Part shown: one piece after another, positions 1 to 62,353 of the stretch
Position numbering within the stretch: position 1 is the first letter of the stretch
Layout of the letters: each line of letters starts with the position of its first letter
Source of the DNA: Acidobacteriota bacterium
Lineage (GTDB): Bacteria; Acidobacteriota; Terriglobia; Terriglobales; Acidobacteriaceae
NCBI GenBank assembly: GCA_021779935.1
Contig: JAJXZT010000030.1
Coordinates: 1 to 62,353, forward strand
Direction of reading: 5' to 3'
DNA: 62,353 nt
Position numbers and translations under genes: made by a program
The notes under the pieces: model-generated
What the model was told of the DNA's origin: nothing
The model's input: only the letters and a program-made list of their open reading frames with translations
Database searches by the model: none

Positions 1-112
1 CTTCTTCCCGTACCGCTCGAATCCCGTCGCCATCGCCAAGGTCCCCTGTCGCCAGTGAGTGTTCATCTGGCTGCACTTTACCTTGTTCGCTTGTGGAAAG
101 TAGAGAACTTAT

Positions 113-346
113 TCAGAGTGTCCTTAGCACGCGCCTGAGCCAGTGGTAAGAGCCGTAGATGATGCATGAAAAGGTCGCCGCCAATCCAGGGATGAACAAA
201 AACGGTGACAACCAATTGAGTATCTCGGAGGTGGAGGAGGAGGATCGGGAAAAATAAGTGCGCGGCACCGCCATGCTCAAGAGCAAGAATGTTTCAATGA
301 GACAGTATCCGGCGACTACGGCAACGATGATGAGAGCTTTCTTCAT
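113..346 (-). CDS. Small two-TM membrane protein, unknown function
   Basis: A 77-residue protein that I do not recognise. Residues 3-27 form a hydrophobic N-terminal helix and residues about 46-66 a second one, so it is probably an inner-membrane protein with two spans and a Ser-rich loop (SRSSSSTS) between them. The ATG has a plausible ribosome site (GGCAGGTC) immediately upstream. It lies alone on the minus strand, 164 bp downstream of the oxoamine-synthase operon, and could be its last gene. No domain is visible; the call as a real gene rests on the start context and the clean hydrophobic pattern. Confidence 0.5.
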   Translation of the reverse strand: MKKALIIVAVVAGYCLIETFLLLSMAVPRTYFSRSSSSTSEILNWLSPFLFIPGLAATFSCIIYGSYHWLRRVLRTL

Positions 347-510
347 GACCTGCCGCTTTCGATTAGAGCCACTGTGGGATTAGAAACCGGAGAAGGACAG
401 AATGTTCCCAGGTGCGCCGATATATTCGCCATAGCCGGGAGACATGGTATCTCGCTCGGCAGCCTTTCACAAATAGTTGAGCCACCAATCCTTCCGGCCT
501 CTGTTGCAGG

Positions 511-705
511 TTACTCGATCTCTCCTCCCTCGAAGCACGGGCTACCGGCGTGGCCGTGCTCCTGGTGCTCCTTGATAGCGTGGCTCATCCGCTCGTAGGC
601 TGCTCGCAGTTCCTGCTTCTGTTGTTCCGTTAACTGTTCGTCTTCCAGCGCGGTGAGGATGTCATCGAATTGCGCTTCCAGACGTTCCAGCTCCGCACAA
701 ATCAT
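511..705 (-). CDS. Small charged coiled-coil protein, last gene of the kbl-acp operon
   Basis: This 64-residue acidic, helical protein starts MICAELERLEAQFDDI and has heptad-like Leu/Ile spacing to about residue 45, so a short coiled coil or helical hairpin is likely. The start is fixed by a near-perfect Shine-Dalgarno (AAAGGAGGT) five bases before the ATG at 705. It begins 11 bp after the stop of the KBL-like gene and is almost certainly co-transcribed with it. The C-terminus contains HGHAGSPC, a possible metal-binding patch, but this is speculation. No family is recognised. Confidence 0.7.
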   Translation of the reverse strand: MICAELERLEAQFDDILTALEDEQLTEQQKQELRAAYERMSHAIKEHQEHGHAGSPCFEGGEIE

Positions 706-716
706 AGTGACCTCCT

Positions 717-1964
717 TTACACGCCGCACTTCGCCAGCAACTCAGCCTTCGACATTCCGAGAATGCCGTGGCGCTCGCCTACCTTCTTGAATGCTTCGAT
801 GGCGAAGTCAAGATGGTGCTTTTCATGCGCTGCCGAGAGCTGTGTACGGATGCGCGCCTGTCCCTTGGGCACCACGGGGAAGAAGAATCCGACGGCATAG
901 ACGCCTTCGTCGAAGAGTTCGCGCGCGAAGTCCTGCGCGAGCTTGGCGTCGTAGAGCATCACCGGCACGATGGGGCTTTCGCCTTCCTTGATGTCGAATC
1001 CGGCGTCCTTGAGCAGGCCGCGCCAATACTTTGCGTTCCACTCCAGCTTGTCTCGCCGCGCGGTGGAGGCGGTGATAATGTCCATCACCTTGAGCGCTCC
1101 AGCCACGATGACCGGCGCTACCGAGTTGGAAAAGAGATACGGACGCGCACGCTGACGGCACATTTGCACCAACTCGCGGCGTCCGCTGACGCATCCGCCC
1201 GAAGCGCCGCCGAGAGCCTTGCCGAGCGTGGTGGTGATGATGTCGATTCGCCCGAAGACGCCGCAATGTTCGTGTGTTCCGCGACCGGTACGACCGATAA
1301 ATCCCGTGGCGTGCGAATCATCGACGAAGACCATGGCGTTGTATTTCTCCGCCAGTGCGACGATCTGGTCGAGCCGGGCGATGTCGCCATCCATCGAGAA
1401 GACGCCATCGGTGATGATCATGCGGCGGTGCTTGTCCTGGTGCTCCTGGAGCTTTTCTTCCAGGTGATGCATATCTGAATGTTTATAGGTGTCCTGCATC
1501 GCCTTGCAGAGCCGCATGCCGTCGACGATGGAAGCGTGCACGAGGCGGTCGGCAATCATCACATCCTGCTCGCCGAGGCAGGCTTCGAAGAATCCCGCGT
1601 TGGCGTCCATGCAGGAGGGGAACAGCAGCGTGTCTTCCGTGCCGAGAAAACTGGTCAGGCGGTTTTCAAGTTCGCGATGAATATCCTGGGTGCCGCAGAT
1701 AAAGCGTACCGACGACATGCCGTAACCGCGGCTGTCGAGCCCGGCGTGCGCGGCTGCAATCACTTCCGGATGGCTGGAGAGGCCGAGGTAGTTATTGGCG
1801 CAGATGTTGATGCACTTCTTGACTTTGGAGCCGGCTGGAAATTCAACTTCGATCTCCGAACCCTGCGAGGAGTGAATATAGCGTTCTACCTTGAACAAAC
1901 CGGCGGCGTTGATGGACTCAATCTCGGCGAGATAAGAATTGCGAATCGTATCGTTGTAGGCCAT
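717..1964 (-). CDS. kbl: KBL-like alpha-oxoamine synthase (glycine C-acetyltransferase family)
   Basis: PLP-dependent enzyme of the alpha-oxoamine synthase family, 415 residues. It matches 2-amino-3-ketobutyrate CoA ligase along its length: ICANNYLGL near the N-terminus, SVRFICGTQ, DGVFSMDGD, DDSHATGF, and the PLP lysine in TTTLGKALGGASGG. KBL normally condenses glycine with acetyl-CoA or the reverse, paired with threonine dehydrogenase. No tdh is present here; instead the gene follows an acyl carrier protein, an AMP ligase and a holo-ACP synthase on the same strand. By analogy with bacterial serine palmitoyltransferase loci, the acyl donor may be carried on ACP; that part is inference. The ATG has SD AGAGGAT. 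Family assignment is secure, substrate is not. Confidence 0.88.
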   Translation of the reverse strand: MAYNDTIRNSYLAEIESINAAGLFKVERYIHSSQGSEIEVEFPAGSKVKKCINICANNYLGLSSHPEVIAAAHAGLDSRGYGMSSVRFICGTQDIHRELENRLTSFLGTEDTLLFPSCMDANAGFFEACLGEQDVMIADRLVHASIVDGMRLCKAMQDTYKHSDMHHLEEKLQEHQDKHRRMIITDGVFSMDGDIARLDQIVALAEKYNAMVFVDDSHATGFIGRTGRGTHEHCGVFGRIDIITTTLGKALGGASGGCVSGRRELVQMCRQRARPYLFSNSVAPVIVAGALKVMDIITASTARRDKLEWNAKYWRGLLKDAGFDIKEGESPIVPVMLYDAKLAQDFARELFDEGVYAVGFFFPVVPKGQARIRTQLSAAHEKHHLDFAIEAFKKVGERHGILGMSKAELLAKCGV

Positions 1965-2045
1965 GGCAATCCTCTGTGACCAGGAATGGGTACGGGGCCC
2001 GGGGCCTAAACCGGATAAAGACGGAGCAATGATAGCCCGTAGCTA

Positions 2046-2321
2046 TTACGGCGGACAGATGCTGGCTGCCGGCGCATTCTGAAACCGTCGAACCAGCTCG
2101 ACGATGCTCTTTACGGTGTCGAATGCGTCGGGTGTGGCGCATGCGTCCGGAATTTGAATGTGGTATTTCCTTTCCAGAAAGCGCTTCAGGGAGACCATCG
2201 AAAATGAATCGACGATCCCGCCGGAGATCAGCGGAGTTGTCTCGGTGATCTGGCGGTCATCGCCTTCCTCAATGTATTCCCTGACAACGTAGTCGCGAAC
2301 AACCTGTGTGATCTCGTCCAT
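2046..2321 (-). CDS. Stand-alone acyl carrier protein
   Basis: A 91-residue carrier protein. The phosphopantetheine attachment site is the serine in GGIVDSFSM (Ser39), preceded by the usual Asp, and the protein has the expected four-helix length and acidic N-terminal helix. It differs from housekeeping fatty-acid ACP, which usually reads DSLD, and ends with a Pro/Ala-rich tail. It lies between the AMP ligase (24 bp upstream) and the KBL-like enzyme (81 bp downstream), which suggests a dedicated carrier for this pathway. A GAGAGGA ribosome site precedes the ATG. Confidence 0.88.
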   Translation of the reverse strand: MDEITQVVRDYVVREYIEEGDDRQITETTPLISGGIVDSFSMVSLKRFLERKYHIQIPDACATPDAFDTVKSIVELVRRFQNAPAASICPP

Positions 2322-2345
2322 GATGCCCCGTCCTCTCGCGGTGTT

Positions 2346-4052
2346 TTAGTCGTCCATGATGGTGGAGAGGTCTCCCACCGGTTCGTGAAATTCCTTGCAG
2401 CGCAAAACCCTGCGAACGATCTTGCCGCTGCGCGTCTTGGGCAGTGAGTCAACAAATTCAATCTCCTGTGGCATGGCCAGCGGAGAGAGCTTCTTGCGTA
2501 TGCGGTTCATGATCTCCAGTTCGAGTTCGTCCGAAGGCGTGTAGCCGGGCTTGAGCGTGACGAATGCCTTTACCACTTCCATGTTGACCGGATCGGGCTT
2601 GGCCACCGCCGCCGACTCATGCACGGCGGGATGCTCCAGCAGTGCCGACTCGATTTCGAATGGACCAACAAGGTGTCCGCCGGTGTTGATGACATCGTCG
2701 TCGCGTCCCATGAACCAATAGTAGCCATCGGCATCGATGGAGGCGCGATCTCCGCAGAGATACCATCCGTTCTTGAACTTGGCGTTGAACCCCGCTTCGT
2801 TGTTCCAGTAACCGCGAATCTGCGAGGGCCACCCCGGACGCAAGGCAATCAGTCCGGCGATTCCCGTCTGGTTGATTGGCTCGAAGGTTGTGAGGTCCAA
2901 CACGGTTGCGGTGATTCCGGGAAATGGCTTTCCCATCGAGCCGGCTTTAATCGGCATTCCGGGCAGGTTGGTGATCACGATGCATCCGGTTTCCGTTTGC
3001 CAGAACGTATCGTGGAAGGGCCTTCCGTACGCTTCCTGTGACCAGATCACCGCTTCCGGATTGAGCGGCTCGCCGACGCTGGCCAAGTGGCGGAGGCTGG
3101 AAAGATCGTGACGGCGAACAATCTCCTTTCCCTCCTTCATCAACAGACGAATCGCCGTCGGCGCCGAATACCACACGGTGACGCGCTGTTTCTCGATGAA
3201 GTGATACCAGCTCTCCGCATTGAATCCCGAATCGAGTACGACTTGCGTCGCGCCGTTGGACCACGGTCCGATGATGCCGTATGACGTGCCCGTGACCCAG
3301 CCGGGATCTGCGTTGCACCAATAGATATCGTTGGGTTGCAGATCGAGCACCCACTTGGAAGTGAGGTACTGCGAAATGATGGAGTAATGAACATGCTGCG
3401 CGCCCTTCGGCTGGCCGGTGGTGCCGGAGGTGTAGTGCAGCACCGAGGGCGACTCGGCGAAGGTGGGGAAGACCACGAAGTCTTCCACCCGGCGCGCCTC
3501 GTCCATGTGGAAGGCAATCTCGCGCTCCTGTAGCGGCGAGTCGCCGGCATCCACCACGATGATGTGACGCAGATCGGGAAGCTGATCGCGAATCTTGCGT
3601 ATTTTGTGGACGTGTTTCTTCTGCGTGAAAATCGCGGCGGTGCCTGCATCCTTCAGCCGCACCAGTAGCGACTCGTCGCCAAAGGCGGAAAAGAGCGGCT
3701 GCGCAACCGCGCCCGTCTTCAGGATGCCGAGAAAGCCGATGTAGAGTTCCGGGATGCGATCCATGAACAGGCAAACGCGTTCGCGCGGCTTGATTCCCAG
3801 ATCGCAAACGAATTGCGCGATGGTGTTGGAGAGCAGGCGAAGATCGTCGAACGTGTATTGCCTGTGCTCGCCCTGGAAGTTTTCCCAGATGAGCGCGAGT
3901 TTCCGCTCGTTGCCCATCTGGCAGATGCGGTCGCTGCACATCCAGCCAATGTTGATGGGCTCGCCCGGTTTGTAGTGGAGTTCTTTCTCCGCGATGGACC
4001 ACGTGAAGTTGGCGGTGACTTCTTCGTAGTTGAGGCACGAAGCGCGCGGCAT
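2346..4052 (-). CDS. AMP-forming acyl/acetyl-CoA synthetase-like ligase
   Basis: ANL-superfamily adenylating enzyme, 568 residues from the ATG at 4052; an in-frame TTG at 4100 would add 16 residues and overlap acpS. Visible motifs in order: the P-loop-like TSGTTGQPKG, the acetyl-CoA-synthetase signature NADPGWVTGTSYGI, WQTETG, GDRASIDADGYYWFMGR, and the catalytic lysine in KTRSGKIVRR near the C-terminus. The motif set is closest to the short AcsA form of acetyl-CoA synthetase, not to long-chain ligases. Placed between acpS and acp, it probably activates a short carboxylate and may load it on the adjacent ACP rather than CoA. Substrate and acceptor are inference. Confidence 0.85.
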   Translation of the reverse strand: MPRASCLNYEEVTANFTWSIAEKELHYKPGEPINIGWMCSDRICQMGNERKLALIWENFQGEHRQYTFDDLRLLSNTIAQFVCDLGIKPRERVCLFMDRIPELYIGFLGILKTGAVAQPLFSAFGDESLLVRLKDAGTAAIFTQKKHVHKIRKIRDQLPDLRHIIVVDAGDSPLQEREIAFHMDEARRVEDFVVFPTFAESPSVLHYTSGTTGQPKGAQHVHYSIISQYLTSKWVLDLQPNDIYWCNADPGWVTGTSYGIIGPWSNGATQVVLDSGFNAESWYHFIEKQRVTVWYSAPTAIRLLMKEGKEIVRRHDLSSLRHLASVGEPLNPEAVIWSQEAYGRPFHDTFWQTETGCIVITNLPGMPIKAGSMGKPFPGITATVLDLTTFEPINQTGIAGLIALRPGWPSQIRGYWNNEAGFNAKFKNGWYLCGDRASIDADGYYWFMGRDDDVINTGGHLVGPFEIESALLEHPAVHESAAVAKPDPVNMEVVKAFVTLKPGYTPSDELELEIMNRIRKKLSPLAMPQEIEFVDSLPKTRSGKIVRRVLRCKEFHEPVGDLSTIMDD

Positions 4053-4083
4053 TGAGCAGTCCGTTCTTGGCGCCGGTCGTCGA

Positions 4084-4461
4084 CTAACCTTCAAGGACAA
4101 CGATCGCGCCAGTATGCTTCACTGCAAATGCGATCGAGAGCCTGATTTCCCGTACACCCATTTGTTCGGACCTGGACCTGAGCCGGTTGTGCAAAATGAC
4201 CCCGTATTGGCCGTTGTGCTCTTGCACTTCTGTTTCACGGAAGTACGCGAGATCGCTGACTTCGATTCCGATGGCTTTCAGCGTCGCTTCCTTTGCGGCA
4301 AAGCAGGCGGCATATCGCGCCGCCGGTTTTCTGCCTGCTTCGCAGTATGCAATTTCCGGGGCAGTAAAAATGCCGTCGGCGGGTCGCCAACTGCCGTGCG
4401 CGAGTTCTCGCTCAACGCGACAGTTTTCCAGCAAATCGATCCCCATGCCAATCATCGCCAT
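4084..4461 (-). CDS. acpS: Holo-[acyl-carrier-protein] synthase
   Basis: AcpS-type 4'-phosphopantetheinyl transferase, 125 residues, the normal family length. The two Mg-binding signatures are visible: GMGIDLLE at the N-terminus and FAAKEATLKAIG around residue 54. It transfers phosphopantetheine from CoA to the serine of apo-ACP. It is the first gene of the minus-strand operon, so it presumably activates the ACP encoded two genes downstream; it could also be the cell's only AcpS. The ATG at 4461 has an AGGGG ribosome site. The stop lies 31 bp before the preferred start of the ligase. Confidence 0.9.
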   Translation of the reverse strand: MAMIGMGIDLLENCRVERELAHGSWRPADGIFTAPEIAYCEAGRKPAARYAACFAAKEATLKAIGIEVSDLAYFRETEVQEHNGQYGVILHNRLRSRSEQMGVREIRLSIAFAVKHTGAIVVLEG

Positions 4462-4769
4462 GGAATCAACCCCTGGTACCTGGCCCTGGGCCTTTTACGG
4501 CAAACTGTTTGTGATCCCGGAATCCCCGATGAGACAGACCAATACGCGGTCGATGTTAGCTGCGCGGAATCCCGCGTTCAGTGACCGGGGTCAACACGCG
4601 ACGTGACAGTTTCCGGAAAGGTCCGCCATCGGCTCATCTCCGGCTTGCCCAGAAATCCTCTCATCCTGGTCTTTACGGCTTGGCGCGGCTGAGGTTTTCT
4701 TCACTTGACTTGTTTGGCGGGAAGTGGGAATTTAGCCGTTCCATTTGGGCCATACTCTTGGGAGTTTCA
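4462..4769. promoter_or_regulatory. Divergent intergenic region between acpS and the TonB-C-like gene
   Basis: About 308 bp without a convincing gene. It must hold the promoter of the acpS operon (minus) and of the gene at 4770 (plus). On the plus strand TTGACT at 4705-4710 followed after 18 bp by AATTTA is the best promoter candidate, but the -10 is poor. No strong hairpin or operator repeat is seen. Confidence 0.35.
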
Positions 4770-6731
4770 ATGCGTCGGACACAACCTGCCGTGCTGCTCT
4801 TTTTGACGTGTATCTGGATTTGTCAGTCCTCAATCGCCTGGTGTCAATCGAACAAAGTTCCCGTTTCGAAGATCATCGACAAACTGGTAAACAAGTCGTC
4901 GCTCACGCAACCCGGCGATCATCCGTTCTACTTGAAAGCGAAACTGGTTGATCGGAAAGATCCGAACTCTGCCAACAACGCCGTCATCGAGGAATACTGG
5001 CTCTCGCCGGACAAATGGCGGCGCACGATTCAGTCCAAAAACTTCTCGCAGACGCTCATCGTGAACGGCGACAAGGTTTTCGAGCAGAATTCCGGGGACT
5101 ACTACCCGCCTTCCATGGAGCAAAACGTCGAGTCCATGTTCGCGCCCATGACCCCGGCGGCCGTGGAGCTCTTCAAGAAGTATTCGATGGAGATTGACGA
5201 GCCAAGCGGCCGTCCAGGGCAGTGCATGTCCGAGCATTATTTCAAGGACGGCTATGGCAAGACGCAACGGGTGGTTCTCTCCACCTACTGTGACACCGGC
5301 TTGATCATGTACGTCTGGGTACCGGGCTGGGACTCCGGTGTATACACCGATTACAAGTCCTTCCACGGCAAGATGATCGCCCGCCGCTCCAAGGACAATG
5401 AGGTGAACTTCGAGATTGATGAACTTCGCAATCTCGACAACCCCGATGCATCGATGTTTGCCGTGGCGCAATCGACCAACGCTACCAACCGCATCCAGAC
5501 GGTGCATCTGGATGAGAGCGTGTACCACGGCTACGCCTTGCACACGCCGGAACCGAAATGGCCGCAGGTATCCGTTCGCCCGGACTCGGGAACCGCCGAA
5601 GTCAAGATCGTGGTGGATCGCACAGGGCATGTCCGCGAAGCGAAATGTTATGTTGCGTCGAATCCGCAGGTTACGGATGCCGCCGCCGCAGAGGCCCTCC
5701 ACTGGCAATTTAAGCCATACCTTGTCGAGGGCCTTCCAGTACAGGTGCAGACGACCTGGACCATCCCATTCAAGACCACGATGAATGCTGCGGTCGCAGA
5801 CCTGCCTGCGGCAAAAACACTCTTCGACGATGCTCGCCTCAACCAGGGACTGCGCCTCGAAGGAGCGAAGCCATTCCATCTCAAGGCATCGTTTGAAGGC
5901 TGGGGCAACCCGGAAGAGACAGGCAAGGGAACCTACGAGGAGACATGGCTTTCCCCCACGCAGTGGAAGCGTGAAATCACATTCAATGGCCACCACGTTA
6001 TCGAGTCGTGGGACGGTGACAAAGACTACCGGAAGTTCGACGGAGAGTACTCGTCGCGACGTGCTGACGAAGCTGCGGAAGCGCTCAGCTTCCATTTTCC
6101 TGGCGATGGCGGCAAGTTTGTCCTCGAATCGGACTGGCATGTCGAGCACGCCAAGCTCTACAACATCGACGCCATCCGAGCTTCAAGCGGTTACATCAAT
6201 CCACAAGGCGTCCCGGATACGCAGACGTGGATCTTCTATTTTGCAGCCGACAATCGTCTTCTTCGCGCCAAGTATTACTGGGGTGAGTTGAGCGTACTGA
6301 ATGACATGGTGCCTTTTGGCAAGTTGGAGATCCCGCGTCAGATCACCGTCGTGCAGAACGGCGCCAAGATTCTGCAACTGCAGGTGAACTCACTTGAAGA
6401 TGCCGGGCCGGAGCCAGCCAGCTTCTTTAAAATTCGTGGCGCTACAACTTGGTCCAGCAAAATGGAGGGCGACTCCTTTCGCATGACGCCAGCCCGCCTT
6501 GTGAAAAAGGTAAACGCTGTTGTCCCACACGGGGAGAACCTTCACGGCAAGGTGATTTGCAGTGTAATGATTGACGAACACGGTCATGTGCGTGGCGTCG
6601 AGTTCGACGATAACGCCAGCGACATTCTTGACAATGCAGTCCGGCAAGCCGTGATGCAGTGGGAGTTCATCCCCGCTGAGATGATGGGACATCCCAGCAT
6701 GACGCAGCAGAAGTTTGCGTTTCAGTTTTAG
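4770..6731 (+). CDS. Secreted protein with two LolA-like/TonB-C-like repeat units
   Basis: A 653-residue exported protein. The start at 4770 is preferred because a GGGAG ribosome site precedes it and the protein then begins with a clean signal peptide (MRRTQPAVLLFLTCIW). Residues ~55-245 form a beta-rich LolA/outer-membrane-lipoprotein-like domain (HPFYLKAKL, EEYWLSPDKW), followed by a TonB C-terminal-like domain (~265-335; VKIVVDRTGHVREA). The same pair is repeated: KPFHLKASF, EETWLSPTQW, then a second TonB-C-like domain at ~575-653 (CSVMIDEHGHVRGV). No N-terminal TonB anchor or proline-rich linker is present, so it is not a classical TonB. Probable periplasmic envelope protein. Confidence 0.8.
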   Translation: MRRTQPAVLLFLTCIWICQSSIAWCQSNKVPVSKIIDKLVNKSSLTQPGDHPFYLKAKLVDRKDPNSANNAVIEEYWLSPDKWRRTIQSKNFSQTLIVNGDKVFEQNSGDYYPPSMEQNVESMFAPMTPAAVELFKKYSMEIDEPSGRPGQCMSEHYFKDGYGKTQRVVLSTYCDTGLIMYVWVPGWDSGVYTDYKSFHGKMIARRSKDNEVNFEIDELRNLDNPDASMFAVAQSTNATNRIQTVHLDESVYHGYALHTPEPKWPQVSVRPDSGTAEVKIVVDRTGHVREAKCYVASNPQVTDAAAAEALHWQFKPYLVEGLPVQVQTTWTIPFKTTMNAAVADLPAAKTLFDDARLNQGLRLEGAKPFHLKASFEGWGNPEETGKGTYEETWLSPTQWKREITFNGHHVIESWDGDKDYRKFDGEYSSRRADEAAEALSFHFPGDGGKFVLESDWHVEHAKLYNIDAIRASSGYINPQGVPDTQTWIFYFAADNRLLRAKYYWGELSVLNDMVPFGKLEIPRQITVVQNGAKILQLQVNSLEDAGPEPASFFKIRGATTWSSKMEGDSFRMTPARLVKKVNAVVPHGENLHGKVICSVMIDEHGHVRGVEFDDNASDILDNAVRQAVMQWEFIPAEMMGHPSMTQQKFAFQF

Positions 6732-6736
6732 ACCGC

Positions 6737-7531
6737 TCAGCTTCGTCTCTGCAGTACGTGCAGGATTCCGCTCAGCAGCATGGCTGGTGTCGGAGGGCAG
6801 CCCGGGATGTAACCATCCACGGGGATGATCGCGTCGAGCGGGCCTGCCGTGGCGTGGCTTCCGGCGAAGATGCCTCCACTGCAACCGCACGCGCCCACGG
6901 CCACCACAAGTTTCGGAGAGGGTGTCGCCGCGTAGGTCTGCCGTACGGCCTCGGCCATGTTGCGCGTCACCGGGCCCGTGACCAGCAGCATGTCGGCGTG
7001 CTTCGGCGACGCAACAAAGTGAATGCCGAATCGCTCCAGGTCGTAATAAGGATTCGTTATTGCGACGATCTCCGCTTCGCAGCCATTGCAGGAACCCGCA
7101 TCGACTTCGCGTATGTTCAGCGCGCGTCCCAGCAGAGAGCGAATCTCCCGCGCGGAATTTTCCATTTCGCGTTCACTGCTGACGATCTCCGCGCCGCTTG
7201 CGACATCCCAGCGCCGGACAAGACCACTCTTCGTCGCGCCACAACAGGCAAGCTTCTGTGCCGCGACGAACGCGCCCGCACCGGCCTCTATGCAGCGTCC
7301 ACAGGCGACGCAGTCTGCGTAATTCAAGACGAGTTGCGTGCGACCGTCCGCTTCTTCCAGCGTTAGCGCCGTGGTGGGACACGCGTCGGCGGCGCGACGT
7401 GCAATCTCGGCCGTCAACAGCGACGGCTGCACGTCAGGCATGCGGCTGCCCTGCGCGTCCATGAGCAACTGCTCGACGGGAATGAGCACGCGCCGGCTGG
7501 AAAGGCTTTGCTTTACCGTGTCGAAAATCAT
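6737..7531 (-). CDS. hyfI: Ehr complex HyfI/NuoB-like subunit with fused mono-cluster ferredoxin domain
   Basis: 264 residues. The C-terminal ~125 residues are a NuoB/HyfI domain with all four ligands for the proximal [4Fe-4S] cluster: Cys148 and Cys151 (SCNGCE), Cys215 (GACGCSGG) and Cys245 (PGCPP). The N-terminal ~100 residues are a degenerate HyfH/NuoI-type ferredoxin keeping Cys51 (ACPTTAL) and Cys74/77/80 (CVACGRC). In dicluster ferredoxins these four form one complete cluster, so one cluster seems retained and the other lost. It is the last gene of the operon; its start overlaps the HyfG-like stop by 4 bp. Electron-transfer role on the cytoplasmic face is expected from the family. Confidence 0.85.
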   Translation of the reverse strand: MIFDTVKQSLSSRRVLIPVEQLLMDAQGSRMPDVQPSLLTAEIARRAADACPTTALTLEEADGRTQLVLNYADCVACGRCIEAGAGAFVAAQKLACCGATKSGLVRRWDVASGAEIVSSEREMENSAREIRSLLGRALNIREVDAGSCNGCEAEIVAITNPYYDLERFGIHFVASPKHADMLLVTGPVTRNMAEAVRQTYAATPSPKLVVAVGACGCSGGIFAGSHATAGPLDAIIPVDGYIPGCPPTPAMLLSGILHVLQRRS

Positions 7532-8997
7532 CGGTCACATCCGGAGTAGGAAAGATTGAAGCTCTTATTGATGAGCGGAAAGTCGGCGATGATGTTGCCT
7601 GGCATGGCGAGTGGCAGCGCGGGCCAATTCTGGAACGATGGCGACTTGATGTGGCAGCGCGCGATGCGTCCGTTGCGCACGCGCACCCAGTAGAACAATT
7701 CGCCGCGCGGCGACTCCACCGCCGAAAAGCCTTCGGCGCTGGCATCCGCGGAAATCGATGTGCGGATGGCGCCCGTGGGCATCTCGCGGAGAGTGTCGGC
7801 GATCAGCCGTGCGGAGATTGCCGTTTCGTCGATGCGTATGCGCGCGCGCGCCAGCACGTCGCCCTGGGAATGATGCGCAATTTCCGTGGCGAACTCACGA
7901 TAGCGTCCATAGGGATGGTCGCGGCGCACATCGATCTTTATGCCGCTGGCGCGTGTGACCGGTCCAACCACGGCGAGGTCGCGCGCAACATCGCGTGAGA
8001 GCACGCCCGTGGACTCGAAGCGGTTTTGCACCGAAGGAGTCTCCAGGATGATTTTTGCGAGCTCGGCGAAGTCGCGTGCCGCTTCGGCGACAATGCGTTG
8101 CAACTCGGCGGCATCCACAGCGGCCAGATCGATGGTGACTCCACCGGGGACGGCTACGCCTCTCCAGAAACGCGTGCGGAAAAATCGCGTGGATGCCAAC
8201 AGCAGCGATTCCTTGATGCGCGCCGTGTAAGCGGCGGGAACCGTGAAGCCAACGTCTCCGCAGAGCGCGCCCACGTCGGCGATGTGCGCCATCATGCGCT
8301 CCAACTCAAGCCCGATCAGGCGCAGTGCGCGTCCACGCGCCGGTACGGCAACGCCGAACGAGTTTTCCATTGCCTGCGAATAGGCGACGGCGTGCGCGAA
8401 ACAGTTGTCGCCCGAGACCGACTCGGCGATCAGGCATCCGTCCGCGATGGGCATGTTTTCGAACAGCTTTTCCGTTCCCTTGTGCGTGTAGAAGTGGCGC
8501 AGCTCCAGGTTCAACACGGTGTCACCCACAATGCTGAAGCGAAAATGTCCGGGCTCAATGATGCCCGCGTGTACAGGCCCAACCGGCACCTCGCAGACGC
8601 CTTCTCCTTCGACCTTCAGAAAACGATACGGCGTGCGCGTTCCCGCCGGAACCTTTTCGAAACCGGCAGTCATCGGGTGAACGCCTTCCGCCCAGTTCTC
8701 GTGGAAGAGCAACGGTCGCAGGTCGGGATGGCCTTCGATGGCAACGCCGTACTGGTCGTGCAGTTCGCGCTCGTACCACGCAGCGGCGGGAGTGATGGGC
8801 GTGGCCGAGGCGATTGGGCCTTCGCCCGCGATGCTGACGACGCGATATTGACGATTGTCGATATCCACGGCGTAGTGGACGCGACGGCTGCCGTCCTCAT
8901 CCAGGCTGCCGAAGATCGACACCAGGCGAACGCCCGGGCGGTGCAAGAGCTTCAGCGGATCGGTGGTTTCGTGAGACTGAGCGAGAATCGCGTTCAT
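7528..8997 (-). CDS. hyfG: Ehr complex HyfG/NuoCD-like large subunit lacking NiFe cysteines
   Basis: 489 residues: an N-terminal NuoC-like domain (to ~110; WYERELHDQYG) fused to a NuoD/NiFe-hydrogenase large-subunit domain (GPVHAGIIEPGHFRF from residue 140). In real hydrogenases the active site uses two CxxC motifs. Here the first region reads SVSGDNCFAH (Cys199 only, no CxxC) and the C-terminus reads NLSYSGCDR in place of a DPCxxC motif. Nickel coordination is therefore not possible in the usual way. No C-terminal processing extension and no hyp genes are nearby. This matches the energy-converting hydrogenase-related group, whose catalytic partner is unknown. 4-bp ATGA overlaps at both ends. 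Confidence 0.88.
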   Translation of the reverse strand: MNAILAQSHETTDPLKLLHRPGVRLVSIFGSLDEDGSRRVHYAVDIDNRQYRVVSIAGEGPIASATPITPAAAWYERELHDQYGVAIEGHPDLRPLLFHENWAEGVHPMTAGFEKVPAGTRTPYRFLKVEGEGVCEVPVGPVHAGIIEPGHFRFSIVGDTVLNLELRHFYTHKGTEKLFENMPIADGCLIAESVSGDNCFAHAVAYSQAMENSFGVAVPARGRALRLIGLELERMMAHIADVGALCGDVGFTVPAAYTARIKESLLLASTRFFRTRFWRGVAVPGGVTIDLAAVDAAELQRIVAEAARDFAELAKIILETPSVQNRFESTGVLSRDVARDLAVVGPVTRASGIKIDVRRDHPYGRYREFATEIAHHSQGDVLARARIRIDETAISARLIADTLREMPTGAIRTSISADASAEGFSAVESPRGELFYWVRVRNGRIARCHIKSPSFQNWPALPLAMPGNIIADFPLINKSFNLSYSGCDR

Positions 8998-10448
8998 TGC
9001 AGCACCGCCATCGCGCTATGCAGCAGGTTGGTGAAGACCGGGGGAATTCTCAAGCCGAGCACGAGCAGACACGCCACACAGACAGCGGTCGGCGCCAGGT
9101 CCGTAAGAAATGCCTTGGGCCGAACGCGCGTGGTGTGCGACTCACCGCCGAGCATGTGCTGGAAGTGGAAGAGCATCGCGCCGAAGGCCACGGAGAGCGC
9201 CACGAGGATCAGCGCCGCAATCAGGTAACTGCCTTGCGTGAACGCGGCGGTGAGAATAATGAACTCGCTGACGAAGAGTCCGAAAGGCGGCATGCCGACG
9301 ATGGCCAGTCCGCCGGCGATCATCGCGCCGCTGGTCCAGGGCAGCGTGCGTGCCATGCCACGGATGCGGTCCATGCGCAGCGTTCCATAATTCTCGCGAA
9401 CGTCACCGGTGGTAAAGAAGAGCATTGTCTTTGCCAGCGAGTGATTGAAGGCATGAAGCAACGCGCCAAAAAGTCCTAGCGGTCCGCCGATCCCAACGCC
9501 GAGTGCGACGATGCCCATGTGCTCGATGCTGCTATAGGCCAGCAGGCGTTTTAAGTCGCGTTGCACGATCATGAGGAACGCTGCGACAGTGATCGAGAGC
9601 CCACCGAAGATCAGCAGCAGATGATGACTGAACCCAGGTCCAAGTGCGCGCGCGGTGATGGCGTCAAAACGTAACACGGCGTACATGGCGCAGTTGAGCA
9701 GCACCGCCGAAAGTAGCGCGCTGATTGGCGACGGCGCTTCGGCATGTGCGTCCGGCAGCCAACTGTGCATCGGCACAAAACCGATCTTGGTGCCGTATCC
9801 AACGACGATGAAGACGAACGCGAGCTTCAGCAGTTGCGGCGCGGCGGCCAGTCGTGGCGCGGCGTTCATCAGCACGGTCCAGTTCAGCGCGGTGTCCTGT
9901 GGGATTCCACAGCGCACGGCCGCCAGGTAGAACGTGATGGTGCCGAAGAGCGCGAAAGCGATGCCCACGGTGCAGACGATGAGGTATTTCCACCCGGCTT
10001 CCACCGCGCCCTTTGTGTTGTAGAAACCGACAAGGAACGCCGACGCCAGCGTCGTGGCTTCCACGGAGATCCACAGCAGGCCGAGGTTCGCCGAGAGATA
10101 AACGGCGATCATGGTAAAGAGAAAGAGGAAGACCAACCCGTAGAACCAGCGCGGTGAAGAGAAACGTCCCTCGGGAATGTGCCGCAGATATCCCACGGAG
10201 TAGACCAGCACCAGCGCGAAGATAAGCCCAATGTTGATAAGGAAGAATGCCGTCAGGCTGTCGGCGCGCAGATATTCGCCGGCCTGTAATGCGCCGGTGG
10301 TGTAGACGCGCACCACGGCATTGCCAATGGCGATCATTTCCAGCGCGCCAACGCCGAGTGCAACGCGCACTGCGACGCGCGGGCTTTTACAGAGGAGCAC
10401 GGTGAATGCTCCAAGCAGCGGAATCAGGAGTGGGAAGATCAATACCAT
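8994..10448 (-). CDS. hyfF: Ehr complex HyfF-like proton-pumping (MrpD/NuoN-like) subunit
   Basis: 484 residues, about 14 transmembrane helices, Proton_antipo_M family. The residues used in proton translocation are visible: the TM5 glutamate in LLWISVEATT and the lysine in GYGTKIGFVPMHSWLP, followed by DAHAEAPSPISALLS and KRLLAYSSIEHMG. It should sit in the inner membrane and pump protons or Na+ when electrons pass through the peripheral arm. The gene is 4 bp downstream of the HyfE-like gene and overlaps HyfG by 4 bp, so translation is coupled. Confidence 0.88.
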   Translation of the reverse strand: MVLIFPLLIPLLGAFTVLLCKSPRVAVRVALGVGALEMIAIGNAVVRVYTTGALQAGEYLRADSLTAFFLINIGLIFALVLVYSVGYLRHIPEGRFSSPRWFYGLVFLFLFTMIAVYLSANLGLLWISVEATTLASAFLVGFYNTKGAVEAGWKYLIVCTVGIAFALFGTITFYLAAVRCGIPQDTALNWTVLMNAAPRLAAAPQLLKLAFVFIVVGYGTKIGFVPMHSWLPDAHAEAPSPISALLSAVLLNCAMYAVLRFDAITARALGPGFSHHLLLIFGGLSITVAAFLMIVQRDLKRLLAYSSIEHMGIVALGVGIGGPLGLFGALLHAFNHSLAKTMLFFTTGDVRENYGTLRMDRIRGMARTLPWTSGAMIAGGLAIVGMPPFGLFVSEFIILTAAFTQGSYLIAALILVALSVAFGAMLFHFQHMLGGESHTTRVRPKAFLTDLAPTAVCVACLLVLGLRIPPVFTNLLHSAMAVLQ

Positions 10449-10452
10449 CGTC

Positions 10453-11115
10453 TCAGCCCCTCAACCGCCGCAGCTTCGAGACGTCGAGATGATCGAACGT
10501 GTCGCGAATCCGGAAGACAAATAATCCCATCAGAAAAACACCCATCAGCAAGTCGAAGAAAATTCCTATCTCGATGACCAGCGGCATGCCGAACGTGCTG
10601 GTGAGCGCGGCGAGAAATACGCCATTCTCCAGCACCAGCAGGCCGATCACCTGCATCAGCGCCTTCTTGCGGCTCACCATCAGGAAGCATCCGGTAAGTA
10701 CCAGTGCGATCGCGGCGGCCAGCATGTCTTCGTCGATGTTGAAGGCGCGGACATAGGGCTGAACCACGAGAAACGAGAGCAGGATCAGCGCGGCGGTGAT
10801 GAACACCGATTGCGCGGATGTCGTCGAGGCCTTTACCTCGCGCGGCATGTTCAACCGGTCCACAATGCGCAGCAGCAGGTACGGAATTGCCAGCACTTTG
10901 ATCACGAGCACGAGGAACGCGATGGCATAGGCCTCGGCCGAGCGGTGCACGTAGGCGGTCGCAAGAATCTGCGCGGTAACTACTGCGCCCTGCATGCTGA
11001 ACAACACGATGCAGGTGCGGGTTCGCTTGGCCGAGGCCAGCAGCAACAGCGTGATGAAGATGAATACGGCAGACGACGCCAGTGTCTTCGCCGCTGCAAT
11101 GTCAACCAATCCCAT
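10453..11115 (-). CDS. hyfE: Ehr complex HyfE-like membrane subunit
   Basis: 220 residues with six or seven predicted membrane helices and the HyfE signature region LRIVDRLNMPREVK between helices. It combines features of MrpC/NuoK-like proteins (acidic residues within helices such as FNIDEDMLAAA) and, as in E. coli hyf/hyc loci, lies between the NuoH-like and NuoN-like genes. The ATG has TGAGGTGAT upstream. It starts 3 bp after the HyfC-like stop and is clearly part of the operon. Confidence 0.85.
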   Translation of the reverse strand: MGLVDIAAAKTLASSAVFIFITLLLLASAKRTRTCIVLFSMQGAVVTAQILATAYVHRSAEAYAIAFLVLVIKVLAIPYLLLRIVDRLNMPREVKASTTSAQSVFITAALILLSFLVVQPYVRAFNIDEDMLAAAIALVLTGCFLMVSRKKALMQVIGLLVLENGVFLAALTSTFGMPLVIEIGIFFDLLMGVFLMGLFVFRIRDTFDHLDVSKLRRLRG

Positions 11116-11118
11116 ACA

Positions 11119-12057
11119 TCACCTCATCACCGCAGTGAAGACCACTGCCAGGATCGAAAGCGCGCACGCCACGCCGAGGAAATCCGGCACCATGTACATG
11201 CGCAACTTGGCCACGCTGCTTTCCACCACCGCAAGCACCACGGCCAGCGCCGCTACTTTGAGCGCGTATACCGCAATTGCGATGGCCAGTCCGGCGGCGG
11301 TGAAAGCAGTCGCCATTCCCCATGGAGCGAAGAGCGCAATCAGCAGCGCGATCATCACGTTCAGTTTTATTGCGCTGGCCCACTCAATCAGCGCGAGACT
11401 TGGTCCCGAATGTTCCAGCACCATGGATTCGTGAATCATCGTGAGTTCGAGGTGCGTGGTGGGATTGTCGACCGGGATGCGCCCGGTCTCGGCGATTGCC
11501 ACCAGCGCCAGCGCCGCCACGGCCAATGCATGTACGGCCGAGAGGCGGAAGAAATCCTGTTGCAGCGTCCACTGCACAATACCGGCGAGCGTCGCAATGC
11601 GCGCGACCACGGCCACCGCCGTCAGCGCCAGCAACAGTGGAGCTTCGGCCAGCGTGGAAACCAGGGCTTCGCGGCTTGCGCCCATGCCGCCGAATGCGCC
11701 GCCACCGTCCATCGCCCCGAGCATCAGGAAGAAGCGCCCGAAGGCGAGCAGGTAGGCAAGCAGGATGAAATCGCCCATCGTGCCGAGAAGCGCCGAGGCG
11801 TGCAACACCGGTATGAATGCCGCTGCTGCCACGGTCACGGCAAACAACAGGACCGGTGAGAGTCGAAAAACAAACGAAGCTGTCGGCGGGACAAGGTCTT
11901 CTTTTGCGAAAAGCTTCCGTAGTTCCGAGTAGGGCCGCCAGACGCTGGCGCCTTGCCGGTTCTGTATCCGCGCCTTGATTCGCGAGACGATGCCGCGCAC
12001 CAGTGGTGCAAGGGCGACCAGCAACACGGCCTGTACGATGTCGAGCAGCAACTTCAT
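11119..12057 (-). CDS. hyfC: Ehr complex HyfC/HycD (NuoH-like) membrane anchor subunit
   Basis: 312 residues, eight membrane helices. It carries the NuoH/HycD signatures: RIQNRQGASVWRPYSELRKL at the N-terminus, GAFGGMGASREA, and ETGRIPVDNPTTHLELTMIH on the loop that contacts the quinone-site region in complex I. This subunit connects the membrane arm to the soluble HyfG/HyfI module. Its start overlaps the HyfB-like stop by 4 bp. In E. coli hyf an additional HyfD follows; it is absent here. Confidence 0.9.
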   Translation of the reverse strand: MKLLLDIVQAVLLVALAPLVRGIVSRIKARIQNRQGASVWRPYSELRKLFAKEDLVPPTASFVFRLSPVLLFAVTVAAAAFIPVLHASALLGTMGDFILLAYLLAFGRFFLMLGAMDGGGAFGGMGASREALVSTLAEAPLLLALTAVAVVARIATLAGIVQWTLQQDFFRLSAVHALAVAALALVAIAETGRIPVDNPTTHLELTMIHESMVLEHSGPSLALIEWASAIKLNVMIALLIALFAPWGMATAFTAAGLAIAIAVYALKVAALAVVLAVVESSVAKLRMYMVPDFLGVACALSILAVVFTAVMR

Positions 12058-14024
12058 AGGAACCTCATAAAGAGCAGCAGCGAAACCAGCGCCAGGAAGA
12101 GATAGAGCAGGTAGACCTGTATGTTTCCCGTCTGCAAGCGCCGCAGACGATGCGCCGCTGCCACCACTGCATCGACCGCGGGACGATAGAGCGCGCGTTC
12201 AAAGGATGTTGTGCGCACCGAGCGATAGGAAATTGTTTCCGGAAAGTATGGCTGCCCGGCAGGCGAAATATTTACCGCGCGATCAGGCCGGTAGACCTGC
12301 GAAAACACTTTGCGCAGCGGCTTGGAGAGCGCTGTTCCGCTGTATTGCATGCGCGCATCGAGTCCGGGTTGTCCGCAGGCCCACGTTGCGGTTACACGCA
12401 CGGTTCGCCTGACGAGCGCGACCACGGCAACAATCGCGATGACCGCCAGCGCGAGCCACGGAAGCACCGTCGCGATGGATGTGGCTTGTGCGGGCATCGC
12501 GGTCCCCGGCATAAGTTCGCTGATCGTTGTCATCAGCGGCCACAGGACAATAGCGGGAAAGACTCCGATCAGCACGCATGCCGCTGCGGGCAGTGCCACG
12601 CCGAGTTGCATCAGCACCGGCACTTCGCGTGCGTGCTCTGCCTTTTCACTTCGCGGACGGCTCAGGAAAACTACTCCATAGAGTTTTGCGAAGCACGCCG
12701 CCGCCACTCCACCGATCAGCGCCAGCACTCCGGCGACGAGCGGCAGAACAATCGCAGGTGCAATCGGTGGCAGCGTCGATCCGCCGAGGAACGCACGGAA
12801 CGCCAGCCATTCGCCGACGAAGCCGTTAAACAGCGGCAGCCCGATGATGGAGCAGCAGGCGACGAGCATTGCGATGCCGGTCACGGGCATGCGGTTGAGC
12901 AGTCCGCCGAGCTCTTCCATGTTGAGCGTGTGCGTGGCGTCGGAAACCGAGCCCGCGCCGAGAAAGAGCGTGCTCTTGAACAGCGCATGGTTGATCGCAT
13001 GCAGCAGTGCGGCCAGCAGGGCCAGCGCGGCCAGCGACGGAGCGCCATAGGCGCGCAGCACCATCGCCGCGCCGATCGCCATAAAGATGATGCCGATATT
13101 CTCGACGCTGCTATAGGCAAGCAACCGTTTGATGTCGTTTTCCGCCAGCGCGTAAAGCACGCCCAGCACGCCGGAGACGGCTCCGGCAGCCAGCACGAGA
13201 TATCCCCACCACGCCGGGCCAGTACCAAGGAAGTCGAACCCGAAGCGCACGAATGCGTAGACCGCCGTTTTCAGCATCACGGCCGACATCAATGCCGAAA
13301 CCGGACTCGGCGCGATCGGATGGGCGCGCGGCAGCCAGAGATGCAATGGTACGATTCCAGCCTTGGTTCCAAAGCCGAGGAACGCGAGCAGGAAGATTGC
13401 CGTGCGCATACCTTGTGGCATCTGCGCCGCAACCGTGCGCATGGCCGCGAAGGTAAGTCCTGGAGCGTGCGGCAGGAAAAGCAGGAACGCTCCAATGACC
13501 GCTGCCGCCCCCACGTGCATCATCAGCAGATAAATAAAGATATTGTGCCGCCGCTGTCCTGCGTCGCCTTCCATCATGATGAGCCCGGCGGAGAGCAGCG
13601 TCATCAGCTCCCAGCCAAAGAGAAAGGCGAAGCCGGTCGAGGCCGTTACCACCAGCACCATCGAGGCGATGAATGCTGGCAGCAATATCCAGAGCCCATC
13701 GCGACGCAGCCCCTCGTAGTGACGCTCGATATACGACGCCGAGTACAGCACGACAGGGACGCTAACCGCACAGATCAGCAGCAGAAAGAACGCACTAAGG
13801 CGATCCACCGTCAGCGCGAAGGGAAGCGGCGTAAGGCGTGAGAGATCGAGGGAGAGCCGGTCGCCGCGCCAGAAGCTGACGCCCGTTGTAGCAGCGCCCG
13901 TCAGCAGCGCCACCACCAGGACGATGGGCGACAGAGCACGCGCCTTTTTCATCTTGACGCAGAGCAGGCTTACGATTGGCGCCACGAGAAGCAGCAGAAG
14001 GAACGTATTGAATCCGTAAATCAT
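12054..14024 (-). CDS. hyfB: Ehr complex HyfB-like proton-pumping (NuoL/M-like) subunit
   Basis: 656 residues, about 16 membrane helices, Proton_antipo_M family with a C-terminal extension as in HyfB. Key residues: glutamate in FLFGWELMTLLSAG, lysine in GTKAGIVPLHLWLP, then SPVSALMSAVMLKTAVYAF and KRLLAYSSVENIGI. It is the first structural gene of the operon, about 95 bp downstream of the ArsR regulator. Together with HyfF it gives this complex two antiporter-like pumping modules. Confidence 0.9.
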   Translation of the reverse strand: MIYGFNTFLLLLLVAPIVSLLCVKMKKARALSPIVLVVALLTGAATTGVSFWRGDRLSLDLSRLTPLPFALTVDRLSAFFLLLICAVSVPVVLYSASYIERHYEGLRRDGLWILLPAFIASMVLVVTASTGFAFLFGWELMTLLSAGLIMMEGDAGQRRHNIFIYLLMMHVGAAAVIGAFLLFLPHAPGLTFAAMRTVAAQMPQGMRTAIFLLAFLGFGTKAGIVPLHLWLPRAHPIAPSPVSALMSAVMLKTAVYAFVRFGFDFLGTGPAWWGYLVLAAGAVSGVLGVLYALAENDIKRLLAYSSVENIGIIFMAIGAAMVLRAYGAPSLAALALLAALLHAINHALFKSTLFLGAGSVSDATHTLNMEELGGLLNRMPVTGIAMLVACCSIIGLPLFNGFVGEWLAFRAFLGGSTLPPIAPAIVLPLVAGVLALIGGVAAACFAKLYGVVFLSRPRSEKAEHAREVPVLMQLGVALPAAACVLIGVFPAIVLWPLMTTISELMPGTAMPAQATSIATVLPWLALAVIAIVAVVALVRRTVRVTATWACGQPGLDARMQYSGTALSKPLRKVFSQVYRPDRAVNISPAGQPYFPETISYRSVRTTSFERALYRPAVDAVVAAAHRLRRLQTGNIQVYLLYLFLALVSLLLFMRFL

Positions 14025-14119
14025 CAGAACTTCTTCAGAGTAGGGTTAACCCTTGCCACTGAACGCCGTGGCCGCCAGCAATTGGTATGTGGTTGATTCA
14101 TTCGAGGGCGTTCCGCTGC

Positions 14120-14461
14120 TTAAGGAGAGGACTTCTCCACACCCGGCGACAGTTGTTCAAGCAGGTCACGGATGTCGATCAGGTGGTTGTTAAAGATTCG
14201 ACGCGCGTTGTCGAGCAGGTGAATAATCTCCGGGTCGCGTATTGAGTAGTAGACGTTTTGACCCTCTTTGCGTCCCACCACGATGTTGCTTTTTCGCAAC
14301 ACTGCGAGCTGCTGGGAGAGGGTGGTCTGTTCCACCTGAAGCCGCAGGCTAAGCTCGTTGACACCGACTTCGCCCTGGCGCAGTGCGTCTAACACCCTGA
14401 TTCTTAAGGGATGGGAGAGGGCCTTGAAGAATTCTGCCGTAAATTGTGATAGTTCAGGCAT
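14120..14461 (-). CDS. ArsR-family winged-helix regulator at head of the Ehr operon
   Basis: 113 residues from ATG 14461 (a TTG at 14473 would add four residues). Typical ArsR fold: FFKALSHPLRIRVLDAL at helix 1-2, then the recognition segment VEQTTLSQQLAVLRKSNIVVGRKEGQNVYYSI. The ELCVCDL-type metal-binding cysteine motif is missing (VNELSLRL) and the protein has no cysteine at all, so a metal sensor of the ArsR/SmtB type is unlikely; a redox or organic signal, or none, must act. It is co-directional with and just upstream of hyfB, so it probably controls the Ehr operon and itself. Confidence 0.85.
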   Translation of the reverse strand: MPELSQFTAEFFKALSHPLRIRVLDALRQGEVGVNELSLRLQVEQTTLSQQLAVLRKSNIVVGRKEGQNVYYSIRDPEIIHLLDNARRIFNNHLIDIRDLLEQLSPGVEKSSP

Positions 14462-14473
14462 AAGTACATACAA

Positions 14474-14485
14474 ATATTCGCATAT
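14474..14485. promoter_or_regulatory. Candidate ArsR operator
   Basis: ATATTCGCATAT, an ATAT-N4-ATAT inverted repeat 13 bp before the ArsR start codon, in an AT-rich stretch. Position and symmetry fit an autoregulatory site of an ArsR-family dimer. No biochemical consensus for this protein is known, so confidence is low. Confidence 0.35.
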
Positions 14486-14536
14486 AACAAGGTAATCGTC
14501 AATGCCCCGGAACGGGCATACGAGTGGCTCTCGCAG

Positions 14537-14571
14537 AAAAGAAAAGGCGCAACCCGTCGTGGGTCGCGCCT
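14537..14571 (-). terminator. Rho-independent terminator of the phosphodiesterase gene
   Basis: On the minus strand an AGGCGC/GCGCCT stem extended by ACCC/GGGT, with one mismatch and a 5-base loop, followed by TTTTCTTTT. It lies about 40 bp after the stop at 14612. Confidence 0.75.
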
Positions 14572-14611
14572 CTTGTGCTGAAGTTTCGTTACAGGTATAT
14601 GTCGCGCCGTT

Positions 14612-16675
14612 CTACTGTTTCTCGCACATCCCCGGCTCAATCGTCTTTGACGTTGTCATGCACGCCGAATCGAAGTACTTCTGTCCATCGAATTGCTGCA
14701 TGAACATCACGGTTCGCAGGCCGGTTTTCGGGTCGGGCGTGGCGATCACGGGCTTGACCGGTGGCACCTTTGGAGTCGGCTGCCCCTTGAACGCTTCCTC
14801 GATCACGCGTCCCTTGAGTTTCCCGGTCGATGGCATCGTGATGCCCAGTATTTTTGCCAACGTCGGCACGATATCGGAATTCGCAACCGGAGCTTCATCC
14901 ACATACCCCTGTTTGAAGTCGGGTCCGATGGCGGCCATGTTGTTGAACGTAACCTCGCGTCCAAAGCCGCCGTGGTTGCCCTGGCCTTCCTGCAGCCCGG
15001 TGTCGGAGACCTGTATGGCGTCCATCAGGTTGCCCGGTTTCAGGTAAAAGGTCTTGAACGCCACCACGATCGACGGTCGCGGTATTACGGCCGAGCCGAC
15101 CAGGTCGATGTCGCTCAGCGGCAGTGTGCCCGGAATGTTGCCGTACTGATCGTCCACGAAGACCGCTCCGACGTAGTCGAAGCCGAGCACCAGCTTGACG
15201 ATTTCCTTGACCTTCTCCGGATTCTTACTGGGCACATAGATAAGGTCGGAACCGCCGTTGGCCGCGACGATGGCTTGTGCGTCCGAACCGTCGGTCTTGT
15301 AAACGTAGTTGCCGATGAAGCCGTTGCCGAACTTTGGATGCTCCCACTGGTCGGTCGGATGATAGTACTCGTCCATCGTTAACTTCACTTGCTTGAACGG
15401 TGTGTGCGAGCCCGCGGGCATCGGCGAATCCGGGTCCCACAGGTTTGTCTGCAATGCCCACGCTAGGTCAATTGCCAGGAAGCCGCTCGGCAGGTATTGC
15501 TGTTTGGTATCGAGCTTGCCTGCGGCGTTGTAATAGAAGTGTTGCGCGGACTGCGCCATGGTCCGCTTGCCGGTGCGGTCCAGTTCGCGGCGGCTGATGG
15601 TGGCAAAGCCGTGGTCCGAGGTGACGAAGACGTCCGTATTGGCCTTGATCTTCGGATGTGCGTCGAGCCACTTCAGGATCATCTGGAGATTGTGGTCGGC
15701 GTTCGCCACGCCCATCTTTGACGTTGGCCCGTTGATGCCCGGCACAAGCTGATTCAGGCTGTCGCCCTCGTCATGCTGCGAACCATCGGGATCGCGCGAC
15801 CAGAAGAGCATCACGAACGGCTTGTCGGCTTCGGCGAACATCGGCAGCACGCCCTTCGTCGCCACATCCACAAACCAGTCCTGCTGAACCTTGTTGGAGC
15901 GCAGCGTTCCCGGAGCGCTCATATTCCCGACATAGCCGTTGCTGTAGGGCGAATTGTCGGCAAATCCGTTGTTGCGCGCCGGAGCGTCGAGCGGAAGGCC
16001 GAGCTTCATCAACCGCGTCACCAGCGCATTCGGCAGAGGGATCGACAGCGGCATGATGTTCATCGGGTCGTAGGGGTTGTAGGCGGTCGCGTCGTCCACG
16101 ATGATCGTCTTGGGAACGCCGAAGCGCTGCGCCACCGGATTCAACTCCGCGACGTCCTGGATCGCGGTCGGCCCAACCTTGCCGATGGCTGCCGTGTTGT
16201 ATCCGTTGTCACGTGCCGCTGCCAGAAGCGTCGTCTCGTTCAGGTAGTTTCCGTGATTGTGCGCGTCGAGATCGGAAAGCACTTCATCGTTCTCAAGGAA
16301 CGGAACGCTTGTCCACGGTCCATGATCGAAGTTGCCCGTATCAAAGACCCGGTATCCTACCCAGATGCCGTTGCTGAAGTCGCCCGTATCGCCAAGCCGG
16401 TGGCCCGTTGCGATGGCTGAAGCGTTGGCCGTGGTGAACGTCGGAAAGAGCGAGAAGCTGTTCGCAAAGTTCACGCCCTGCGTGCGCACCGCGTAGAGCG
16501 CGGGCGTATCCTTCGCGTTCACGGAACCGTGACGAAGGCCATCGGCGACGAAGATGATCACGTTGCGACGCGCGGGCTTGGCGCTTTCGGACTGGTGCGA
16601 CGCGGCTTTCTGGGCATTCGCAAACGAAATGAGCAACAGAACGGCTATGGCTGCGAGCAATGCACGCTTCATCAT
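14612..16675 (-). CDS. Secreted alkaline-phosphatase-superfamily phosphodiesterase
   Basis: 687 residues from ATG 16675, chosen because AAAGGT precedes it and the protein then starts with a signal peptide (MMKRALLAAIAVLLLIS ending FANAQ). Type I phosphodiesterase/nucleotide pyrophosphatase fold: the metal-binding Asp in VIIFVADGLR, the nucleophile region TFTTANASAIATGH, SRDPDGSQHDEGDS, and the metal site VTSDHGFATIS. These residues are all present, so an active, exported hydrolase is likely. Substrate (nucleotide, phospholipid or phosphonate diester) cannot be deduced. Monocistronic, with its own terminator. Confidence 0.85.
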   Translation of the reverse strand: MMKRALLAAIAVLLLISFANAQKAASHQSESAKPARRNVIIFVADGLRHGSVNAKDTPALYAVRTQGVNFANSFSLFPTFTTANASAIATGHRLGDTGDFSNGIWVGYRVFDTGNFDHGPWTSVPFLENDEVLSDLDAHNHGNYLNETTLLAAARDNGYNTAAIGKVGPTAIQDVAELNPVAQRFGVPKTIIVDDATAYNPYDPMNIMPLSIPLPNALVTRLMKLGLPLDAPARNNGFADNSPYSNGYVGNMSAPGTLRSNKVQQDWFVDVATKGVLPMFAEADKPFVMLFWSRDPDGSQHDEGDSLNQLVPGINGPTSKMGVANADHNLQMILKWLDAHPKIKANTDVFVTSDHGFATISRRELDRTGKRTMAQSAQHFYYNAAGKLDTKQQYLPSGFLAIDLAWALQTNLWDPDSPMPAGSHTPFKQVKLTMDEYYHPTDQWEHPKFGNGFIGNYVYKTDGSDAQAIVAANGGSDLIYVPSKNPEKVKEIVKLVLGFDYVGAVFVDDQYGNIPGTLPLSDIDLVGSAVIPRPSIVVAFKTFYLKPGNLMDAIQVSDTGLQEGQGNHGGFGREVTFNNMAAIGPDFKQGYVDEAPVANSDIVPTLAKILGITMPSTGKLKGRVIEEAFKGQPTPKVPPVKPVIATPDPKTGLRTVMFMQQFDGQKYFDSACMTTSKTIEPGMCEKQ

Positions 16676-16937
16676 CCGGACCTTTCGACTGTGACGTTGA
16701 AGTCTCTTGAAATTGCCGTGAACAAACAAAAATCATACATGCTCACCGCGACGAAGAGATGAATTTCCGATAAACGCAGCCAGCCGCATATGGCACGGAA
16801 GTTGATGACAATTCAGGAGAGCATGGTGAATTCTCCTGCTGCGCTACTTGCGCGCAATCGGCAATTTGAGTTTGAATAAAAGTGCACCCTCCGCGAACTT
16901 CCCTTCGCCGTGTGTTTTATAGAAAGAGCCTGTATTC

Positions 16938-17720
16938 ATGATGCTCGGACCTCTGTCCCTGACTACTCTGCAAACCGGCGAGACAACCGCCATTGGAGTT
17001 TTGATTGGCCTGCTGGGCGGACTCTTCGGCAAGGGCGGCAGCGCCGTGGCCACTCCCTTGTTGCGCATCATCGGTCTTCCCGGATTCGTCGCCGTGGCTT
17101 CTCCGCTGCCCGCCACCGCGCCATCGACTTTCGTGGCGTCGGCTGCCTATTGGAAAGATGGCTTCATTGATTGGCGCGTGGTTCGCTGGGGCGTGGCTAT
17201 TGGAATCCCGGCAACAATCGTGGGAGCGTTGCTCTCGAAGGAAACCGGTTCAGGACCGTTGCTGATGCTCACGGGATTGCTTGTACTGGGCTTCGGCCTG
17301 ACGTTCCTCTTCATGCCGGACAAGGAATCGAATTCGGAATTCCTCGAAGGCGGAGAGCCAAGCTTTTTCACGCTGCGCATCACGTTCATCTCAATCGTCG
17401 TCGGCATCATCTCCGGACTGCTCGCAAACTCCGGAGGCTTTCTCCTCGCCCCGCTCTACGCCAAGGTCCTGCGCCTCCGCATCAAGTCGGCCTTTGCCTG
17501 TTCGCTCATCGTCTCCGCCGTTCTGGCCATTCCCGGCACGCTGGTGCATTGGTACCTGGGACACATCTCTTGGTGGGTCACTCTGCTGGTAGCGGTCGGC
17601 AGCGTCCCGCTCTCCTACCTCGGCGCGCGCATCGCCATCCGGACAAAATCCTCGCGACTGGAACAGGTGTACGGCCTGGTGCTCACCCTGCTCGGCGGAT
17701 TCTTCGTCTTCCACCACTAA
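16938..17720 (+). CDS. TauE/SafE-family membrane exporter
   Basis: 260 residues, eight hydrophobic helices in two four-helix halves, with the family's Gly-rich segment GLLGGLFGKGGSAVATPLL at the N-terminus and a matching one, GIISGLLANSGGFLLAPL, opening the second half. TauE/SafE proteins export sulfite, sulfoacetate or related anions; the substrate here is not known. Two adjacent ATGs (16938 and 16941) are possible; AAAGAG lies upstream. The gene stands alone between divergent and convergent neighbours. Confidence 0.82.
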   Translation: MMLGPLSLTTLQTGETTAIGVLIGLLGGLFGKGGSAVATPLLRIIGLPGFVAVASPLPATAPSTFVASAAYWKDGFIDWRVVRWGVAIGIPATIVGALLSKETGSGPLLMLTGLLVLGFGLTFLFMPDKESNSEFLEGGEPSFFTLRITFISIVVGIISGLLANSGGFLLAPLYAKVLRLRIKSAFACSLIVSAVLAIPGTLVHWYLGHISWWVTLLVAVGSVPLSYLGARIAIRTKSSRLEQVYGLVLTLLGGFFVFHH

Positions 17721-17855
17721 ACCGCGACAAGGTTTGCCCTCAAGACCGGCCCTCGCGCCGTGGATCAGGTCTGTCCGAAGCGGAGAGCATAAGGAACGAA
17801 TTGCTCTCTTGCAGGACGATGGAACGTCCCAATTGGCGAAGGAGTGCCGAATTGT

Positions 17856-18581
17856 CTAATGAATGTTCGGCTGCTTGGGATTCGCCGGCTGCGGTACCAT
17901 CAGCGGCCGTTCCGGGGCCTTCCACGGGTCTGTGTCGATCACTGCCGCCTGCACTTCGAAGATTCCGCCCAGTTCGCTGAGGTTCTGTTTTGTCGGGTCG
18001 AATTCGACGATGCGATCCTTGCCTTGTCCGTAGGGGTCTACCAGAGTCAGTTGCGTGATCTGTACGTCGCGCTGGCCGGTTGGGTAGACAAAGGCGTTCC
18101 AGCGCGCGCCGATGACAAGGTATGCGTGGTCGCGCCAGTAAAGTAGGAACGGTCGCTGTTGCACCAGTGGCAGAAGGAGTTGATCCGTCTGGTTGGGAGT
18201 GCTCTTCTGGAAGAATGCTTCCAGGTGGACGTGGCGTCCATCCGGCAGCACATAGTCACCGTCGATATGCTTCTTCAGGCTGTGGAAACTTCCAGCCGAG
18301 GGCAGGCAGAGCGCGCCGCCATAAATCTTGTCCGTCCAGAAATGCTGGTCCAGAGGAATACCCTGCTTACGCAGTGTCGCTTCCACGTCTGCCGCCCAGG
18401 CAAAGTTCTCGCACTTCTGCGAGGCCAGCACGTCGGGGACGTCCTTCACCTCGACATGTTGATTAGGAATCTCTTGCAGCGAGAAGGGCGTCTTCTTCAG
18501 CTTGATCTTGTTTTTCTGCGCGGCGCACAGGGGCGTCATTGCGAGACTCAGTAAGGCCACGGCGAGCAGCATTCGGCGCAT
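17856..18581 (-). CDS. Exported papain-like protein, likely without catalytic cysteine
   Basis: 241 residues from ATG 18581, with a signal peptide (MRRMLLAVALLSLAMTP). It resembles bacterial papain-like cysteine peptidases: a CxNxxWAA segment near the N-terminus, a His in RDHAYLVIGA and an Asp in LTLVDPYGQG. In active relatives the helix usually reads NWCWAA, but here it is ENFAWAA, so the nucleophile position holds Ala61; Cys57 is four residues earlier. It may be a non-catalytic relative, or the alignment may be shifted. An upstream TTG at 18599 is less likely. No obvious operon partner. Confidence 0.6.
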   Translation of the reverse strand: MRRMLLAVALLSLAMTPLCAAQKNKIKLKKTPFSLQEIPNQHVEVKDVPDVLASQKCENFAWAADVEATLRKQGIPLDQHFWTDKIYGGALCLPSAGSFHSLKKHIDGDYVLPDGRHVHLEAFFQKSTPNQTDQLLLPLVQQRPFLLYWRDHAYLVIGARWNAFVYPTGQRDVQITQLTLVDPYGQGKDRIVEFDPTKQNLSELGGIFEVQAAVIDTDPWKAPERPLMVPQPANPKQPNIH

Positions 18582-18655
18582 GGGCAGAGTGTAGCGCAAT
18601 CCCGGCCCGTTGCGAGGTTACTGAAGGGATGCGGCACCCGGCTTGCTTTGCCCGC

Positions 18656-19243
18656 CTACTTCGAGAGCGACGCCATGGTAGCGCGGAAAAGTTCCTCAAA
18701 ACTGCGTCCCTTGGCCGGCCCTTCCGCCGCCAGGGCCTTCTCGGCCACCGCGCGCTGGAAGCCCAGGTTTACCAGCGCCGAGAGCACGTCCTCTTCAATC
18801 GCGCTCGTCAGCACCACCGGCTGTTCCGGCGTCGCGCCAAACATCTTCAGCTTGTCCTTCAGCTCCAGCACGGTACGTTCGGCTATCTTTTTTCCAATTC
18901 CCGGCAGCTTCGTCAGCCGCGCCACGTCGCCCCGCTGGATGAACCCGACAATCTCCCGCGCGTCGATCCCGCTCAACATCTTGATCGCCAGCGTCGGCCC
19001 AATGCCGCTGACGGAGATCAGCTTCTCGAAAAGCAGCTTCTCTTCCGGACGCAAAAAACCAAAGAGCGAGATCTGGTCTTCTCGGACGTGCGTATAGATG
19101 TAGAGCGCCGCTTCGTTGCCCGCCTCCGGCAGTTCGCTGAAGGTGGGCACGGCGATGGTGACGTCGTATCCGACACCGCCGCACTCCACGATGACCTGGT
19201 TCGGCGCTTTTGCGAGAATCCGTCCGCGTATGTGAGCAATCAT
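18656..19243 (-). CDS. ruvA: Holliday junction branch migration protein RuvA
   Basis: 195 residues, the usual length. N-terminal OB-fold domain begins MIAHIRGRILAKAP and contains the G-V-GYDVTI strand; two helix-hairpin-helix motifs follow (VSGIGPTLAIKML and LPGIGKKIAERTV); the C-terminal domain ends in DVLSALVNLGFQRAVAEKAL, which contacts RuvB. RuvA tetramers bind Holliday junctions and load the RuvB motor. The start at 19243 is chosen by homology; longer upstream reading is non-homologous. ruvB and ruvC are not adjacent in this window. Confidence 0.96.
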   Translation of the reverse strand: MIAHIRGRILAKAPNQVIVECGGVGYDVTIAVPTFSELPEAGNEAALYIYTHVREDQISLFGFLRPEEKLLFEKLISVSGIGPTLAIKMLSGIDAREIVGFIQRGDVARLTKLPGIGKKIAERTVLELKDKLKMFGATPEQPVVLTSAIEEDVLSALVNLGFQRAVAEKALAAEGPAKGRSFEELFRATMASLSK

Positions 19244-19382
19244 TGCGAATGAATTGTAGCCGTGGCGAGGCTCCGGTGTATGCGGATAAAGCGAAGGAAT
19301 CAAGAAAAGAATCCGCTCTCCGAGCGACAGGCACCTCTGGCGTACTGTCCCGCGGCATCCATATGTATTACAATCCGCCGCG

Positions 19383-20630
19383 ATGAACCGGCTCAGGCTT
19401 CTACTCCCTCTTCTGCTCGTCTCCAGCGCCCTCATGGCGCAGTCGTACCGGTTGATGTCAATTCGCGGTACCGGCTCGCAACAGTTCTCCTCGGATGAGA
19501 TTGCCGCCGCCTGCGGACTCAACGTCGGCCAGATGGTCACCTTCACCGACCTTCAGGGCGGAGCCAACACCCTGGCTGCCACCGGAGTCTTCTCCAGCGT
19601 CACGTTCAAATACGGTCCCGAGGGCAGCGGCTACGCGGTCGAGTACCAGGTGGAAGATGCCAAGGATTTTCTGCCGGTCATCTATGAGAACTTCGTCTGG
19701 GCCAGCGATGCCGATCTCAACAAGTATGTCTCCGCGCACTTCCCGCTCTTCCATGGCAAGGTTGCCGAGACCGGCGAGATGATGCAGCGCATCACCGAAG
19801 TCCTCACGCGATGGCTCGGCGAGAATCATCTTCAGGGAACAGTGGGATGGCAACTGCAGGGCGAAGGCATGGGAGGCCCAATCAACGGCGTTTCCTTCTT
19901 CGTCAAGGACGTCAAGATGCCCGTGACCTCCGTCTCGCTGCTGGATACGCCCAACCTTTCCAGTGATGAACGCCATCAAGTCGAAAAGGAGATGACCAGT
20001 GGCGACTACGAAGCCTCCGTCGTAAGGGATGCCGTTCAGTCGCGCCTCATGCCGTTCTATGAGCGCAAGGGCTATCTCCGCGCAAACGTCGTCTCCACGC
20101 AGGTTAAGCCCACGGTCGTCGATCCGGGAACCACCAACGTCGCCCTCGTCTTCACCATCAACGAAGGCAAGCAGTATAAGTTCGGCTCCCTCACCTGGAG
20201 CGGCAACAGCGTCTTTTCTTCGGCGGATCTCGACAAGCAGGTGAAGCTTCATCCCGGCAAAGTCGCCGATGGCGAACTTCTACGGCAGGACATCGCCTCC
20301 GCAAGAAAGCTCTACACTGATCGCGGTTTCCTCCAGGCGCGTTTCACGCCTGTGCCGTCCTTCAACGACGCTACCGGTGAAGTGAGTTACCAGATCAACG
20401 TCGCGGAAGGCCCACTCTTTCTGATGGGACGGGTCGACATCGTCGGGCTCGATCCCGGCAGCTCGAACCGTCTCCTTAAGGCGTGGAAACTGAAGATGGG
20501 CGAACCCTACACGCAGGACTACGTCGGCACGTTCCTCAAGGAGAACATGGGCATCATCCACGGCCGCCCCGCGAGAGTGAAGCAGACCGCCGGCCCGGAC
20601 CATGTCGTCAACGTAACGCTTCAGTTTTAG
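19383..20630 (+). CDS. Exported POTRA-repeat protein without a beta-barrel domain
   Basis: 415 residues with a signal peptide (MNRLRLLLPLLLVSSALMAQ). At least three POTRA-like modules are visible, each with the beta-alpha-alpha-beta-beta pattern: around residues 22-95, about 180-270 (FYERKGYLRANVVS), and 270-345 (GSLTWSGNSVFSSADLDKQV, LYTDRGFLQARF). BamA/TamA proteins have such repeats followed by a 16-strand barrel; here the chain ends shortly after the last module. It is probably a periplasmic accessory of outer-membrane assembly. It starts divergently 139 bp from ruvA and converges on the next gene, 9 bp away. Confidence 0.8.
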   Translation: MNRLRLLLPLLLVSSALMAQSYRLMSIRGTGSQQFSSDEIAAACGLNVGQMVTFTDLQGGANTLAATGVFSSVTFKYGPEGSGYAVEYQVEDAKDFLPVIYENFVWASDADLNKYVSAHFPLFHGKVAETGEMMQRITEVLTRWLGENHLQGTVGWQLQGEGMGGPINGVSFFVKDVKMPVTSVSLLDTPNLSSDERHQVEKEMTSGDYEASVVRDAVQSRLMPFYERKGYLRANVVSTQVKPTVVDPGTTNVALVFTINEGKQYKFGSLTWSGNSVFSSADLDKQVKLHPGKVADGELLRQDIASARKLYTDRGFLQARFTPVPSFNDATGEVSYQINVAEGPLFLMGRVDIVGLDPGSSNRLLKAWKLKMGEPYTQDYVGTFLKENMGIIHGRPARVKQTAGPDHVVNVTLQF

Positions 20631-20639
20631 GCAGGAAGA

Positions 20640-21380
20640 TTATTGCTGCCGCCGCCGGTAGTAGATGTTGAACTCGAATCCTGCCGCCGGAGGGAAGAGT
20701 TCCGCCACCTTCCGCAGCCGCTCGGCCAGCGCGTTCGGCGCCAGCAGCGGATAGTCGCGCTCGCGCAGTTCGTAGTAGTCCACATCGAGATAGAGCGATA
20801 GCAGGTAGATGGCGATGGCGTCGGCGAAGACCGTCTCGAAATACTCGTGCTTCGCCTTGTCGGCTTCCGGTGAATTCGAGGTGGCGATCTTGCGCAGCTC
20901 GTGTGCGTCCAGCGAGGTTTCGCCCTTTGCCTTGTCTTCCGCCTGCTTCCACGTCAGGTCCGCGAACTCCTGCGAGAAGCCCGCGTGGTCCACGAACAAG
21001 TGCGCCACGTTGATGAAGAACTCGAAGCCCACCGAGAAGCGGTCGTCCATCAGCCGCGTGGAGATGAAGATGGCCTGCGAATCGCCGGATTCGTAATTGC
21101 GATGGCACACCGCCTGGTCGCTCAGCGCCACGTCGTAGCGGTCCGCGATCAGCACTTCTTCGTTTTGCACCACGGTCAGCGGGACAAAGTAGAACGCCTT
21201 GCGCGTCAGCGCCGCGGCAATCGCCGTGGGCACCGAGGCAACCATGTGTTCGAGATCGGAGGCGGGAAGGTTGATTTCGCCGGTGGTGCTGTAGCAGATG
21301 CCATTGGTGGCCTGCTGCACCGGAGCGATGCGTATGATCTCCGCCGGGGTGTGTGTGCTGGTCAGGGCGTTCTGGGTCAT
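20640..21380 (-). CDS. Conserved-looking cytoplasmic protein of unknown function
   Basis: 246 residues from ATG 21380, which has an AGGGG ribosome site. No signal peptide or membrane helix. The sequence looks like a compact globular enzyme or scaffold: acidic-aromatic C-terminal half (LYLDVDYYELRERDYP, AAGFEFNIYYRRRQQ) and a central segment FINVAHLFVDHAGFSQEFADL. I do not recognise a family and see no catalytic motif. Strong coding character and the clean start make it a real gene. Confidence 0.7.
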   Translation of the reverse strand: MTQNALTSTHTPAEIIRIAPVQQATNGICYSTTGEINLPASDLEHMVASVPTAIAAALTRKAFYFVPLTVVQNEEVLIADRYDVALSDQAVCHRNYESGDSQAIFISTRLMDDRFSVGFEFFINVAHLFVDHAGFSQEFADLTWKQAEDKAKGETSLDAHELRKIATSNSPEADKAKHEYFETVFADAIAIYLLSLYLDVDYYELRERDYPLLAPNALAERLRKVAELFPPAAGFEFNIYYRRRQQ

Positions 21381-21530
21381 GGAAACCCCTATTGTAGCGC
21401 AGCGCGTACCGGGAGCACGAAAGAGGGGGACCGCCAAAGATCGCGGCTGGCGGATTCCGTTCAGGCCCGCCACCATCCAAAACTGCAATTCCGCAATCCG
21501 TCACCGCGAAAATTGTTGTAGGCTTTATCC

Positions 21531-21821
21531 ATGGCTTCCGCCGCTACCCCTTCCGCCAAGCCTCGTCCTGGGTGGTTCGTCCGATGCATCATGCTCGGCT
21601 TCCGCACGCTGCTGCTTACGCTGCTGTTTACCGCTGCCGGCATGGCCGTGGGACTCTTCTGCGGCATCATCGGCACCGCAACTCTTGCCGCCATTCGCGG
21701 ACAACATGCCAATATGGCGAACGCCTACTGGCACGTCGCCATCCCCACCGCCGTCGTCGCGGGAACCTGCACCTTCCTCTGGAACGTCGTGCAATCCATC
21801 AAGACACTCATCAAGAAGTAA
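21531..21821 (+). CDS. Small two-TM membrane protein
   Basis: 96 residues with an N-terminal basic stretch, then two hydrophobic helices (about 21-51 and 67-87) and a Lys-rich C-terminus (KTLIKK). The pattern suggests an inner-membrane hairpin. The stop codon is embedded in a polypurine repeat that recurs at the end of the UvrC-like gene. Function unknown; no partner gene is apparent. Confidence 0.6.
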   Translation: MASAATPSAKPRPGWFVRCIMLGFRTLLLTLLFTAAGMAVGLFCGIIGTATLAAIRGQHANMANAYWHVAIPTAVVAGTCTFLWNVVQSIKTLIKK

Positions 21822-21915
21822 AAAGGAAAAAGGAGAAAGTAAAAACGGACCCGGGTCACGAAAGCCTGCTGCGCGGTAGAGCCGGACTTTCCTTCGTCGT
21901 AGACGACCAGTTCGG

Positions 21916-23067
21916 TTATTCGCTCGCTGGAACGGGTTCGGGCGGGCGTCGCTTGAAGAACCAGTAAAGGCTCTGCCCCAGCACCCCAAGGGTCCACAAA
22001 AGGACTGCAATCTCTAAGGGCTTGCCGGGATTTGCATGCCAGAATGCGCGATTGCTTACCTCGAATATAAGGAAAGCATTCATCGACGTCACGATGATTC
22101 CAAGAACAACAAAGAAGATTCTGATTGCTGCTCCCGCTATCCGCGCTTTGTCCCGCGAGAGGAAGTGAATGCTGCCCATCGTTAGCACGGTAGCCCAGAC
22201 CATCAGAGCAAGTACGTACCACAACTCGTAACGCCGACTGTCATAGGACTGCTCTGCAATCACGCAAAGAATAGCCCCAAGAGCGGCACCCAGAATTCCC
22301 AGCACCCGGCTTTTCCATCCAATCGCTTTCGATGGTTGGCCCGCTAGCGTAGCTCTCCATCGGTCCAGCCAGGTACCGATCATGCGCCACAGGGCGACAA
22401 CCAGGAGGAAGTATTCCCATGGTCCGAAGAGATCACTAAGTTTCTTTGTGTAGGTGACAAACGCCAACCATGCCCCCGGAGAGGTTGAATATAGAAATTG
22501 AGTGAAAGCATCGCTGACAACCGATGCAGGTGCATTGATCGCGGTTCCGACGAAGAAGTCTCGCGCAAAAGTAAAATCGACTGGATGTTCCTGGGGTGCC
22601 CCTGCGCGCATGACCCGCGACCATTGCATATCCCCGGTTTTGTTAAGTACGGCGGCGGCAACCAGGAAAAACAAGGGCAACACAATGCCGAGACGCACTC
22701 GCTTCACCCAGGCAAGATGTCCAGACCGAACCAGTCTGCCAATCCCCACCCAGAATCCCAGCGTCAGGACGATCTCTGTCAGGACCGACGCGGTTTCTCG
22801 TAGCACGAAGAGATACATTCCCTGTGACGTCGAGTAGATGGGAGCGGGCAGCAGCAGCCAACTCATTAGCGACGCCGGGAAATTGAAGACGAATCGGAAA
22901 CTGTCTGCAGGGGCATGGTGCAATAGCAGCGGCACGGACCCAGGGAGATAAATGGCCAGTTCGATCTGATCGTAGTCGGCCCACGCTCGAAACGCGACAA
23001 CCAGCACCAGCATGACGAGTACAAAGCGGCTGTACCGGTCGCGAGGAAAAAGATTCATGCGGTGCAT
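21916..23067 (-). CDS. Multi-pass membrane protein of unknown function
   Basis: 383 residues with about nine hydrophobic helices spread along the chain; a first helix at 14-30, and a basic C-terminus (WFFKRRPPEPVPASE). No catalytic motif is visible. Two in-frame ATGs (23067, 23058) are possible and neither has a strong ribosome site. It sits alone downstream of tldE, separated from it by a terminator-like hairpin. Confidence 0.65.
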   Translation of the reverse strand: MHRMNLFPRDRYSRFVLVMLVLVVAFRAWADYDQIELAIYLPGSVPLLLHHAPADSFRFVFNFPASLMSWLLLPAPIYSTSQGMYLFVLRETASVLTEIVLTLGFWVGIGRLVRSGHLAWVKRVRLGIVLPLFFLVAAAVLNKTGDMQWSRVMRAGAPQEHPVDFTFARDFFVGTAINAPASVVSDAFTQFLYSTSPGAWLAFVTYTKKLSDLFGPWEYFLLVVALWRMIGTWLDRWRATLAGQPSKAIGWKSRVLGILGAALGAILCVIAEQSYDSRRYELWYVLALMVWATVLTMGSIHFLSRDKARIAGAAIRIFFVVLGIIVTSMNAFLIFEVSNRAFWHANPGKPLEIAVLLWTLGVLGQSLYWFFKRRPPEPVPASE

Positions 23068-23182
23068 TGGATACCACTTGTCCGGCAGAGTCTACTTTCT
23101 TCGGTAACTTTCGTTGCAACTGGTTCCGCAATGCAACTCGGCGATGCGTTTGCCCATGGCTATAATCCGTCACGTCCAAAGC

Positions 23183-23206
23183 AAAGGGCTGCTTCTCGGC
23201 AGCCCT
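23183..23206 (-). terminator. Probable terminator downstream of tldE
   Basis: Perfect 8-bp stem AGGGCTGC/GCAGCCCT with a 6-base loop, followed on the minus strand by TTTGCTTT. It lies about 45 bp after the TldE stop. Confidence 0.6.
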
Positions 23207-23248
23207 CTTCTTACTTTCCCCTTTTCCCTTTTTACTTTCAACTTTGTT

Positions 23249-24619
23249 CTACTCTCCCGCCACCGTCATTCCTTCAATGCGGATTGTCGGGCAGGCTACT
23301 GCGCCGCGCCATTCGAGATCGTTGCCAATCTCCGCGACGTTCAGCCACATGTCCTTGAGGTTTCCGGCCACCGTGATCTCTTCCACCGGGAACGTCAGCT
23401 CCCCGTTGTGTATCCACAGTCCGCTTGCGCCGCGTGAAAAATCTCCGGTCACCAGGTTGACGCCAAAGCCGAGGAACTCCGTCACGTACAGGCCCTCTTT
23501 GATGTCGGCAATCATCTCCGTTGGCGTCCGCGTGCCCGGTTGCAGGAAGAAATTTCCATTACCGATGCCGGGCGTTCCGGCCAGTCCGCGCGATGCGTTG
23601 CCCGTGGTCGCCAGGCCCAGCTTCTTCGCCGTATAGGTGTTCAGCATGTACGACTTCAGCACGCCATCCTCGATCACCACCGTCCGCCGCGTCGGCACGC
23701 CTTCGCTATCGAAGGGCGATGTGCCGAATCCGCCGGGAATGGTGCCGTCGTCGATCACCGTGATGTTTCCTCCGGCAATCTTTTCGCCGAGCTTGCCGGT
23801 GAGATACGAAGCGTGGCGATAGATGGCGTCGCCGTTCACCGCGTCGAAGATGTGATCGAGCAGCGACCGCGAAGTCTGCTGGTCAAAGATGATGGGCACG
23901 CGCTGTGTCTTCACCTTGCGCGCTCCGAGGCGGCGCAGCGTGCGTTCAGCGGCAATCCGTCCCACCTCTTCCGGAGACTCCAGCTTCTTCAGCGTGCGCG
24001 ACATCGAATACCAGTAGTCGTGCTGCATCTTGCCCTGCTCGTCGATCGCGATCGGCACCGCCGACACCGAGCAGTACGAGCGCTGGTATTCGCCCACGAA
24101 GCCGTGCGAGTTGGCCAGCACCTTGCGTCCCGTCGCGGCATCAAACGATCCGCCCTCTGAATTCTGTATGCGCGGGTCGGCCGACATGGCCGCCTTCTCC
24201 GCCCGCCGCGCGTAGTCGATGCGGTCGGCCGTGGAGAGCGAGTACACGTCGTCGTAATAGAGATCGAGGTCGCCGGGAATCTGCCCCAGTTGCGAAGCCT
24301 CCGGGATTCCCGCGAACGGATCTTCGCTCGTCACCTTGGCCAGCTCTATCGCCGAGCGCACCATCTGGTCGATGCCCTCGGTCGAGAGGTCGCTGGTCGA
24401 CGTGTTCGCCGTATGTTGTCCCAGGAAGACCCGCACGCCGAGCGCCTTGCTGCCCGACTCCTTCAGCGTCTCCACCTCGCCCAGTCGCACCGCCGTCGAG
24501 AACTCCGAGCCTTCGCCCACCACGCACTCCGCCGCCGTGGCGCCCATGCGCATCGCGCGGCGCACCACGTCAGCCGCCAATTCCTTTAAATCGATCTGTG
24601 TCAATGTAGTCGTCGCCAT
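23249..24619 (-). CDS. tldE: TldE/PmbA metalloprotease-like subunit
   Basis: 456 residues of the TldD/PmbA family (U62). It shares the fold of TldD but lacks the HExxxH zinc motif, as expected for TldE, the partner that forms the heterodimer with TldD. The dimer degrades unfolded or modified peptides and matures some RiPPs. Visible family blocks: GEGSEFSTAVRLGEVETLKESG at the start, NSEGGSFDAATGRKVLANSHG and GTSPFDSEGVPTRRT. It begins exactly at the TldD stop (TAATG overlap of 1 bp), so the two subunits are translationally coupled. Confidence 0.92.
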   Translation of the reverse strand: MATTTLTQIDLKELAADVVRRAMRMGATAAECVVGEGSEFSTAVRLGEVETLKESGSKALGVRVFLGQHTANTSTSDLSTEGIDQMVRSAIELAKVTSEDPFAGIPEASQLGQIPGDLDLYYDDVYSLSTADRIDYARRAEKAAMSADPRIQNSEGGSFDAATGRKVLANSHGFVGEYQRSYCSVSAVPIAIDEQGKMQHDYWYSMSRTLKKLESPEEVGRIAAERTLRRLGARKVKTQRVPIIFDQQTSRSLLDHIFDAVNGDAIYRHASYLTGKLGEKIAGGNITVIDDGTIPGGFGTSPFDSEGVPTRRTVVIEDGVLKSYMLNTYTAKKLGLATTGNASRGLAGTPGIGNGNFFLQPGTRTPTEMIADIKEGLYVTEFLGFGVNLVTGDFSRGASGLWIHNGELTFPVEEITVAGNLKDMWLNVAEIGNDLEWRGAVACPTIRIEGMTVAGE

Positions 24620-26070
24620 TACTCTGCCGTCCCCGTTCCGCCCACTGTCATGCGGTCCACTTTCAGCGTCGGGATGCCGACGCCGACGGGAACGCTCTGT
24701 CCGTCTTTTCCGCAGGTACCCACGCCCTCATCCAGTTGCAAATCGTTGCCCACCATGCTGACCCGCGTCAGCACGTCAGGACCGTTGCCGATCAGCGTCG
24801 CGTTCTTCAAGGGCGCGGTTATTTTGCCGTCTTCGATCAGGTACGCCTCGCTGGCGGCGAAGACGAACTTCCCGTTCGTGATGTCCACCTGTCCGCCGCC
24901 GAAGTTCACCGCGTAGAGTCCTCGCTTCACCGAGCGCAGAATATCTTCCGGCAAATCCTCTCCGGCGAGCATGTAGGTATTTGTCATGCGTGGCATGGGA
25001 ATGTGCTCATAGCTCTCGCGGCGTCCGTTGCCCGTGTTCGGCAGGCCCATCAACCGTGCCGAAAGCTTGTCCGCGAGATATCCCTTGAGGATGCCCTTCT
25101 CGATCAGCACCGTGTTGCTCGTCGGATTGCCTTCATCATCCACGTTCAGCGATCCGCGCCGTCCCGGAACCGTGCCGTTGTCCACCACGGTGCATTTATC
25201 GCTGGCCACGCGCTTGCCCAGCAGTCCCGCGAACGCAGAGGTCTTCTTGCGATTGAAATCCGCTTCCAGTCCATGCCCAATCGCCTCATGCAGCAGGATT
25301 CCCGGCCATCCCGGCCCCAGCACCACTTCCATGTCTCCCGCCGGACACTCCCTCGCATCCAGTTGGATGATTGACTGCCGCGCCGCTTCCCGCGCAAAGT
25401 GCTCCGGTGTCTTCTCCAGCAGGAACGCGTCCAGTGCGTGACGTCCGCCACCGCCCGAAGTTCCCTTGGCCGAGGTCTCGCCCGACTTGGCGATCACGAA
25501 AACGCTCATGCGTGTCAGTGGTTGGGAGTCTTCCGCATAGGTGCCATCCGACCCGATCACCAGCACGCGCTTGAGTTCGTCCGCGTAACTCGCGCGCACT
25601 TCCTTGACCCGTGGATCGAATGCACGCGCCGCCCTGTCGGCCCGCATCACCAGGTCGAGCTTCTGCCTGATTTCCGCATCCACCGATGCCACCACCACGG
25701 GATAAAGATCGTGGCGCAAATTGGTCTTCAGATTGACCACCGGAGTCTTGGCCGGCCCGCTGGCGATCATCGCGGCGGTTTTCGCCGCATGTAGAATCCG
25801 CTCCGGCGCCAGGTCGTCGGTGTAGGCATAGCCGGTGCGTTCTCCCGCCACCACGCGCACGCCGCATCCCGCCGAAATTCCCTGCGAAGCCGACTTCACC
25901 ATCGACTCGTCCACGCTCAGAGCCGTGGAGGTAACGTATTCAAAATAAAGGTCCGCGTAGTCGCCCCCAGCGGAAAGTGCCGCCGCCAGGTAACGTTCCA
26001 CGTCCTTGTCATTCAAGCCGTATTTCTCGAAAAAGAACCGCTTATCCATAGTCATATTCAAAGTAGTCAT
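24619..26070 (-). CDS. tldD: TldD zinc metalloprotease
   Basis: 483 residues from ATG 26070; ATGs at 26055 and 26049 are alternatives and the N-terminal choice is uncertain. The zinc-binding HExxxH is present in LLHEAIGHGLEADF, the defining feature of TldD in the U62 family. Other blocks: DYADLYFEY, GCGVRVVAGERTGYAYTDDL, and the C-terminal GTCGKDGQSVPVGVG. It forms a heterodimer with TldE. No gyrase-poison or RiPP precursor gene is seen nearby, so a general peptidase role is more likely here. Confidence 0.94.
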   Translation of the reverse strand: MTTLNMTMDKRFFFEKYGLNDKDVERYLAAALSAGGDYADLYFEYVTSTALSVDESMVKSASQGISAGCGVRVVAGERTGYAYTDDLAPERILHAAKTAAMIASGPAKTPVVNLKTNLRHDLYPVVVASVDAEIRQKLDLVMRADRAARAFDPRVKEVRASYADELKRVLVIGSDGTYAEDSQPLTRMSVFVIAKSGETSAKGTSGGGGRHALDAFLLEKTPEHFAREAARQSIIQLDARECPAGDMEVVLGPGWPGILLHEAIGHGLEADFNRKKTSAFAGLLGKRVASDKCTVVDNGTVPGRRGSLNVDDEGNPTSNTVLIEKGILKGYLADKLSARLMGLPNTGNGRRESYEHIPMPRMTNTYMLAGEDLPEDILRSVKRGLYAVNFGGGQVDITNGKFVFAASEAYLIEDGKITAPLKNATLIGNGPDVLTRVSMVGNDLQLDEGVGTCGKDGQSVPVGVGIPTLKVDRMTVGGTGTAE

Positions 26071-26255
26071 ACCCAAAGCCACACTCGATTGGATGCCCGC
26101 CACTCCGCCAACGACCCACCGATCCCCGACAGGTTCCCTTATTGCGTCCGCGACCGAACCCCAATCTAACGATTATTTCACACGTGGGACTCTGGTCACC
26201 GCCGCCTGCATTTCACGTCTTGCCTTCCGCTGCCCCCCGGAGCAACATCGCGGCA

Positions 26256-26876
26256 ATGCCAAGATGCGGCACCATCGAGGTCGCCATTCGCCCGTTGCGA
26301 ATGCTGGATGTGGAAGCCGCCGCCGGTGTCTGCGCCCGTGGCATGCGCGACAACCCAAACCACATCCGCGCCTACGGCTCCAATCCCGTTTACCGCCTCC
26401 ATTGCCTGGAACTCAACTTCCTCTCCTCCATCGCCGGGGCCGTTCGCGAAGGCTCGTACCTCGGCGCGTTCCATGGCCAACAGCTTGTCGGTGTCTGCGG
26501 TATGAATCCTCCCGGCACCTGCCGCCAGACGATGCGTGATCGCCTGCGCTTCTGGCGGCGCCTCTTTCTTAAATACCCCGTCCCCGTGGCCCTGCGCGTC
26601 ATCCGCTGGTTCGATATCTGGCGGAGCTACGATCCTCCGCAGCCGCACTGGCATCTCGGCCCTGTCGCCGTTGACGCCATCTTGCAGGGAGGTGGAATTG
26701 GCTCCGCTCTGCTCACCGAATTCTGTCGCCGCATGGACGAGCAGCACGCCCTTTCCTACCTCGAAACCGACAAGCCCGAAAACGTCCGCTTCTACGAGCA
26801 CTACGGTTTCCGCACCGTCGCCGAAGCCAAAGTCATCGGCACCCGCAACTGGTTCATGCTGCGCGACGCGCGGTAG
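26256..26876 (+). CDS. GNAT-family N-acetyltransferase
   Basis: 206 residues. The start at 26256 removes an upstream reading frame that does not look like protein. The acetyl-CoA binding region is HLGPVAVDAILQGGGIGSALL (variant of the Q/RxxGxG/A motif A), followed by LETDKPENVRFYEHYGFRTV, the typical GNAT C-terminal strand. Substrate unknown. The N-terminal part, with GMRDNPNHIRAYG, matches a subgroup of GNATs often found as single genes. It diverges from tldD. Confidence 0.8.
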   Translation: MPRCGTIEVAIRPLRMLDVEAAAGVCARGMRDNPNHIRAYGSNPVYRLHCLELNFLSSIAGAVREGSYLGAFHGQQLVGVCGMNPPGTCRQTMRDRLRFWRRLFLKYPVPVALRVIRWFDIWRSYDPPQPHWHLGPVAVDAILQGGGIGSALLTEFCRRMDEQHALSYLETDKPENVRFYEHYGFRTVAEAKVIGTRNWFMLRDAR

Positions 26877-26983
26877 CGTTTTCGTTCGTCACATTGCCTT
26901 GTGAGTCCCGCGCTAGGGCCGTCCGCGCCTCCAATGCCACAATGGCCTGCCCTAGCGTCAGCAAAGAGCGAAGACCTTTGCCC

Positions 26984-28507
26984 ATGGCCGTTTCCGCCGA
27001 ACAACTCGCGCGTGAGATCGAGAGCTACCTCGCCGATCATCCCAATGCCATCGTCGTCGAAGGCGGCGAGACCATCTTCGATTTCTCCTCCGCGCGCTAC
27101 TCGCTCACCCCCGAGCGCGAAAAGTGCGTCCTGCAAATCTGGTCCGAGGAGCGCAATGTTGTGCGCCGCGTCATTGGTGCGGAACTGAAGAACGGCTCTT
27201 TGCGCCTCTCCGTCGTACGCTTTGGACAAGCGCAGCCCGCGCGCATGGAACTCTGCGCCGAGGCCGAGCGCCGCGCACCCTCCACCCTGCGCGTCATGCG
27301 CGCCAACTATCAGCGCACGCTCCATCGCATCCTTGAGCGAACCTTCCCCGGCTGGACCGTCGGCAAGCTCTCCACCAGCGCCGATCTCGAACACTCCTTC
27401 GGCGCTGCCTATACGCGCGGCGTCCTGCATCGCGGCCGCTCGTATCTTGCCGTCATCGGCGTTGGCGCAGGCGAAGCGCAACCCACCGTTGATGCCATCG
27501 TCAGCATCGCCGTTCTCTGGCTGGAGCAATGTCGCGAGCGTCTCTCCGACCGTGGTCACGTCGAAGGTGCGGCCGTCTTCGTTCCCGCCGGACGCTCATT
27601 TGTCCCGCAGCTTCGTCTCGCGCACCTTCATCCCGACGCTGCGCAGTGGCATCTCTTCGCCACCGACGACGCCAGCGAGACTGCCACGCGTCTGGCGCTC
27701 GCCGATCTCGCCAATCTTGAAACGCGACTCGTGCAGTGTCCCAGCCGCGAGAAGACCCTTGGGCGTTTCTCCTCATCCATCGAGCGCATTGTTGCCCTTG
27801 CGCCGCTGGCGGAAGTCGTTGTCGTATCCGCGTCGGAGCTCTCGTTCCGCCTCCATGGTCTCGAGTTCGCCCGCGCGGATGTCACACCGGAGCCCGGCTC
27901 GTTTCGTCTTTCGGAGCGCATCACGTTTGGCGCGGCGCCCGCCGAGTTCACCCTTTCGGATTCAACCGAATCATTTTTTAAGGAACTCGTCGCGCGTCTC
28001 GTCCAGGCGCGAGAGCACCGTGACCGCCTCGATCCTCTCTATCGCATGCACGGCGAGCGCTGGCTGGAGTCCATCGTCAAGCGCGATGTCTCCGTGCTCG
28101 ATGATCGTCTCGACTCCACCTGTGTTTATGCGCAAGTGCCGGCATTTGCCGCTCGCGATCGCGCCATGATCGACCTGCTCGGCGTCACCCGCGAGGGCCG
28201 CCTTGCCGTCATCGAACTGAAGGCGGATGAGGATGTACATTTGCCAATGCAGGGACTCGACTACTGGGCACGAGTGCGCTGGCACCATCGTCGTGGAGAG
28301 TTCCAGAAGCACGGCTACTTTCCCGGCCGCGAGCTTTCCCCCTTGGATCCGCTGCTCATCATGGCCGCGCCCGCGCTCCACGTCCATCCCACCACCGACG
28401 CCCTTTTGCGCTATCTCTCGCCGGAAATTGAGTGGAAGCTCGTCGGCCTCGACGAACGCTGGCGCGATCAGCTCCGCGTCGTCTTCCGCAAGAAAAGTAG
28501 AAAGTAG
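26984..28507 (+). CDS. Large protein with C-terminal PD-(D/E)XK nuclease-like domain
   Basis: 507 residues from ATG 26984. The C-terminal ~130 residues carry the nuclease core: Asp397 in MIDLLGVTREGRL and Glu411-x-Lys413 in AVIELKADED, followed by a Gln-containing helix (QGLDYWARVRWH), similar to NucS/RecB-like endonucleases. The N-terminal ~370 residues do not match anything I know. The protein lies in plus orientation after an acetyltransferase and convergent to the UvrC-like gene. A role in DNA repair or defence is possible but not shown by the context. Confidence 0.72.
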   Translation: MAVSAEQLAREIESYLADHPNAIVVEGGETIFDFSSARYSLTPEREKCVLQIWSEERNVVRRVIGAELKNGSLRLSVVRFGQAQPARMELCAEAERRAPSTLRVMRANYQRTLHRILERTFPGWTVGKLSTSADLEHSFGAAYTRGVLHRGRSYLAVIGVGAGEAQPTVDAIVSIAVLWLEQCRERLSDRGHVEGAAVFVPAGRSFVPQLRLAHLHPDAAQWHLFATDDASETATRLALADLANLETRLVQCPSREKTLGRFSSSIERIVALAPLAEVVVVSASELSFRLHGLEFARADVTPEPGSFRLSERITFGAAPAEFTLSDSTESFFKELVARLVQAREHRDRLDPLYRMHGERWLESIVKRDVSVLDDRLDSTCVYAQVPAFAARDRAMIDLLGVTREGRLAVIELKADEDVHLPMQGLDYWARVRWHHRRGEFQKHGYFPGRELSPLDPLLIMAAPALHVHPTTDALLRYLSPEIEWKLVGLDERWRDQLRVVFRKKSRK

Positions 28508-28558
28508 AGGAATGTAAAAAGTAAAAAGGAAGGTGTCGCAGGAAGGATCGCTGACGGC

Positions 28559-29821
28559 TTAGTTTTTACTTTCTCCTTTTTCCGTTTCGCTGCCTCTCAT
28601 GATCCAGTATTCCTTCGATGTCTCGCTCAGGTCGCCCTGCGGCTTTTCGCCCTTAAAGACGCGTGACACTCCGCGCACGATGCGCCGCATTGGCAGCTCG
28701 CCTTTGTCGTCCGCGAGAAACAACTCTCCCAGCTTTGACGTCCTGTAATACCAGCGCTTGAGAATCGCCAGGTGTTCTATCCACTCCACAGCCGAGCGCA
28801 CGTCCGGATCTTGCGCCGTGGCCAGCGACTCCGTGATGCGCGCTTCCATCGACGTCGGCGTCTTCACTTCACCCACCGTCTGTTTCGTGCTGATGTGCAA
28901 TTGCACCGGCGGAGAGATCACGCCGCTTTCGATGCGAAACAGCGTCACCGACTCCGGTTCGTGCGATGGCTGCACCATCACCGCTGTCAGCCGGTCGAGC
29001 CGCCTTACCAACTCCGGCAGTTGCCCGCGCACGGCGTTCAGCTTTTCCAACTTCACATGCATCGCTGCCGCCGTTTCGAAAGCGAGATCCTCGCTCGCCT
29101 TGTCGCGTGCCGCTGCAATCTCCGTCACCAGCGAACGCCCGCCGCTCGACAGGTAGTGTTCCACTCGTTCCACTTCGTTCGCGTACGCCTCATCCGTACA
29201 TCCCTTGAAGCACGGCGCCATGCACATCTTCATCTCCGAGTACACGCATCCGGGGAACGCCGGGTCGGGATGCAGGTCGTCCGTGCATCGGCGAATCAGA
29301 AAGAAGTCGAGCGAATCGTTGGCAAACTGTTCGGCCGTCGCGCGCGTCGCAAACGGCCCGTAGTAGCGTGCCCGCGCGGAACCTTCCCCCGCTGCTTTGC
29401 GCATCGATGCAATGCGCGTTGTCACCGTGACGCGCGGATATTCGTTGTCGAGGATCAGTTTGACCAGCGGCGCCGGTCGCAGTCGCAGACGCTTTTCATA
29501 CGTGGAAGGAAACGTTTCGCGCAGCACGCGATAGAGCACGTATCCCGCTTCGAAGTCCGATCCCACCGGCGAGTATTCCAGCCAGCGCACGCGGTCCCGC
29601 AGATTCAGCCGCTTGGTTGCGCCTTCTGCGGCGCTCAGCAGGCGAATCATTCTGCGTCGCAGATTGCTTGTCTTGCTGACGTAGGGCTCGGCGTTCGCGT
29701 CTTCTCCGCGCAGCACGAACACCGCCGCCGATGCCGGCAGCGCGGCGAAAAACTCCGCATCGTGTTCCGCTAGAAATTCCGCCCTTTGTGCCAGCACTTT
29801 CGTTTCGCTCCCGTTTTTCAT
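28559..29821 (-). CDS. UvrC N-terminal-like GIY-YIG protein lacking the RNase H half
   Basis: 420 residues. Residues ~28-110 match the GIY-YIG nuclease of UvrC but the motif is degenerate: GIY reads VFVL and YVGKAKNLRKR reads YVSKTSNLRRR (Tyr47, Lys50). A Cys cluster (CTDDLHPDPAFPGC...CMAPC) and a UVR-like helical segment (LAFETAAAMHVKLEKL) follow, as in UvrC. The second, RNase H-like nuclease and HhH domains of a ~600-residue UvrC are missing. The last residues (ETEKGESKN) are encoded by a polypurine repeat. Might be a Cho-like 3' incision enzyme or a derived binding protein. Confidence 0.7.
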   Translation of the reverse strand: MKNGSETKVLAQRAEFLAEHDAEFFAALPASAAVFVLRGEDANAEPYVSKTSNLRRRMIRLLSAAEGATKRLNLRDRVRWLEYSPVGSDFEAGYVLYRVLRETFPSTYEKRLRLRPAPLVKLILDNEYPRVTVTTRIASMRKAAGEGSARARYYGPFATRATAEQFANDSLDFFLIRRCTDDLHPDPAFPGCVYSEMKMCMAPCFKGCTDEAYANEVERVEHYLSSGGRSLVTEIAAARDKASEDLAFETAAAMHVKLEKLNAVRGQLPELVRRLDRLTAVMVQPSHEPESVTLFRIESGVISPPVQLHISTKQTVGEVKTPTSMEARITESLATAQDPDVRSAVEWIEHLAILKRWYYRTSKLGELFLADDKGELPMRRIVRGVSRVFKGEKPQGDLSETSKEYWIMRGSETEKGESKN

Positions 29822-30086
29822 CGCGCGGTGTCTAAGTAAGTAGCAGCGCGGTTTGCGACAGTGTACCGCGAAGGGTGAGTCGATTGATCCCCGCGCGGGT
29901 TATTGACGATAGCGAATGTAGCAGCGCATCGTGATAACAGGCCGCTGGATGGTGTTCGGCAGGTGTTTAACCGGTCGAAACCAGCGCCAGTCAGGCGTTT
30001 TGTGACGCAATGAACATTCGCTCGGTACGTGCGTCACTGGCAGATGTTTGCAACTACGGCATCGTAAATGGCAGGAGGATGGAGCA
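29822..30086. promoter_or_regulatory. Divergent intergenic region
   Basis: 265 bp between the UvrC-like gene (minus) and the Sel1-like gene (plus). No ORF, hairpin with T-run, or operator repeat that I would defend. It presumably contains both promoters. Confidence 0.3.
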
Positions 30087-30395
30087 GTGGAGACAACCTT
30101 GGAGATGGAGATAGCGCCGGCCCGTCAGGAATCCCAACGCAGGACAGTTGTGCGCGGCGCTGGACTTCGCGAACTCCTGCACTTCCTGGTCAATTTTTCG
30201 CAGATTCATGGCGTGCTTTCTGACGACGATTGTCTGGCGCTGGCGGTTGGCGCATACGCCGGTCACGCGCACGCCGAGTTCCTGGTGGCGACCGCCTATG
30301 ACGCCGCCGAGGAGCCCATGCAGGCCAAGCGCTGGTATGCCCGCGCCGCCCGCCACGGATTTCTGCCGTCGATGCTGCGTTTGCAGTACTTGTAG
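30087..30395 (+). CDS. Short Sel1/TPR-like protein
   Basis: 102 residues beginning with GTG at 30087; AGGAGG eight bases upstream decides this start over a longer TTG one. The C-terminal half (YAGHAHAEFLVATAYD...AKRWYARAARHGFLPSMLRL) is a Sel1-like helical repeat, which usually mediates protein contacts. The N-terminus is charged and without signal peptide. Function unknown. Confidence 0.65.
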   Translation: METTLEMEIAPARQESQRRTVVRGAGLRELLHFLVNFSQIHGVLSDDDCLALAVGAYAGHAHAEFLVATAYDAAEEPMQAKRWYARAARHGFLPSMLRLQYL

Positions 30396-30498
30396 CTGCG
30401 ACTGGTACGGTAGTTGCCACGGATGCTCACGGATCGTTGGCCCTCCCCCGGTATTCCGATCCGCCAGCATCCGTGGCCTGGTTCTCTCTCACAACAAG

Positions 30499-30546
30499 AA
30501 GGGCACGGTAGCCCCGGAGATGTTTTTCCGTGGTTCCCGTGCCCTT
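30499..30546 (-). terminator. Hairpin downstream of the RRM gene
   Basis: Ten-base perfect arms AAGGGCACGG and CCGTGCCCTT around a 28-base loop, about 22 bp after the RRM stop. On the minus strand it is followed by CTTGTTGT, a weak T-tract. It may terminate transcription or stabilise the 3' end. Confidence 0.5.
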
Positions 30547-30568
30547 GCTGATTGTGCCGGTCTTGAAC

Positions 30569-30952
30569 TTACCAGCGTGGACCGCGATCGCGTCCGCCGC
30601 CGCCACCGCGGTTGCCGCCACGTCCACCACCGCCGCCGCCGAAGCCGCCGCGTCCGCCGCCGCCACCGAACCCGCCGCGACCACCACCACCACCGCCGCC
30701 GCGCTCGGTCTTGGGACGAGCTTCGTTCACCGTAATCTGGCGTCCGTCGAGCGTCGAACCGTTCAACTGCTCCATGGCTGTCGCCGCTTCGCTGTCGTTC
30801 GACATCTCGACAAAAGCGAACCCGCGCGGCTGGCCGCTGTCGCGGTCACGCACGATGTTCACTGCTTCCACGGCGCCAAACTGCGCAAATGTCGTACGGA
30901 GCGTGTCATCGTCCGTCTGAAATGAGAGATTGCCTACATAGATATTCTTCAC
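30569..30952 (-). CDS. RRM-type glycine-rich RNA-binding protein
   Basis: 127 residues: one RNA recognition motif (residues 1-80) with RNP2 (NIYVGNLSF) and RNP1 (PRGFAFVEM), then a Gly/Arg-rich RGG-type tail. This is the architecture of bacterial Rbp proteins, in cyanobacteria often cold-regulated; that regulation is not shown here. Its aromatic residues Tyr5 and Phe in RNP1 are intact, so RNA binding is expected. The ~230-bp upstream region probably contains the promoter and a 5' UTR. Monocistronic. Confidence 0.93.
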   Translation of the reverse strand: MKNIYVGNLSFQTDDDTLRTTFAQFGAVEAVNIVRDRDSGQPRGFAFVEMSNDSEAATAMEQLNGSTLDGRQITVNEARPKTERGGGGGGGRGGFGGGGGRGGFGGGGGGRGGNRGGGGGRDRGPRW

Positions 30953-31181
30953 GCTTACCTCGCGAGGTCAAAGGGTGGATAAGAATCACGGCGAGGCAGG
31001 CGGTCCAAACGAGCGGAAGCGCCACACAAGTCGCGAACGATAGCAGGGCTAGGATGCTACCACGGGCCGGTCTGGAAAGCTAGCAGGGGGTAAAAATGGC
31101 AAGGTTGACGGAAAAGGAACTGCCGGCGGCAGGGGCCACAGGCCACTCCCCGGGATTCCCGGCTCCCGCCGTAAGTGGCAC

Positions 31182-31982
31182 TTATTGGTGATAGTTGGCG
31201 CTCTTGTACTTCATCCGGAAGTCGTCGCCTTCCATCTTCACGATCCGGCACATCTCGTGCAGTCTCGACCTCATTCGTTCGCCGATGCGGTCGCCCAGCG
31301 TCTCTTCTCGTGCGGCACGGCTGGCGGGAGAATAATTGTTGCTGCGCTCGGCGTCGGCTCCTCCCGGCGGCAGGTCTTTGTAATTCGTCGTAATAATCGT
31401 CGTCCGCTTGTCGTTGTAGCGTGTATTGAGGATGTGCGAAACCGTGTCCCAAACCCACTCCGTCGGCTTCACCGCACCCAGTTCGTCCAGCACCAGGACT
31501 TCTGCATCAAAGATCGGCTGCAGCACCTGCATCTCGGTCGTCTGTACGGACGAGTTGTAGGAGTTCTGGATCTCCTTCAGCAGTTCGCGATAGTCATAGA
31601 ACAGGCACTGCGAGCCTTTGTGCAGCATCAGTTCCTTCATGATGCCGACCGCCAGGTGTGTCTTGCCCACGCCAATTGGCCCAATCAGCAGCAGCCCTGC
31701 GCTTTCCACCGGATAGTCTTCCACAAAGCGATAAGCGGCGAGCCGTGCCGAAGCCAGCGCGCGGAACGTTCCTTCGGACTCGAAGTTCGAGAGCTCGCAG
31801 TGGTCATATCTCTTCGGGATGCGCGCCTGCGCCAGCAGCCGTGCTCCCTGCGCCCGCTTGAAGCAGTCGCATCGTACGGCCTTCTCCAGCCTGCGTCCCT
31901 CGCGCTCTTCCGGGACCATCTTCCACCCGCTGCCGCCACACACGGGACACTCGGTTTCAGGCTGCGCGGTTGTCTGTTCCAT
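31182..31982 (-). CDS. DnaC/IstB-like AAA+ ATPase with N-terminal zinc finger
   Basis: 266 residues from ATG 31982 (GAGAAAG upstream; an ATG at 31997 would add five). Residues ~10-40 hold a zinc-binding CPVCGGSG...CDC motif. The ATPase domain has Walker A GPIGVGKTHLA, Walker B EVLVLDELG and sensor region TTIITTNY, then an arginine-rich C-terminus (GERMRSRLHEM). It is like DnaC/DnaI helicase loaders. No transposase is adjacent, so a chromosomal helicase-loading role is more likely than an IS21-type IstB. Confidence 0.8.
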   Translation of the reverse strand: MEQTTAQPETECPVCGGSGWKMVPEEREGRRLEKAVRCDCFKRAQGARLLAQARIPKRYDHCELSNFESEGTFRALASARLAAYRFVEDYPVESAGLLLIGPIGVGKTHLAVGIMKELMLHKGSQCLFYDYRELLKEIQNSYNSSVQTTEMQVLQPIFDAEVLVLDELGAVKPTEWVWDTVSHILNTRYNDKRTTIITTNYKDLPPGGADAERSNNYSPASRAAREETLGDRIGERMRSRLHEMCRIVKMEGDDFRMKYKSANYHQ

Positions 31983-32338
31983 CGCTTTCTCTCGCATACC
32001 ACATGAGTGTGCGCCACTCCGCGTTCCCGCGCAATGTCCGCCGCGCAGGCCTGCTGTGCACATCTTGTGGATTAGCGGAATCTCTGTGGAAAAGCCCTGT
32101 TTTCCTGCTCGGTTGGAGGCTCCGTACCTGCTCGCCAGAATCCATGCACTCGTTTTCCGGGCGACCGGCGCCTCCGGTGCGAACGCCGTAAAGTGCCGTC
32201 CCGCCGTAGTTTCTCTTCCCGTTGTTGCACAAACCCGCATTTGGCGCAGCTTTCCGCGCTCTTGTGCTTGACACTCCCCTCCGGCTGGCGCGTAATGTCC
32301 GCAAGATATGCCCAAGCAGTCTCCGAAGGAGCATGCGC

Positions 32339-32617
32339 ATGAACAAAGCCGATTTGATCGATAAGATTGCGGCGTCCGCCGGCATCAGCAAGGTGCAGGC
32401 TGCCACTGCCATTGACACGATGGTCGCCGGCATCACTGCGTCCATCAAGAAGGGCGAGCGCGTCACGCTCGTCGGCTTCGGCACGTTCGCACTCTCGCAG
32501 CGCAAGGCGCGCAACGGCCGCAATCCTCAGACCGGCGCGGTCATCAAGATTGCCGCCCGCAAAGTCGCAAAGTTCACTCCCGGTGTGGAGCTGAAGAAGG
32601 CGGTCAACAAAAAGTAG
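32339..32617 (+). CDS. hup: HU-family DNA-binding protein
   Basis: 92 residues, the usual HU size. Family features: [11 protein letters not shown] at the start, [25 protein letters not shown] with the DNA-clasping beta-arm, and AAKKVAKF-like [16 protein letters not shown] at the end. It bends DNA in the nucleoid. The start at 32339 is chosen because GGAG sits seven bases upstream; an ATG at 32333 is too close to it. A strong plus-strand terminator follows. Divergent from the DnaC-like gene. Confidence 0.95.
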
Positions 32618-32651
32618 CGCTGGCTTGCGAGCATCCTCGTCCGAGAACATC

Positions 32652-32685
32652 GGCAGCGCGCATGGTAGCGGCTGCCTTTTTCTTT
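32652..32685 (+). terminator. Rho-independent terminator of the HU gene
   Basis: GGCAGC/GCTGCC stem, a 13-base loop that can pair further, and TTTTTCTTT directly after it, about 35 bp past the HU stop. Confidence 0.8.
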
Positions 32686-33499
32686 ATTCGGGAGCGCAGG
32701 CCCCCGCGCTGTGTCCCCGCGCAATCTCCGCCGTCACTGTATCCAACTGCCGTCGCGTGGCTTCGCTCAACGTATCGCTCTTGTCGCCCAGTTGCTTTCG
32801 CGCCTGCGCCAGGACCTCTCGCGCCAGTCCCGTGTTTCCGCCCAGCCAGGCCAGCCGCGCAAAGTTGATCGCAATCGACGGGGAGAATGTCTGCCAGTCC
32901 ATGCCGTAAGACTGGTAGCGAAACTTGTAGAACTCCGGAAACTCTCGGCTGCAATCGCAGAACTTCTCTCCCGTCCAGCGATAGAGTTGCGGCACGTCAA
33001 CCATGCTCGGCTCGAAGTGTTCCACCAGCACCGGCACTTTCTGCTTGCCCATCGGCTCCACGTCAACCCCCGCGCTCTTGAGGTGAAGCAGCACGCGTAC
33101 CGACTTCTGTTGCGATCCCAGCACAAACAGTTCCGTCTGCCGCAGGCCGGTGGTTACGCTGACGAAGACCAGCGGATGTCCGTTGAATTTGAATTGCGGA
33201 TAGGGTTGGATCGCCGTTCCTTCGCCGCGAAATGGGCCCGAATCCCAGACCACTTGAAACCGCTGTGCGCGCGGAGTCCGAATCACCAGCACGTGCGACT
33301 TCGCCACCGTTACCCCTTGCCACTCCGTCCATGAGACGGCCCACAGCTCCGGCTCAATCCGCTGCGTCCTTACGTCCACGGCATCGGCCGGAACCCACTG
33401 CCGGAGGTCGTCCAATTTTTGTGGATTTACGGTTTGCGCCGCAGCCATCGCACTCAGCGCCAGCAGAACGATCAGGACTTTCCGTACCCGTGTTGCCAT
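32684..33499 (-). CDS. Exported protein of unknown function
   Basis: 271 residues from ATG 33499, giving a signal peptide (MATRVRKVLIVLLALSAMAAAQ). The rest is soluble and beta-rich in the first two thirds (WAVSWTEWQGVTVAKSHVLVI...), with FCDCSREFPEFYKF near residue 190 and a helical C-terminus (RLAWLGGNTGLAREVLAQAR), a possible single TPR. No family is recognised. Likely periplasmic. Confidence 0.65.
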   Translation of the reverse strand: MATRVRKVLIVLLALSAMAAAQTVNPQKLDDLRQWVPADAVDVRTQRIEPELWAVSWTEWQGVTVAKSHVLVIRTPRAQRFQVVWDSGPFRGEGTAIQPYPQFKFNGHPLVFVSVTTGLRQTELFVLGSQQKSVRVLLHLKSAGVDVEPMGKQKVPVLVEHFEPSMVDVPQLYRWTGEKFCDCSREFPEFYKFRYQSYGMDWQTFSPSIAINFARLAWLGGNTGLAREVLAQARKQLGDKSDTLSEATRRQLDTVTAEIARGHSAGACAPE

Positions 33500-33645
33500 G
33501 GAGACACCCGCTCTCGGCTTGGCCACGAGTATAGCGCCACGCTTGCGACGGATGGGACGGCCAAAGGTGCCGCGCACCCCCGCCTTGCCGTATTCCGCGC
33601 CATTCCGGTAAAATAAGGTGTTTGTTTCAGAGGTTTGCAACCACT

Positions 33646-33864
33646 ATGAAAGCAGCAACTCACCCGACGTACGAAGAAGTTCGCGTTATGTGCGCCTGCG
33701 GTCACAGCTTTTTGACTCGCAGCACTCACAAAGGCGACATCCACGTTGAAATCTGCTCCGCCTGCCACCCGTTCTTCACGGGTAAGCAGAAAGTTCTCGA
33801 CACTGCCGGACGCATTGAGCGTTTCCGTCGCAAGTACGCCAAGAACGAGCCCAAGCAGAAGTAG
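33646..33864 (+). CDS. rpmE: 50S ribosomal protein bL31
   Basis: 72 residues. The zinc-binding cysteines of the C+ form are all present (MCACGH and [13 protein letters not shown]), with the family ends [14 protein letters not shown] and [11 protein letters not shown]. It binds the central protuberance of the large subunit. The presence of the zinc ligands means it is the zinc form and not the zinc-independent paralogue. AGAGG lies upstream of ATG 33646. A bidirectional terminator follows. Divergent from the exported protein gene. Confidence 0.97.
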
Positions 33865-33940
33865 ACGTGCGACAACCAGTAACCCGGGTGGTCGGGTGCT
33901 CCGCGGCGTAGTCGCCTCGGGGAAATGACGCCCAAAGATT

Positions 33941-33967
33941 AAAGCCTCCGCTCCGGCGGGGGCTTTT
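33941..33967 (+). terminator. Terminator after rpmE
   Basis: AAAGCC(T)CCGC / GCGG(G)GGCTTT stem with a TCCG loop, then TTTT. It can act on either strand because A-rich sequence precedes the stem. Confidence 0.75.
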
Positions 33968-34314
33968 CCATGCTCAGCAATCAGGCAATGATTCGCGCGC
34001 ATACCAGCGCAGCTAACACCATCAGAACCACAGGCAAGTATTTCCGCACCATGTCCATCTCCTTCTCGTCGAAACCAGGGTCAACGGCTGTTCGAGCCGA
34101 CACAGCGTTCGAGTCGGGGATCACAAAAACCTGAATCGTTATCCTTGGGGGAACGCCCGAGTTCCATCGTCCCGGGGGCTGGTGTATGGAGAGATTGTTC
34201 CGTCAGCCGGACGGCCTGTCAACCGCAATTCCAGCGGGTTCTGTGGATATCCAGATATTTTTTCAGCGTGCTTTGGCAACACGCATAGAGGACTTTTTCA
34301 ACAGCTCCTCTAAC

Positions 34315-34629
34315 TCACTGAGTGTCAGCCTCTTGCCCGTCTCCGTCCTCTGCACCGTCGATCATCTTGGGTTGCGGCGGGAAGTAGAGCCATTTCAGCA
34401 ATACGCCGGCTGCCGCACCGTAGAGCACTATGTTCACCAGCCCCGCGGTGATTTGGTCCGGGGCGAGAAGTGGTTGCTGCATCAGTGGACTACCTGTTGC
34501 GTTTATAAGGACGTTGCGGATCGGGACGCTCAACGTATAGACCAGGTTAGTGAACGTCTGGCTCAACAGCAGAGCAATGAGTATCGCCCCGATGTGCTTT
34601 TCTACCAACACTTCTTTCAGTCGTTGCAT
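34315..34629 (-). CDS. Small membrane protein, paralogue of the upstream gene
   Basis: 104 residues. It opens MQRLKEVLVEKHIGAILIALLL, closely matching the opening of the next gene upstream (QLKRVLVERYIGAITIGLLV). Two or three membrane helices (about 13-35, 58-80) follow, then an acidic tail (GAEDGDGQEADTQ). GGAAG precedes the ATG at 34629, nine bases after the stop of the upstream copy. The two make a two-gene operon from tandem duplication. No function is known. Confidence 0.7.
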   Translation of the reverse strand: MQRLKEVLVEKHIGAILIALLLSQTFTNLVYTLSVPIRNVLINATGSPLMQQPLLAPDQITAGLVNIVLYGAAAGVLLKWLYFPPQPKMIDGAEDGDGQEADTQ

Positions 34630-34638
34630 GCTTCTTCC

Positions 34639-34956
34639 TTATTGAGCTTGCTTGTTGCGCCCGCCATAAAGCCACCGGTAGAGAATCATGGCTGCAATGG
34701 CGTAGGGGACTGCGCGAATCAAGGGAGAAAACACCACAAGCGCCACGAAGCCCCAGGAGTAGAAGTCGATGCGCAACGTCGCCATCCACTCGCTTGGCAG
34801 GTAGAAGGAATTCACGATGAAAATGTCCTTCACCGCCATTCCCAGCACCCATACGACTGTCAATGTGCCAATCGCGAAGGCGTTCAACACCAGCAGCCCG
34901 ATCGTGATCGCCCCGATGTACCGCTCGACCAGCACGCGTTTGAGTTGGTCCCACAT
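34639..34956 (-). CDS. Small membrane protein, first of a tandem pair
   Basis: 105 residues: MWDQLKRVLVERYIGAITIG, then three hydrophobic helices, ending LYRWLYGGRNKQAQ. The N-terminal amphipathic helix and first membrane helix are shared with the downstream gene, while the C-terminal parts differ. It starts 64 bp from dusB and is divergent from it, so the two promoters overlap. No domain recognised. Confidence 0.7.
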   Translation of the reverse strand: MWDQLKRVLVERYIGAITIGLLVLNAFAIGTLTVVWVLGMAVKDIFIVNSFYLPSEWMATLRIDFYSWGFVALVVFSPLIRAVPYAIAAMILYRWLYGGRNKQAQ

Positions 34957-35020
34957 ATTAGCCCGCCATTCTCGCACACTCCCCGCGAATTCCCAGTGAT
35001 TTCCAGCTAAAATAGCCACA

Positions 35021-36067
35021 GTGTCTAAGTTTTTCGACAATCCGCTTGAGCGCACGGCGCCGCCCGAGGCGCGTGTCCCGGCCTCATTCCAGATCGGTCG
35101 CGTGACCATCGCTCCCGCCACCGTCCTTGCGCCCATGGCCGGCGTCACCGACACCGTCTTTCGCCGTTTCATTCGCGAGATGGGTGGCTGCGGCCTGCTC
35201 ATGACCGAGTTCACCTCGGCCGATGGAGTCCTCCGCGCCAAGGACCGGAAGGCCAAGCGCTACCTGCATTTCTACGCGGACGAGCACCCGATCTCCGCCC
35301 AGCTCTTCGGCTCCAATCCCGAGACGCTCTGCGAAGCGGCGAAGATGATCGAGGGCCTCGGCTTCGACCTCGTCGATCTCAACCTCGGCTGTCCGGCCAA
35401 GAAGGTCGTCAAGTGCAATGGCGGCTCAGGCCTCCTCCGCGATCTCCCGCTCATCGAGCGCATCTTCCGCTCCGTGCGCGCCGCCGTAACCATCCCCTTC
35501 ACCGTCAAGTTCCGCGCCGGATGGAGCGAGAAGGAGCTGGTCTATCGCGACCTCGCCCGCGTTGCCGAGGATTGCGGTCTCGACGCCATCGCCATGCACG
35601 CTCGCACCCGCGAGCAGGGTTATACCGGACAGGCGCAGTGGGACTGGATCGCCCACCTCAAGCAGATTGTCAAGATTCCCGTCATCGGCAATGGCGACAT
35701 CCGCACGCCGGAAGATGCTGCCGCCATGGTCGCCCACACCGGTTGCGACGCCGTCATGATCGGGCGCTCCGCCGCTTCCAACCCGTGGATCTTCCGCCAG
35801 ATTGAGCAGTACACCCTCGCCGGCCGTTACGACGTTGCCAGCGAAAGCGACCGCTACGCCATGATCCGCAAATATTTCGGCATGTTGATCGAGGAAGGCT
35901 TCCCCGACTCGCCGGGAAAGATGAAGCAGTTCGCCTCGTGGTTCACCCACGGAGTCCACAACGGCAGCCATCTGCGCAAGGCCATCTACGACGCGCGCGA
36001 CGAGCACCAGATTCTCTCCGCCGTCGAGGAGTTCTTCGAGAAGTTGCTGAACGACAGCGCGGCGTGA
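35021..36067 (+). CDS. dusB: tRNA-dihydrouridine synthase (DusB type)
   Basis: 348 residues, starting at GTG 35021. FMN-dependent TIM-barrel enzyme that reduces uridines in the tRNA D-loop. Family markers: LAPMAGVTDTVFR at the FMN site, the catalytic cysteine in LNLGCPAKKV, KFRAGWSEK, AIAMHARTREQGYTG, and IGNGDIRTPEDA. C-terminal helical domain is complete. No strong ribosome site precedes the GTG. In enterobacteria dusB precedes fis; here no fis follows. Confidence 0.93.
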   Translation: MSKFFDNPLERTAPPEARVPASFQIGRVTIAPATVLAPMAGVTDTVFRRFIREMGGCGLLMTEFTSADGVLRAKDRKAKRYLHFYADEHPISAQLFGSNPETLCEAAKMIEGLGFDLVDLNLGCPAKKVVKCNGGSGLLRDLPLIERIFRSVRAAVTIPFTVKFRAGWSEKELVYRDLARVAEDCGLDAIAMHARTREQGYTGQAQWDWIAHLKQIVKIPVIGNGDIRTPEDAAAMVAHTGCDAVMIGRSAASNPWIFRQIEQYTLAGRYDVASESDRYAMIRKYFGMLIEEGFPDSPGKMKQFASWFTHGVHNGSHLRKAIYDARDEHQILSAVEEFFEKLLNDSAA

Positions 36068-36090
36068 TCCACGCGCAAGAATCCCGCCGC

Positions 36091-36130
36091 CCCTAATACC
36101 TAACGCCTAGTACCCAATACCCAGTACCTA
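36091..36130. repeat. Short degenerate tandem repeat downstream of dusB
   Basis: A run of 7-9-base units of the form (C)CTAATACC / TAGTACC / CAATACC / CAGTACC in the space between two convergent genes. It overlaps the last codon of the zinc-ribbon gene. Likely neutral, but similar to other short repeats in this window's intergenic spaces. Confidence 0.5.
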
Positions 36131-36637
36131 CATCCCTCTTTCCAGCGCCTCATACTCCCGGTCCGCATCCCGCGACAGCAGCACCCAGATCGTATAGATT
36201 CCCAGCGCCGTTCCGAACGGGATATCGAGCAGTGAGAGGAATGCCAACACCAATGTAAGAATGCGCGCCCAGGGAGCTCGTTGCAGCAACCCGATGCCCG
36301 TAATCACAGCTGCCACGCCCTTTGCCAGGAGAAACACCGATACCATTGCAAGGATGTTTCCGACGAAGCCATGAACTTCCGATGGCATCTGCGGCGCCAT
36401 AAATCCCGGAAAAACGCTGTGTGAGAAGAAATAGAGGAATCCGCCGCCCAGGAATTTCAGTCCTGCGTACACAATCCACAGGATCGCCAGAATGTGAATG
36501 TGGCGTCGCACCCGGTTCTCCGGGACTACGGCTGGCGGAATTGGATATGCAGTTGGGGAAGAGGGAAAGGCTTTACCGCACGACGCGCAGAATCGTTGTT
36601 CCGGCTGTACTTGCGCTCCGCATGAATCGCAGAACAT
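36128..36637 (-). CDS. Zinc-ribbon multi-pass membrane protein
   Basis: 169 residues from ATG 36637 (AGGAGG upstream). The N-terminus is a zinc ribbon, MFCDSCGAQV...RFCASCGKAF, with two CxxC pairs, followed by a Pro-rich linker and four membrane helices. This layout (zinc_ribbon_2 plus DUF-type membrane region) is common in Acidobacteriota and Bacteroidota. Function unknown. Confidence 0.75.
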   Translation of the reverse strand: MFCDSCGAQVQPEQRFCASCGKAFPSSPTAYPIPPAVVPENRVRRHIHILAILWIVYAGLKFLGGGFLYFFSHSVFPGFMAPQMPSEVHGFVGNILAMVSVFLLAKGVAAVITGIGLLQRAPWARILTLVLAFLSLLDIPFGTALGIYTIWVLLSRDADREYEALERGM

Positions 36638-36838
36638 CGTCGCCTCCTGAACGGGACGTGCACGGAACGCGATCAAACTGGTGCCCGCCCGCTGTAGTGG
36701 TACGGCTGCGGCTGGTATTTTGTTCCATGGCGGTGAGGATGGCGAGTTTATTTTGCAGTGTTCTGGATGGATGACCTTGAATGGGGCCGGTGAAATTGCT
36801 GGAAGGGAATATGCGACTTACAGTTTATCAATCGTCAA

Positions 36839-37300
36839 TCACTTCACTTCCAGTTTCATCCCCACATGGCTTGCCACAAATCCCAGCCGTTCGTAGAGAC
36901 GCTTCGCCTCGGCGCGGACATTGTGTGTCGTCAGTTGCACTCGTTTGCAACCGCGTTCCTTCGCCATGGCGATCGCGTGTCGCAGCATCTGCGTTCCATA
37001 TCCCTTTCCCCGGAGATGCGATGCCACCCGCACTCCTTCAATCTGCATTCGCCACGCGCCGCGTCCGCCGAGTCCTGGCAGCGTCACCAGTTGCATCGAG
37101 CCGATGATCTTTCCCTTCAGTTCCGCCACCACGATCATCACGCTCCCCGACGCCTCAATTGCACGGAATGCTTCCACGTACACCGGGTCCGGCGGATCGC
37201 TCACAATCTCCCGCTTCTTTCCTTCGATGTCGTCGGCCAGCATCGCCACCAGCGTCGGCAGGTCCGCCTCGGTCGCTCGCCGGAACTTCAACTCAGCCAT
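36839..37300 (-). CDS. GNAT-family N-acetyltransferase
   Basis: 153 residues, full-length GNAT fold. The acetyl-CoA pocket is IEGVRVASHLRGKGYGTQML (motif A, RGKGYG), followed by RLYERLGFVASHVGM. The subgroup with GGRGAWRMQIEGVRV often acetylates small amines or amino acids; substrate unknown. Located 17 bp beyond a polypyrimidine run and next to an MBL-fold gene in the same direction. Confidence 0.85.
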   Translation of the reverse strand: MAELKFRRATEADLPTLVAMLADDIEGKKREIVSDPPDPVYVEAFRAIEASGSVMIVVAELKGKIIGSMQLVTLPGLGGRGAWRMQIEGVRVASHLRGKGYGTQMLRHAIAMAKERGCKRVQLTTHNVRAEAKRLYERLGFVASHVGMKLEVK

Positions 37301-37349
37301 CGCCTCACAGTCGTTTTTTATACTTTTACCTTTTCACTTTTACCTTTCC

Positions 37350-38192
37350 TCACTCCACCGCCTTCGTCGTGTACTTCCCGTCCTCCGTCTTTGTCACGTA
37401 CGCCAGCGGGGTCTTCGGATCGTGCGTAAAGGCTACCAGCCAGTGTTCCGGAATCGCCTCGCCGTAGAATCTGTGCCGATTGTCGATGCAGTCGATTGGG
37501 AACAGGTCGTATCCCATCACCCACGTCGGATGCACATGCGCCGTCGTCGGGATCAGGTCTCCGATGTAGCACCCGGTCTTTCCGTTTGATCGGAATATCA
37601 CTGCCTGGTGATTTGCCGTGTGTCCCGGATAGATCCTCACGCTGATGCCCGGCACGATCTCCGCGTCTCCGTCCAGCAGTGTCGCCTGCCCATTTTTCAC
37701 CAGCGGATCGTAGTTGTCCGTCAGGTAGCTCACCCTGTCGCGCTCGTGCTGCACATGCGCGTGCGCTAGTTCGCCCTTCTGGAAGTAGTACTTCGCGCGT
37801 GGAAAGGTCGGAACTACCGTCCCGTCCGGGCGCTTCGTCGTGTTCCATCCGCAGTGGTCGAAGTGCAGGTGGGTATTGATCACGATGTCGATCTCGTCCG
37901 GCGCGACCTTCGCTTCTTCCAGTGCCTTCATCAGAAGCATGTCATTGCCGTAGATGTTCACGCTCTTCTCGGGCAGCTTATTGCCAATGCCGGTTTCAAT
38001 CAGCACCGTATGTTCACCCGTGCGGATCACCAGCGAGTTCAATCCAAGGCGCAGCCGGTTCAACTCGTCGGGCTTGAATTTCTTTTCCCAGAGCACCTTC
38101 GGCACCACGCCAAACATGGCTCCGCCATCGAGGTAATATCCGCCATCGGAAACAGCTATGAGTTCGAAATTACCGAGTGTTGTTTTTTGCAT
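37350..38192 (-). CDS. MBL-fold metallo-hydrolase
   Basis: 280 residues. The zinc site HxHxDH is present in NTHLHFDHCGWN, with a second His in the GHTANHQ segment (RIYPGHTANHQAVIF) and an Asp in GDLIPTTAH. It resembles AHL-lactonase/quercetinase-like members of the superfamily (GGYYLDGGAMFGVVP near the start). It likely hydrolyses an ester or lactone; no substrate can be deduced. Ends in a polypurine-type repeat region. Followed at 49 bp by the acetyltransferase on the same strand. Confidence 0.85.
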   Translation of the reverse strand: MQKTTLGNFELIAVSDGGYYLDGGAMFGVVPKVLWEKKFKPDELNRLRLGLNSLVIRTGEHTVLIETGIGNKLPEKSVNIYGNDMLLMKALEEAKVAPDEIDIVINTHLHFDHCGWNTTKRPDGTVVPTFPRAKYYFQKGELAHAHVQHERDRVSYLTDNYDPLVKNGQATLLDGDAEIVPGISVRIYPGHTANHQAVIFRSNGKTGCYIGDLIPTTAHVHPTWVMGYDLFPIDCIDNRHRFYGEAIPEHWLVAFTHDPKTPLAYVTKTEDGKYTTKAVE

Positions 38193-38414
38193 GTCGTGCT
38201 CCCGCGAACCGCCTCCAACGTTTCTCTCGCCCTGTAAATTTGTGCTGGCAAACTCACTAGGATATCGCAGATTCCGGCGTTTCTGGGGGGCCGGATTGTC
38301 CCATCTCCGGAGTCAGGCTTGCTGTCGAGCCCGCTATTTTGCGCCTCCGTCTGCCCCGGAGGCATCTATCTCCCGTGCGGTGTTCTTGCTCGCCGCGCCA
38401 TTTTCCGGAGTGAC

Positions 38415-38600
38415 ATGAACCTTCTCGTCAAGCTAATGCGTACCTTTCACCTCGTTGTCGGCATCACTCCTCCCAGCAAGGAGAACGAACGACTCGTCAC
38501 TCTCATCTGGGCCGTCTGTATTCTCGGCATGTTCGCCATGATCTTCTTTCTTGGCCGCGAACTCGTTATCGGCATGCTCACCTCCAACGCCGCCCACTAG
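38415..38600 (+). CDS. Small single-TM membrane protein
   Basis: 61 residues from ATG 38415, with GGAG four bases upstream. One membrane helix (about 30-50; WAVCILGMFAMIFFLG), a basic N-terminal part and a short C-terminus. It lies on the plus strand between the MBL-fold gene and parB. A short AT-rich palindromic stretch (38619-38638) follows. No known family. Confidence 0.6.
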   Translation: MNLLVKLMRTFHLVVGITPPSKENERLVTLIWAVCILGMFAMIFFLGRELVIGMLTSNAAH

Positions 38601-38618
38601 GCTTTTCAATGGATCGAC

Positions 38619-38638
38619 ATATATCGATATATATAATT
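38619..38638. repeat. AT-rich palindromic repeat, copy 1
   Basis: ATATATCGATATATATAATT. A nearly identical stretch lies inside rsmG at 42578-42595. See findings. Confidence 0.6.
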
Positions 38639-38676
38639 CAGGAAAAGGCGCGTCAATAAGCGCGCCCCTTCTTTGC

Positions 38677-38706
38677 TTGAAACTCGAAACTTGAAACTGC
38701 TTTCCT
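38677..38706. repeat. GAAACTCGAAACTTG repeat beside parB
   Basis: A 30-bp segment identical to 56503-56532 within tilS. It ends across the parB stop codon, so the parB C-terminus overlaps it. Confidence 0.8.
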
Positions 38707-39586
38707 ACTGCTTCATCCCCAGCGCATCCAGCACCCGGTCAAAGTCCTCCAGCGTCTTGTACTGGATTACGATCTTTCCCTTGCCCTTCTTGTCGTCGAT
38801 GCTGACCTTCACGCCCAGTACGCGTTCCAGTTCTTTCTCTGCCTCTCGCACGTTCGGGTCAACCTTCCGCTCCGGCGCTTCCGGCTTTTCCGCTGGATGC
38901 ATCAGGTTATAGACTGCGCCTTCCACCTGTCGCACTGACATCGATAGCTGCACCGCCCGTTGCGCCAGCTTCGTCATCGCCTCCGGAGAATCCAGTCCCA
39001 TCAGCGCCTTGGCATGACCGAAGCTTAGCTTATCCTCCGCCACCATCGCCTGCACTTCGGCAGGCAGCTTCAGCAGCCTGAGGAAGTTTGCCACCGACGA
39101 CCGTTCCTTCCCGGTCCGCTGCGCCATCTGCTCCTGGGTCAACCCAAACTCTTTCCCCAGCCGCTCATAAGCGCGAGCCTGCTCCATGGCGTTCAGGTCC
39201 TCGCGTTGCAGGTTCTCGATGATCGTGATCTCCATCGCCTGCTCGTTTGAAACCTGCTTCACGATTGCCGGGACGGTCTTCTTTCCCACCCGTTGCGACG
39301 CCTGCCAGCGGCGCTCGCCGGCAATTAACTGGAAGCGTCCACCGGTCGAAGGCCTCACCACGATCGGCTGCACCACACCTTGTACTTTGATTGACTCCGC
39401 CAGTTCATTCAGCGCCACTTCGTCAAAGTGCATGCGTGTCTGGTACGGGTTACGGTCAATCAGTTCGACGGCTATCTCGCGCACGGTCTCACCCGCCGTG
39501 TGTGTCGGAGCCGCACCTCTCGCCGCTGGCAGCAGCGTATCCAGCCCGCGCCCCAGCACCTTCCGTTTGTCGTTTGTTGCCTGCAT
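38705..39586 (-). CDS. parB: Chromosome partitioning protein ParB
   Basis: 293 residues. N-terminal CTPase domain with box II-type GERRWQASQ and NLQREDLNAMEQARAYERL, the helix-turn-helix (EQMAQRTGKERSSVANFLRLL), and a C-terminal dimerisation region ending RVLDALGMKQ. It binds parS sites near oriC and spreads as a CTP clamp. It lies 64 bp downstream of parA in the same operon; three parS sites flank parA upstream. Confidence 0.96.
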   Translation of the reverse strand: MQATNDKRKVLGRGLDTLLPAARGAAPTHTAGETVREIAVELIDRNPYQTRMHFDEVALNELAESIKVQGVVQPIVVRPSTGGRFQLIAGERRWQASQRVGKKTVPAIVKQVSNEQAMEITIIENLQREDLNAMEQARAYERLGKEFGLTQEQMAQRTGKERSSVANFLRLLKLPAEVQAMVAEDKLSFGHAKALMGLDSPEAMTKLAQRAVQLSMSVRQVEGAVYNLMHPAEKPEAPERKVDPNVREAEKELERVLGVKVSIDDKKGKGKIVIQYKTLEDFDRVLDALGMKQ

Positions 39587-39650
39587 GGTTTCCCTTTTCT
39601 ATCAATAACTTGGCACACCCCGCATTTTGTCGGGTGTCCGCCGGTTCAAT

Positions 39651-40478
39651 CTATTCCACTGAGGGTTGGGCTGGAATCGCCGGGATTTCCGGCAGGGCCG
39701 TGCCGTTCATCCGCCTTGTCTGGCGATCCATTACTTCCTTGGCCAGCTTGATATAACTTTCCGCGCCGCGCGACCGTGGATCGTACAGCAGCGCCGGCTT
39801 CCCGTGGCTCGGAGCCTCCGCCAGCCGCACATTCCGCGGAATCGCCGTCTCGAACATCAGGTCGCCGAAATAATTCTTTAACTCTGACGTTACTCCCTGC
39901 GCCAGGTTCGTCCGTTCGTCATACATCGTCATCACCACGCCCTCGACCGCCAATCCCTGGTTGAGTTCCTGCCGTATACGCTCAATCGTGTCCAGCAATT
40001 CGCTGACACCCTCCAGCGCGAAGTATTCTGCCTGCATCGGCACCAGCACCGAATCCGCCGCCACCAACGCGTTCAGCGTCAGCAGATCCAACGCCGGCGG
40101 GCAATCCAGCACAATGAACTCATAATTCCCGCGTACACTTTCCAGTGCATGACGTAGCCGGTACTCCCTGAAGTCGGCGTTTACCAGTTCGATGTTCGCC
40201 CCGATCAGGTTCTTGCTGGAAGGCACAATCCATAGGTGGTCCAACTCCGTCTTCTGCACGATCGCCTCGATCGGTATCTCTCCCATGATGAGGTGATACG
40301 TGCTGGGCCGTTCTGGATCCTTCGTGAAGCCGATACCGCTTGAGCTGTTTGACTGCGGATCGCAGTCCACCAGCAGCGTATTGACCTCTGCGGCCGCGAA
40401 CGACGCAGCCAAATTGATCGCGGTGGTTGTTTTTCCTACCCCGCCTTTCTGATTTGCAATGGCGATGACCCGGGCCAT
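39651..40478 (-). CDS. parA: Chromosome partitioning ATPase ParA
   Basis: 275 residues from ATG 40478 (GGAAGGG ribosome site). Deviant Walker A at the start (ANQKGGVGKTTTAINLA), Walker A' (DCDPQSNSSSG) and Walker B (FIVLDCPPALDLLT). No N-terminal DNA-binding extension, as expected for chromosomal ParA/Soj. It drives segregation together with ParB-parS. The upstream region carries three parS sites, so ParB can bind next to its own operon promoter. Confidence 0.96.
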   Translation of the reverse strand: MARVIAIANQKGGVGKTTTAINLAASFAAAEVNTLLVDCDPQSNSSSGIGFTKDPERPSTYHLIMGEIPIEAIVQKTELDHLWIVPSSKNLIGANIELVNADFREYRLRHALESVRGNYEFIVLDCPPALDLLTLNALVAADSVLVPMQAEYFALEGVSELLDTIERIRQELNQGLAVEGVVMTMYDERTNLAQGVTSELKNYFGDLMFETAIPRNVRLAEAPSHGKPALLYDPRSRGAESYIKLAKEVMDRQTRRMNGTALPEIPAIPAQPSVE

Positions 40479-40638
40479 GATTCCCTTCCTGCACACGGGC
40501 GGTAGACGGCTCCGCCCCGTCGCCGTTTGGCGAACTCAGAGACTATCGAAGCCTCTCCCGACTCGCAACTGTGACTTTGTCGGACTTCTGTGGATTCAGT
40601 GGATAATCCGGCGAAAACTCTGTTTTTGAGAGGTAAAG

Positions 40639-40654
40639 TGTTCCACGTGGAACA
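40639..40654. promoter_or_regulatory. parS: parS site 1
   Basis: TGTTCCACGTGGAACA, a perfect 16-bp palindrome differing from the canonical parS (TGTTTCACGTGAAACA) at one symmetric pair. Confidence 0.92.
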
Positions 40655-40695
40655 CTCCATAACCATTGATCCCGCATGAGTTACGCGAACTCGAA

Positions 40696-40711
40696 TGTTC
40701 CACGTGGAACA
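40696..40711. promoter_or_regulatory. parS: parS site 2
   Basis: A second identical copy of TGTTCCACGTGGAACA, 57 bp from the first. Confidence 0.92.
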
Positions 40712-40776
40712 TTCCACAACTTTTCCGCAAACATTCGGGAATCCAATCAGTAAACCCGTTCCAGCACCTCAATAAT

Positions 40777-40792
40777 TGTTCCACGTGGAACG
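40777..40792. promoter_or_regulatory. parS: parS site 3
   Basis: TGTTCCACGTGGAACG, one base from the other two copies, 81 bp after site 2. Confidence 0.88.
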
Positions 40793-40854
40793 TTCAACTT
40801 CTTCTCTCGACCTTCCGAACCATTTGCTACTATAGTGCCGCTCTGAAAGTTCCT

Positions 40855-42012
40855 ATGACCGTGACCACCGAACTCCCCGTCCCTACCCCATCGCGCCTCC
40901 TCTCACTCGACATCTTTCGCGGCGCCACCATCGCCGCCATGATCCTCGTCAACGATCCCGGCGATTGGGGACACGTCTACAGCCCGCTCCTGCACGCCGA
41001 GTGGCATGGTTGGACTCCCACTGATCTCATCTTCCCCTTCTTTCTCTTTATCGTCGGCGTCTCCCTGGCCTTCTCCTTTGCCAGTCGTATCGCCCGCGGC
41101 GACTCGCCCCGCGCCCTCTACCTCCACTCCCTCCAGCGCGCCGCCATCATTTTCGGCCTTGGTCTCTTTCTCAACGGGTTCCCTTACTTCCCACTCTCCC
41201 GCATTCGTATCTTCGGAGTCCTCCAGCGAATCGGCCTCGTCTACCTCCTGGCCGCATTCATTTACCTCATCTTCCGCCGCCACCTGCGCCCCGTAATCAT
41301 CGCCATCGCTGTTCTCCTGCTCGGCTACTGGGCGCTCATGACGCTTGTCCCCGTACCCGGCTTTGGTTCCGGCAACCTCGCTCCTCCTGATGCTTCTGGC
41401 ATGGTCGGGAACCTTGCAGCCTACGTCGACCGTCTCGCACTCTCCGGTCACATGTGGCGCAAGTTCTGGGATCCCGAAGGTCTTCTCAGCACTCTCCCAG
41501 CCGTGGCCACCACCCTCCTCGGCATCCTCGCCGGACACTGGCTCCGCTCCCATCAGCCTCAAGATATAAAATTCCACGGCCTTGCCGCCGCTGGCGTGGC
41601 CGCTATCGTCATCGGAGGAATCTGGGGTCGGTGGTTTCCAATCAACAAGAGTCTCTGGACCAGCTCCTACACGGTCTTCACCGCCGGCTTCGCCTGTGTT
41701 GTGCTCGCGATTTGTTATTGGTTGGTGGATATCAAAGGGTGGCGACGCTGGGCAGCGCCATTCATCTGGCTGGGGACGAACCCCTTGGCGATCTTCTTTG
41801 CCTCAACCTTCGTTGCCAAGTGTCTTATCATTTTCCATGTGCCCGGCACTGGCCCCAAGCCGCTCTCTTGGCAGGGATACTTCTATCAGCATTTCTTCGC
41901 GCCCCTCGGCCAGCCAATCCATACCTCGCTTGCCTGGGCGCTCTGCTTCGTGACCGTTTTCACCGCGCTAGCATTTGTTCTCTACAAGAAACATATATTT
42001 ATCAAAGTGTAA
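40855..42012 (+). CDS. NagX-like multi-pass acyltransferase-type membrane protein
   Basis: 385 residues from ATG 40855. About ten membrane helices. The opening RLLSLDIFRGATIAAMILVN followed by WHGWTPTDLIFPFFLFIVGVS matches the heparan-alpha-glucosaminide N-acetyltransferase/NagX (DUF5009) family. Bacterial relatives are thought to act on amino sugars or act as N-acetylglucosamine transporters. It diverges from parA, with the parS sites in between. It is convergent to rsmG. Confidence 0.82.
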   Translation: MTVTTELPVPTPSRLLSLDIFRGATIAAMILVNDPGDWGHVYSPLLHAEWHGWTPTDLIFPFFLFIVGVSLAFSFASRIARGDSPRALYLHSLQRAAIIFGLGLFLNGFPYFPLSRIRIFGVLQRIGLVYLLAAFIYLIFRRHLRPVIIAIAVLLLGYWALMTLVPVPGFGSGNLAPPDASGMVGNLAAYVDRLALSGHMWRKFWDPEGLLSTLPAVATTLLGILAGHWLRSHQPQDIKFHGLAAAGVAAIVIGGIWGRWFPINKSLWTSSYTVFTAGFACVVLAICYWLVDIKGWRRWAAPFIWLGTNPLAIFFASTFVAKCLIIFHVPGTGPKPLSWQGYFYQHFFAPLGQPIHTSLAWALCFVTVFTALAFVLYKKHIFIKV

Positions 42013-42040
42013 ATTGCAAATTGCAATCAGTAACGGTCAG

Positions 42041-42667
42041 TTACTCGCCAGAATGCCCTACAAGGACCACTCTGGCCTGCGATTCTGGGATTGGAACCGC
42101 TACCTCCCATTGGAATCCTGGCAATAATCGCTGTGCTTGCTCCACTTGGCCGCTTCCGATCAGGATCGCCAACTTCCCGTCCTTTTCGACTAAGCCTCCC
42201 GCCACAGGCAGCGCCACCTCGAATTTCTCTACCGCGCGCAGTGTTACCAGGCCGGCCTTTCCCGTGAAATCTTCTGCGCGTTTATCGAAGACCTCCACGC
42301 CGCTCACCCGCAGCGCCCGCACCGCCTCGCGCAGAAACGTTGCCTTCTTGCTGTGCGACTCGATCAGTGTCATTCGAATTCCCGGGGCCCAGAGCTTCAG
42401 CGGCATTCCTGGAAATCCCGCGCCCGACCCTACGTCGATCGCCGTCCCCGTCGCATCTCTCTCCAGCAGTCGTGACGCCGCAAACAGCGACTCTCCGAAA
42501 TGACGACGCACCATGTCTTCCGGAGCGCGCACGGCCGTCAGGTTCATCCGTGCATTCCACTTCGTTAATATATCTATATATATCGATATATAATTGAGCG
42601 TCTCTTCGCCCACCGTTTCCGCGCCCACGTATGGCCGCAGCAGCTCCGCGATTCGTTCCGTATGCAT
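42041..42667 (-). CDS. rsmG: 16S rRNA (guanine-527 N7) methyltransferase RsmG
   Basis: 208 residues from ATG 42667 (GAAGGCG upstream). SAM-binding motif I AIDVGSGAGFPGMPLKL, then TLIESHSKKATFLREAV and VTLRAVEKF are as in GidB/RsmG. It methylates N7 of G527 in 16S rRNA. Linkage with parAB fits the ori region of many bacteria. Residues ~25-35 (YISIYIDIL) are encoded by an AT-rich palindromic repeat also seen at 38619. Confidence 0.95.
   Translation of the reverse strand: MHTERIAELLRPYVGAETVGEETLNYISIYIDILTKWNARMNLTAVRAPEDMVRRHFGESLFAASRLLERDATGTAIDVGSGAGFPGMPLKLWAPGIRMTLIESHSKKATFLREAVRALRVSGVEVFDKRAEDFTGKAGLVTLRAVEKFEVALPVAGGLVEKDGKLAILIGSGQVEQAQRLLPGFQWEVAVPIPESQARVVLVGHSGE
42578..42595. repeat. 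AT-rich palindromic repeat, copy 2 (inside rsmG)
   Basis: ATATATCGATATATAATT, same as 38619-38638 except for one missing TA. It encodes part of the N-terminal helix of RsmG and stands out against the GC-rich gene. Confidence 0.6.
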
Positions 42668-42783
42668 CGCCTTCAGCATACCGCACCGCCTGTCCACCTA
42701 TATGCCATACCATTTTTGTAACGAGTGCCACCCCGCCTGCATTCTTATAATATGAAGATTACTCGCACGGTGAGGAGGCAGTT

Positions 42784-43104
42784 TTGAGCGTTCCTGTCAT
42801 TCACGTAGAAGATTTGAAAGCCCGGTGTGATGCCGGCAAGCGGCCTTTTATTCTCGATGTCCGCGAGCCCCACGAATACCAGCAATGCAATCTTGGCGGC
42901 GTGCTTATTCCACTGAATACGCTTCCTGCCCGTCTCCACGAGCTCGACCCCAATTGTGAAATCGTTGTTCACTGCCGCAGTGGCGCGCGCAGTGCCAAGG
43001 CCGTGGAATTCCTCCAGGCGAATGGCTTCAAAAACGTCAAGAACCTTGCTGGTGGAATCCTTGCATGGTCGGCAAAAGTCGATCCCTCCATGCCGCAGTA
43101 CTAG
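42784..43104 (+). CDS. Single-domain rhodanese (sulfurtransferase)
   Basis: 106 residues, starting at TTG 42784 behind AGGAGG. A stand-alone rhodanese fold: FILDVREPHEY, then the active-site cysteine Cys64 in VVHCRSGARSAKAVEFL. Rhodaneses carry persulfide (or perselenide) on this cysteine. It lies upstream of the radical SAM gene and selD in the same direction, 153 bp before the former with a hairpin between. It may be an independent gene. Confidence 0.9.
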   Translation: MSVPVIHVEDLKARCDAGKRPFILDVREPHEYQQCNLGGVLIPLNTLPARLHELDPNCEIVVHCRSGARSAKAVEFLQANGFKNVKNLAGGILAWSAKVDPSMPQY

Positions 43105-43149
43105 GCAGCCCGTACATAGCAACTTTCGGCATAGAGCCGCCGCCAATCG

Positions 43150-43174
43150 TGCAGCCCGCCCAAAATGGGCTGCA
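43150..43174 (+). terminator. Hairpin between rhodanese and radical SAM genes
   Basis: Eight-base perfect stem TGCAGCCC/GGGCTGCA with a 9-base loop. No T-run follows, so it may be an attenuator or mRNA-stabilising hairpin rather than a full terminator. Confidence 0.45.
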
Positions 43175-43257
43175 TGAATTCACACTTCCAACACGAATTT
43201 ACAGCGAAGACCCGCTTTCCAGCCGTCTAATATCAACAGGTTGGAAAGTGGTGTGTC

Positions 43258-44280
43258 GTGAAAGTTTCTGACGTATTGCGGGCGTGGCGCCGTATCTTGG
43301 AAGGCCGCGTCCCCAGTCTCTCCATCGAGATCACGCGCGAGTGTCCACTTCGTTGTCCCGGATGCTATGCCTATCTCGATGGGCACCTTGGAGATCCTTC
43401 CACAACTCTCCGCGATCTTGCGGACTATCGTGGCGCTGAACTTGTCGAAGGCATCCTCCGCGTCGTCGACCAATATCAAACGCTTCATCTCTCGCTCGTC
43501 GGCGGAGATCCGCTCGTGCGCTATCGCGAGCTCGAAGCCCTGCTCCCCAGGCTTCTCCAGCGCGACCTTCATGTGCAGATTGTCACCAGCGCTTTCCGTC
43601 CCCTGCCAGAAAGCTGGGCCACGTATCGACGCCTCACCATTGCCGTAAGCATCGACGGCCTTCCGCCCGAGCACAACATTCGCCGCGCTCCCGCCACCTA
43701 CGATCGAATCCTCGCCAACATCCGCGGACATCACGTCACTGTCCACTGCACCATCACCTCGCCCATGATGCGCCAGCCGCGATATCTCGAACGCTTCCTG
43801 CATTTCTGGTCGGCAAACGAAAACACCGAGAAAATATGGATGAGTATTTTCACTCCTCAACAAGGCGAGAACTCTCCCGAATGCCTCACCCGCGAAGAGC
43901 GTGAGCGAGCCATCCGCGAATTGCTCGATCTGCGCCCCCGCTATCCCAAGCTCGACATGCCGGAAAGCCAGCTCAAGGAATTCCTCCATCCTCCAGCATC
44001 GCCTGCCCGTTGCATCTTTGCCCAGACCACCGCCACTATTTCAGCTGATCTCCGCACTCCCATTACGCCCTGTCAATTTGGCGGCACTCCCGACTGCTCG
44101 CAGTGCGGATGCGTCGCCTCCATGGGCCTCGCCGCCGTCGGACATCACAAGGTTCTCGGCCCTCTCACCGCCGGACACCTCTTCTTCCTCTCCAACGCCA
44201 TCGGCAAGCGTCTTCCCCGTCGCCAGCCCACCGCCCCTCCCCGTCGCGTCCCCGATCTTGTCCAGATTGGCAACGACTGA
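43258..44280 (+). CDS. Radical SAM protein with Cys-rich C-terminus
   Basis: 340 residues, starting at GTG 43258. The SAM-cluster motif CxxxCxxC is Cys29/33/36 (TRECPLRCPGC), followed by LHLSLVGGDPLVR, typical of radical SAM twitch-type enzymes. The C-terminal part has five cysteines (ARCIFAQT, TPCQFGGTPDCSQCGC), possibly a SPASM-like auxiliary cluster site. Substrate unknown. It ends 35 bp before selD on the same strand, so a role in selenium metabolism or modification is suggested but not shown. Confidence 0.85.
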   Translation: MKVSDVLRAWRRILEGRVPSLSIEITRECPLRCPGCYAYLDGHLGDPSTTLRDLADYRGAELVEGILRVVDQYQTLHLSLVGGDPLVRYRELEALLPRLLQRDLHVQIVTSAFRPLPESWATYRRLTIAVSIDGLPPEHNIRRAPATYDRILANIRGHHVTVHCTITSPMMRQPRYLERFLHFWSANENTEKIWMSIFTPQQGENSPECLTREERERAIRELLDLRPRYPKLDMPESQLKEFLHPPASPARCIFAQTTATISADLRTPITPCQFGGTPDCSQCGCVASMGLAAVGHHKVLGPLTAGHLFFLSNAIGKRLPRRQPTAPPRRVPDLVQIGND

Positions 44281-44315
44281 TCGCGTCTCGCATTCTCTAT
44301 GTAAAATGGATTGCA

Positions 44316-45362
44316 ATGTCTGATGTTAAAAAGGTCCGCCTCACTGAGACGGTCAAAGCCGCGGGTTGAGCCAGCAAGCTTAGTCCGGCGGTGCTGGACT
44401 CAGTGCTTGGGAAATTAGCCCGGCAACAAGACGCGAATGTCCTGGTTGGCTTCGACAAAGCCGACGACGCCGGAGTCTACCTTATCGCGCCTTCGCTCGC
44501 TCTCGTCCAGACCGTCGACTTCTTCACACCCATCGTCGACGACCCATTCACCTTCGGACAAATCGCCGCCACCAACGCTCTCAGCGATGTCTATGCCATG
44601 GGCGGTCGCCCCATCTCGTCGCTCGCCATGGTTTGCTTCCCCGAAAAGGGTGACCCCGAGATCCTCGAACAGGTCCTCGCCGGAGGCCTCAGCAAAATGA
44701 TTGAGGCCGGATGCACCGTCATTGGCGGCCACAGCATCCGCGATCCCGAACTCAAATTCGGTTACGCCGTCACCGGAACCATCGATCCCGCGCGCATCTT
44801 TACCAACTCCACCGCGCGTCCCGGCGACGCATTGGTCTTCACCAAGGCCATCGGCACCGGCGTCATCTCCACCGCCATCAAGCAGGCCAAGGCCGAGCCC
44901 GCGTGGATCGACGCCGCCACCGTATCCATGACCACGCTCAACAAGACCGCCTGCGAAGTCGCGCTCAAGTACGACCCCCACTCCATGACCGACGTCACCG
45001 GTTTCGGCGTCATCGGTCACTCCCGCGAAATGGCCCTCGGTTCGTCGGTCAGCCTGCGCCTCTTCGCCGAGAGAATCGTGCTTCTTCCCGGAGCCGTCGA
45101 ATGTGTCTGCGCCAAGTTCATCCCCGGCGGACTCAAGGCCAACCGCGAATTCGCCGAATGCATGGTGCACTACGAAGGCGATGTCTCCGCCGAGCGCCGC
45201 ACACTTCTCTTTGACCCGCAAACATCTGGCGGCCTGTTGATCTCTGTCTCTGCCAAGGACGCCGACGCCCTCGTCGCCGACCTCCGCGCCAACGGCATCC
45301 TCCACGCCGCCCGAATCGGCGAAGTTCACGCCTCCGACAAACCCGCCATCCACGTTGTATAG
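44316..45362 (+). CDS. selD: Selenide, water dikinase SelD, a selenoprotein with in-frame UGA
   Basis: 348 residues if the in-frame TGA at 44367-44369 is read as selenocysteine (Sec18). The preceding codons give VRLTETVKAAG and the following ASKLSPAVLDS, which align with the GAGCGCKISP active site of E. coli SelD, so Sec replaces the catalytic Cys. The rest is a full SelD: TVDFFTPIVDDPFTFG, ATNALSDVYAMGG, GGHSIRDPE, DVTGFGVIGH. It makes selenophosphate from selenide and ATP. A hairpin right after the TGA can serve as SECIS. A naive reading would start at GTG 44391 and lose the active site. Confidence 0.93.
44370..44400 (+). promoter_or_regulatory. Candidate bacterial SECIS hairpin in selD
   Basis: Starting one base after the TGA codon: GAG-CCAGCA pairs with TGCTGG-(A)CTC around a 14-15 base loop. 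The position and size fit a bacterial SECIS element, recognised by SelB. The conserved loop guanosine cannot be proved by eye. Confidence 0.65.
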
Positions 45363-45366
45363 GTAG

Positions 45367-45386
45367 GGCGCGGCTTTAGCCGCGCC
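45367..45386. repeat. REP-like palindrome after selD
   Basis: GGCGCGGC TTTA GCCGCGCC, a perfect 8-bp stem directly downstream of selD. On the plus strand it is followed by CAAAAGG, not a T-run, so it is more like an intergenic palindromic element than a classical terminator. Confidence 0.5.
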
Positions 45387-45474
45387 AAAAGGCCGGCGCC
45401 GCAGCATCTGCGGGTGCTCCACCCTGACCAGCGGGAAGTGTGGGAAATTGGCGACTCGGCGTGTGCGATTCCAG

Positions 45475-47088
45475 CTACGCCTCTGCTCTCCGCCGCGCCC
45501 GCCGCACCGCTTCGTGTCCGCCGATCCATGCAACGCCGAGCAACAGCAGTACGAACACAAACCAGAAGATTTGCATGGTGACCATGGCTTGGAAAATTAC
45601 ATGAACCAGCGGCGTCGATCCGAAGCTCATCAGCAGCAGATACAACTTGTAGTGCTGAATCTCCCCGGAAGATCGCAACGCCGACTCGTAGAGCGCAGCA
45701 AATGGTTCATACGCCACGACACACAACACGCACGACCCGACAAACGCCGCCACGGAGGCCCACAGCGTGACGACCGTTCGCCCGCCTATCCGTCTCATCG
45801 CCAGCCGCAAAACCATCAATAACAACACCACGAGTGATGCCGCCGCCAGCATCACGGCAATTTCTACCATCTGCGCGTTCCACGTCATCATGCCGTCAAG
45901 CTGGTAGAGCGACGAATCACTACGGTGTGCCAACGTGTCCTTCAATGCCTGTAATCGCGCCGCGAACAGCGCTGCATATTCACCTGAGAGTTCCGGTGTC
46001 GAGAGCCGATCATACGAAACCATCTCCACATAGCTGCCCATCATCCGTTCCAACTCGGTCTCGCCGGTTGTGTTTACTCGCTCGCCAAATGCGGCCACTT
46101 GCAGGTCACGCGCACGTTGCTCTGTGGGGCTGCCACTGGTATCCCGCACCGAATAGGTTGCGAAATTCACGACGTTTCCCAGGTCCAGCATTCCCTGGCG
46201 CGCGAGCGCGAACATCAACTCTTGCGGACCTGCCAGGTATCCCGCCTTTGCCGCCCACGTCATCAGTTTTGCGTACTCGTCACCGTAAGTCGTGAATTTC
46301 TTCGCTGTGATACCGCGCCACATGGTGCTCTTCCACGGCTCCATGGGATCCGCCGCGAGGGTTTTTCGAGTTCCGTACCAGTACAGCCTCGGTGTATTCG
46401 CTGCTTCAATCGGAGTCCAGTGCTTCACGGAGAAAGCCGCTTCTTGCACCAACACCGCCCCGTTGTCTCCGTCATCCTGCTCCGCACGTTTCAGAAGCTG
46501 CTCACTCGCCGGTGACTTTGCGTCGCGCAGCGCCAGTTGCGTGTACACCCAGGCACAGCTCCCGTCGATCTCCACTGCCGCATCGGCCGCCGCCAACGCG
46601 TCCGTGGGGTTCTTTTCCATCAGCGCGACAAACGTCAGCAGCCTCGCATTCTTTGTCGCCAGAGCCTTTTTCCTCCACTGCTCCACCTTCCGTTGCGAAG
46701 GCAGGATCGAGTTCATATTGCCTGAACGTACGAACAACCACGCGGTTCCCAGCACCTGCCGCCCGCTCGGCATCATCCAGAACGCCACCGACGTCACCGC
46801 CACAATCGCCACTGCGATCAAAGCTCTGCGCATCGACTTTTCCTTTCCCGCGAGCGCTCCAACCAACATGCGTTCGCCGCTTCGCAATCGAACCGCGACT
46901 CCGTCCAGTAGCCACTCCCACGCCAGTACCGCCGTGCAGCCCAGTGCCCAGCGCCAGGCATCCCAGCCCGACGCCGTGTACTCCGCCTCTGCCCGCATTG
47001 CTCGCGCCCACTCCTCCACCGAAGCCGGTGCCCATCGCACCGCCGCGTCCAGCAGGGAACACGCCCATCGACGCCCTCGGCCGCTCAT
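45475..47088 (-). CDS. PadR-linked membrane protein with periplasmic helical domain
   Basis: 537 residues from ATG 47088. The N-terminal segment (WAPASVEEWARAMRAEAEY...WRWALGCTAVLAWEWL) is the short domain often found in membrane proteins downstream of PadR genes in Acidobacteriota. A helix at ~87-105 follows, then a long soluble helical part with TPR-like segments (WVYTQLALRDAKSPASEQLLKRA), and three membrane helices in the last 140 residues. The start lies 1 bp after the PadR stop (TGAGATG), so translation is coupled. Function unknown, likely regulated by the PadR. Confidence 0.75.
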   Translation of the reverse strand: MSGRGRRWACSLLDAAVRWAPASVEEWARAMRAEAEYTASGWDAWRWALGCTAVLAWEWLLDGVAVRLRSGERMLVGALAGKEKSMRRALIAVAIVAVTSVAFWMMPSGRQVLGTAWLFVRSGNMNSILPSQRKVEQWRKKALATKNARLLTFVALMEKNPTDALAAADAAVEIDGSCAWVYTQLALRDAKSPASEQLLKRAEQDDGDNGAVLVQEAAFSVKHWTPIEAANTPRLYWYGTRKTLAADPMEPWKSTMWRGITAKKFTTYGDEYAKLMTWAAKAGYLAGPQELMFALARQGMLDLGNVVNFATYSVRDTSGSPTEQRARDLQVAAFGERVNTTGETELERMMGSYVEMVSYDRLSTPELSGEYAALFAARLQALKDTLAHRSDSSLYQLDGMMTWNAQMVEIAVMLAAASLVVLLLMVLRLAMRRIGGRTVVTLWASVAAFVGSCVLCVVAYEPFAALYESALRSSGEIQHYKLYLLLMSFGSTPLVHVIFQAMVTMQIFWFVFVLLLLGVAWIGGHEAVRRARRRAEA

Positions 47089-47089
47089 C

Positions 47090-47407
47090 TCATGCACCGC
47101 CTTCGTGCGCACTCGGCTTCAGGACGAAACCGCGATTTTGCCCCGCAGTTACCATCTCTCTCGCCGCCCGCGCACCCTCCGCCGAGAGCCGGTACATGTG
47201 TCGCGCCGGCCGCCCTGGCTCCGACTGCTCCCAGCGCGTCATCAGCCAGCCCCGGTCAGTCAGTCGCATCAGCACCGGGTACAGGGTTCCGGATTTCAAT
47301 CCTGTCTCGCGGCTGAGGTCATACCCGTAGCGCCACTGCCCCGGCGCCTCCAGCAGTGCCTCCAGCACAAAAACCGTCTGCTTCGAAATTCGTATCATCT
47401 CCGTCAT
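47090..47407 (-). CDS. PadR-family transcriptional regulator
   Basis: 105 residues from ATG 47407 (47398 is also possible). Winged helix with the PadR signatures: SKQTVFVLEALLEAPGQWRYGYDLSRETGLKSGTLYPVLMRL and a Y/W-rich wing ending RHMYRLSAEGARAA. It is short, without the long C-terminal dimerisation helix of some PadRs. It is coupled to the downstream membrane protein and has a strong promoter with a 12-bp TA palindrome. Confidence 0.9.
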   Translation of the reverse strand: MTEMIRISKQTVFVLEALLEAPGQWRYGYDLSRETGLKSGTLYPVLMRLTDRGWLMTRWEQSEPGRPARHMYRLSAEGARAAREMVTAGQNRGFVLKPSAHEGGA

Positions 47408-47418
47408 CGGGCGCAACT

Positions 47419-47444
47419 CTATATATATAGACTTACAATGTCAA
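47419..47444 (-). promoter_or_regulatory. padR promoter with TA palindrome operator
   Basis: On the minus strand TTGACA (47439-47444), then the perfect palindrome CTATATATATAG (47419-47430) that overlaps the expected -10 (TATAGA at 15 bp, TAGAGT at 17 bp). The site lies 12 bp before the padR ATG, well placed for autorepression. Confidence 0.6.
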
Positions 47445-47494
47445 GTTCCAACCCTCTTGGGGTCGGCCCCAGCATTTCAATTCGGCAATCCTCA

Positions 47495-47513
47495 AATCCG
47501 GCAATTCGAAAAT
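47495..47513. repeat. AATCCGGCAATTCG repeat, copy 1
   Basis: AATCCGGCAATTCGAAAAT; the same 19 bases recur at 55121-55139 in another intergenic space. Confidence 0.7.
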
Positions 47514-47645
47514 TCTCTTTCGGTCCCTTCCCCAAATGACCACCCATCTGTGTTTTCCAGCACATAGCTCCGTGATATAGGTCGTTACATGGTAACCACG
47601 TTCGTGCTATCTTTCTTTCATCGCGACCTCCCCCAGGAAGCACAC

Positions 47646-47954
47646 ATGGAAAATGGGCTCCAGGTAAGCTGCGTGGTACGCGGACACTCTTCCGCGCCTC
47701 ACCAGCAGATCGAAGCAGTTGGTGGCGAGACGCGCGACGGCGTCCACTGGTACATCTCCCACGAACTCGCCATCGAAGGCGCCGAAGCTCGCCGTTGGAA
47801 TTTTTATCTCCTCGACGCCGCTGGCCGCCGCATCGATCTCGTCGTTGCCACCGCTCCTTCCGGCGAAAAATATCTCAAGGCCTCCACCGACCACGACGAG
47901 CCTGACGCTCTTCTCCACCTCCGCACCGTCGAGCCCGAACTTCACGCCGTGTAA
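47646..47954 (+). CDS. DUF3892-like small protein
   Basis: 102 residues from ATG 47646 (AGGAAG upstream). The opening VSCVVRGHSSAPHQQIEAVGG followed by DGVHWYISHELAIEGAEA fits the short DUF3892 pattern (I-x-I/V ... H-x-I-x-x-I/V-G-G ... W). The C-terminal part (IDLVVATAPSGEKYLKAS) continues as a beta-rich domain. Function unknown; probably cytoplasmic. Confidence 0.65.
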   Translation: MENGLQVSCVVRGHSSAPHQQIEAVGGETRDGVHWYISHELAIEGAEARRWNFYLLDAAGRRIDLVVATAPSGEKYLKASTDHDEPDALLHLRTVEPELHAV

Positions 47955-48009
47955 GCGCCGCCATCAAACCGTCGCATCCCGGCGCGGTCTGCACTAGAAT
48001 GGCGCTTCC

Positions 48010-48366
48010 ATGTCCCGCATCATTTTTATCGCGCTCATCGTTCTCAGTTGCCTGTTGATCAGCACCGTCCTCCTTCAGACCGGACACGTGTGGCTGATCG
48101 CCGTCATCGTCATCTTGTCTACTTTTTCGGTGATCATGGTTCTCCGCGCGATTCCCCCATCCCCCGCGCTGCACGACTCTAAGTCGAAGGCCAGCCGCTA
48201 TCTCGGATGGTTCTATCTCCTCGGTGCCGTCGCCGTTCTTTTTTTCATCGACTGGCGACATCCCTTCCAGCAGAAGACCGTCCTGGCTCTTGCCGCTTCC
48301 GCATTTCTCGTCTGGGCGCGTTTCCGCCTTACCCGCCGCCCCTCCAGCGACTCCGGCGAGGAATAA
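48010..48366 (+). CDS. Small multi-pass membrane protein
   Basis: 118 residues with four hydrophobic helices (about 3-22, 27-46, 63-80, 88-102), short basic loops and an acidic end (SDSGEE). Probably an inner-membrane protein. It is convergent with ftsH and shares its terminator region. No family recognised. Confidence 0.6.
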   Translation: MSRIIFIALIVLSCLLISTVLLQTGHVWLIAVIVILSTFSVIMVLRAIPPSPALHDSKSKASRYLGWFYLLGAVAVLFFIDWRHPFQQKTVLALAASAFLVWARFRLTRRPSSDSGEE

Positions 48367-48376
48367 TCTTTCGCAC

Positions 48377-48405
48377 AAAAAAAAGGGGCGACCCGAAGGC
48401 CGCCC
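48377..48405 (-). terminator. Rho-independent terminator of ftsH
   Basis: Minus strand: GGGCGGCC-TTCG-GGTCGCCC, a stable UUCG tetraloop hairpin with one mismatch, followed by eight T. It lies 22 bp past the FtsH stop. Confidence 0.9.
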
Positions 48406-48426
48406 ACTGACTTTCAACCAAACTTC

Positions 48427-50343
<1,917 letters not shown>

Positions 50344-50641
50344 AAACTCTCCTCAACTGTGGGCAACAATCCACTACCAGTGGCGCCCTCGCAGCATTAG
50401 ATGCCCGGGTTACCCCACCGATGTACCGATTTTCACCCAACTTAGATTGTACCCGTTTTCAGTAGGAAAGCACGTGGCACGCCAACCCCCGTCGCCCATA
50501 AGTAACCTGCTTCCCATCTCTCTTCGGGATGGCCCACATTGGCTACAAAACCGGTCCCACATAGTCTTAGACACCAAACTCCAGCCAATGGATTCGGTCA
50601 TACGCCATCCAAATCGTACGAATCACCGCCAATGTCCCAAT
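50344..50641. promoter_or_regulatory. Intergenic region upstream of ftsH
   Basis: About 300 bp between the ftsH start and the terminator of the next gene. It should hold the ftsH promoter. TACAAT at 50446-50451 (minus) is a fair -10 but has no matching -35. Nothing else stands out. Confidence 0.35.
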
Positions 50642-50666
50642 AAAAAACCGGCCCATTCAGGCCGGT
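50642..50666 (-). terminator. Terminator of the nitronate-monooxygenase-like gene
   Basis: Minus strand: ACCGGCC-TGAATG-GGCCGGT followed by TTTTT. Located 34 bp after the stop at 50701. Confidence 0.85.
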
Positions 50667-50700
50667 TCAACTCTTCAACTCCTGTGAAAGACCGCTCCGG

Positions 50701-52203
50701 TCACACCGTCGCAACGGCGGCTACTTCGAGCTCCGGTTCGGCCACCAGGTCCCTGATCTCGGCCGCGGTCTCGTCCATGGCAACCCCTTCCAGCAATGCC
50801 CGGATCACGTCCTCAGCCCCGTAGCTTTCGGCGCCCTCGGGCAAGAACCGCGCCACTCCCGCCAAATCGTCCCCGGCAGTCACCAGTCCTTCTTCCCGAT
50901 AGTCATTTGCCCGCATCTGTTCCATGCCAATATTGGCCAGCAGGCAATTGCACAGGCATTTCTTTCCTTCTGTATCTTCCGCGCGTCCGCCCTTTGCCAC
51001 ATAGGTCGCCACCGGTTCCGCCGGACACCGGTAATCAATCTTGCCCTCGGCCGTACGGTAGATCTCCCGCAGGTGGCCCACGTCGCACACCCGTTTTCGC
51101 TCTTCGTACACCTTCAGCTCTGAGTTTGACCCCGCCAACTGTGCGGCTTTGAACGGGAATCCCGTCGGGGAACTATGCGGATCGGTAAACACCTTCGCCA
51201 CGCCCGCCCGCGAATCCGCCAGCAGACGTTGCTTGTAATCCTCGCGCAGTCCCGACTCTCTGCAGAATGCAAACGCCGTTCCCACCTGTATGCCGGCCGC
51301 TCCCAGCGCCAGGGCTTCTTTCAACTTCTCCGCCGTGCCGAATCCCCCTGCCAGCCAGAACGGCAACCCCATCGCGCACATTTTCGTCAGGTCCACTTCA
51401 TCCCGAACCCCGTAAACCGGTTCGCCCGACTCGCTCAGCGGCGGCTTTCCGCGTGGTGGAGCGTTATGCCCTCCCGCCGTCGGTCCTTCAATCACGAATC
51501 CGTCCACCCGCCCGTTTGCCTTCTTCACCATCGTCGTTGCCAGCGTGTTCGACGCAATAATCGCCAAAAATTTCGGCCGCTTCAGGCTGCCCAGCTCGAA
51601 CTCTATGTAGGCGCGCGGATCGAACTTTGATACCGTCACCTCTCCCGCTTCCGCGCCATTCACATACAGCGGATACTCCGCCGCCTCGTGATTCGCCAGC
51701 AGGTCCATCGCCCCCGGAATATTCAGCGGAATTCCCGCGCCCATCAGCACATAATCCACGCCCGCCAGCATCGCTCCATAGAGCGACGGCAGATGCGGCA
51801 ACTGAATTTTTTCCAGGTAATTGATTCCAACCGGATGAGAGTGTCCCTGCTTGGCCAGCCAGACTTCCACAAAATTGCCCGCGATGCAGAGTTCGTCGAT
51901 CTCGCGGCGTCCATCTTTGTGATGCATGCGCAGGTTGGCATAAGCCGCGCCCGCGGCCTTGCCGCCCGCAATGTAGTAGCGCTTCAGGATGCGTTCGGCC
52001 ATGGCGCGAAACGGAAACGCGTCCAACCCCGCGCGCATGTGTCCGCCTTCGTCCCCGTCCTGCAGACGCCGAGCCAGGATCACATCCAGTGCCGTTCCCG
52101 ACACCACGCCCAGTTGCCCCAATTGCGAGACAGCGCGCGCCAGTCGCCAGTTCGAGACGCCCGCGCCCATCCCACCCTGAATCACCTTCGGATCACAATG
52201 CAT
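50701..52203 (-). CDS. Nitronate monooxygenase/PfaD-like flavoprotein
   Basis: 500 residues, TIM-barrel of the 2-nitropropane dioxygenase family: IQGGMGAGVSNWRLARAV at the start, VDGFVIEGPTAGGHNAPPR, WLAGGFGTAEKLKEALALGAAGIQVGTAFAFC for FMN phosphate binding. It is longer than typical Nmo (~330 residues) and has a Cys-rich C-terminal domain (YRCPAEPV, KKCLCNCLLANIG), like the larger PfaD-type or uncharacterised group. Enoyl reduction or nitronate oxidation are both possible. Monocistronic with its own terminator. Confidence 0.82.
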   Translation of the reverse strand: MHCDPKVIQGGMGAGVSNWRLARAVSQLGQLGVVSGTALDVILARRLQDGDEGGHMRAGLDAFPFRAMAERILKRYYIAGGKAAGAAYANLRMHHKDGRREIDELCIAGNFVEVWLAKQGHSHPVGINYLEKIQLPHLPSLYGAMLAGVDYVLMGAGIPLNIPGAMDLLANHEAAEYPLYVNGAEAGEVTVSKFDPRAYIEFELGSLKRPKFLAIIASNTLATTMVKKANGRVDGFVIEGPTAGGHNAPPRGKPPLSESGEPVYGVRDEVDLTKMCAMGLPFWLAGGFGTAEKLKEALALGAAGIQVGTAFAFCRESGLREDYKQRLLADSRAGVAKVFTDPHSSPTGFPFKAAQLAGSNSELKVYEERKRVCDVGHLREIYRTAEGKIDYRCPAEPVATYVAKGGRAEDTEGKKCLCNCLLANIGMEQMRANDYREEGLVTAGDDLAGVARFLPEGAESYGAEDVIRALLEGVAMDETAAEIRDLVAEPELEVAAVATV

Positions 52204-52380
52204 GACCCTTTAATTCTTTCAGGGAAGCCCCGCGCCCATTGTCACAGTTATGTATTAGTAGTGCGGCAGTATTTACACGTACGAATACCCCATTCAGGCC
52301 GCCTTTGCCCGTGTGGGGTGATTGCTTTTGCTCTTGTTTCTGGCTCAGCCGCTCAGTAGCTTAGCAGCTTCTTTCCAGCC

Positions 52381-52932
52381 TTACTCCCCGCCCAGAACCC
52401 CGCCCGCAATCACATGGGGCAAGTTCCGGTTCAGGTCAGGATCGCCAAGCCCGTAGCCCATCACCGGCGTTTCTTCAATCAGGAACCCGAAGTAATCCGG
52501 TTGCAGGGAAACTCTGCGCGACGAGTGTTTATCGAGCAGCGCCGCGATCTTCACCGAGGCCGCCCCGCGCGTCAGGAAGTTCCGCATCAGGAACTCCGTC
52601 GTAATGCCCGATTGCAGGATCCCCTCAATCAGCAGTACGTCCGCTCCATGCACATCGACCTCGGGACTGTAGAAGATCTCCGTCGTCTCGATGTTCCGTT
52701 CCAACTTTTCGCGGAAGTAGGGTTTTACAAACTGGCAGACCACCGGCACCTCTAGCGAGCGCACCAGATCCGCCATAAAGATGAAAGCGTTTTCCAGCAC
52801 GCACACCGCGTAAATCGTCTTGCCCGTGTAATCGTCGGAAATCTGACGGGCAATATCGCGCACTCGCCGCTGAATCTGCTCGGCGCTCACAATCACCTTC
52901 GGACTTTTGGGAACTGCGTTCTGGGTTTCCAT
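52381..52932 (-). CDS. HPRT-like phosphoribosyltransferase with rewritten PRPP loop
   Basis: 183 residues from ATG 52932 (AAGGTG upstream). The fold and length match hypoxanthine phosphoribosyltransferase, and the C-terminal half is well conserved (KIAALLDKHSSRRV, DYFGFLIEETPVMGYGLGDPD). The PRPP motif normally reads VEDIIDSG/TG-x-T; here it is IEGILQSGITT (residues 102-112), so the two acidic residues, including the catalytic base, are Gly104 and Gln107. The PPi loop LLRGS is also changed (VLENAF). It may be inactive or act on something else; a salvage role should not be assumed. Confidence 0.75.
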   Translation of the reverse strand: METQNAVPKSPKVIVSAEQIQRRVRDIARQISDDYTGKTIYAVCVLENAFIFMADLVRSLEVPVVCQFVKPYFREKLERNIETTEIFYSPEVDVHGADVLLIEGILQSGITTEFLMRNFLTRGAASVKIAALLDKHSSRRVSLQPDYFGFLIEETPVMGYGLGDPDLNRNLPHVIAGGVLGGE

Positions 52933-53190
52933 CACCTTGGCCTATCCTACCGCGTATATGCAACCTTCGGAGTGATTTCTTGATTCCCAATCTTACTCCA
53001 CGGTAACAACGCGGGGCCCTTCGTTGCCCGTCCTTGCCTTGCCGCGCACCCTTCCCGCGCGGCCCGTGCGGGCCTCCTCTGCTCGCTTGCGGCCGGGACG
53101 TCTGCCTTCGCATTGGATTTTCTTGTCTGCCGGGTGCCCCGCGTTCGCGGCCCTCTTTTGGCCAATAACGTGGGATGCAAAAGGTAGGTA

Positions 53191-53412
53191 CTACTGGTCT
53201 TTGCGGTAGAGAAGATCGCGCATCGCCTTCCGCCTGGCCTCGTTCACTTCGCTCGCAGCCTTGCGTTCGTCGGCGTCCAGTCGATGCGTGGCGCTGGAGT
53301 CCGTTGCGTCGGGACTGCTGCACTCTGGACAGCGGTTGGCAAAGCCCGGTTTATCGGGCTTCAACTCAAACTCTTCGCCGCAGACGGCACAAACTTTGAT
53401 CGGAAAAAGCAT
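53191..53412 (-). CDS. Small zinc-ribbon protein
   Basis: 73 residues from ATG 53412 (53418 is also possible). Two CxxC pairs form a zinc ribbon: VCAVCGEEFEL and RCPECSSPD, then a charged helical tail (DADERKAASEVNEARRKAMRDLLYRKDQ). Such small proteins may bind nucleic acid or protein partners. It is the upstream neighbour of hpt-like, 260 bp away, on the same strand. Function unknown. Confidence 0.65.
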   Translation of the reverse strand: MLFPIKVCAVCGEEFELKPDKPGFANRCPECSSPDATDSSATHRLDADERKAASEVNEARRKAMRDLLYRKDQ

Positions 53413-53520
53413 TCGCATCCATGATAAAACAGCCGATCCATTTTGGTGAACAGCACCCTCCGGTCACTGTGCCCATCGCGCATTCAGGGGATTCCTGACA
53501 GTCCGGCGATTTCTCTGCAG

Positions 53521-54195
53521 TCATGGCCAACCAGCGGGCTTGTCTATCCAGCCTTCATGGTTCGGGATGCGACAAGCAATTCTGCCGCTCGCGGTTCGTT
53601 GCCACACAGTTGGAAGTAACTCAGCTACACTGGCACACCCGCCAAGCTTTGTCAGGCAGCCAGTATTGAGTGAGAGAACGCTACGCTTCTTATACGCGGA
53701 CAATGCGGTCCCGAACTCTACGATTCCGTTGGTGTCCAGCGGCGATGAGTCATCCCATGGATGAAGCGAGAACGAATTGCATCCCGGGCAGAAATCGATT
53801 TGGACATGGGCTACGACGTTATAACGATGGTTGACCGTAGTCGTGTAATCCACCATGCTCTCTTGGATCACTCCGTCTTTCGTCCAGAAATACGACCTTA
53901 TCTCCGTGTATGGCACCAAATGAAGCACGGCAAGAACCCGGTTCGATATGAAAACTTCGTATCCACACTCCGAACCGCTACACCCATCCAGTTGTTTGAG
54001 TCGGCTTCCAAAATGCCCTCGAAGTGTAGCAACCGTTGGCGGGGCCCCTTTCTGCTCGGAAAGCTCGTAGGCGGTTCGCACCAGAAACTCAGCGCGCGAG
54101 TCCAGGAGATGGGCGTAGAGATACAAGGAGCCAACTGGTACCCCAAGAATCAGAAAGGCTATGGTTACTCGTTGAATCGCTCGCATCTTTAGCAT
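53521..54195 (-). CDS. Membrane-anchored protein of unknown function
   Basis: 224 residues from ATG 54195 (54186 also possible). One N-terminal membrane helix (RVTIAFLILGVPVGSLYLYAHLL) and then a soluble part with about six cysteines (DGCSGSECGYEV, DFCPGCNSF, NTGCLTKLGGCASV, GRIACRI), so it is probably extracytoplasmic with disulfides. No family recognised. Codon use looks less GC-biased than its neighbours. Confidence 0.6.
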   Translation of the reverse strand: MLKMRAIQRVTIAFLILGVPVGSLYLYAHLLDSRAEFLVRTAYELSEQKGAPPTVATLRGHFGSRLKQLDGCSGSECGYEVFISNRVLAVLHLVPYTEIRSYFWTKDGVIQESMVDYTTTVNHRYNVVAHVQIDFCPGCNSFSLHPWDDSSPLDTNGIVEFGTALSAYKKRSVLSLNTGCLTKLGGCASVAELLPTVWQRTASGRIACRIPNHEGWIDKPAGWP

Positions 54196-54271
54196 TAGAC
54201 ACCGGCGAGTCAATTTCAGAACCCACTGACCGGACTAAAGGCATTATCACGCGTGGGATTACGCCGCCCTC

Positions 54272-54472
54272 TCACTCCTCGAAGATCGACTCTATCGAAA
54301 GCTCAAAAAGCTTGGCCAACTTGAACGCCAGAGGGAGGCTGGGATCAAACCTCCCTGTCTCGATCGCGTTGACCGACTGCCGCGAGACCCCGAGTTTTTC
54401 CGCGAGGTCGGCCTGGCTCCAGCCTCTTTCCGCGCGCAGCACTCGCAGGGAGTTCTTCACCGGTAGCTCCAT
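54272..54472 (-). CDS. Xre-family (YozG-like) helix-turn-helix protein
   Basis: 66 residues, the whole protein is one HTH: MELPVKNSLRVLRAERGWSQ, DLAEKLGVSRQSVNAIETG, PSLPLAFKLAKLFELSIE. This short Xre type is often encoded next to a small membrane protein. Here its start at 54472 overlaps the stop of the upstream membrane-protein gene by 16 bp, so the two are translationally coupled. It probably represses the promoter at 54938-54966. Confidence 0.9.
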   Translation of the reverse strand: MELPVKNSLRVLRAERGWSQADLAEKLGVSRQSVNAIETGRFDPSLPLAFKLAKLFELSIESIFEE

Positions 54473-54912
54473 TGGATCAGCCGAAACGCAATCCCCGTGG
54501 CAACGAAAAAGAGATCCGCGTTCAGCACCGTCAGCGGAAACGGCCTCAAATACACGTTCATAAAGACTCCCGCCACCGCATTCCCCGCCATCGTCACCGC
54601 AAATCCCCAGAGCAGCGCGCGAACCACCAGCGTGCGAACAAACTCGTCCGGCTCGGCCTTCAGATACCGCCCCGCCACCCACACCGCCAGCAGCACCGGG
54701 AGCACGGCGAACGCCGATAGCGTCCCCACCACCAGCGCCGAAGCATGCCCGCCCTGAGTGGTCAGCCGCGAAAGCCACGGAAACACATCGACCAGTGGAT
54801 TAGCTAAGCTTGGAGTGGAAAGGTTCGTCACCACCGTGAGCAGCATTACGCCTCCCATCAGCTGCATCGTGCGACGTTGGAGTGGAGTCAGGTTCTTGTT
54901 GCAAAACGACAT
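54457..54912 (-). CDS. Membrane protein paired with Xre regulator
   Basis: 151 residues from ATG 54912, preceded by GGGAGGAC. Four predicted helices (about 17-31, 54-80, 92-115, 122-145), ending RLIQWSYR. Membrane proteins of this size encoded just before a YozG-like HTH form a recurrent two-gene unit in Bacteria. Its function is unknown; sensing of membrane state or transport is speculative. Confidence 0.75.
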   Translation of the reverse strand: MSFCNKNLTPLQRRTMQLMGGVMLLTVVTNLSTPSLANPLVDVFPWLSRLTTQGGHASALVVGTLSAFAVLPVLLAVWVAGRYLKAEPDEFVRTLVVRALLWGFAVTMAGNAVAGVFMNVYLRPFPLTVLNADLFFVATGIAFRLIQWSYR

Positions 54913-54937
54913 GCAGTCCTCCCGAAATGACAAGTAG

Positions 54938-54966
54938 ACTTTACATGTACTTTTGAAGCGTGTCAA
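54938..54966 (-). promoter_or_regulatory. Sigma-70 promoter of the Xre operon with operator repeats
   Basis: Minus strand TTGACA, 17-bp spacer, TAAAGT, ending 26 bp before the ATG. It is surrounded by AAGTAC/GTACTT units: CAAGTGTACTTG (54964-54975) is an inverted repeat covering the -35, and AAGTACATGTAAAGTCTACTT covers the -10. Good operator candidates for the Xre protein. Confidence 0.7.
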
Positions 54967-55120
54967 GTGTACTTGTCATGTTGCGAGGTTTTGTGCCCTG
55001 CTCTTGTCGCGTGCTGTTCGCGACAGGGTGGGGGTGTTCGTTGCGCCGTCGAGATGCCCTTCGTGGTTAGCTGCTGTTGTTGTTCCCCGACGAACAACGA
55101 CCTGCGACCTTCTGCTTTTC

Positions 55121-55139
55121 AATCCGGCAATTCGAAAAT
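55121..55139. repeat. AATCCGGCAATTCG repeat, copy 2
   Basis: AATCCGGCAATTCGAAAAT, identical to 47495-47513, just 5 bp before the end of the DUF4197 gene. Confidence 0.7.
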
Positions 55140-55144
55140 CTCTT

Positions 55145-55885
55145 CTACTTCTTTCCAAACACCTGCTTCAGCAGCGTCGTCGTTTGTGCTGCTGGATTCG
55201 TCCGTATTTGCTTCTCCTCCTGCCCCAGCATGTAGAAGAGGCCATCGAGAGCCTTGCCCACCACGTAACTATCCAGATTGAAGTTTCGGTTGGAGAGCAA
55301 CGGACCTGCCATCGAATTCTGTGCCACTCGATTGAACTGTGTAATCACGCCCACATTTTCCATCGATTTGTGGATGATCGGCGTGAAGGCCTGCGTCAAC
55401 TCCGCTGAACACGTCTTCTTGAAGTAATCGGTGGCTGCCGTGTCGTCGCCCGATAGAATCTTCCGCGCATCGTCGAAGCTCATCTTCTTGATCGCGTCGA
55501 TAAAGATCGGCTTCGCCGCCGGAGCCGCCTGCTCTGCCGCGCGATTCATCGCCAACTCCAGCGCGTCCAACTGGCCGCCCATGCCCATCATCCGCATTCC
55601 CCTGCCAACCGTCTGCAATTGCCCCGGCAGCAGGATCTTGATGGCTTGGTTCTTGAAGTAGCCGTCGAGTCGTCCGGTAGACGCCACCGCCGTTCCCGTA
55701 CTCTTCGTCAGCGCCTCTTTCAGCCCGCTCGCAATCTTATCGTTGCTCAACGACATGCCTGACAGGTTTGTCGATTGCGTCTTCGATTCAATCTTCTTCC
55801 AAATCTGATCGACCTGCGCCTCCGCCGGCCAGCAAGCTGCCAGCAGTCCGCATGTCAATGTGATCGTCATAACGCTTCGTTTCAT
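55145..55885 (-). CDS. DUF4197-family exported protein
   Basis: 246 residues from ATG 55885 (GAGGAGG upstream), with signal peptide MKRSVMTITLTCGLLAACWP. Hallmarks of DUF4197: IASGLKEALTKSTGTAV, AEQAAPAAKPIFIDAIKKMSFDDARKILSGDDTAATDYFK, and the GLFYMLGQEEKQIRTNPA end. Function of the family is unknown; probably a periplasmic or lipoprotein-like protein. It is 11 bp downstream of tilS and co-directional, so it may be co-transcribed. Confidence 0.9.
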   Translation of the reverse strand: MKRSVMTITLTCGLLAACWPAEAQVDQIWKKIESKTQSTNLSGMSLSNDKIASGLKEALTKSTGTAVASTGRLDGYFKNQAIKILLPGQLQTVGRGMRMMGMGGQLDALELAMNRAAEQAAPAAKPIFIDAIKKMSFDDARKILSGDDTAATDYFKKTCSAELTQAFTPIIHKSMENVGVITQFNRVAQNSMAGPLLSNRNFNLDSYVVGKALDGLFYMLGQEEKQIRTNPAAQTTTLLKQVFGKK

Positions 55886-55896
55886 GGCCAGCCTCC

Positions 55897-57363
55897 TCAC
55901 TCGACAATTTCTTCAATCGTCATTCGTGCTTCGTCATTCGTACTTTGTTCTTCCGCCCCCGGCAGCCCTCTTACCCAGACGATCTTGTCTCCCAGCGTCA
56001 CCACCGGCCAGCGGCCCCTCTCTTCTCGCGGGACACGATATTCCTGGAACAACTCCTTCAGCTTCTCTTCTTTTTTCCGCCCGCGCGCGTGGTAGCGATC
56101 TCCGGGACGCCAGTTCCGCACCGTCAGCACCTGTCCGATCAAGGCTCCACCCAGCGTCGCCGTCTTGTCGTCCGTTTCCACCACCCGCGCCCGCAACGTC
56201 ACGCCCAGCTCCGGAATCTTCACCTCGCCCGGCACCGGCAACGCATACTCGAAATCCACTGCGCCAGTAGCTTCCTTCTTTACGATCTCCAACCATGGCA
56301 CGCCGCCGCGCTCGCGTCCAATCCGAGCCTCGAACCCCGACGCAAGCTGGCACGCACCCACCGCACCACCTTCCACGAACTCCCTCAACTGCTCGATGTG
56401 ATGGAAGTCCAGCGTGACGCCCGCCCGTTGCGCCAGCTCGCGCAACACCCTACGCCTTAGCGCCACCGCCAGCTTATTGACTTCCTCCACACCAACTCGA
56501 AACTTGAAACTCGAAACTTGAAACTGCTTTCCAACTTCTTCCACTGGTGTCCCATATCTGCCATCCTTTGGCAGATATGGGTCTTTTGCAGTTTTCTCTC
56601 GAAACTCGAAACTTGAAACTCGAAACTGTCGTTCTACCTCTTCCGCCCACCACGCTTCTTCCTCTCGGGCAATCTCCGCTGTCTCCGCCAGCACCTGCCG
56701 GATGTTCGGATTGAAATCCCGCTCCAGCAGCGGCAGCAGTTCATGTCGCACGCGATTCCTCATGTACTCCCGGTCCTGATTGGTCGCGTCCTCACGCCAA
56801 TCCTGCCCGATACTGGATAGATATGTTTCAATCTCCTTGCGCGACGTTCCCAGCAACGGACGCACGATATGCGCCTCCGCCACGCTTTCCTTCGACACGT
56901 GACGGTAAATCCCCGCCAGTCCACGCGTGCCCGCCCCGCGCAACAGACGCAGCAGGACGGTTTCCGCCTGGTCGTCGCGTGTATGCGCCGTGGCGATCTT
57001 GTCCAGTGTGTGATTGGAAATCAGTTCCCGAAAGTATTCGTAACGCAGCGCCCGTCCCGCCGCTTCAATCCCCAGCCCGTTTTCTTTTGCGTGCGCCGGA
57101 ACATCGACATTCGTCGTATGGAAGTCCAGCCCCAGCTTCGCAGCCAACCGTTCGACAAACCGCTGATCCTCGTCCGCCGCTTCGCCGCGGATGCCGTGAT
57201 GCACATGCACCACGTTCACCACCACGCCAAGTTCGTCGCGCAGTGCATGGATCGCATGCAGCAGAGCCACCGAATCCGCTCCACCCGAAACGGCAATCCC
57301 CACCCGCTCGCCCGCGCGCAGCAGTTTGTGTTCGCGAATGTATTTCAGCAGCTTCTTCAGCAC
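55897..57363 (-). CDS. tilS: tRNA(Ile)-lysidine synthetase TilS with in-frame repeat insertion
   Basis: 488 residues, starting at GTG 57363. N-terminal PP-loop AVSGGADSVALLHA, then HxHG (VHVHHGIRGEAADEDQ), TAHTRDDQAETVLLRLLRGAG, as in TilS. It converts C34 of tRNA(Ile2) to lysidine and is essential in most bacteria. Between residues ~245 and 290 the chain carries two copies of EEV-x-(R/K)QF(R/Q)VSSF(E/K)FR, encoded by dispersed GAAACTCGAAAC repeats with a palindrome between them. The reading frame is kept, so the enzyme may stay active. C-terminal TilS domain is complete. Confidence 0.93.
   Translation of the reverse strand: MLKKLLKYIREHKLLRAGERVGIAVSGGADSVALLHAIHALRDELGVVVNVVHVHHGIRGEAADEDQRFVERLAAKLGLDFHTTNVDVPAHAKENGLGIEAAGRALRYEYFRELISNHTLDKIATAHTRDDQAETVLLRLLRGAGTRGLAGIYRHVSKESVAEAHIVRPLLGTSRKEIETYLSSIGQDWREDATNQDREYMRNRVRHELLPLLERDFNPNIRQVLAETAEIAREEEAWWAEEVERQFRVSSFEFREKTAKDPYLPKDGRYGTPVEEVGKQFQVSSFKFRVGVEEVNKLAVALRRRVLRELAQRAGVTLDFHHIEQLREFVEGGAVGACQLASGFEARIGRERGGVPWLEIVKKEATGAVDFEYALPVPGEVKIPELGVTLRARVVETDDKTATLGGALIGQVLTVRNWRPGDRYHARGRKKEEKLKELFQEYRVPREERGRWPVVTLGDKIVWVRGLPGAEEQSTNDEARMTIEEIVE
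56493..56636. repeat. Repeat cassette inside tilS
   Basis: Copy A (56493-56532) and copy B (56597-56628) of a GAAACTCGAAACTTG repeat flank the perfect inverted repeat CCCATATCTGCC / GGCAGATATGGG (56551-56581, 7-base loop). 56503-56532 matches 38677-38706 exactly over 30 bp. Confidence 0.85.
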
Positions 57364-57500
57364 GGAACTATCGTACTAGACGGCGCAGTATCGTCACGGT
57401 AACGGTTCGTTTGGGAGGCATGGCCGCGGTGATACACCCCAGGTACTACTTAGCCAACACAAACAGTTACTCCCCCGCCACTCGTTACCATTCAGTTAAA

Positions 57501-58256
57501 TCAGTTGATTCGTGCCGTTCTCATTGACTCAAACAGGTCAGGATCGCTCTGCCGCAGCCTTTGCAGCATGTCGCGCCATAGCGGTTCGAGGAACGGAATT
57601 TTTTCTATCTCCCGCTTCGCTGTCAGCGCATGTTCCATCCTGATCGCCAGTGGAGTTTTCCCTGTAGCCTGCGCGGCCGCACAAACAGAGAGGTTGCGAG
57701 CAACCATTCCCTCCAGCAATATCATTGTCACCGTTGCCAGTTGAATATTCGGCGCGATCGTCACCGCGCCATGATTCGGCAGAATTGCCGCGCGATATTT
57801 TCCCAGCTTGCGCGCCAGTGGAAGCACCCGGTTCTCCGTCGCCGCAATCCCCTCGTAATCTTCCTCGACAATCCCCACTTCTCCCGCCAGCAAACAGCTC
57901 TCCTGGTCGTAGATGTCCGGTACTTCACGGAAACAACTCCATGTCACAGTCGCCGGTGGATGCGTGTGCGCGACGGCCTTTGCATGCGGGTTTTCGCGAT
58001 GAATGATGCCGTGGAGAGCGATTGTTTCATTCACATATGGCGATACGTCTGGATGATGTTCGATGACGGTTCCGTCGTAGAGCACCGTCAAAATATCGGA
58101 CGGCGTCAACGTCGCGAACGACGGGCCGAAGCGGTTGACCAGCATGCGGTCATTACCAATGGCAATACTGAGGTGCCCGGCATTGGCGACGCTCAGTCCG
58201 GCGCGAAAGAGGATTCGCGCGGCGCAACACAGCTCGTACTTCAAGGACTCCGACAC
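57501..58256 (-). CDS. Class II aldolase/adducin-family protein
   Basis: 251 residues, starting at GTG 58256 with GGAGGT upstream. The family zinc ligands are visible: VAHTHPPATVTW (HxH) and a third His in LPNHGAVTIAP; the N-terminal VANAGHLSIAIG corresponds to the usual SGNxS/xG phosphate-binding loop, with Ala in place of Gly. Substrates in the family are phosphorylated sugars such as fuculose-1-P or ribulose-5-P. No sugar operon is nearby, so the substrate is unknown. Confidence 0.85.
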   Translation of the reverse strand: MSESLKYELCCAARILFRAGLSVANAGHLSIAIGNDRMLVNRFGPSFATLTPSDILTVLYDGTVIEHHPDVSPYVNETIALHGIIHRENPHAKAVAHTHPPATVTWSCFREVPDIYDQESCLLAGEVGIVEEDYEGIAATENRVLPLARKLGKYRAAILPNHGAVTIAPNIQLATVTMILLEGMVARNLSVCAAAQATGKTPLAIRMEHALTAKREIEKIPFLEPLWRDMLQRLRQSDPDLFESMRTARIN

Positions 58257-58347
58257 TCGCTACCTCCGTGAATCATCGACGCGCGTTGTTATACGCTAAA
58301 TCTTCCGCGCGCGCCAACCGTAATCGGAGGTGCGGGTTGCGCCGAGC

Positions 58348-58464
58348 CTATCCGGCGCTCTCAGCCAGAAGCAGGATGAGTGCCAGCAGCGCCAGCATGA
58401 TCACCACCCAGTTCGTCGGATCGAGTGTTATAGGCCTCATCAAAGGAAGGTGCTTATGCAACAT
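58348..58464 (-). CDS. Tiny single-TM protein (38 residues), second of tandem pair
   Basis: A 38-residue ORF with a strong Shine-Dalgarno (AAGGAGGATTCT before the ATG). Sequence: a short basic N-terminus (MLHKHLPLMRP), then LDPTNWVVIMLALLALILLL and AESAG. The membrane helix is preceded by the D-x-T-x-W pattern also present in the neighbouring 31-residue ORF. Too short for standard gene callers. Tandem arrangement and both ribosome sites make real genes likely. Confidence 0.65.
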   Translation of the reverse strand: MLHKHLPLMRPITLDPTNWVVIMLALLALILLLAESAG

Positions 58465-58517
58465 AGAATCCTCCTTCCCCCTCGCTCACGCATGCAATCG
58501 CCTGATGTACACCGTAC

Positions 58518-58613
58518 TCACGCCGATTGCAGCATCAACAGGAGCAGCACAACCATTCCAAGCGCGACCACCAGCCACACGGTCGCATCCAGAACTTTTT
58601 CGCTGCGCTTCAT
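58518..58613 (-). CDS. Tiny single-TM protein (31 residues), first of tandem pair
   Basis: A 31-residue ORF from ATG 58613 with AGGAGG five bases upstream. It reads MKRSEKVLDATVWLVVALGM, then VVLLLLMLQSA. The LDxTxW motif, helix length and (E/Q)SA ending match the 38-residue protein 53 bp downstream. It is a single-pass membrane peptide with a short charged cytoplasmic end. No known family (KdpF, CydX and similar do not fit). Confidence 0.65.
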   Translation of the reverse strand: MKRSEKVLDATVWLVVALGMVVLLLLMLQSA

Positions 58614-58775
58614 GGAGCCTCCTCGGAACTTGCGAACATCGTGCAACCCATGGACGGCCCAACCCAGAGGGCGGAAGTTCTCTAACAAAATGCTACTCGG
58701 TGCCGTGTCCGCTGTCAGTGATAACCCGAAGCGCAGGCCTAAAAACGGACGGCGCAGCCGAAGCCGCCGCCCATG

Positions 58776-60815
58776 CTACTTCGCCAGATGATCCCACTCG
58801 TGCTCGCCGCGCATTATCACCGCCGGCATATCCTGCGGCAGCAGGAACCGTTGCTTCACCAGTTCGAGCGCGGATTCCGTGTACAGGCCCAGGTATTGCT
58901 CGCGATCACGGTAGCGTTCGGCAATTGATAAACGCGGATCGCCGTTCTTCTCGCGTTCCGCGCGCGTGCGGGCAAAGGGAATGAACGAGCCAAGAAAACT
59001 CAGGCGGAATGTTGGCGCGCCGATGGACGGACTGCGAAGATTCCATCCGGTATATGTCGCCAACGGGACGGCCATCTCCGGGATGCGCACACCGCCGCGG
59101 TCGTTGCCGTCGGCATCTACCTGCGGAACGAAATTCACGAACGGCTTGCCGACGACTGGCGGTTCTTTGGTGATGATTCCCTTTGTCCACCACTCGGGAC
59201 CGTAGTCTACGTGGTAGGCGTGGTTGAACTCGTGCGGAAGATTCACGCCGGGAATCTTCGGAAACGCGAGCTTGTCGAGCGGCACCAATCCGCCATCGGC
59301 GAGACGGGGATAGGTGCTCGGCGGAGGCGCGATTTCGTCGACGACCCACTCGCGCATGTCGGTGATGAGTGCGCGCCACAGCCACTGCACCGGGTTCGGA
59401 TTCGGCAGGTTCTGTCCGCGCAGGTCCGGCAAATTCATCTGCTGCGGCGGGAAGGGCACGCTGAAGTGTTCGAGTCCGGCGAGGAAGTAGATGCGTACGT
59501 TGTCTGGAATCTTCGCGTCACGCGTGCCGTCAGGCGAAGTATGTATCAGCGAGGCGGCGCGTCCCCAATATTCATACGATGTGTTCGAATAGAAGATCTT
59601 CGGCGCCGTTTTGCCGGCGAATGCCTGGTCGAGCAGTCCGGCGGTCTGACCGGTCAGCGGATCGGTCTCCGGCAGATCGGTGAATGGGAACAAATCGGTC
59701 GGGAAGAAGAGCGTGTTGAAGGGCTGCGCATCGCGAGAGGCCTGGGCAAAGCGATGGTTGAAACTGCCGCGTCCGGCCCCGGCGACGTGAGGCATCACGC
59801 CATCGAGCACCTGTCGGCCATCTTCATCGGCGTTGAATCCCTGCCAGACGAAGTGGCGCAGGAATCGCGCTGACTGCGAGATGCCGAGCGAGATTGCATA
59901 CTTCACCGGTGCGATAGACGCGCTGTCGTACTTCTCCCACGAAACGAAGTCGCGCACGGCGGCCAAACCGAGCCCGGAGACCACCGGGTTCTGCGCCACG
60001 TACACCAGTTCGTAGATGCGGCCCGGCTCGAAGCCTTTCGCCAGATAGAGCGTACGGTTGTCGGGCACCAGCTTGCCATCGACTTCGCGCGAGAAGCTCC
60101 ACTCCGAGCGCGGAATCACCTGGCGCTGGCCGAGCGGCGAGTCGCGCACGGTGAGCACGTTCAGCGGGCTCGCCGGATCGGAGACCGGATAACTGGTGCC
60201 GCCGATGGTGCCGACAATCACGTGTCCCAGCGGAATATCCGTCTGACGCTCGGCCGGAGTGTAATCGGTGCGAACCAGTCCTGTGATGGGACCGTTGGGA
60301 CCACGCGCAATGGGGGCGTAGAGTCGCACAACATCGGGCTTCTCCGGCACATCCCACTGCCAGCCGAGCCATGCGAGCGTGTATCCGTTGTTCAGTAGAA
60401 ATCCGTCGCCGAAATCCTTGGTGCTGCTGAGCGCGGCGTTGTCGCCCTCAACGATGCGGAGGATGCTTCCGCGTCCGCCGCGATTCGGAATCTCCAGCAG
60501 CAGCGTGTTATTGCCCTTCGCCATGTTGACCGGACGAAGCAGGAAAAGATCGGCGGAGAACTCGACTTCACCTTGGGCGTTGCGCGGCGCCAGGTCGAGA
60601 TCGACGATCTGACGGTTGTGCAGGTTCTTCGGATCGACGGCGAAGAAGACCTTCGCTTCGATCTTCTCGTAGGGACCGGCAAGCCCGAAGGAATGTCCGT
60701 TGGCGACAACGACGCGCGACTTGATCTCAATGCGCGTGACTCGCGCGAAAGACGCGGAGAGCGACGCAAGGACAGCGAGCAGGAGACAAACGGTGCGTTT
60801 CATAAACGGACGCAT
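58776..60815 (-). CDS. Exported alpha/beta-hydrolase-domain protein
   Basis: 679 residues; ATG at 60815, or 60803 for a tighter signal peptide (MKRTVCLLLAVLASLSASFA). It belongs to the large alpha/beta hydrolase-domain proteins common in Acidobacteriota: EIPNRGGRGSI, IGGTSYPVSDPASPLNVL, VRDFVSWEK, and the nucleophile region YAISLGISQSARFLRHFVWQ (Gly-x-Ser-x-Ser/Ala). The C-terminus ends in MRGEHEWDHLAK. Substrate unknown, probably an ester or carbohydrate-linked compound in the periplasm. Starts divergently from the next gene. Confidence 0.82.
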   Translation of the reverse strand: MRPFMKRTVCLLLAVLASLSASFARVTRIEIKSRVVVANGHSFGLAGPYEKIEAKVFFAVDPKNLHNRQIVDLDLAPRNAQGEVEFSADLFLLRPVNMAKGNNTLLLEIPNRGGRGSILRIVEGDNAALSSTKDFGDGFLLNNGYTLAWLGWQWDVPEKPDVVRLYAPIARGPNGPITGLVRTDYTPAERQTDIPLGHVIVGTIGGTSYPVSDPASPLNVLTVRDSPLGQRQVIPRSEWSFSREVDGKLVPDNRTLYLAKGFEPGRIYELVYVAQNPVVSGLGLAAVRDFVSWEKYDSASIAPVKYAISLGISQSARFLRHFVWQGFNADEDGRQVLDGVMPHVAGAGRGSFNHRFAQASRDAQPFNTLFFPTDLFPFTDLPETDPLTGQTAGLLDQAFAGKTAPKIFYSNTSYEYWGRAASLIHTSPDGTRDAKIPDNVRIYFLAGLEHFSVPFPPQQMNLPDLRGQNLPNPNPVQWLWRALITDMREWVVDEIAPPPSTYPRLADGGLVPLDKLAFPKIPGVNLPHEFNHAYHVDYGPEWWTKGIITKEPPVVGKPFVNFVPQVDADGNDRGGVRIPEMAVPLATYTGWNLRSPSIGAPTFRLSFLGSFIPFARTRAEREKNGDPRLSIAERYRDREQYLGLYTESALELVKQRFLLPQDMPAVIMRGEHEWDHLAK

Positions 60816-60977
60816 TATGCACGAAAGAGGTCGCGAATAGAAGAGACCCGTCCGCTCTCACACGGCCATCACAAATTGCTTGTGAGGGAGCCGAAGCAAT
60901 GCTACAACTCTGCGATCACAAGTTGGCGAACGCGGCCCAAAGCGCACTGGTATTTCAGTCAGCTAACTGGAGTCGAT

Positions 60978-62039
60978 ATGTGGGACAACTTTATCGGTCA
61001 GCAGATTCGCCGTTGCAATCGCAATCTGCTCTTTGTGAACCTTGTGCTCCTTGCAGCGATGGTCGTTTATGCGGGCTTCAATCGTCGCTATCTCGCCAAT
61101 TTCCTCATGGGCACCACCAACATCTCCAGCGATCAACTGGCCGCTCTGCACGACCCCGGCCAGCGCTTCCGGTACTTCGTGCACGTCCACGGAGACAAGT
61201 CCGTTCCGACCGGGATTCAGTCGGTGGAGCAGACGCTGGACGAGTCCTCCCAGCAGGTGGAGTCGGAGGAAACGACGGCCGACTACGTCGCCGTTGAAGT
61301 CGGCCAAAAGCTTCTCCTTGTCAAGGCGCCGCTGCATTCGACGGGAGCGGATTTTTCCGGCGCGCTGGAGCCGATTCCTTCCGACGTGTACGACCAGACG
61401 ATCGCTCCCGTGCTCAAGCAGGACCCGACGCTGCAAAGCGCGTTCATTCCCGCGATGCTCGACGCCTCCGATTACCGGACCGAAGGTTACTGGACGCTGG
61501 GCATCGGTATTCCACTGCTTCTCCTGGTCGGGTGGAACCTGAAGAAGTGGAACGAGCGCAGGGCGGATTACTCGGCGACTGCGATCTACAAGCGCATCGC
61601 CGCATTCGGAATGCCGGAGACGGTAGCGCAGGAAATCGATACGAGCCTGAAGATGATCCCCCTTGAGAAGATCGGACAAGCGCATGTCAGCGGGCCGTGG
61701 CTGTTCATGCCGTGGATGTTTTCCATGGTCGTCTTCCATGTGCCGGACATCGTGTGGACCTATCCGAAGATCACGAAGCAGAGGGTGTACTTCATCCCCG
61801 TCGGAAAGTCGTACGCAACGGTCATCCGCGATCGCTTCCGCTACTCGTACGAGGTCAACGGCAAGAAGAAGAATGCCGGGGTGCTGCTGAACTATATCTC
61901 GCAGCAGGTACCCTGGGCGCCCGCGGGCTTCACGCAGGAGCTGGAATCGCTCTGGCTCAAGCATCCCGAGGACGTGATCGCCGCGGTCGAGGAGCGCAAG
62001 GCGAACTACGGAAAGCAGGGCGGAACGGCAACAACATAA
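60978..62039 (+). CDS. Membrane protein of unknown function
   Basis: 353 residues from ATG 60978 (GGAG upstream). A helix near the N-terminus (LLFVNLVLLAAMVVYAGF), a soluble segment of about 130 residues with acidic stretches (TLDESSQQVESEETTADY), a second helix (WTLGIGIPLLLLVGWNL), and a third (LFMPWMFSMVVFH) followed by a basic C-terminal domain. No family recognised. Confidence 0.65.
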   Translation: MWDNFIGQQIRRCNRNLLFVNLVLLAAMVVYAGFNRRYLANFLMGTTNISSDQLAALHDPGQRFRYFVHVHGDKSVPTGIQSVEQTLDESSQQVESEETTADYVAVEVGQKLLLVKAPLHSTGADFSGALEPIPSDVYDQTIAPVLKQDPTLQSAFIPAMLDASDYRTEGYWTLGIGIPLLLLVGWNLKKWNERRADYSATAIYKRIAAFGMPETVAQEIDTSLKMIPLEKIGQAHVSGPWLFMPWMFSMVVFHVPDIVWTYPKITKQRVYFIPVGKSYATVIRDRFRYSYEVNGKKKNAGVLLNYISQQVPWAPAGFTQELESLWLKHPEDVIAAVEERKANYGKQGGTATT

Positions 62040-62111
62040 CTCTATCTGCCTGGGATGTGTCCGTGCGGTGCCCTACTGCGGGTACCCCTCCCCCCATTTA
62101 CAAATTATCTG

Positions 62112-62154
62112 TTTTCTAATATTTACGGGTTCTTATTCTGTAAATATCAGAAAA
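62112..62154. repeat. Long AT-rich hairpin
   Basis: TTTTCT-a-ATATTTAC, 13-base loop, GTAAATAT-c-AGAAAA: 14 paired bases with one A.C mismatch. Possibly a transposon-end, terminator or recombination remnant. Confidence 0.6.
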
Positions 62155-62223
62155 TAAAGGGCCATTTTTTTAGATATCAGAAACAAAAGCACTTAGCTAT
62201 TAGCTCTTGGCTTTTGGCCAAAA

Positions 62224-62261
62224 CGACAAAGCCCGCGCGGGGCGGGCTTGAATGTTTTGTC
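62224..62261 (+). terminator. Probable terminator/hairpin
   Basis: AAGCCCGC/GCGGGCTT inner stem with an outer CGACAAA/TTTTGTCG pairing. Strong hairpin, ended by TTTTG. It could terminate transcription coming from the gene at 60978. Confidence 0.55.
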
Positions 62262-62353
62262 GCTATATCTAGTCTGACATATCAGAGGGGGAAAAGGGGA
62301 CATCGAATTTGAAACTCTATTTGCTTTGGAATGAAATAGCTGCGGGAAATGTG

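Follow-up and report, generated by a model that had tools for sequence, protein, structure and literature searches.

The locus raises the question of which reaction is carried out by a membrane complex that resembles a group 4 hydrogenase and whose large subunit has lost every ligand of the [NiFe] centre. In build such complexes, designated Ehr (energy-converting hydrogenase-related), sit between the hydrogenases and complex I, and their substrate would show what drives pumps of this kind. The window, i.e. the whole stretch of 62,353 nucleotides analysed here, from an Acidobacteriota bacterium, carries an operon in the order ArsR-HyfB-C-E-F-G-I:

14120..14473, minus strand: cysteine-free ArsR/SmtB-type regulator, probably starting at the ATG of 14461
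12054..14024, minus strand: HyfB, antiporter-like pump subunit; E139, K221 and E405 kept
11119..12057, minus strand: HyfC (NuoH-like); E138, D197 and E204 kept, carboxylate at 200 lost
10453..11115, minus strand: HyfE-like membrane subunit
8994..10448, minus strand: HyfF, antiporter-like pump subunit; E130, K221 and E395 kept
7528..8997, minus strand: HyfG/EhrL-type large subunit (489 aa), a NuoC-NuoD fusion lacking the [NiFe] ligands
6737..7531, minus strand: HyfI small subunit with a fused one-cluster HyfH-like domain, 264 aa

The product of 7528-8997 matched the Pfam families Complex1_49kDa (3.9e-43), Complex1_30kDa (1.3e-15) and NiFeSe_Hases (7.4e-7), and its best solved-structure match by sequence was HycE of E. 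coli (7z0s_E, 5e-71). Comparison of its AlphaFold model (pLDDT 90.2, pTM 0.92) with solved structures identified the same protein as the best match (Z 46.1, rmsd 2.2, 482 residues aligned; Foldseek 3.3e-35). By sequence and predicted fold the protein is a HycE/HyfG homologue, and the GPVHAGIIEPGHFRF block pointed out in the earlier note is present in the alignment. The sites of interest within it are:

8401..8415, minus strand: SGDNC, residues 195-199, in place of the first CGxC; C199 is clade-specific (coordinates from the frame)
7537..7551, minus strand: SYSGC, residues 483-487, in place of the second CxxC
8554..8556, minus strand: E148 in the beta1-beta2 loop, equivalent of MbhL E21, the hydrogenase proton-relay Glu (alignment to 6cfw_L)

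The alignment with 7z0s_E pairs RVCGICGFAH with SVSGDNCFAH and DPCYSCTDR with NLSYSGCDR, so that the four ligand positions correspond to S195, N198, S483 and G486; none of the four [NiFe] cysteines remains, SGDN standing for CGIC and SYSG for CYSC. The loss of both CxxC pairs, claimed in the earlier note, is borne out by this alignment and by all 12 members of the window's clade (window counted), which read SGD[N/H]C and SYSGCDR; the HyfG proteins of the other members are 54-74% identical to that of the window. A sequencing error or a pseudogene is ruled out by this agreement, by the strong conservation and by the open frames, with no in-frame stop found in the HyfG reading frame among the 12 clade genomes.

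Across 123 ligand-less rows of the alignment (four were left out, namely two NuoD, L055 and L128, whose contig stops before the C-terminus), S195 is found in 115, G196 in 123, D197 in 116, S483 in 123, Y484 in 123, G486 in 120 and D488 in 123, while N198 is the only variable position of the former site (S/T/N). None of 20,000 random draws of seven columns was equally conserved. As judged from the alignment, the vacated site (S-G-D / S-Y-x-G-x-D) is conserved, not decayed, and the presence of former active-site residues among the best-conserved columns points to a bound substrate or a proton path there. The relay Glu is kept in 119 of the 123 ligand-less rows and in 18/18 intact rows, and both NuoD rows have G at this position; the loop that carries it (residues 141-149) has pLDDT < 50 in the AlphaFold model.

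The view that the operon does not make a hydrogenase, put forward on the loss of the ligands, is strengthened by the finding that the Ehr operon is kept in genomes without HypD, which is needed to build the [NiFe] centre: HypD is absent from 17 of the 50 Ehr-bearing genomes of the class and from 4 of the 12 window-clade genomes. A [NiFe] hydrogenase is rejected on both grounds. Moreover, HyfG ends at the CDR motif in 12/12 clade members, which leaves nothing beyond it that a maturation protease could cleave off. The question is thereby narrowed to a conserved pocket with a relay Glu and no need for [NiFe] maturation. The search for hyp genes suggested earlier placed HypD on another contig; the same genome contains two true [NiFe] hydrogenases, a second Ehr copy and a single HycI-type protease, whose gene adjoins the C43 hydrogenase and lies outside the window. 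A PF00374 profile scan of this genome missed both Ehr copies, so this profile is not a safe detector.

The predicted products of the operon make up a six-subunit Ehr complex; the earlier assignment to Ehr matches the description in PMC4378227, PMC6349859, PMC10284858 and PMC12342949, the last of which, published in 2025 on Nitrospirales, still describes the function of Ehr as unknown. As in the Ehr of Nitrospira, Geobacter, Sulfobacillus and CPR bacteria, there are six syntenic Hyf-like subunits and a group 4-like large subunit without [NiFe] motifs (the motif state was read in many rows; a Nitrospira moscoviensis row has SGDTT/SYAGND). Ehr is widespread and was found in Acidobacteria, Nitrospira, Verrucomicrobia, Rokubacteria, Geomonas, Bradyrhizobium and several archaeal and CPR bins. 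Compared with other Ehr, the window's clade adds C199 and C487 and, mostly, an ArsR gene beside the operon. In the tree, 117 of 124 ligand-less rows fall on one side of a branch with SH-aLRT 94 (not starred), and the window's clade of 12 rows has SH-aLRT 99.

Formate hydrogenlyase of E. coli (HycE/HyfG, 7z0s) shares with the window's complex the fold, the NuoC-D fusion, the relay Glu and the HyfB/C/E/F/I set, whereas the window lacks the [NiFe] cysteines, the C-terminal extension, HyfA, HyfD and a separate HyfH, and its operon lacks HycH/HycI/HyfJ. The nearest intact group 4 [NiFe] hydrogenases (L051, L052, L118 and L142, which we take to be group 4f by name) have the same subunit set, a large subunit 38-44% identical to that of the window and HyfC residues H202 and E204 in common with it, but they possess the four cysteines, and a carboxylate (D/E) at HyfC position 200 is found in 14/15 intact versus 9/85 ligand-less rows. 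Loss of this carboxylate together with the ligands was considered and rejected: the acid persists in some early ligand-less rows, and with only 2 independent pairs on the tree no test of co-loss can reach significance. Complex I (NuoD/NuoB/NuoH/NuoL-M) shares the fold, the pump modules and the absence of all four cysteines; it differs from the window's complex by its quinone-site Tyr, its NADH module and a proximal cluster with CC instead of CxxC. No ORF in the stretch between ArsR and HyfI, both included, corresponds to NuoEFG.

The two pumping subunits named in the earlier note are HyfB and HyfF, whose key Glu and Lys residues are kept in the window and in 17/17 relatives compared; these residues ground well the energy-conserving role that the note proposed and that we likewise infer. 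The enzyme probably pumps protons with a reaction other than the handling of H2. Against this, NuoM K265 is Asn in HyfF and NuoK glutamates 36 and 72 were not matched in HyfE, and the same holds for the E. coli Hyf proteins. The small subunit carries two cluster motifs:

7292..7381, minus strand: extra [4Fe-4S] motif of HyfI, C51, C74, C77 and C80
6797..7090, minus strand: proximal [4Fe-4S] motif of HyfI, C148, C151, C215 and C245, with an extra C217

Both are present in 12/12 clade members, and the proximal motif, rightly described as intact, is complete and has the CNGC spacing of MbhJ from MBH. The model of HyfI (mean pLDDT 61.9) was used only for its N-terminal part, in which the fused HyfH-like domain matches HycF (7z0t_F, Z 10.3).

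The donor, the acceptor, the pumping and the direction of the reaction we infer as follows. The complex may be a proton-pumping reductase that is fed by ferredoxin and reduces an organic acceptor, which in this host is probably menaquinone; we favour this reading tentatively and regard it as possible at best. The entry point would be the HyfH-like domain of HyfI with its single cluster. There a soluble carrier of low potential would dock, most likely ferredoxin that the genome's pyruvate and 2-oxoacid oxidoreductases have reduced, and electrons would move through the [4Fe-4S] cluster of that domain and then the proximal cluster to a two-electron acceptor, an organic molecule bound in the former [NiFe] pocket. 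The acceptor could be protonated via E148 and the new acids and hydroxyls S195, D197, S483 and D488; conserved interface loops would relay the change to HyfC, and HyfB and HyfF would translocate protons. The complex might also run in reverse, spending the proton gradient to obtain reduced ferredoxin.

On the donor side, the genome encodes a PFOR above the cut-off (1780.9 bits vs 911) and the alpha subunit of a 2-oxoacid oxidoreductase, likewise above its cut-off, and PFOR co-occurs with Ehr (29/50 versus 86/349 genomes, odds ratio 4.2); since HypD and PFOR co-occur as well (odds ratio 6.9), this link may be no more than a sign of anaerobic life. PFOR is not supported as an obligate partner: no PFOR over the cut-off was found in 21/50 Ehr genomes, nor in 4/12 of the clade. 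No electron-donor gene is linked to the window's operon. A linked partner gene in other loci is likewise rejected: among the neighbours scanned, 10 of which were listed, the recurring ones are helicases, FtsK, a sigma-54 regulator, a radical SAM protein, a histidine kinase and an iron-sulfur repair protein. On the acceptor side, UbiA-family genes were found in 5/5 clade genomes tested, but among 17 Ehr genomes examined five lack a match and one more scores below the cut-off (these are MAGs of unstated completeness). Given Ehr genomes without a UbiA-type gene, a quinone cannot serve every Ehr as acceptor, so that a universal quinone reductase is weakened and no quinone requirement extends across all carriers. 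G196, which in the alignment occupies the position of the complex I quinone-head-group Tyr (Y87 of Nqo4) and is Gly also in hydrogenases, counts against a quinone acceptor.

Alternatively, Ehr could be formate-linked, with electrons supplied by a formate dehydrogenase, as they are in formate hydrogenlyase, and an acceptor other than protons; we consider this unlikely. The best solved match of the ArsR protein is Rv0081 (6jmi, 2.5e-18) of M. tuberculosis. The Rv0081-Rv0087 genes, presumably in the order ArsR-I-B-C-E-F-G, which is also seen in G408 (L097), resemble the window in having an ArsR gene beside a Hyf-like operon, a likeness that concerns the regulator and its neighbourhood. The locus regulated by Rv0081 is reportedly called a predicted formate hydrogenlyase in the title of work by He and colleagues from 2011. 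The sister clade of the window's contains Geomonas limicola, a relative of Geobacter, and the Ehr subunits of G. sulfurreducens were all commoner in the formate condition than in those containing hydrogen, according to PMC7894505; an FDH-Ehr complex has been proposed for Riflemargulisbacteria and Saganbacteria in PMC6349859. In G379 (L048), alone among the loci whose neighbours were scanned, a NuoF-like gene and a NuoG/FdhA-domain gene, which are formate dehydrogenase-like, follow the operon. Against this reading, none of the five molybdopterin loci of the window's own genome (L187 judged from part of its sequence) reaches the cut-off for formate dehydrogenase; the best is a DMSO/selenate-type reductase. 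The window's operon showed no HyfA/HycB, the subunit through which E. coli formate dehydrogenase passes on its electrons. Formate dehydrogenase is over the cut-off in 3/12 clade genomes (a fourth scores 658 vs 666) and has no match at E 1e-60 in another 3/12, and it is not supported as an obligate partner.

It is quite improbable that the complex is an ion translocator or regulatory complex without catalysis in the pocket, which would deal with soluble partners only or act as a proton or sodium channel gated by cluster redox state. The same six-subunit gene set is found in distant phyla with the pump residues kept, and no co-directional ORF of at least 100 aa lies within about 200 bases in 31/54 other ligand-less operons and in 6/8 operons of the clade, counting those of which both ends are visible. 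The conservation of the former active-site residues argues against a pocket without catalysis, and favours the reductase reading.

The window's clade has cysteines of its own. C199 and C487, which stand in the two strings quoted in the earlier note, are present in 12/12 members. They are not leftover [NiFe] ligands: each follows directly on the position of a second (bridging) cysteine that was lost, and they are specific to the clade. They are two of 13 residues invariant in the 12 members and found in <8% of 111 other ligand-less rows; C199 occurs in none of those rows, and C487 occurs without C199 in five other ligand-less rows and in one intact row. The single origin of C199 on the tree makes this one event, not repeated covariation. 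HyfI C217, two residues from a proximal-cluster ligand, is likewise found in 12/12. C199 and C487, perhaps with C217, might form a new thiol site, i.e. a redox-active disulfide or a site binding another metal or a sulfur substrate; we hold this to be rather doubtful. If true, the complex I superfamily would have one more type of catalytic centre, in addition to [NiFe], quinone and the MBS cluster. The C199/C487 pair, which offers a testable site in one clade, is new here: a literature search on Ehr (subscription journals mostly lay outside it) found no earlier report, and one combining Ehr, cysteine, hydrogenase and Acidobacteriota found nothing.

The same three cysteines, invariant in the clade, could handle sulfur in a reductase akin to MBS, with polysulfide or sulfane reduced beside the proximal cluster. 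Thiol-based sulfide sensors use cysteine, and the ArsR protein has none, which speaks against this highly improbable reading. MBS/Mbx of Pyrococcus furiosus is a characterised, ion-pumping group 4 relative that has lost its [NiFe] site and reduces sulfane sulfur; however, according to PMC7684303, it retains two of the four cysteines (whose mutation did not remove activity), has no equivalent of E21, which is kept here, and depends on a proximal cluster that a shortened motif supplies with three cysteines, while HyfI has the CxxC spacing of MBH. A residual or cryptic hydrogenase with other ligands, or a decaying relic, is scarcely credible: the [NiFe] hydrogenases, HypD and HycI-type protease of the genome could be cited in its favour, but 17/50 carriers lack HypD, the protease gene stands beside the C43 hydrogenase, HyfG has no C-terminal extension, and its frames are open and strongly conserved in 12/12.

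Finally, an ArsR gene adjoins the operon in the window and in 7/8 long clade loci, compared with 18/54 other ligand-less and 0/12 intact loci; one scan for viral copies found none. Two features lie upstream of the operon:

14459..14484, minus strand: candidate operator (tentative), an imperfect inverted repeat overlapping a promoter-like -10
14542..14574, minus strand: terminator-like hairpin of 14 pairs between the upstream gene and ArsR

The hairpin is suggestive only, with 10 terminator-like sites against 8.3 expected. The candidate operator has 5/20 mismatches, and none of 500 shuffles was as good. The repeat is weak or absent in seven other clade loci examined, and an operator common to the clade is rejected; it is good in the window and in L087, where it has 1/20 mismatches.

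The large subunit of the complex, HyfG, is encoded as follows:

7528-8997, minus strand: HyfG-type large subunit, an ORF of 489 aa

The family search placed HyfG with the complex I families of 30 kDa and 49 kDa and gave a weak match to the NiFe hydrogenase family, and the sequence search identified HycE of E. coli formate hydrogenlyase as its best solved relative (5e-71). In that alignment the HycE ligands CGIC and CYSC are replaced by SGDN and SYSG. The AlphaFold model (pLDDT 90.2, pTM 0.92) has HycE as its top structural match (Z 46.1, 482 residues, rmsd 2.2), with the 49 kDa subunits of complex I ranking next. All 12 loci of the clade, window included (SH-aLRT 99), exhibit SGD[N/H]C and SYSGCDR, and all 12 proteins terminate at the latter motif. 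The loss of both CxxC sites claimed in the earlier note is thus confirmed, and a sequence correction restoring the pairs, which would have overturned it, is contradicted by the replaced motifs shared among the 12 loci. We are highly confident that the complex is, as proposed there, an ion-pumping Ehr that does not act on H2. Ligand loss as such is already given as the defining Ehr feature in published papers (PMC4378227, PMC10284858, PMC7304191, PMC10432482), and HydDB does not count Ehr as hydrogenases (PMC5037454).

The search took in 396 genomes from the phylum and 399 from the class, with flanks fetched for 40 places, and a scan of named genomes, from which the best 80 of 581 relatives were taken; these 80 include Ca. 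Acidiferrum typicum, Nitrospira moscoviensis, Geomonas, Desulfosporosinus and Bradyrhizobium. Once the duplicate L106 had been removed, the joint alignment comprised 145 rows, 18 with all four ligands and 127 ligand-less (two of the latter NuoD). The tree unites 117 of the 124 ligand-less rows in one group (SH-aLRT 94, not starred). The remaining rows, namely five from Nitrospirae, L130 and L055, fall outside this main Ehr group, which suggests that ligands were lost at least two more times. The Nitrospirae rows (L131, L138, L140, L158, L160) form a separate ligand-less clade with SG[T/A/V]S[S/A] and SYSGCD, probably an independent loss, and L130 from Desulfosporosinus sp. UBA8487 is a half-way state among intact relatives, with SGIC and SYAC, in which each pair retains its second cysteine and has lost the first.

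The vacated site is under constraint. S195, G196, D197, S483, Y484, G486 and D488 are each kept in 115-123 of 123 ligand-less rows, and in 20,000 draws seven random columns were never equally conserved; the four ligand columns by themselves give a weaker signal (p about 0.01), because N198 varies. E148, aligned to E21 of MbhL, is kept in 119/123 ligand-less and 18/18 intact rows and is G in both NuoD rows. In contrast, the sulfane reductase MBS lacks an equivalent of E21, as well as of H38 and Y87, according to its description (PMC7684303). The pocket thus retains a hydrogenase-type proton relay and is devoid of metal ligands and of the quinone tyrosine.

What is new here, besides the quantitative conservation and co-occurrence data, is a clade in which a cysteine pair is displaced, an addition to the known Ehr picture. 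C199 and C487 each lie one residue beyond the site where a second cysteine has been lost. The clade has 156 invariant columns, of which just 13 hold a residue that is rare among the 111 other ligand-less rows; C199 (0/111) and C487 (5/111) both belong to this set. C199 has a single origin on the tree and hence reflects one event. SGDNC occurs also in L128, a row 96% identical to L094 that was left out of the counts, as its contig stops short. All 12 clade members have C217 in HyfI; outside the clade it occurs in 6 of the 30 ligand-less rows readable by pattern (56 were unreadable) and in 4/13 intact rows.

The minus-strand operon reads ArsR, HyfB, HyfC, HyfE, HyfF, HyfG, HyfI. Neighbouring genes overlap by 4 bases at B/C, F/G and G/I and stand 3-4 bases apart at C/E and E/F, and 95 bases separate ArsR from HyfB. 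The two pumping subunits and the intact HyfI cluster reported earlier are both borne out: the pump Glu/Lys of HyfB and HyfF are kept in the window and in 17/17 relatives compared, and the proximal-cluster cysteines of HyfI are present with the spacing of MBH. The HyfI N-terminal domain carries one more [4Fe-4S] motif in 12/12 clade members, and its model resembles HycF (7z0t_F, Z 10.3), with a Pfam ferredoxin match under its cut-off. NuoK glutamates have no match in HyfE of the window, nor in that of E. coli. HyfC retains E138, D197 and E204 and differs at one loop position:

11119-12057, minus strand: HyfC gene; position 200, TM5-6 loop carboxylate, D/E in 14/15 intact vs 9/85 ligand-less

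This may imply an altered proton route; Asp occupies the position in 4 of the 5 Nitrospirae rows (L131 unread). Electrons would pass through two [4Fe-4S] clusters to a protonatable pocket, coupled to the two pump subunits, and the anatomy supports such a path. That ferredoxin is the donor and the acceptor organic, menaquinone in this host, is the favoured but tentative assignment, held to be less likely than not.

At loci showing both operon ends, an ArsR gene is nearby in 7/8 clade, 18/54 other ligand-less and 0/12 intact cases, as well as in the window, where the best solved match of ArsR is Rv0081 of M. tuberculosis; no conserved cysteine was found among its clade relatives. In L097 (G408), L049, L134 and L136 the order is ArsR-HyfI-HyfB-(C)-(E)-F-G, with HyfI leading, which we take to be that of the M. 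tuberculosis Rv0081-Rv0087 locus.

The window's own assembly (4.49 Mb, 72 contigs) belongs to the class that also includes the genome with a contig matching Ca. Acidiferrum typicum. It encodes a further Ehr copy, 40% identical, with SGDSA/SYSGHD:

contig C31, L037:4113-5657, minus strand: second Ehr large subunit

It is followed by HyfI without the fused ferredoxin domain, in an operon cut by the 5.7 kb contig. Two true [NiFe] hydrogenases with both CxxC motifs are on contigs C43 and C32. HypD is on C65 and the single HycI adjoins the C43 hydrogenase; both of these maturation genes, whose linkage to the operon would have spoken for a hydrogenase, lie on other contigs. Among candidate electron-donor genes, which the earlier note would seek elsewhere in the genome, PFOR and a 2-oxoacid oxidoreductase alpha subunit exceed their cut-offs, and no molybdopterin enzyme exceeds that for formate dehydrogenase.

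Whether Ehr depends on [NiFe] maturation was examined across the class: 72 genomes gave a match, and the 50 with identity ≥40% were used (22 at 33-37% were excluded). HypD is present in 33 and absent from 17 of these 50 Ehr genomes, the ligand motif itself being unread in about 14; it is absent from 4/12 clade genomes, two of which (G265, G737) are listed as 100% complete. PFOR exceeds its cut-off in 29/50 Ehr genomes vs 86/349 others, and as HypD and PFOR co-occur with one another, this association may be a life-style marker. UbiA-family genes, a quinone proxy, are found in 5/5 clade genomes tested; among 12 other Ehr genomes five have no match and one a match under the cut-off. Formate dehydrogenase exceeds its cut-off in 3/12 clade genomes, and one Ehr operon in genome G379 is followed by suggestive neighbours:

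L048:9702-12370: NuoF-like and NuoG/FdhA-like genes after the Ehr operon, a candidate formate dehydrogenase-Ehr unit

Published reports describe higher Ehr expression on formate in Geobacter (PMC7894505) and no increase of Ehr by H2 in N. moscoviensis (PMC12342949).

Elsewhere in the window, at 717-4461 on the minus strand, an aminotransferase-fold (KBL/serine palmitoyltransferase-like) gene, a small acyl-carrier-like ORF, an AMP-binding ligase and a small holo-ACP synthase-like ORF follow one another and may form a sphingolipid-type cluster, with gene names assigned partly by eye.
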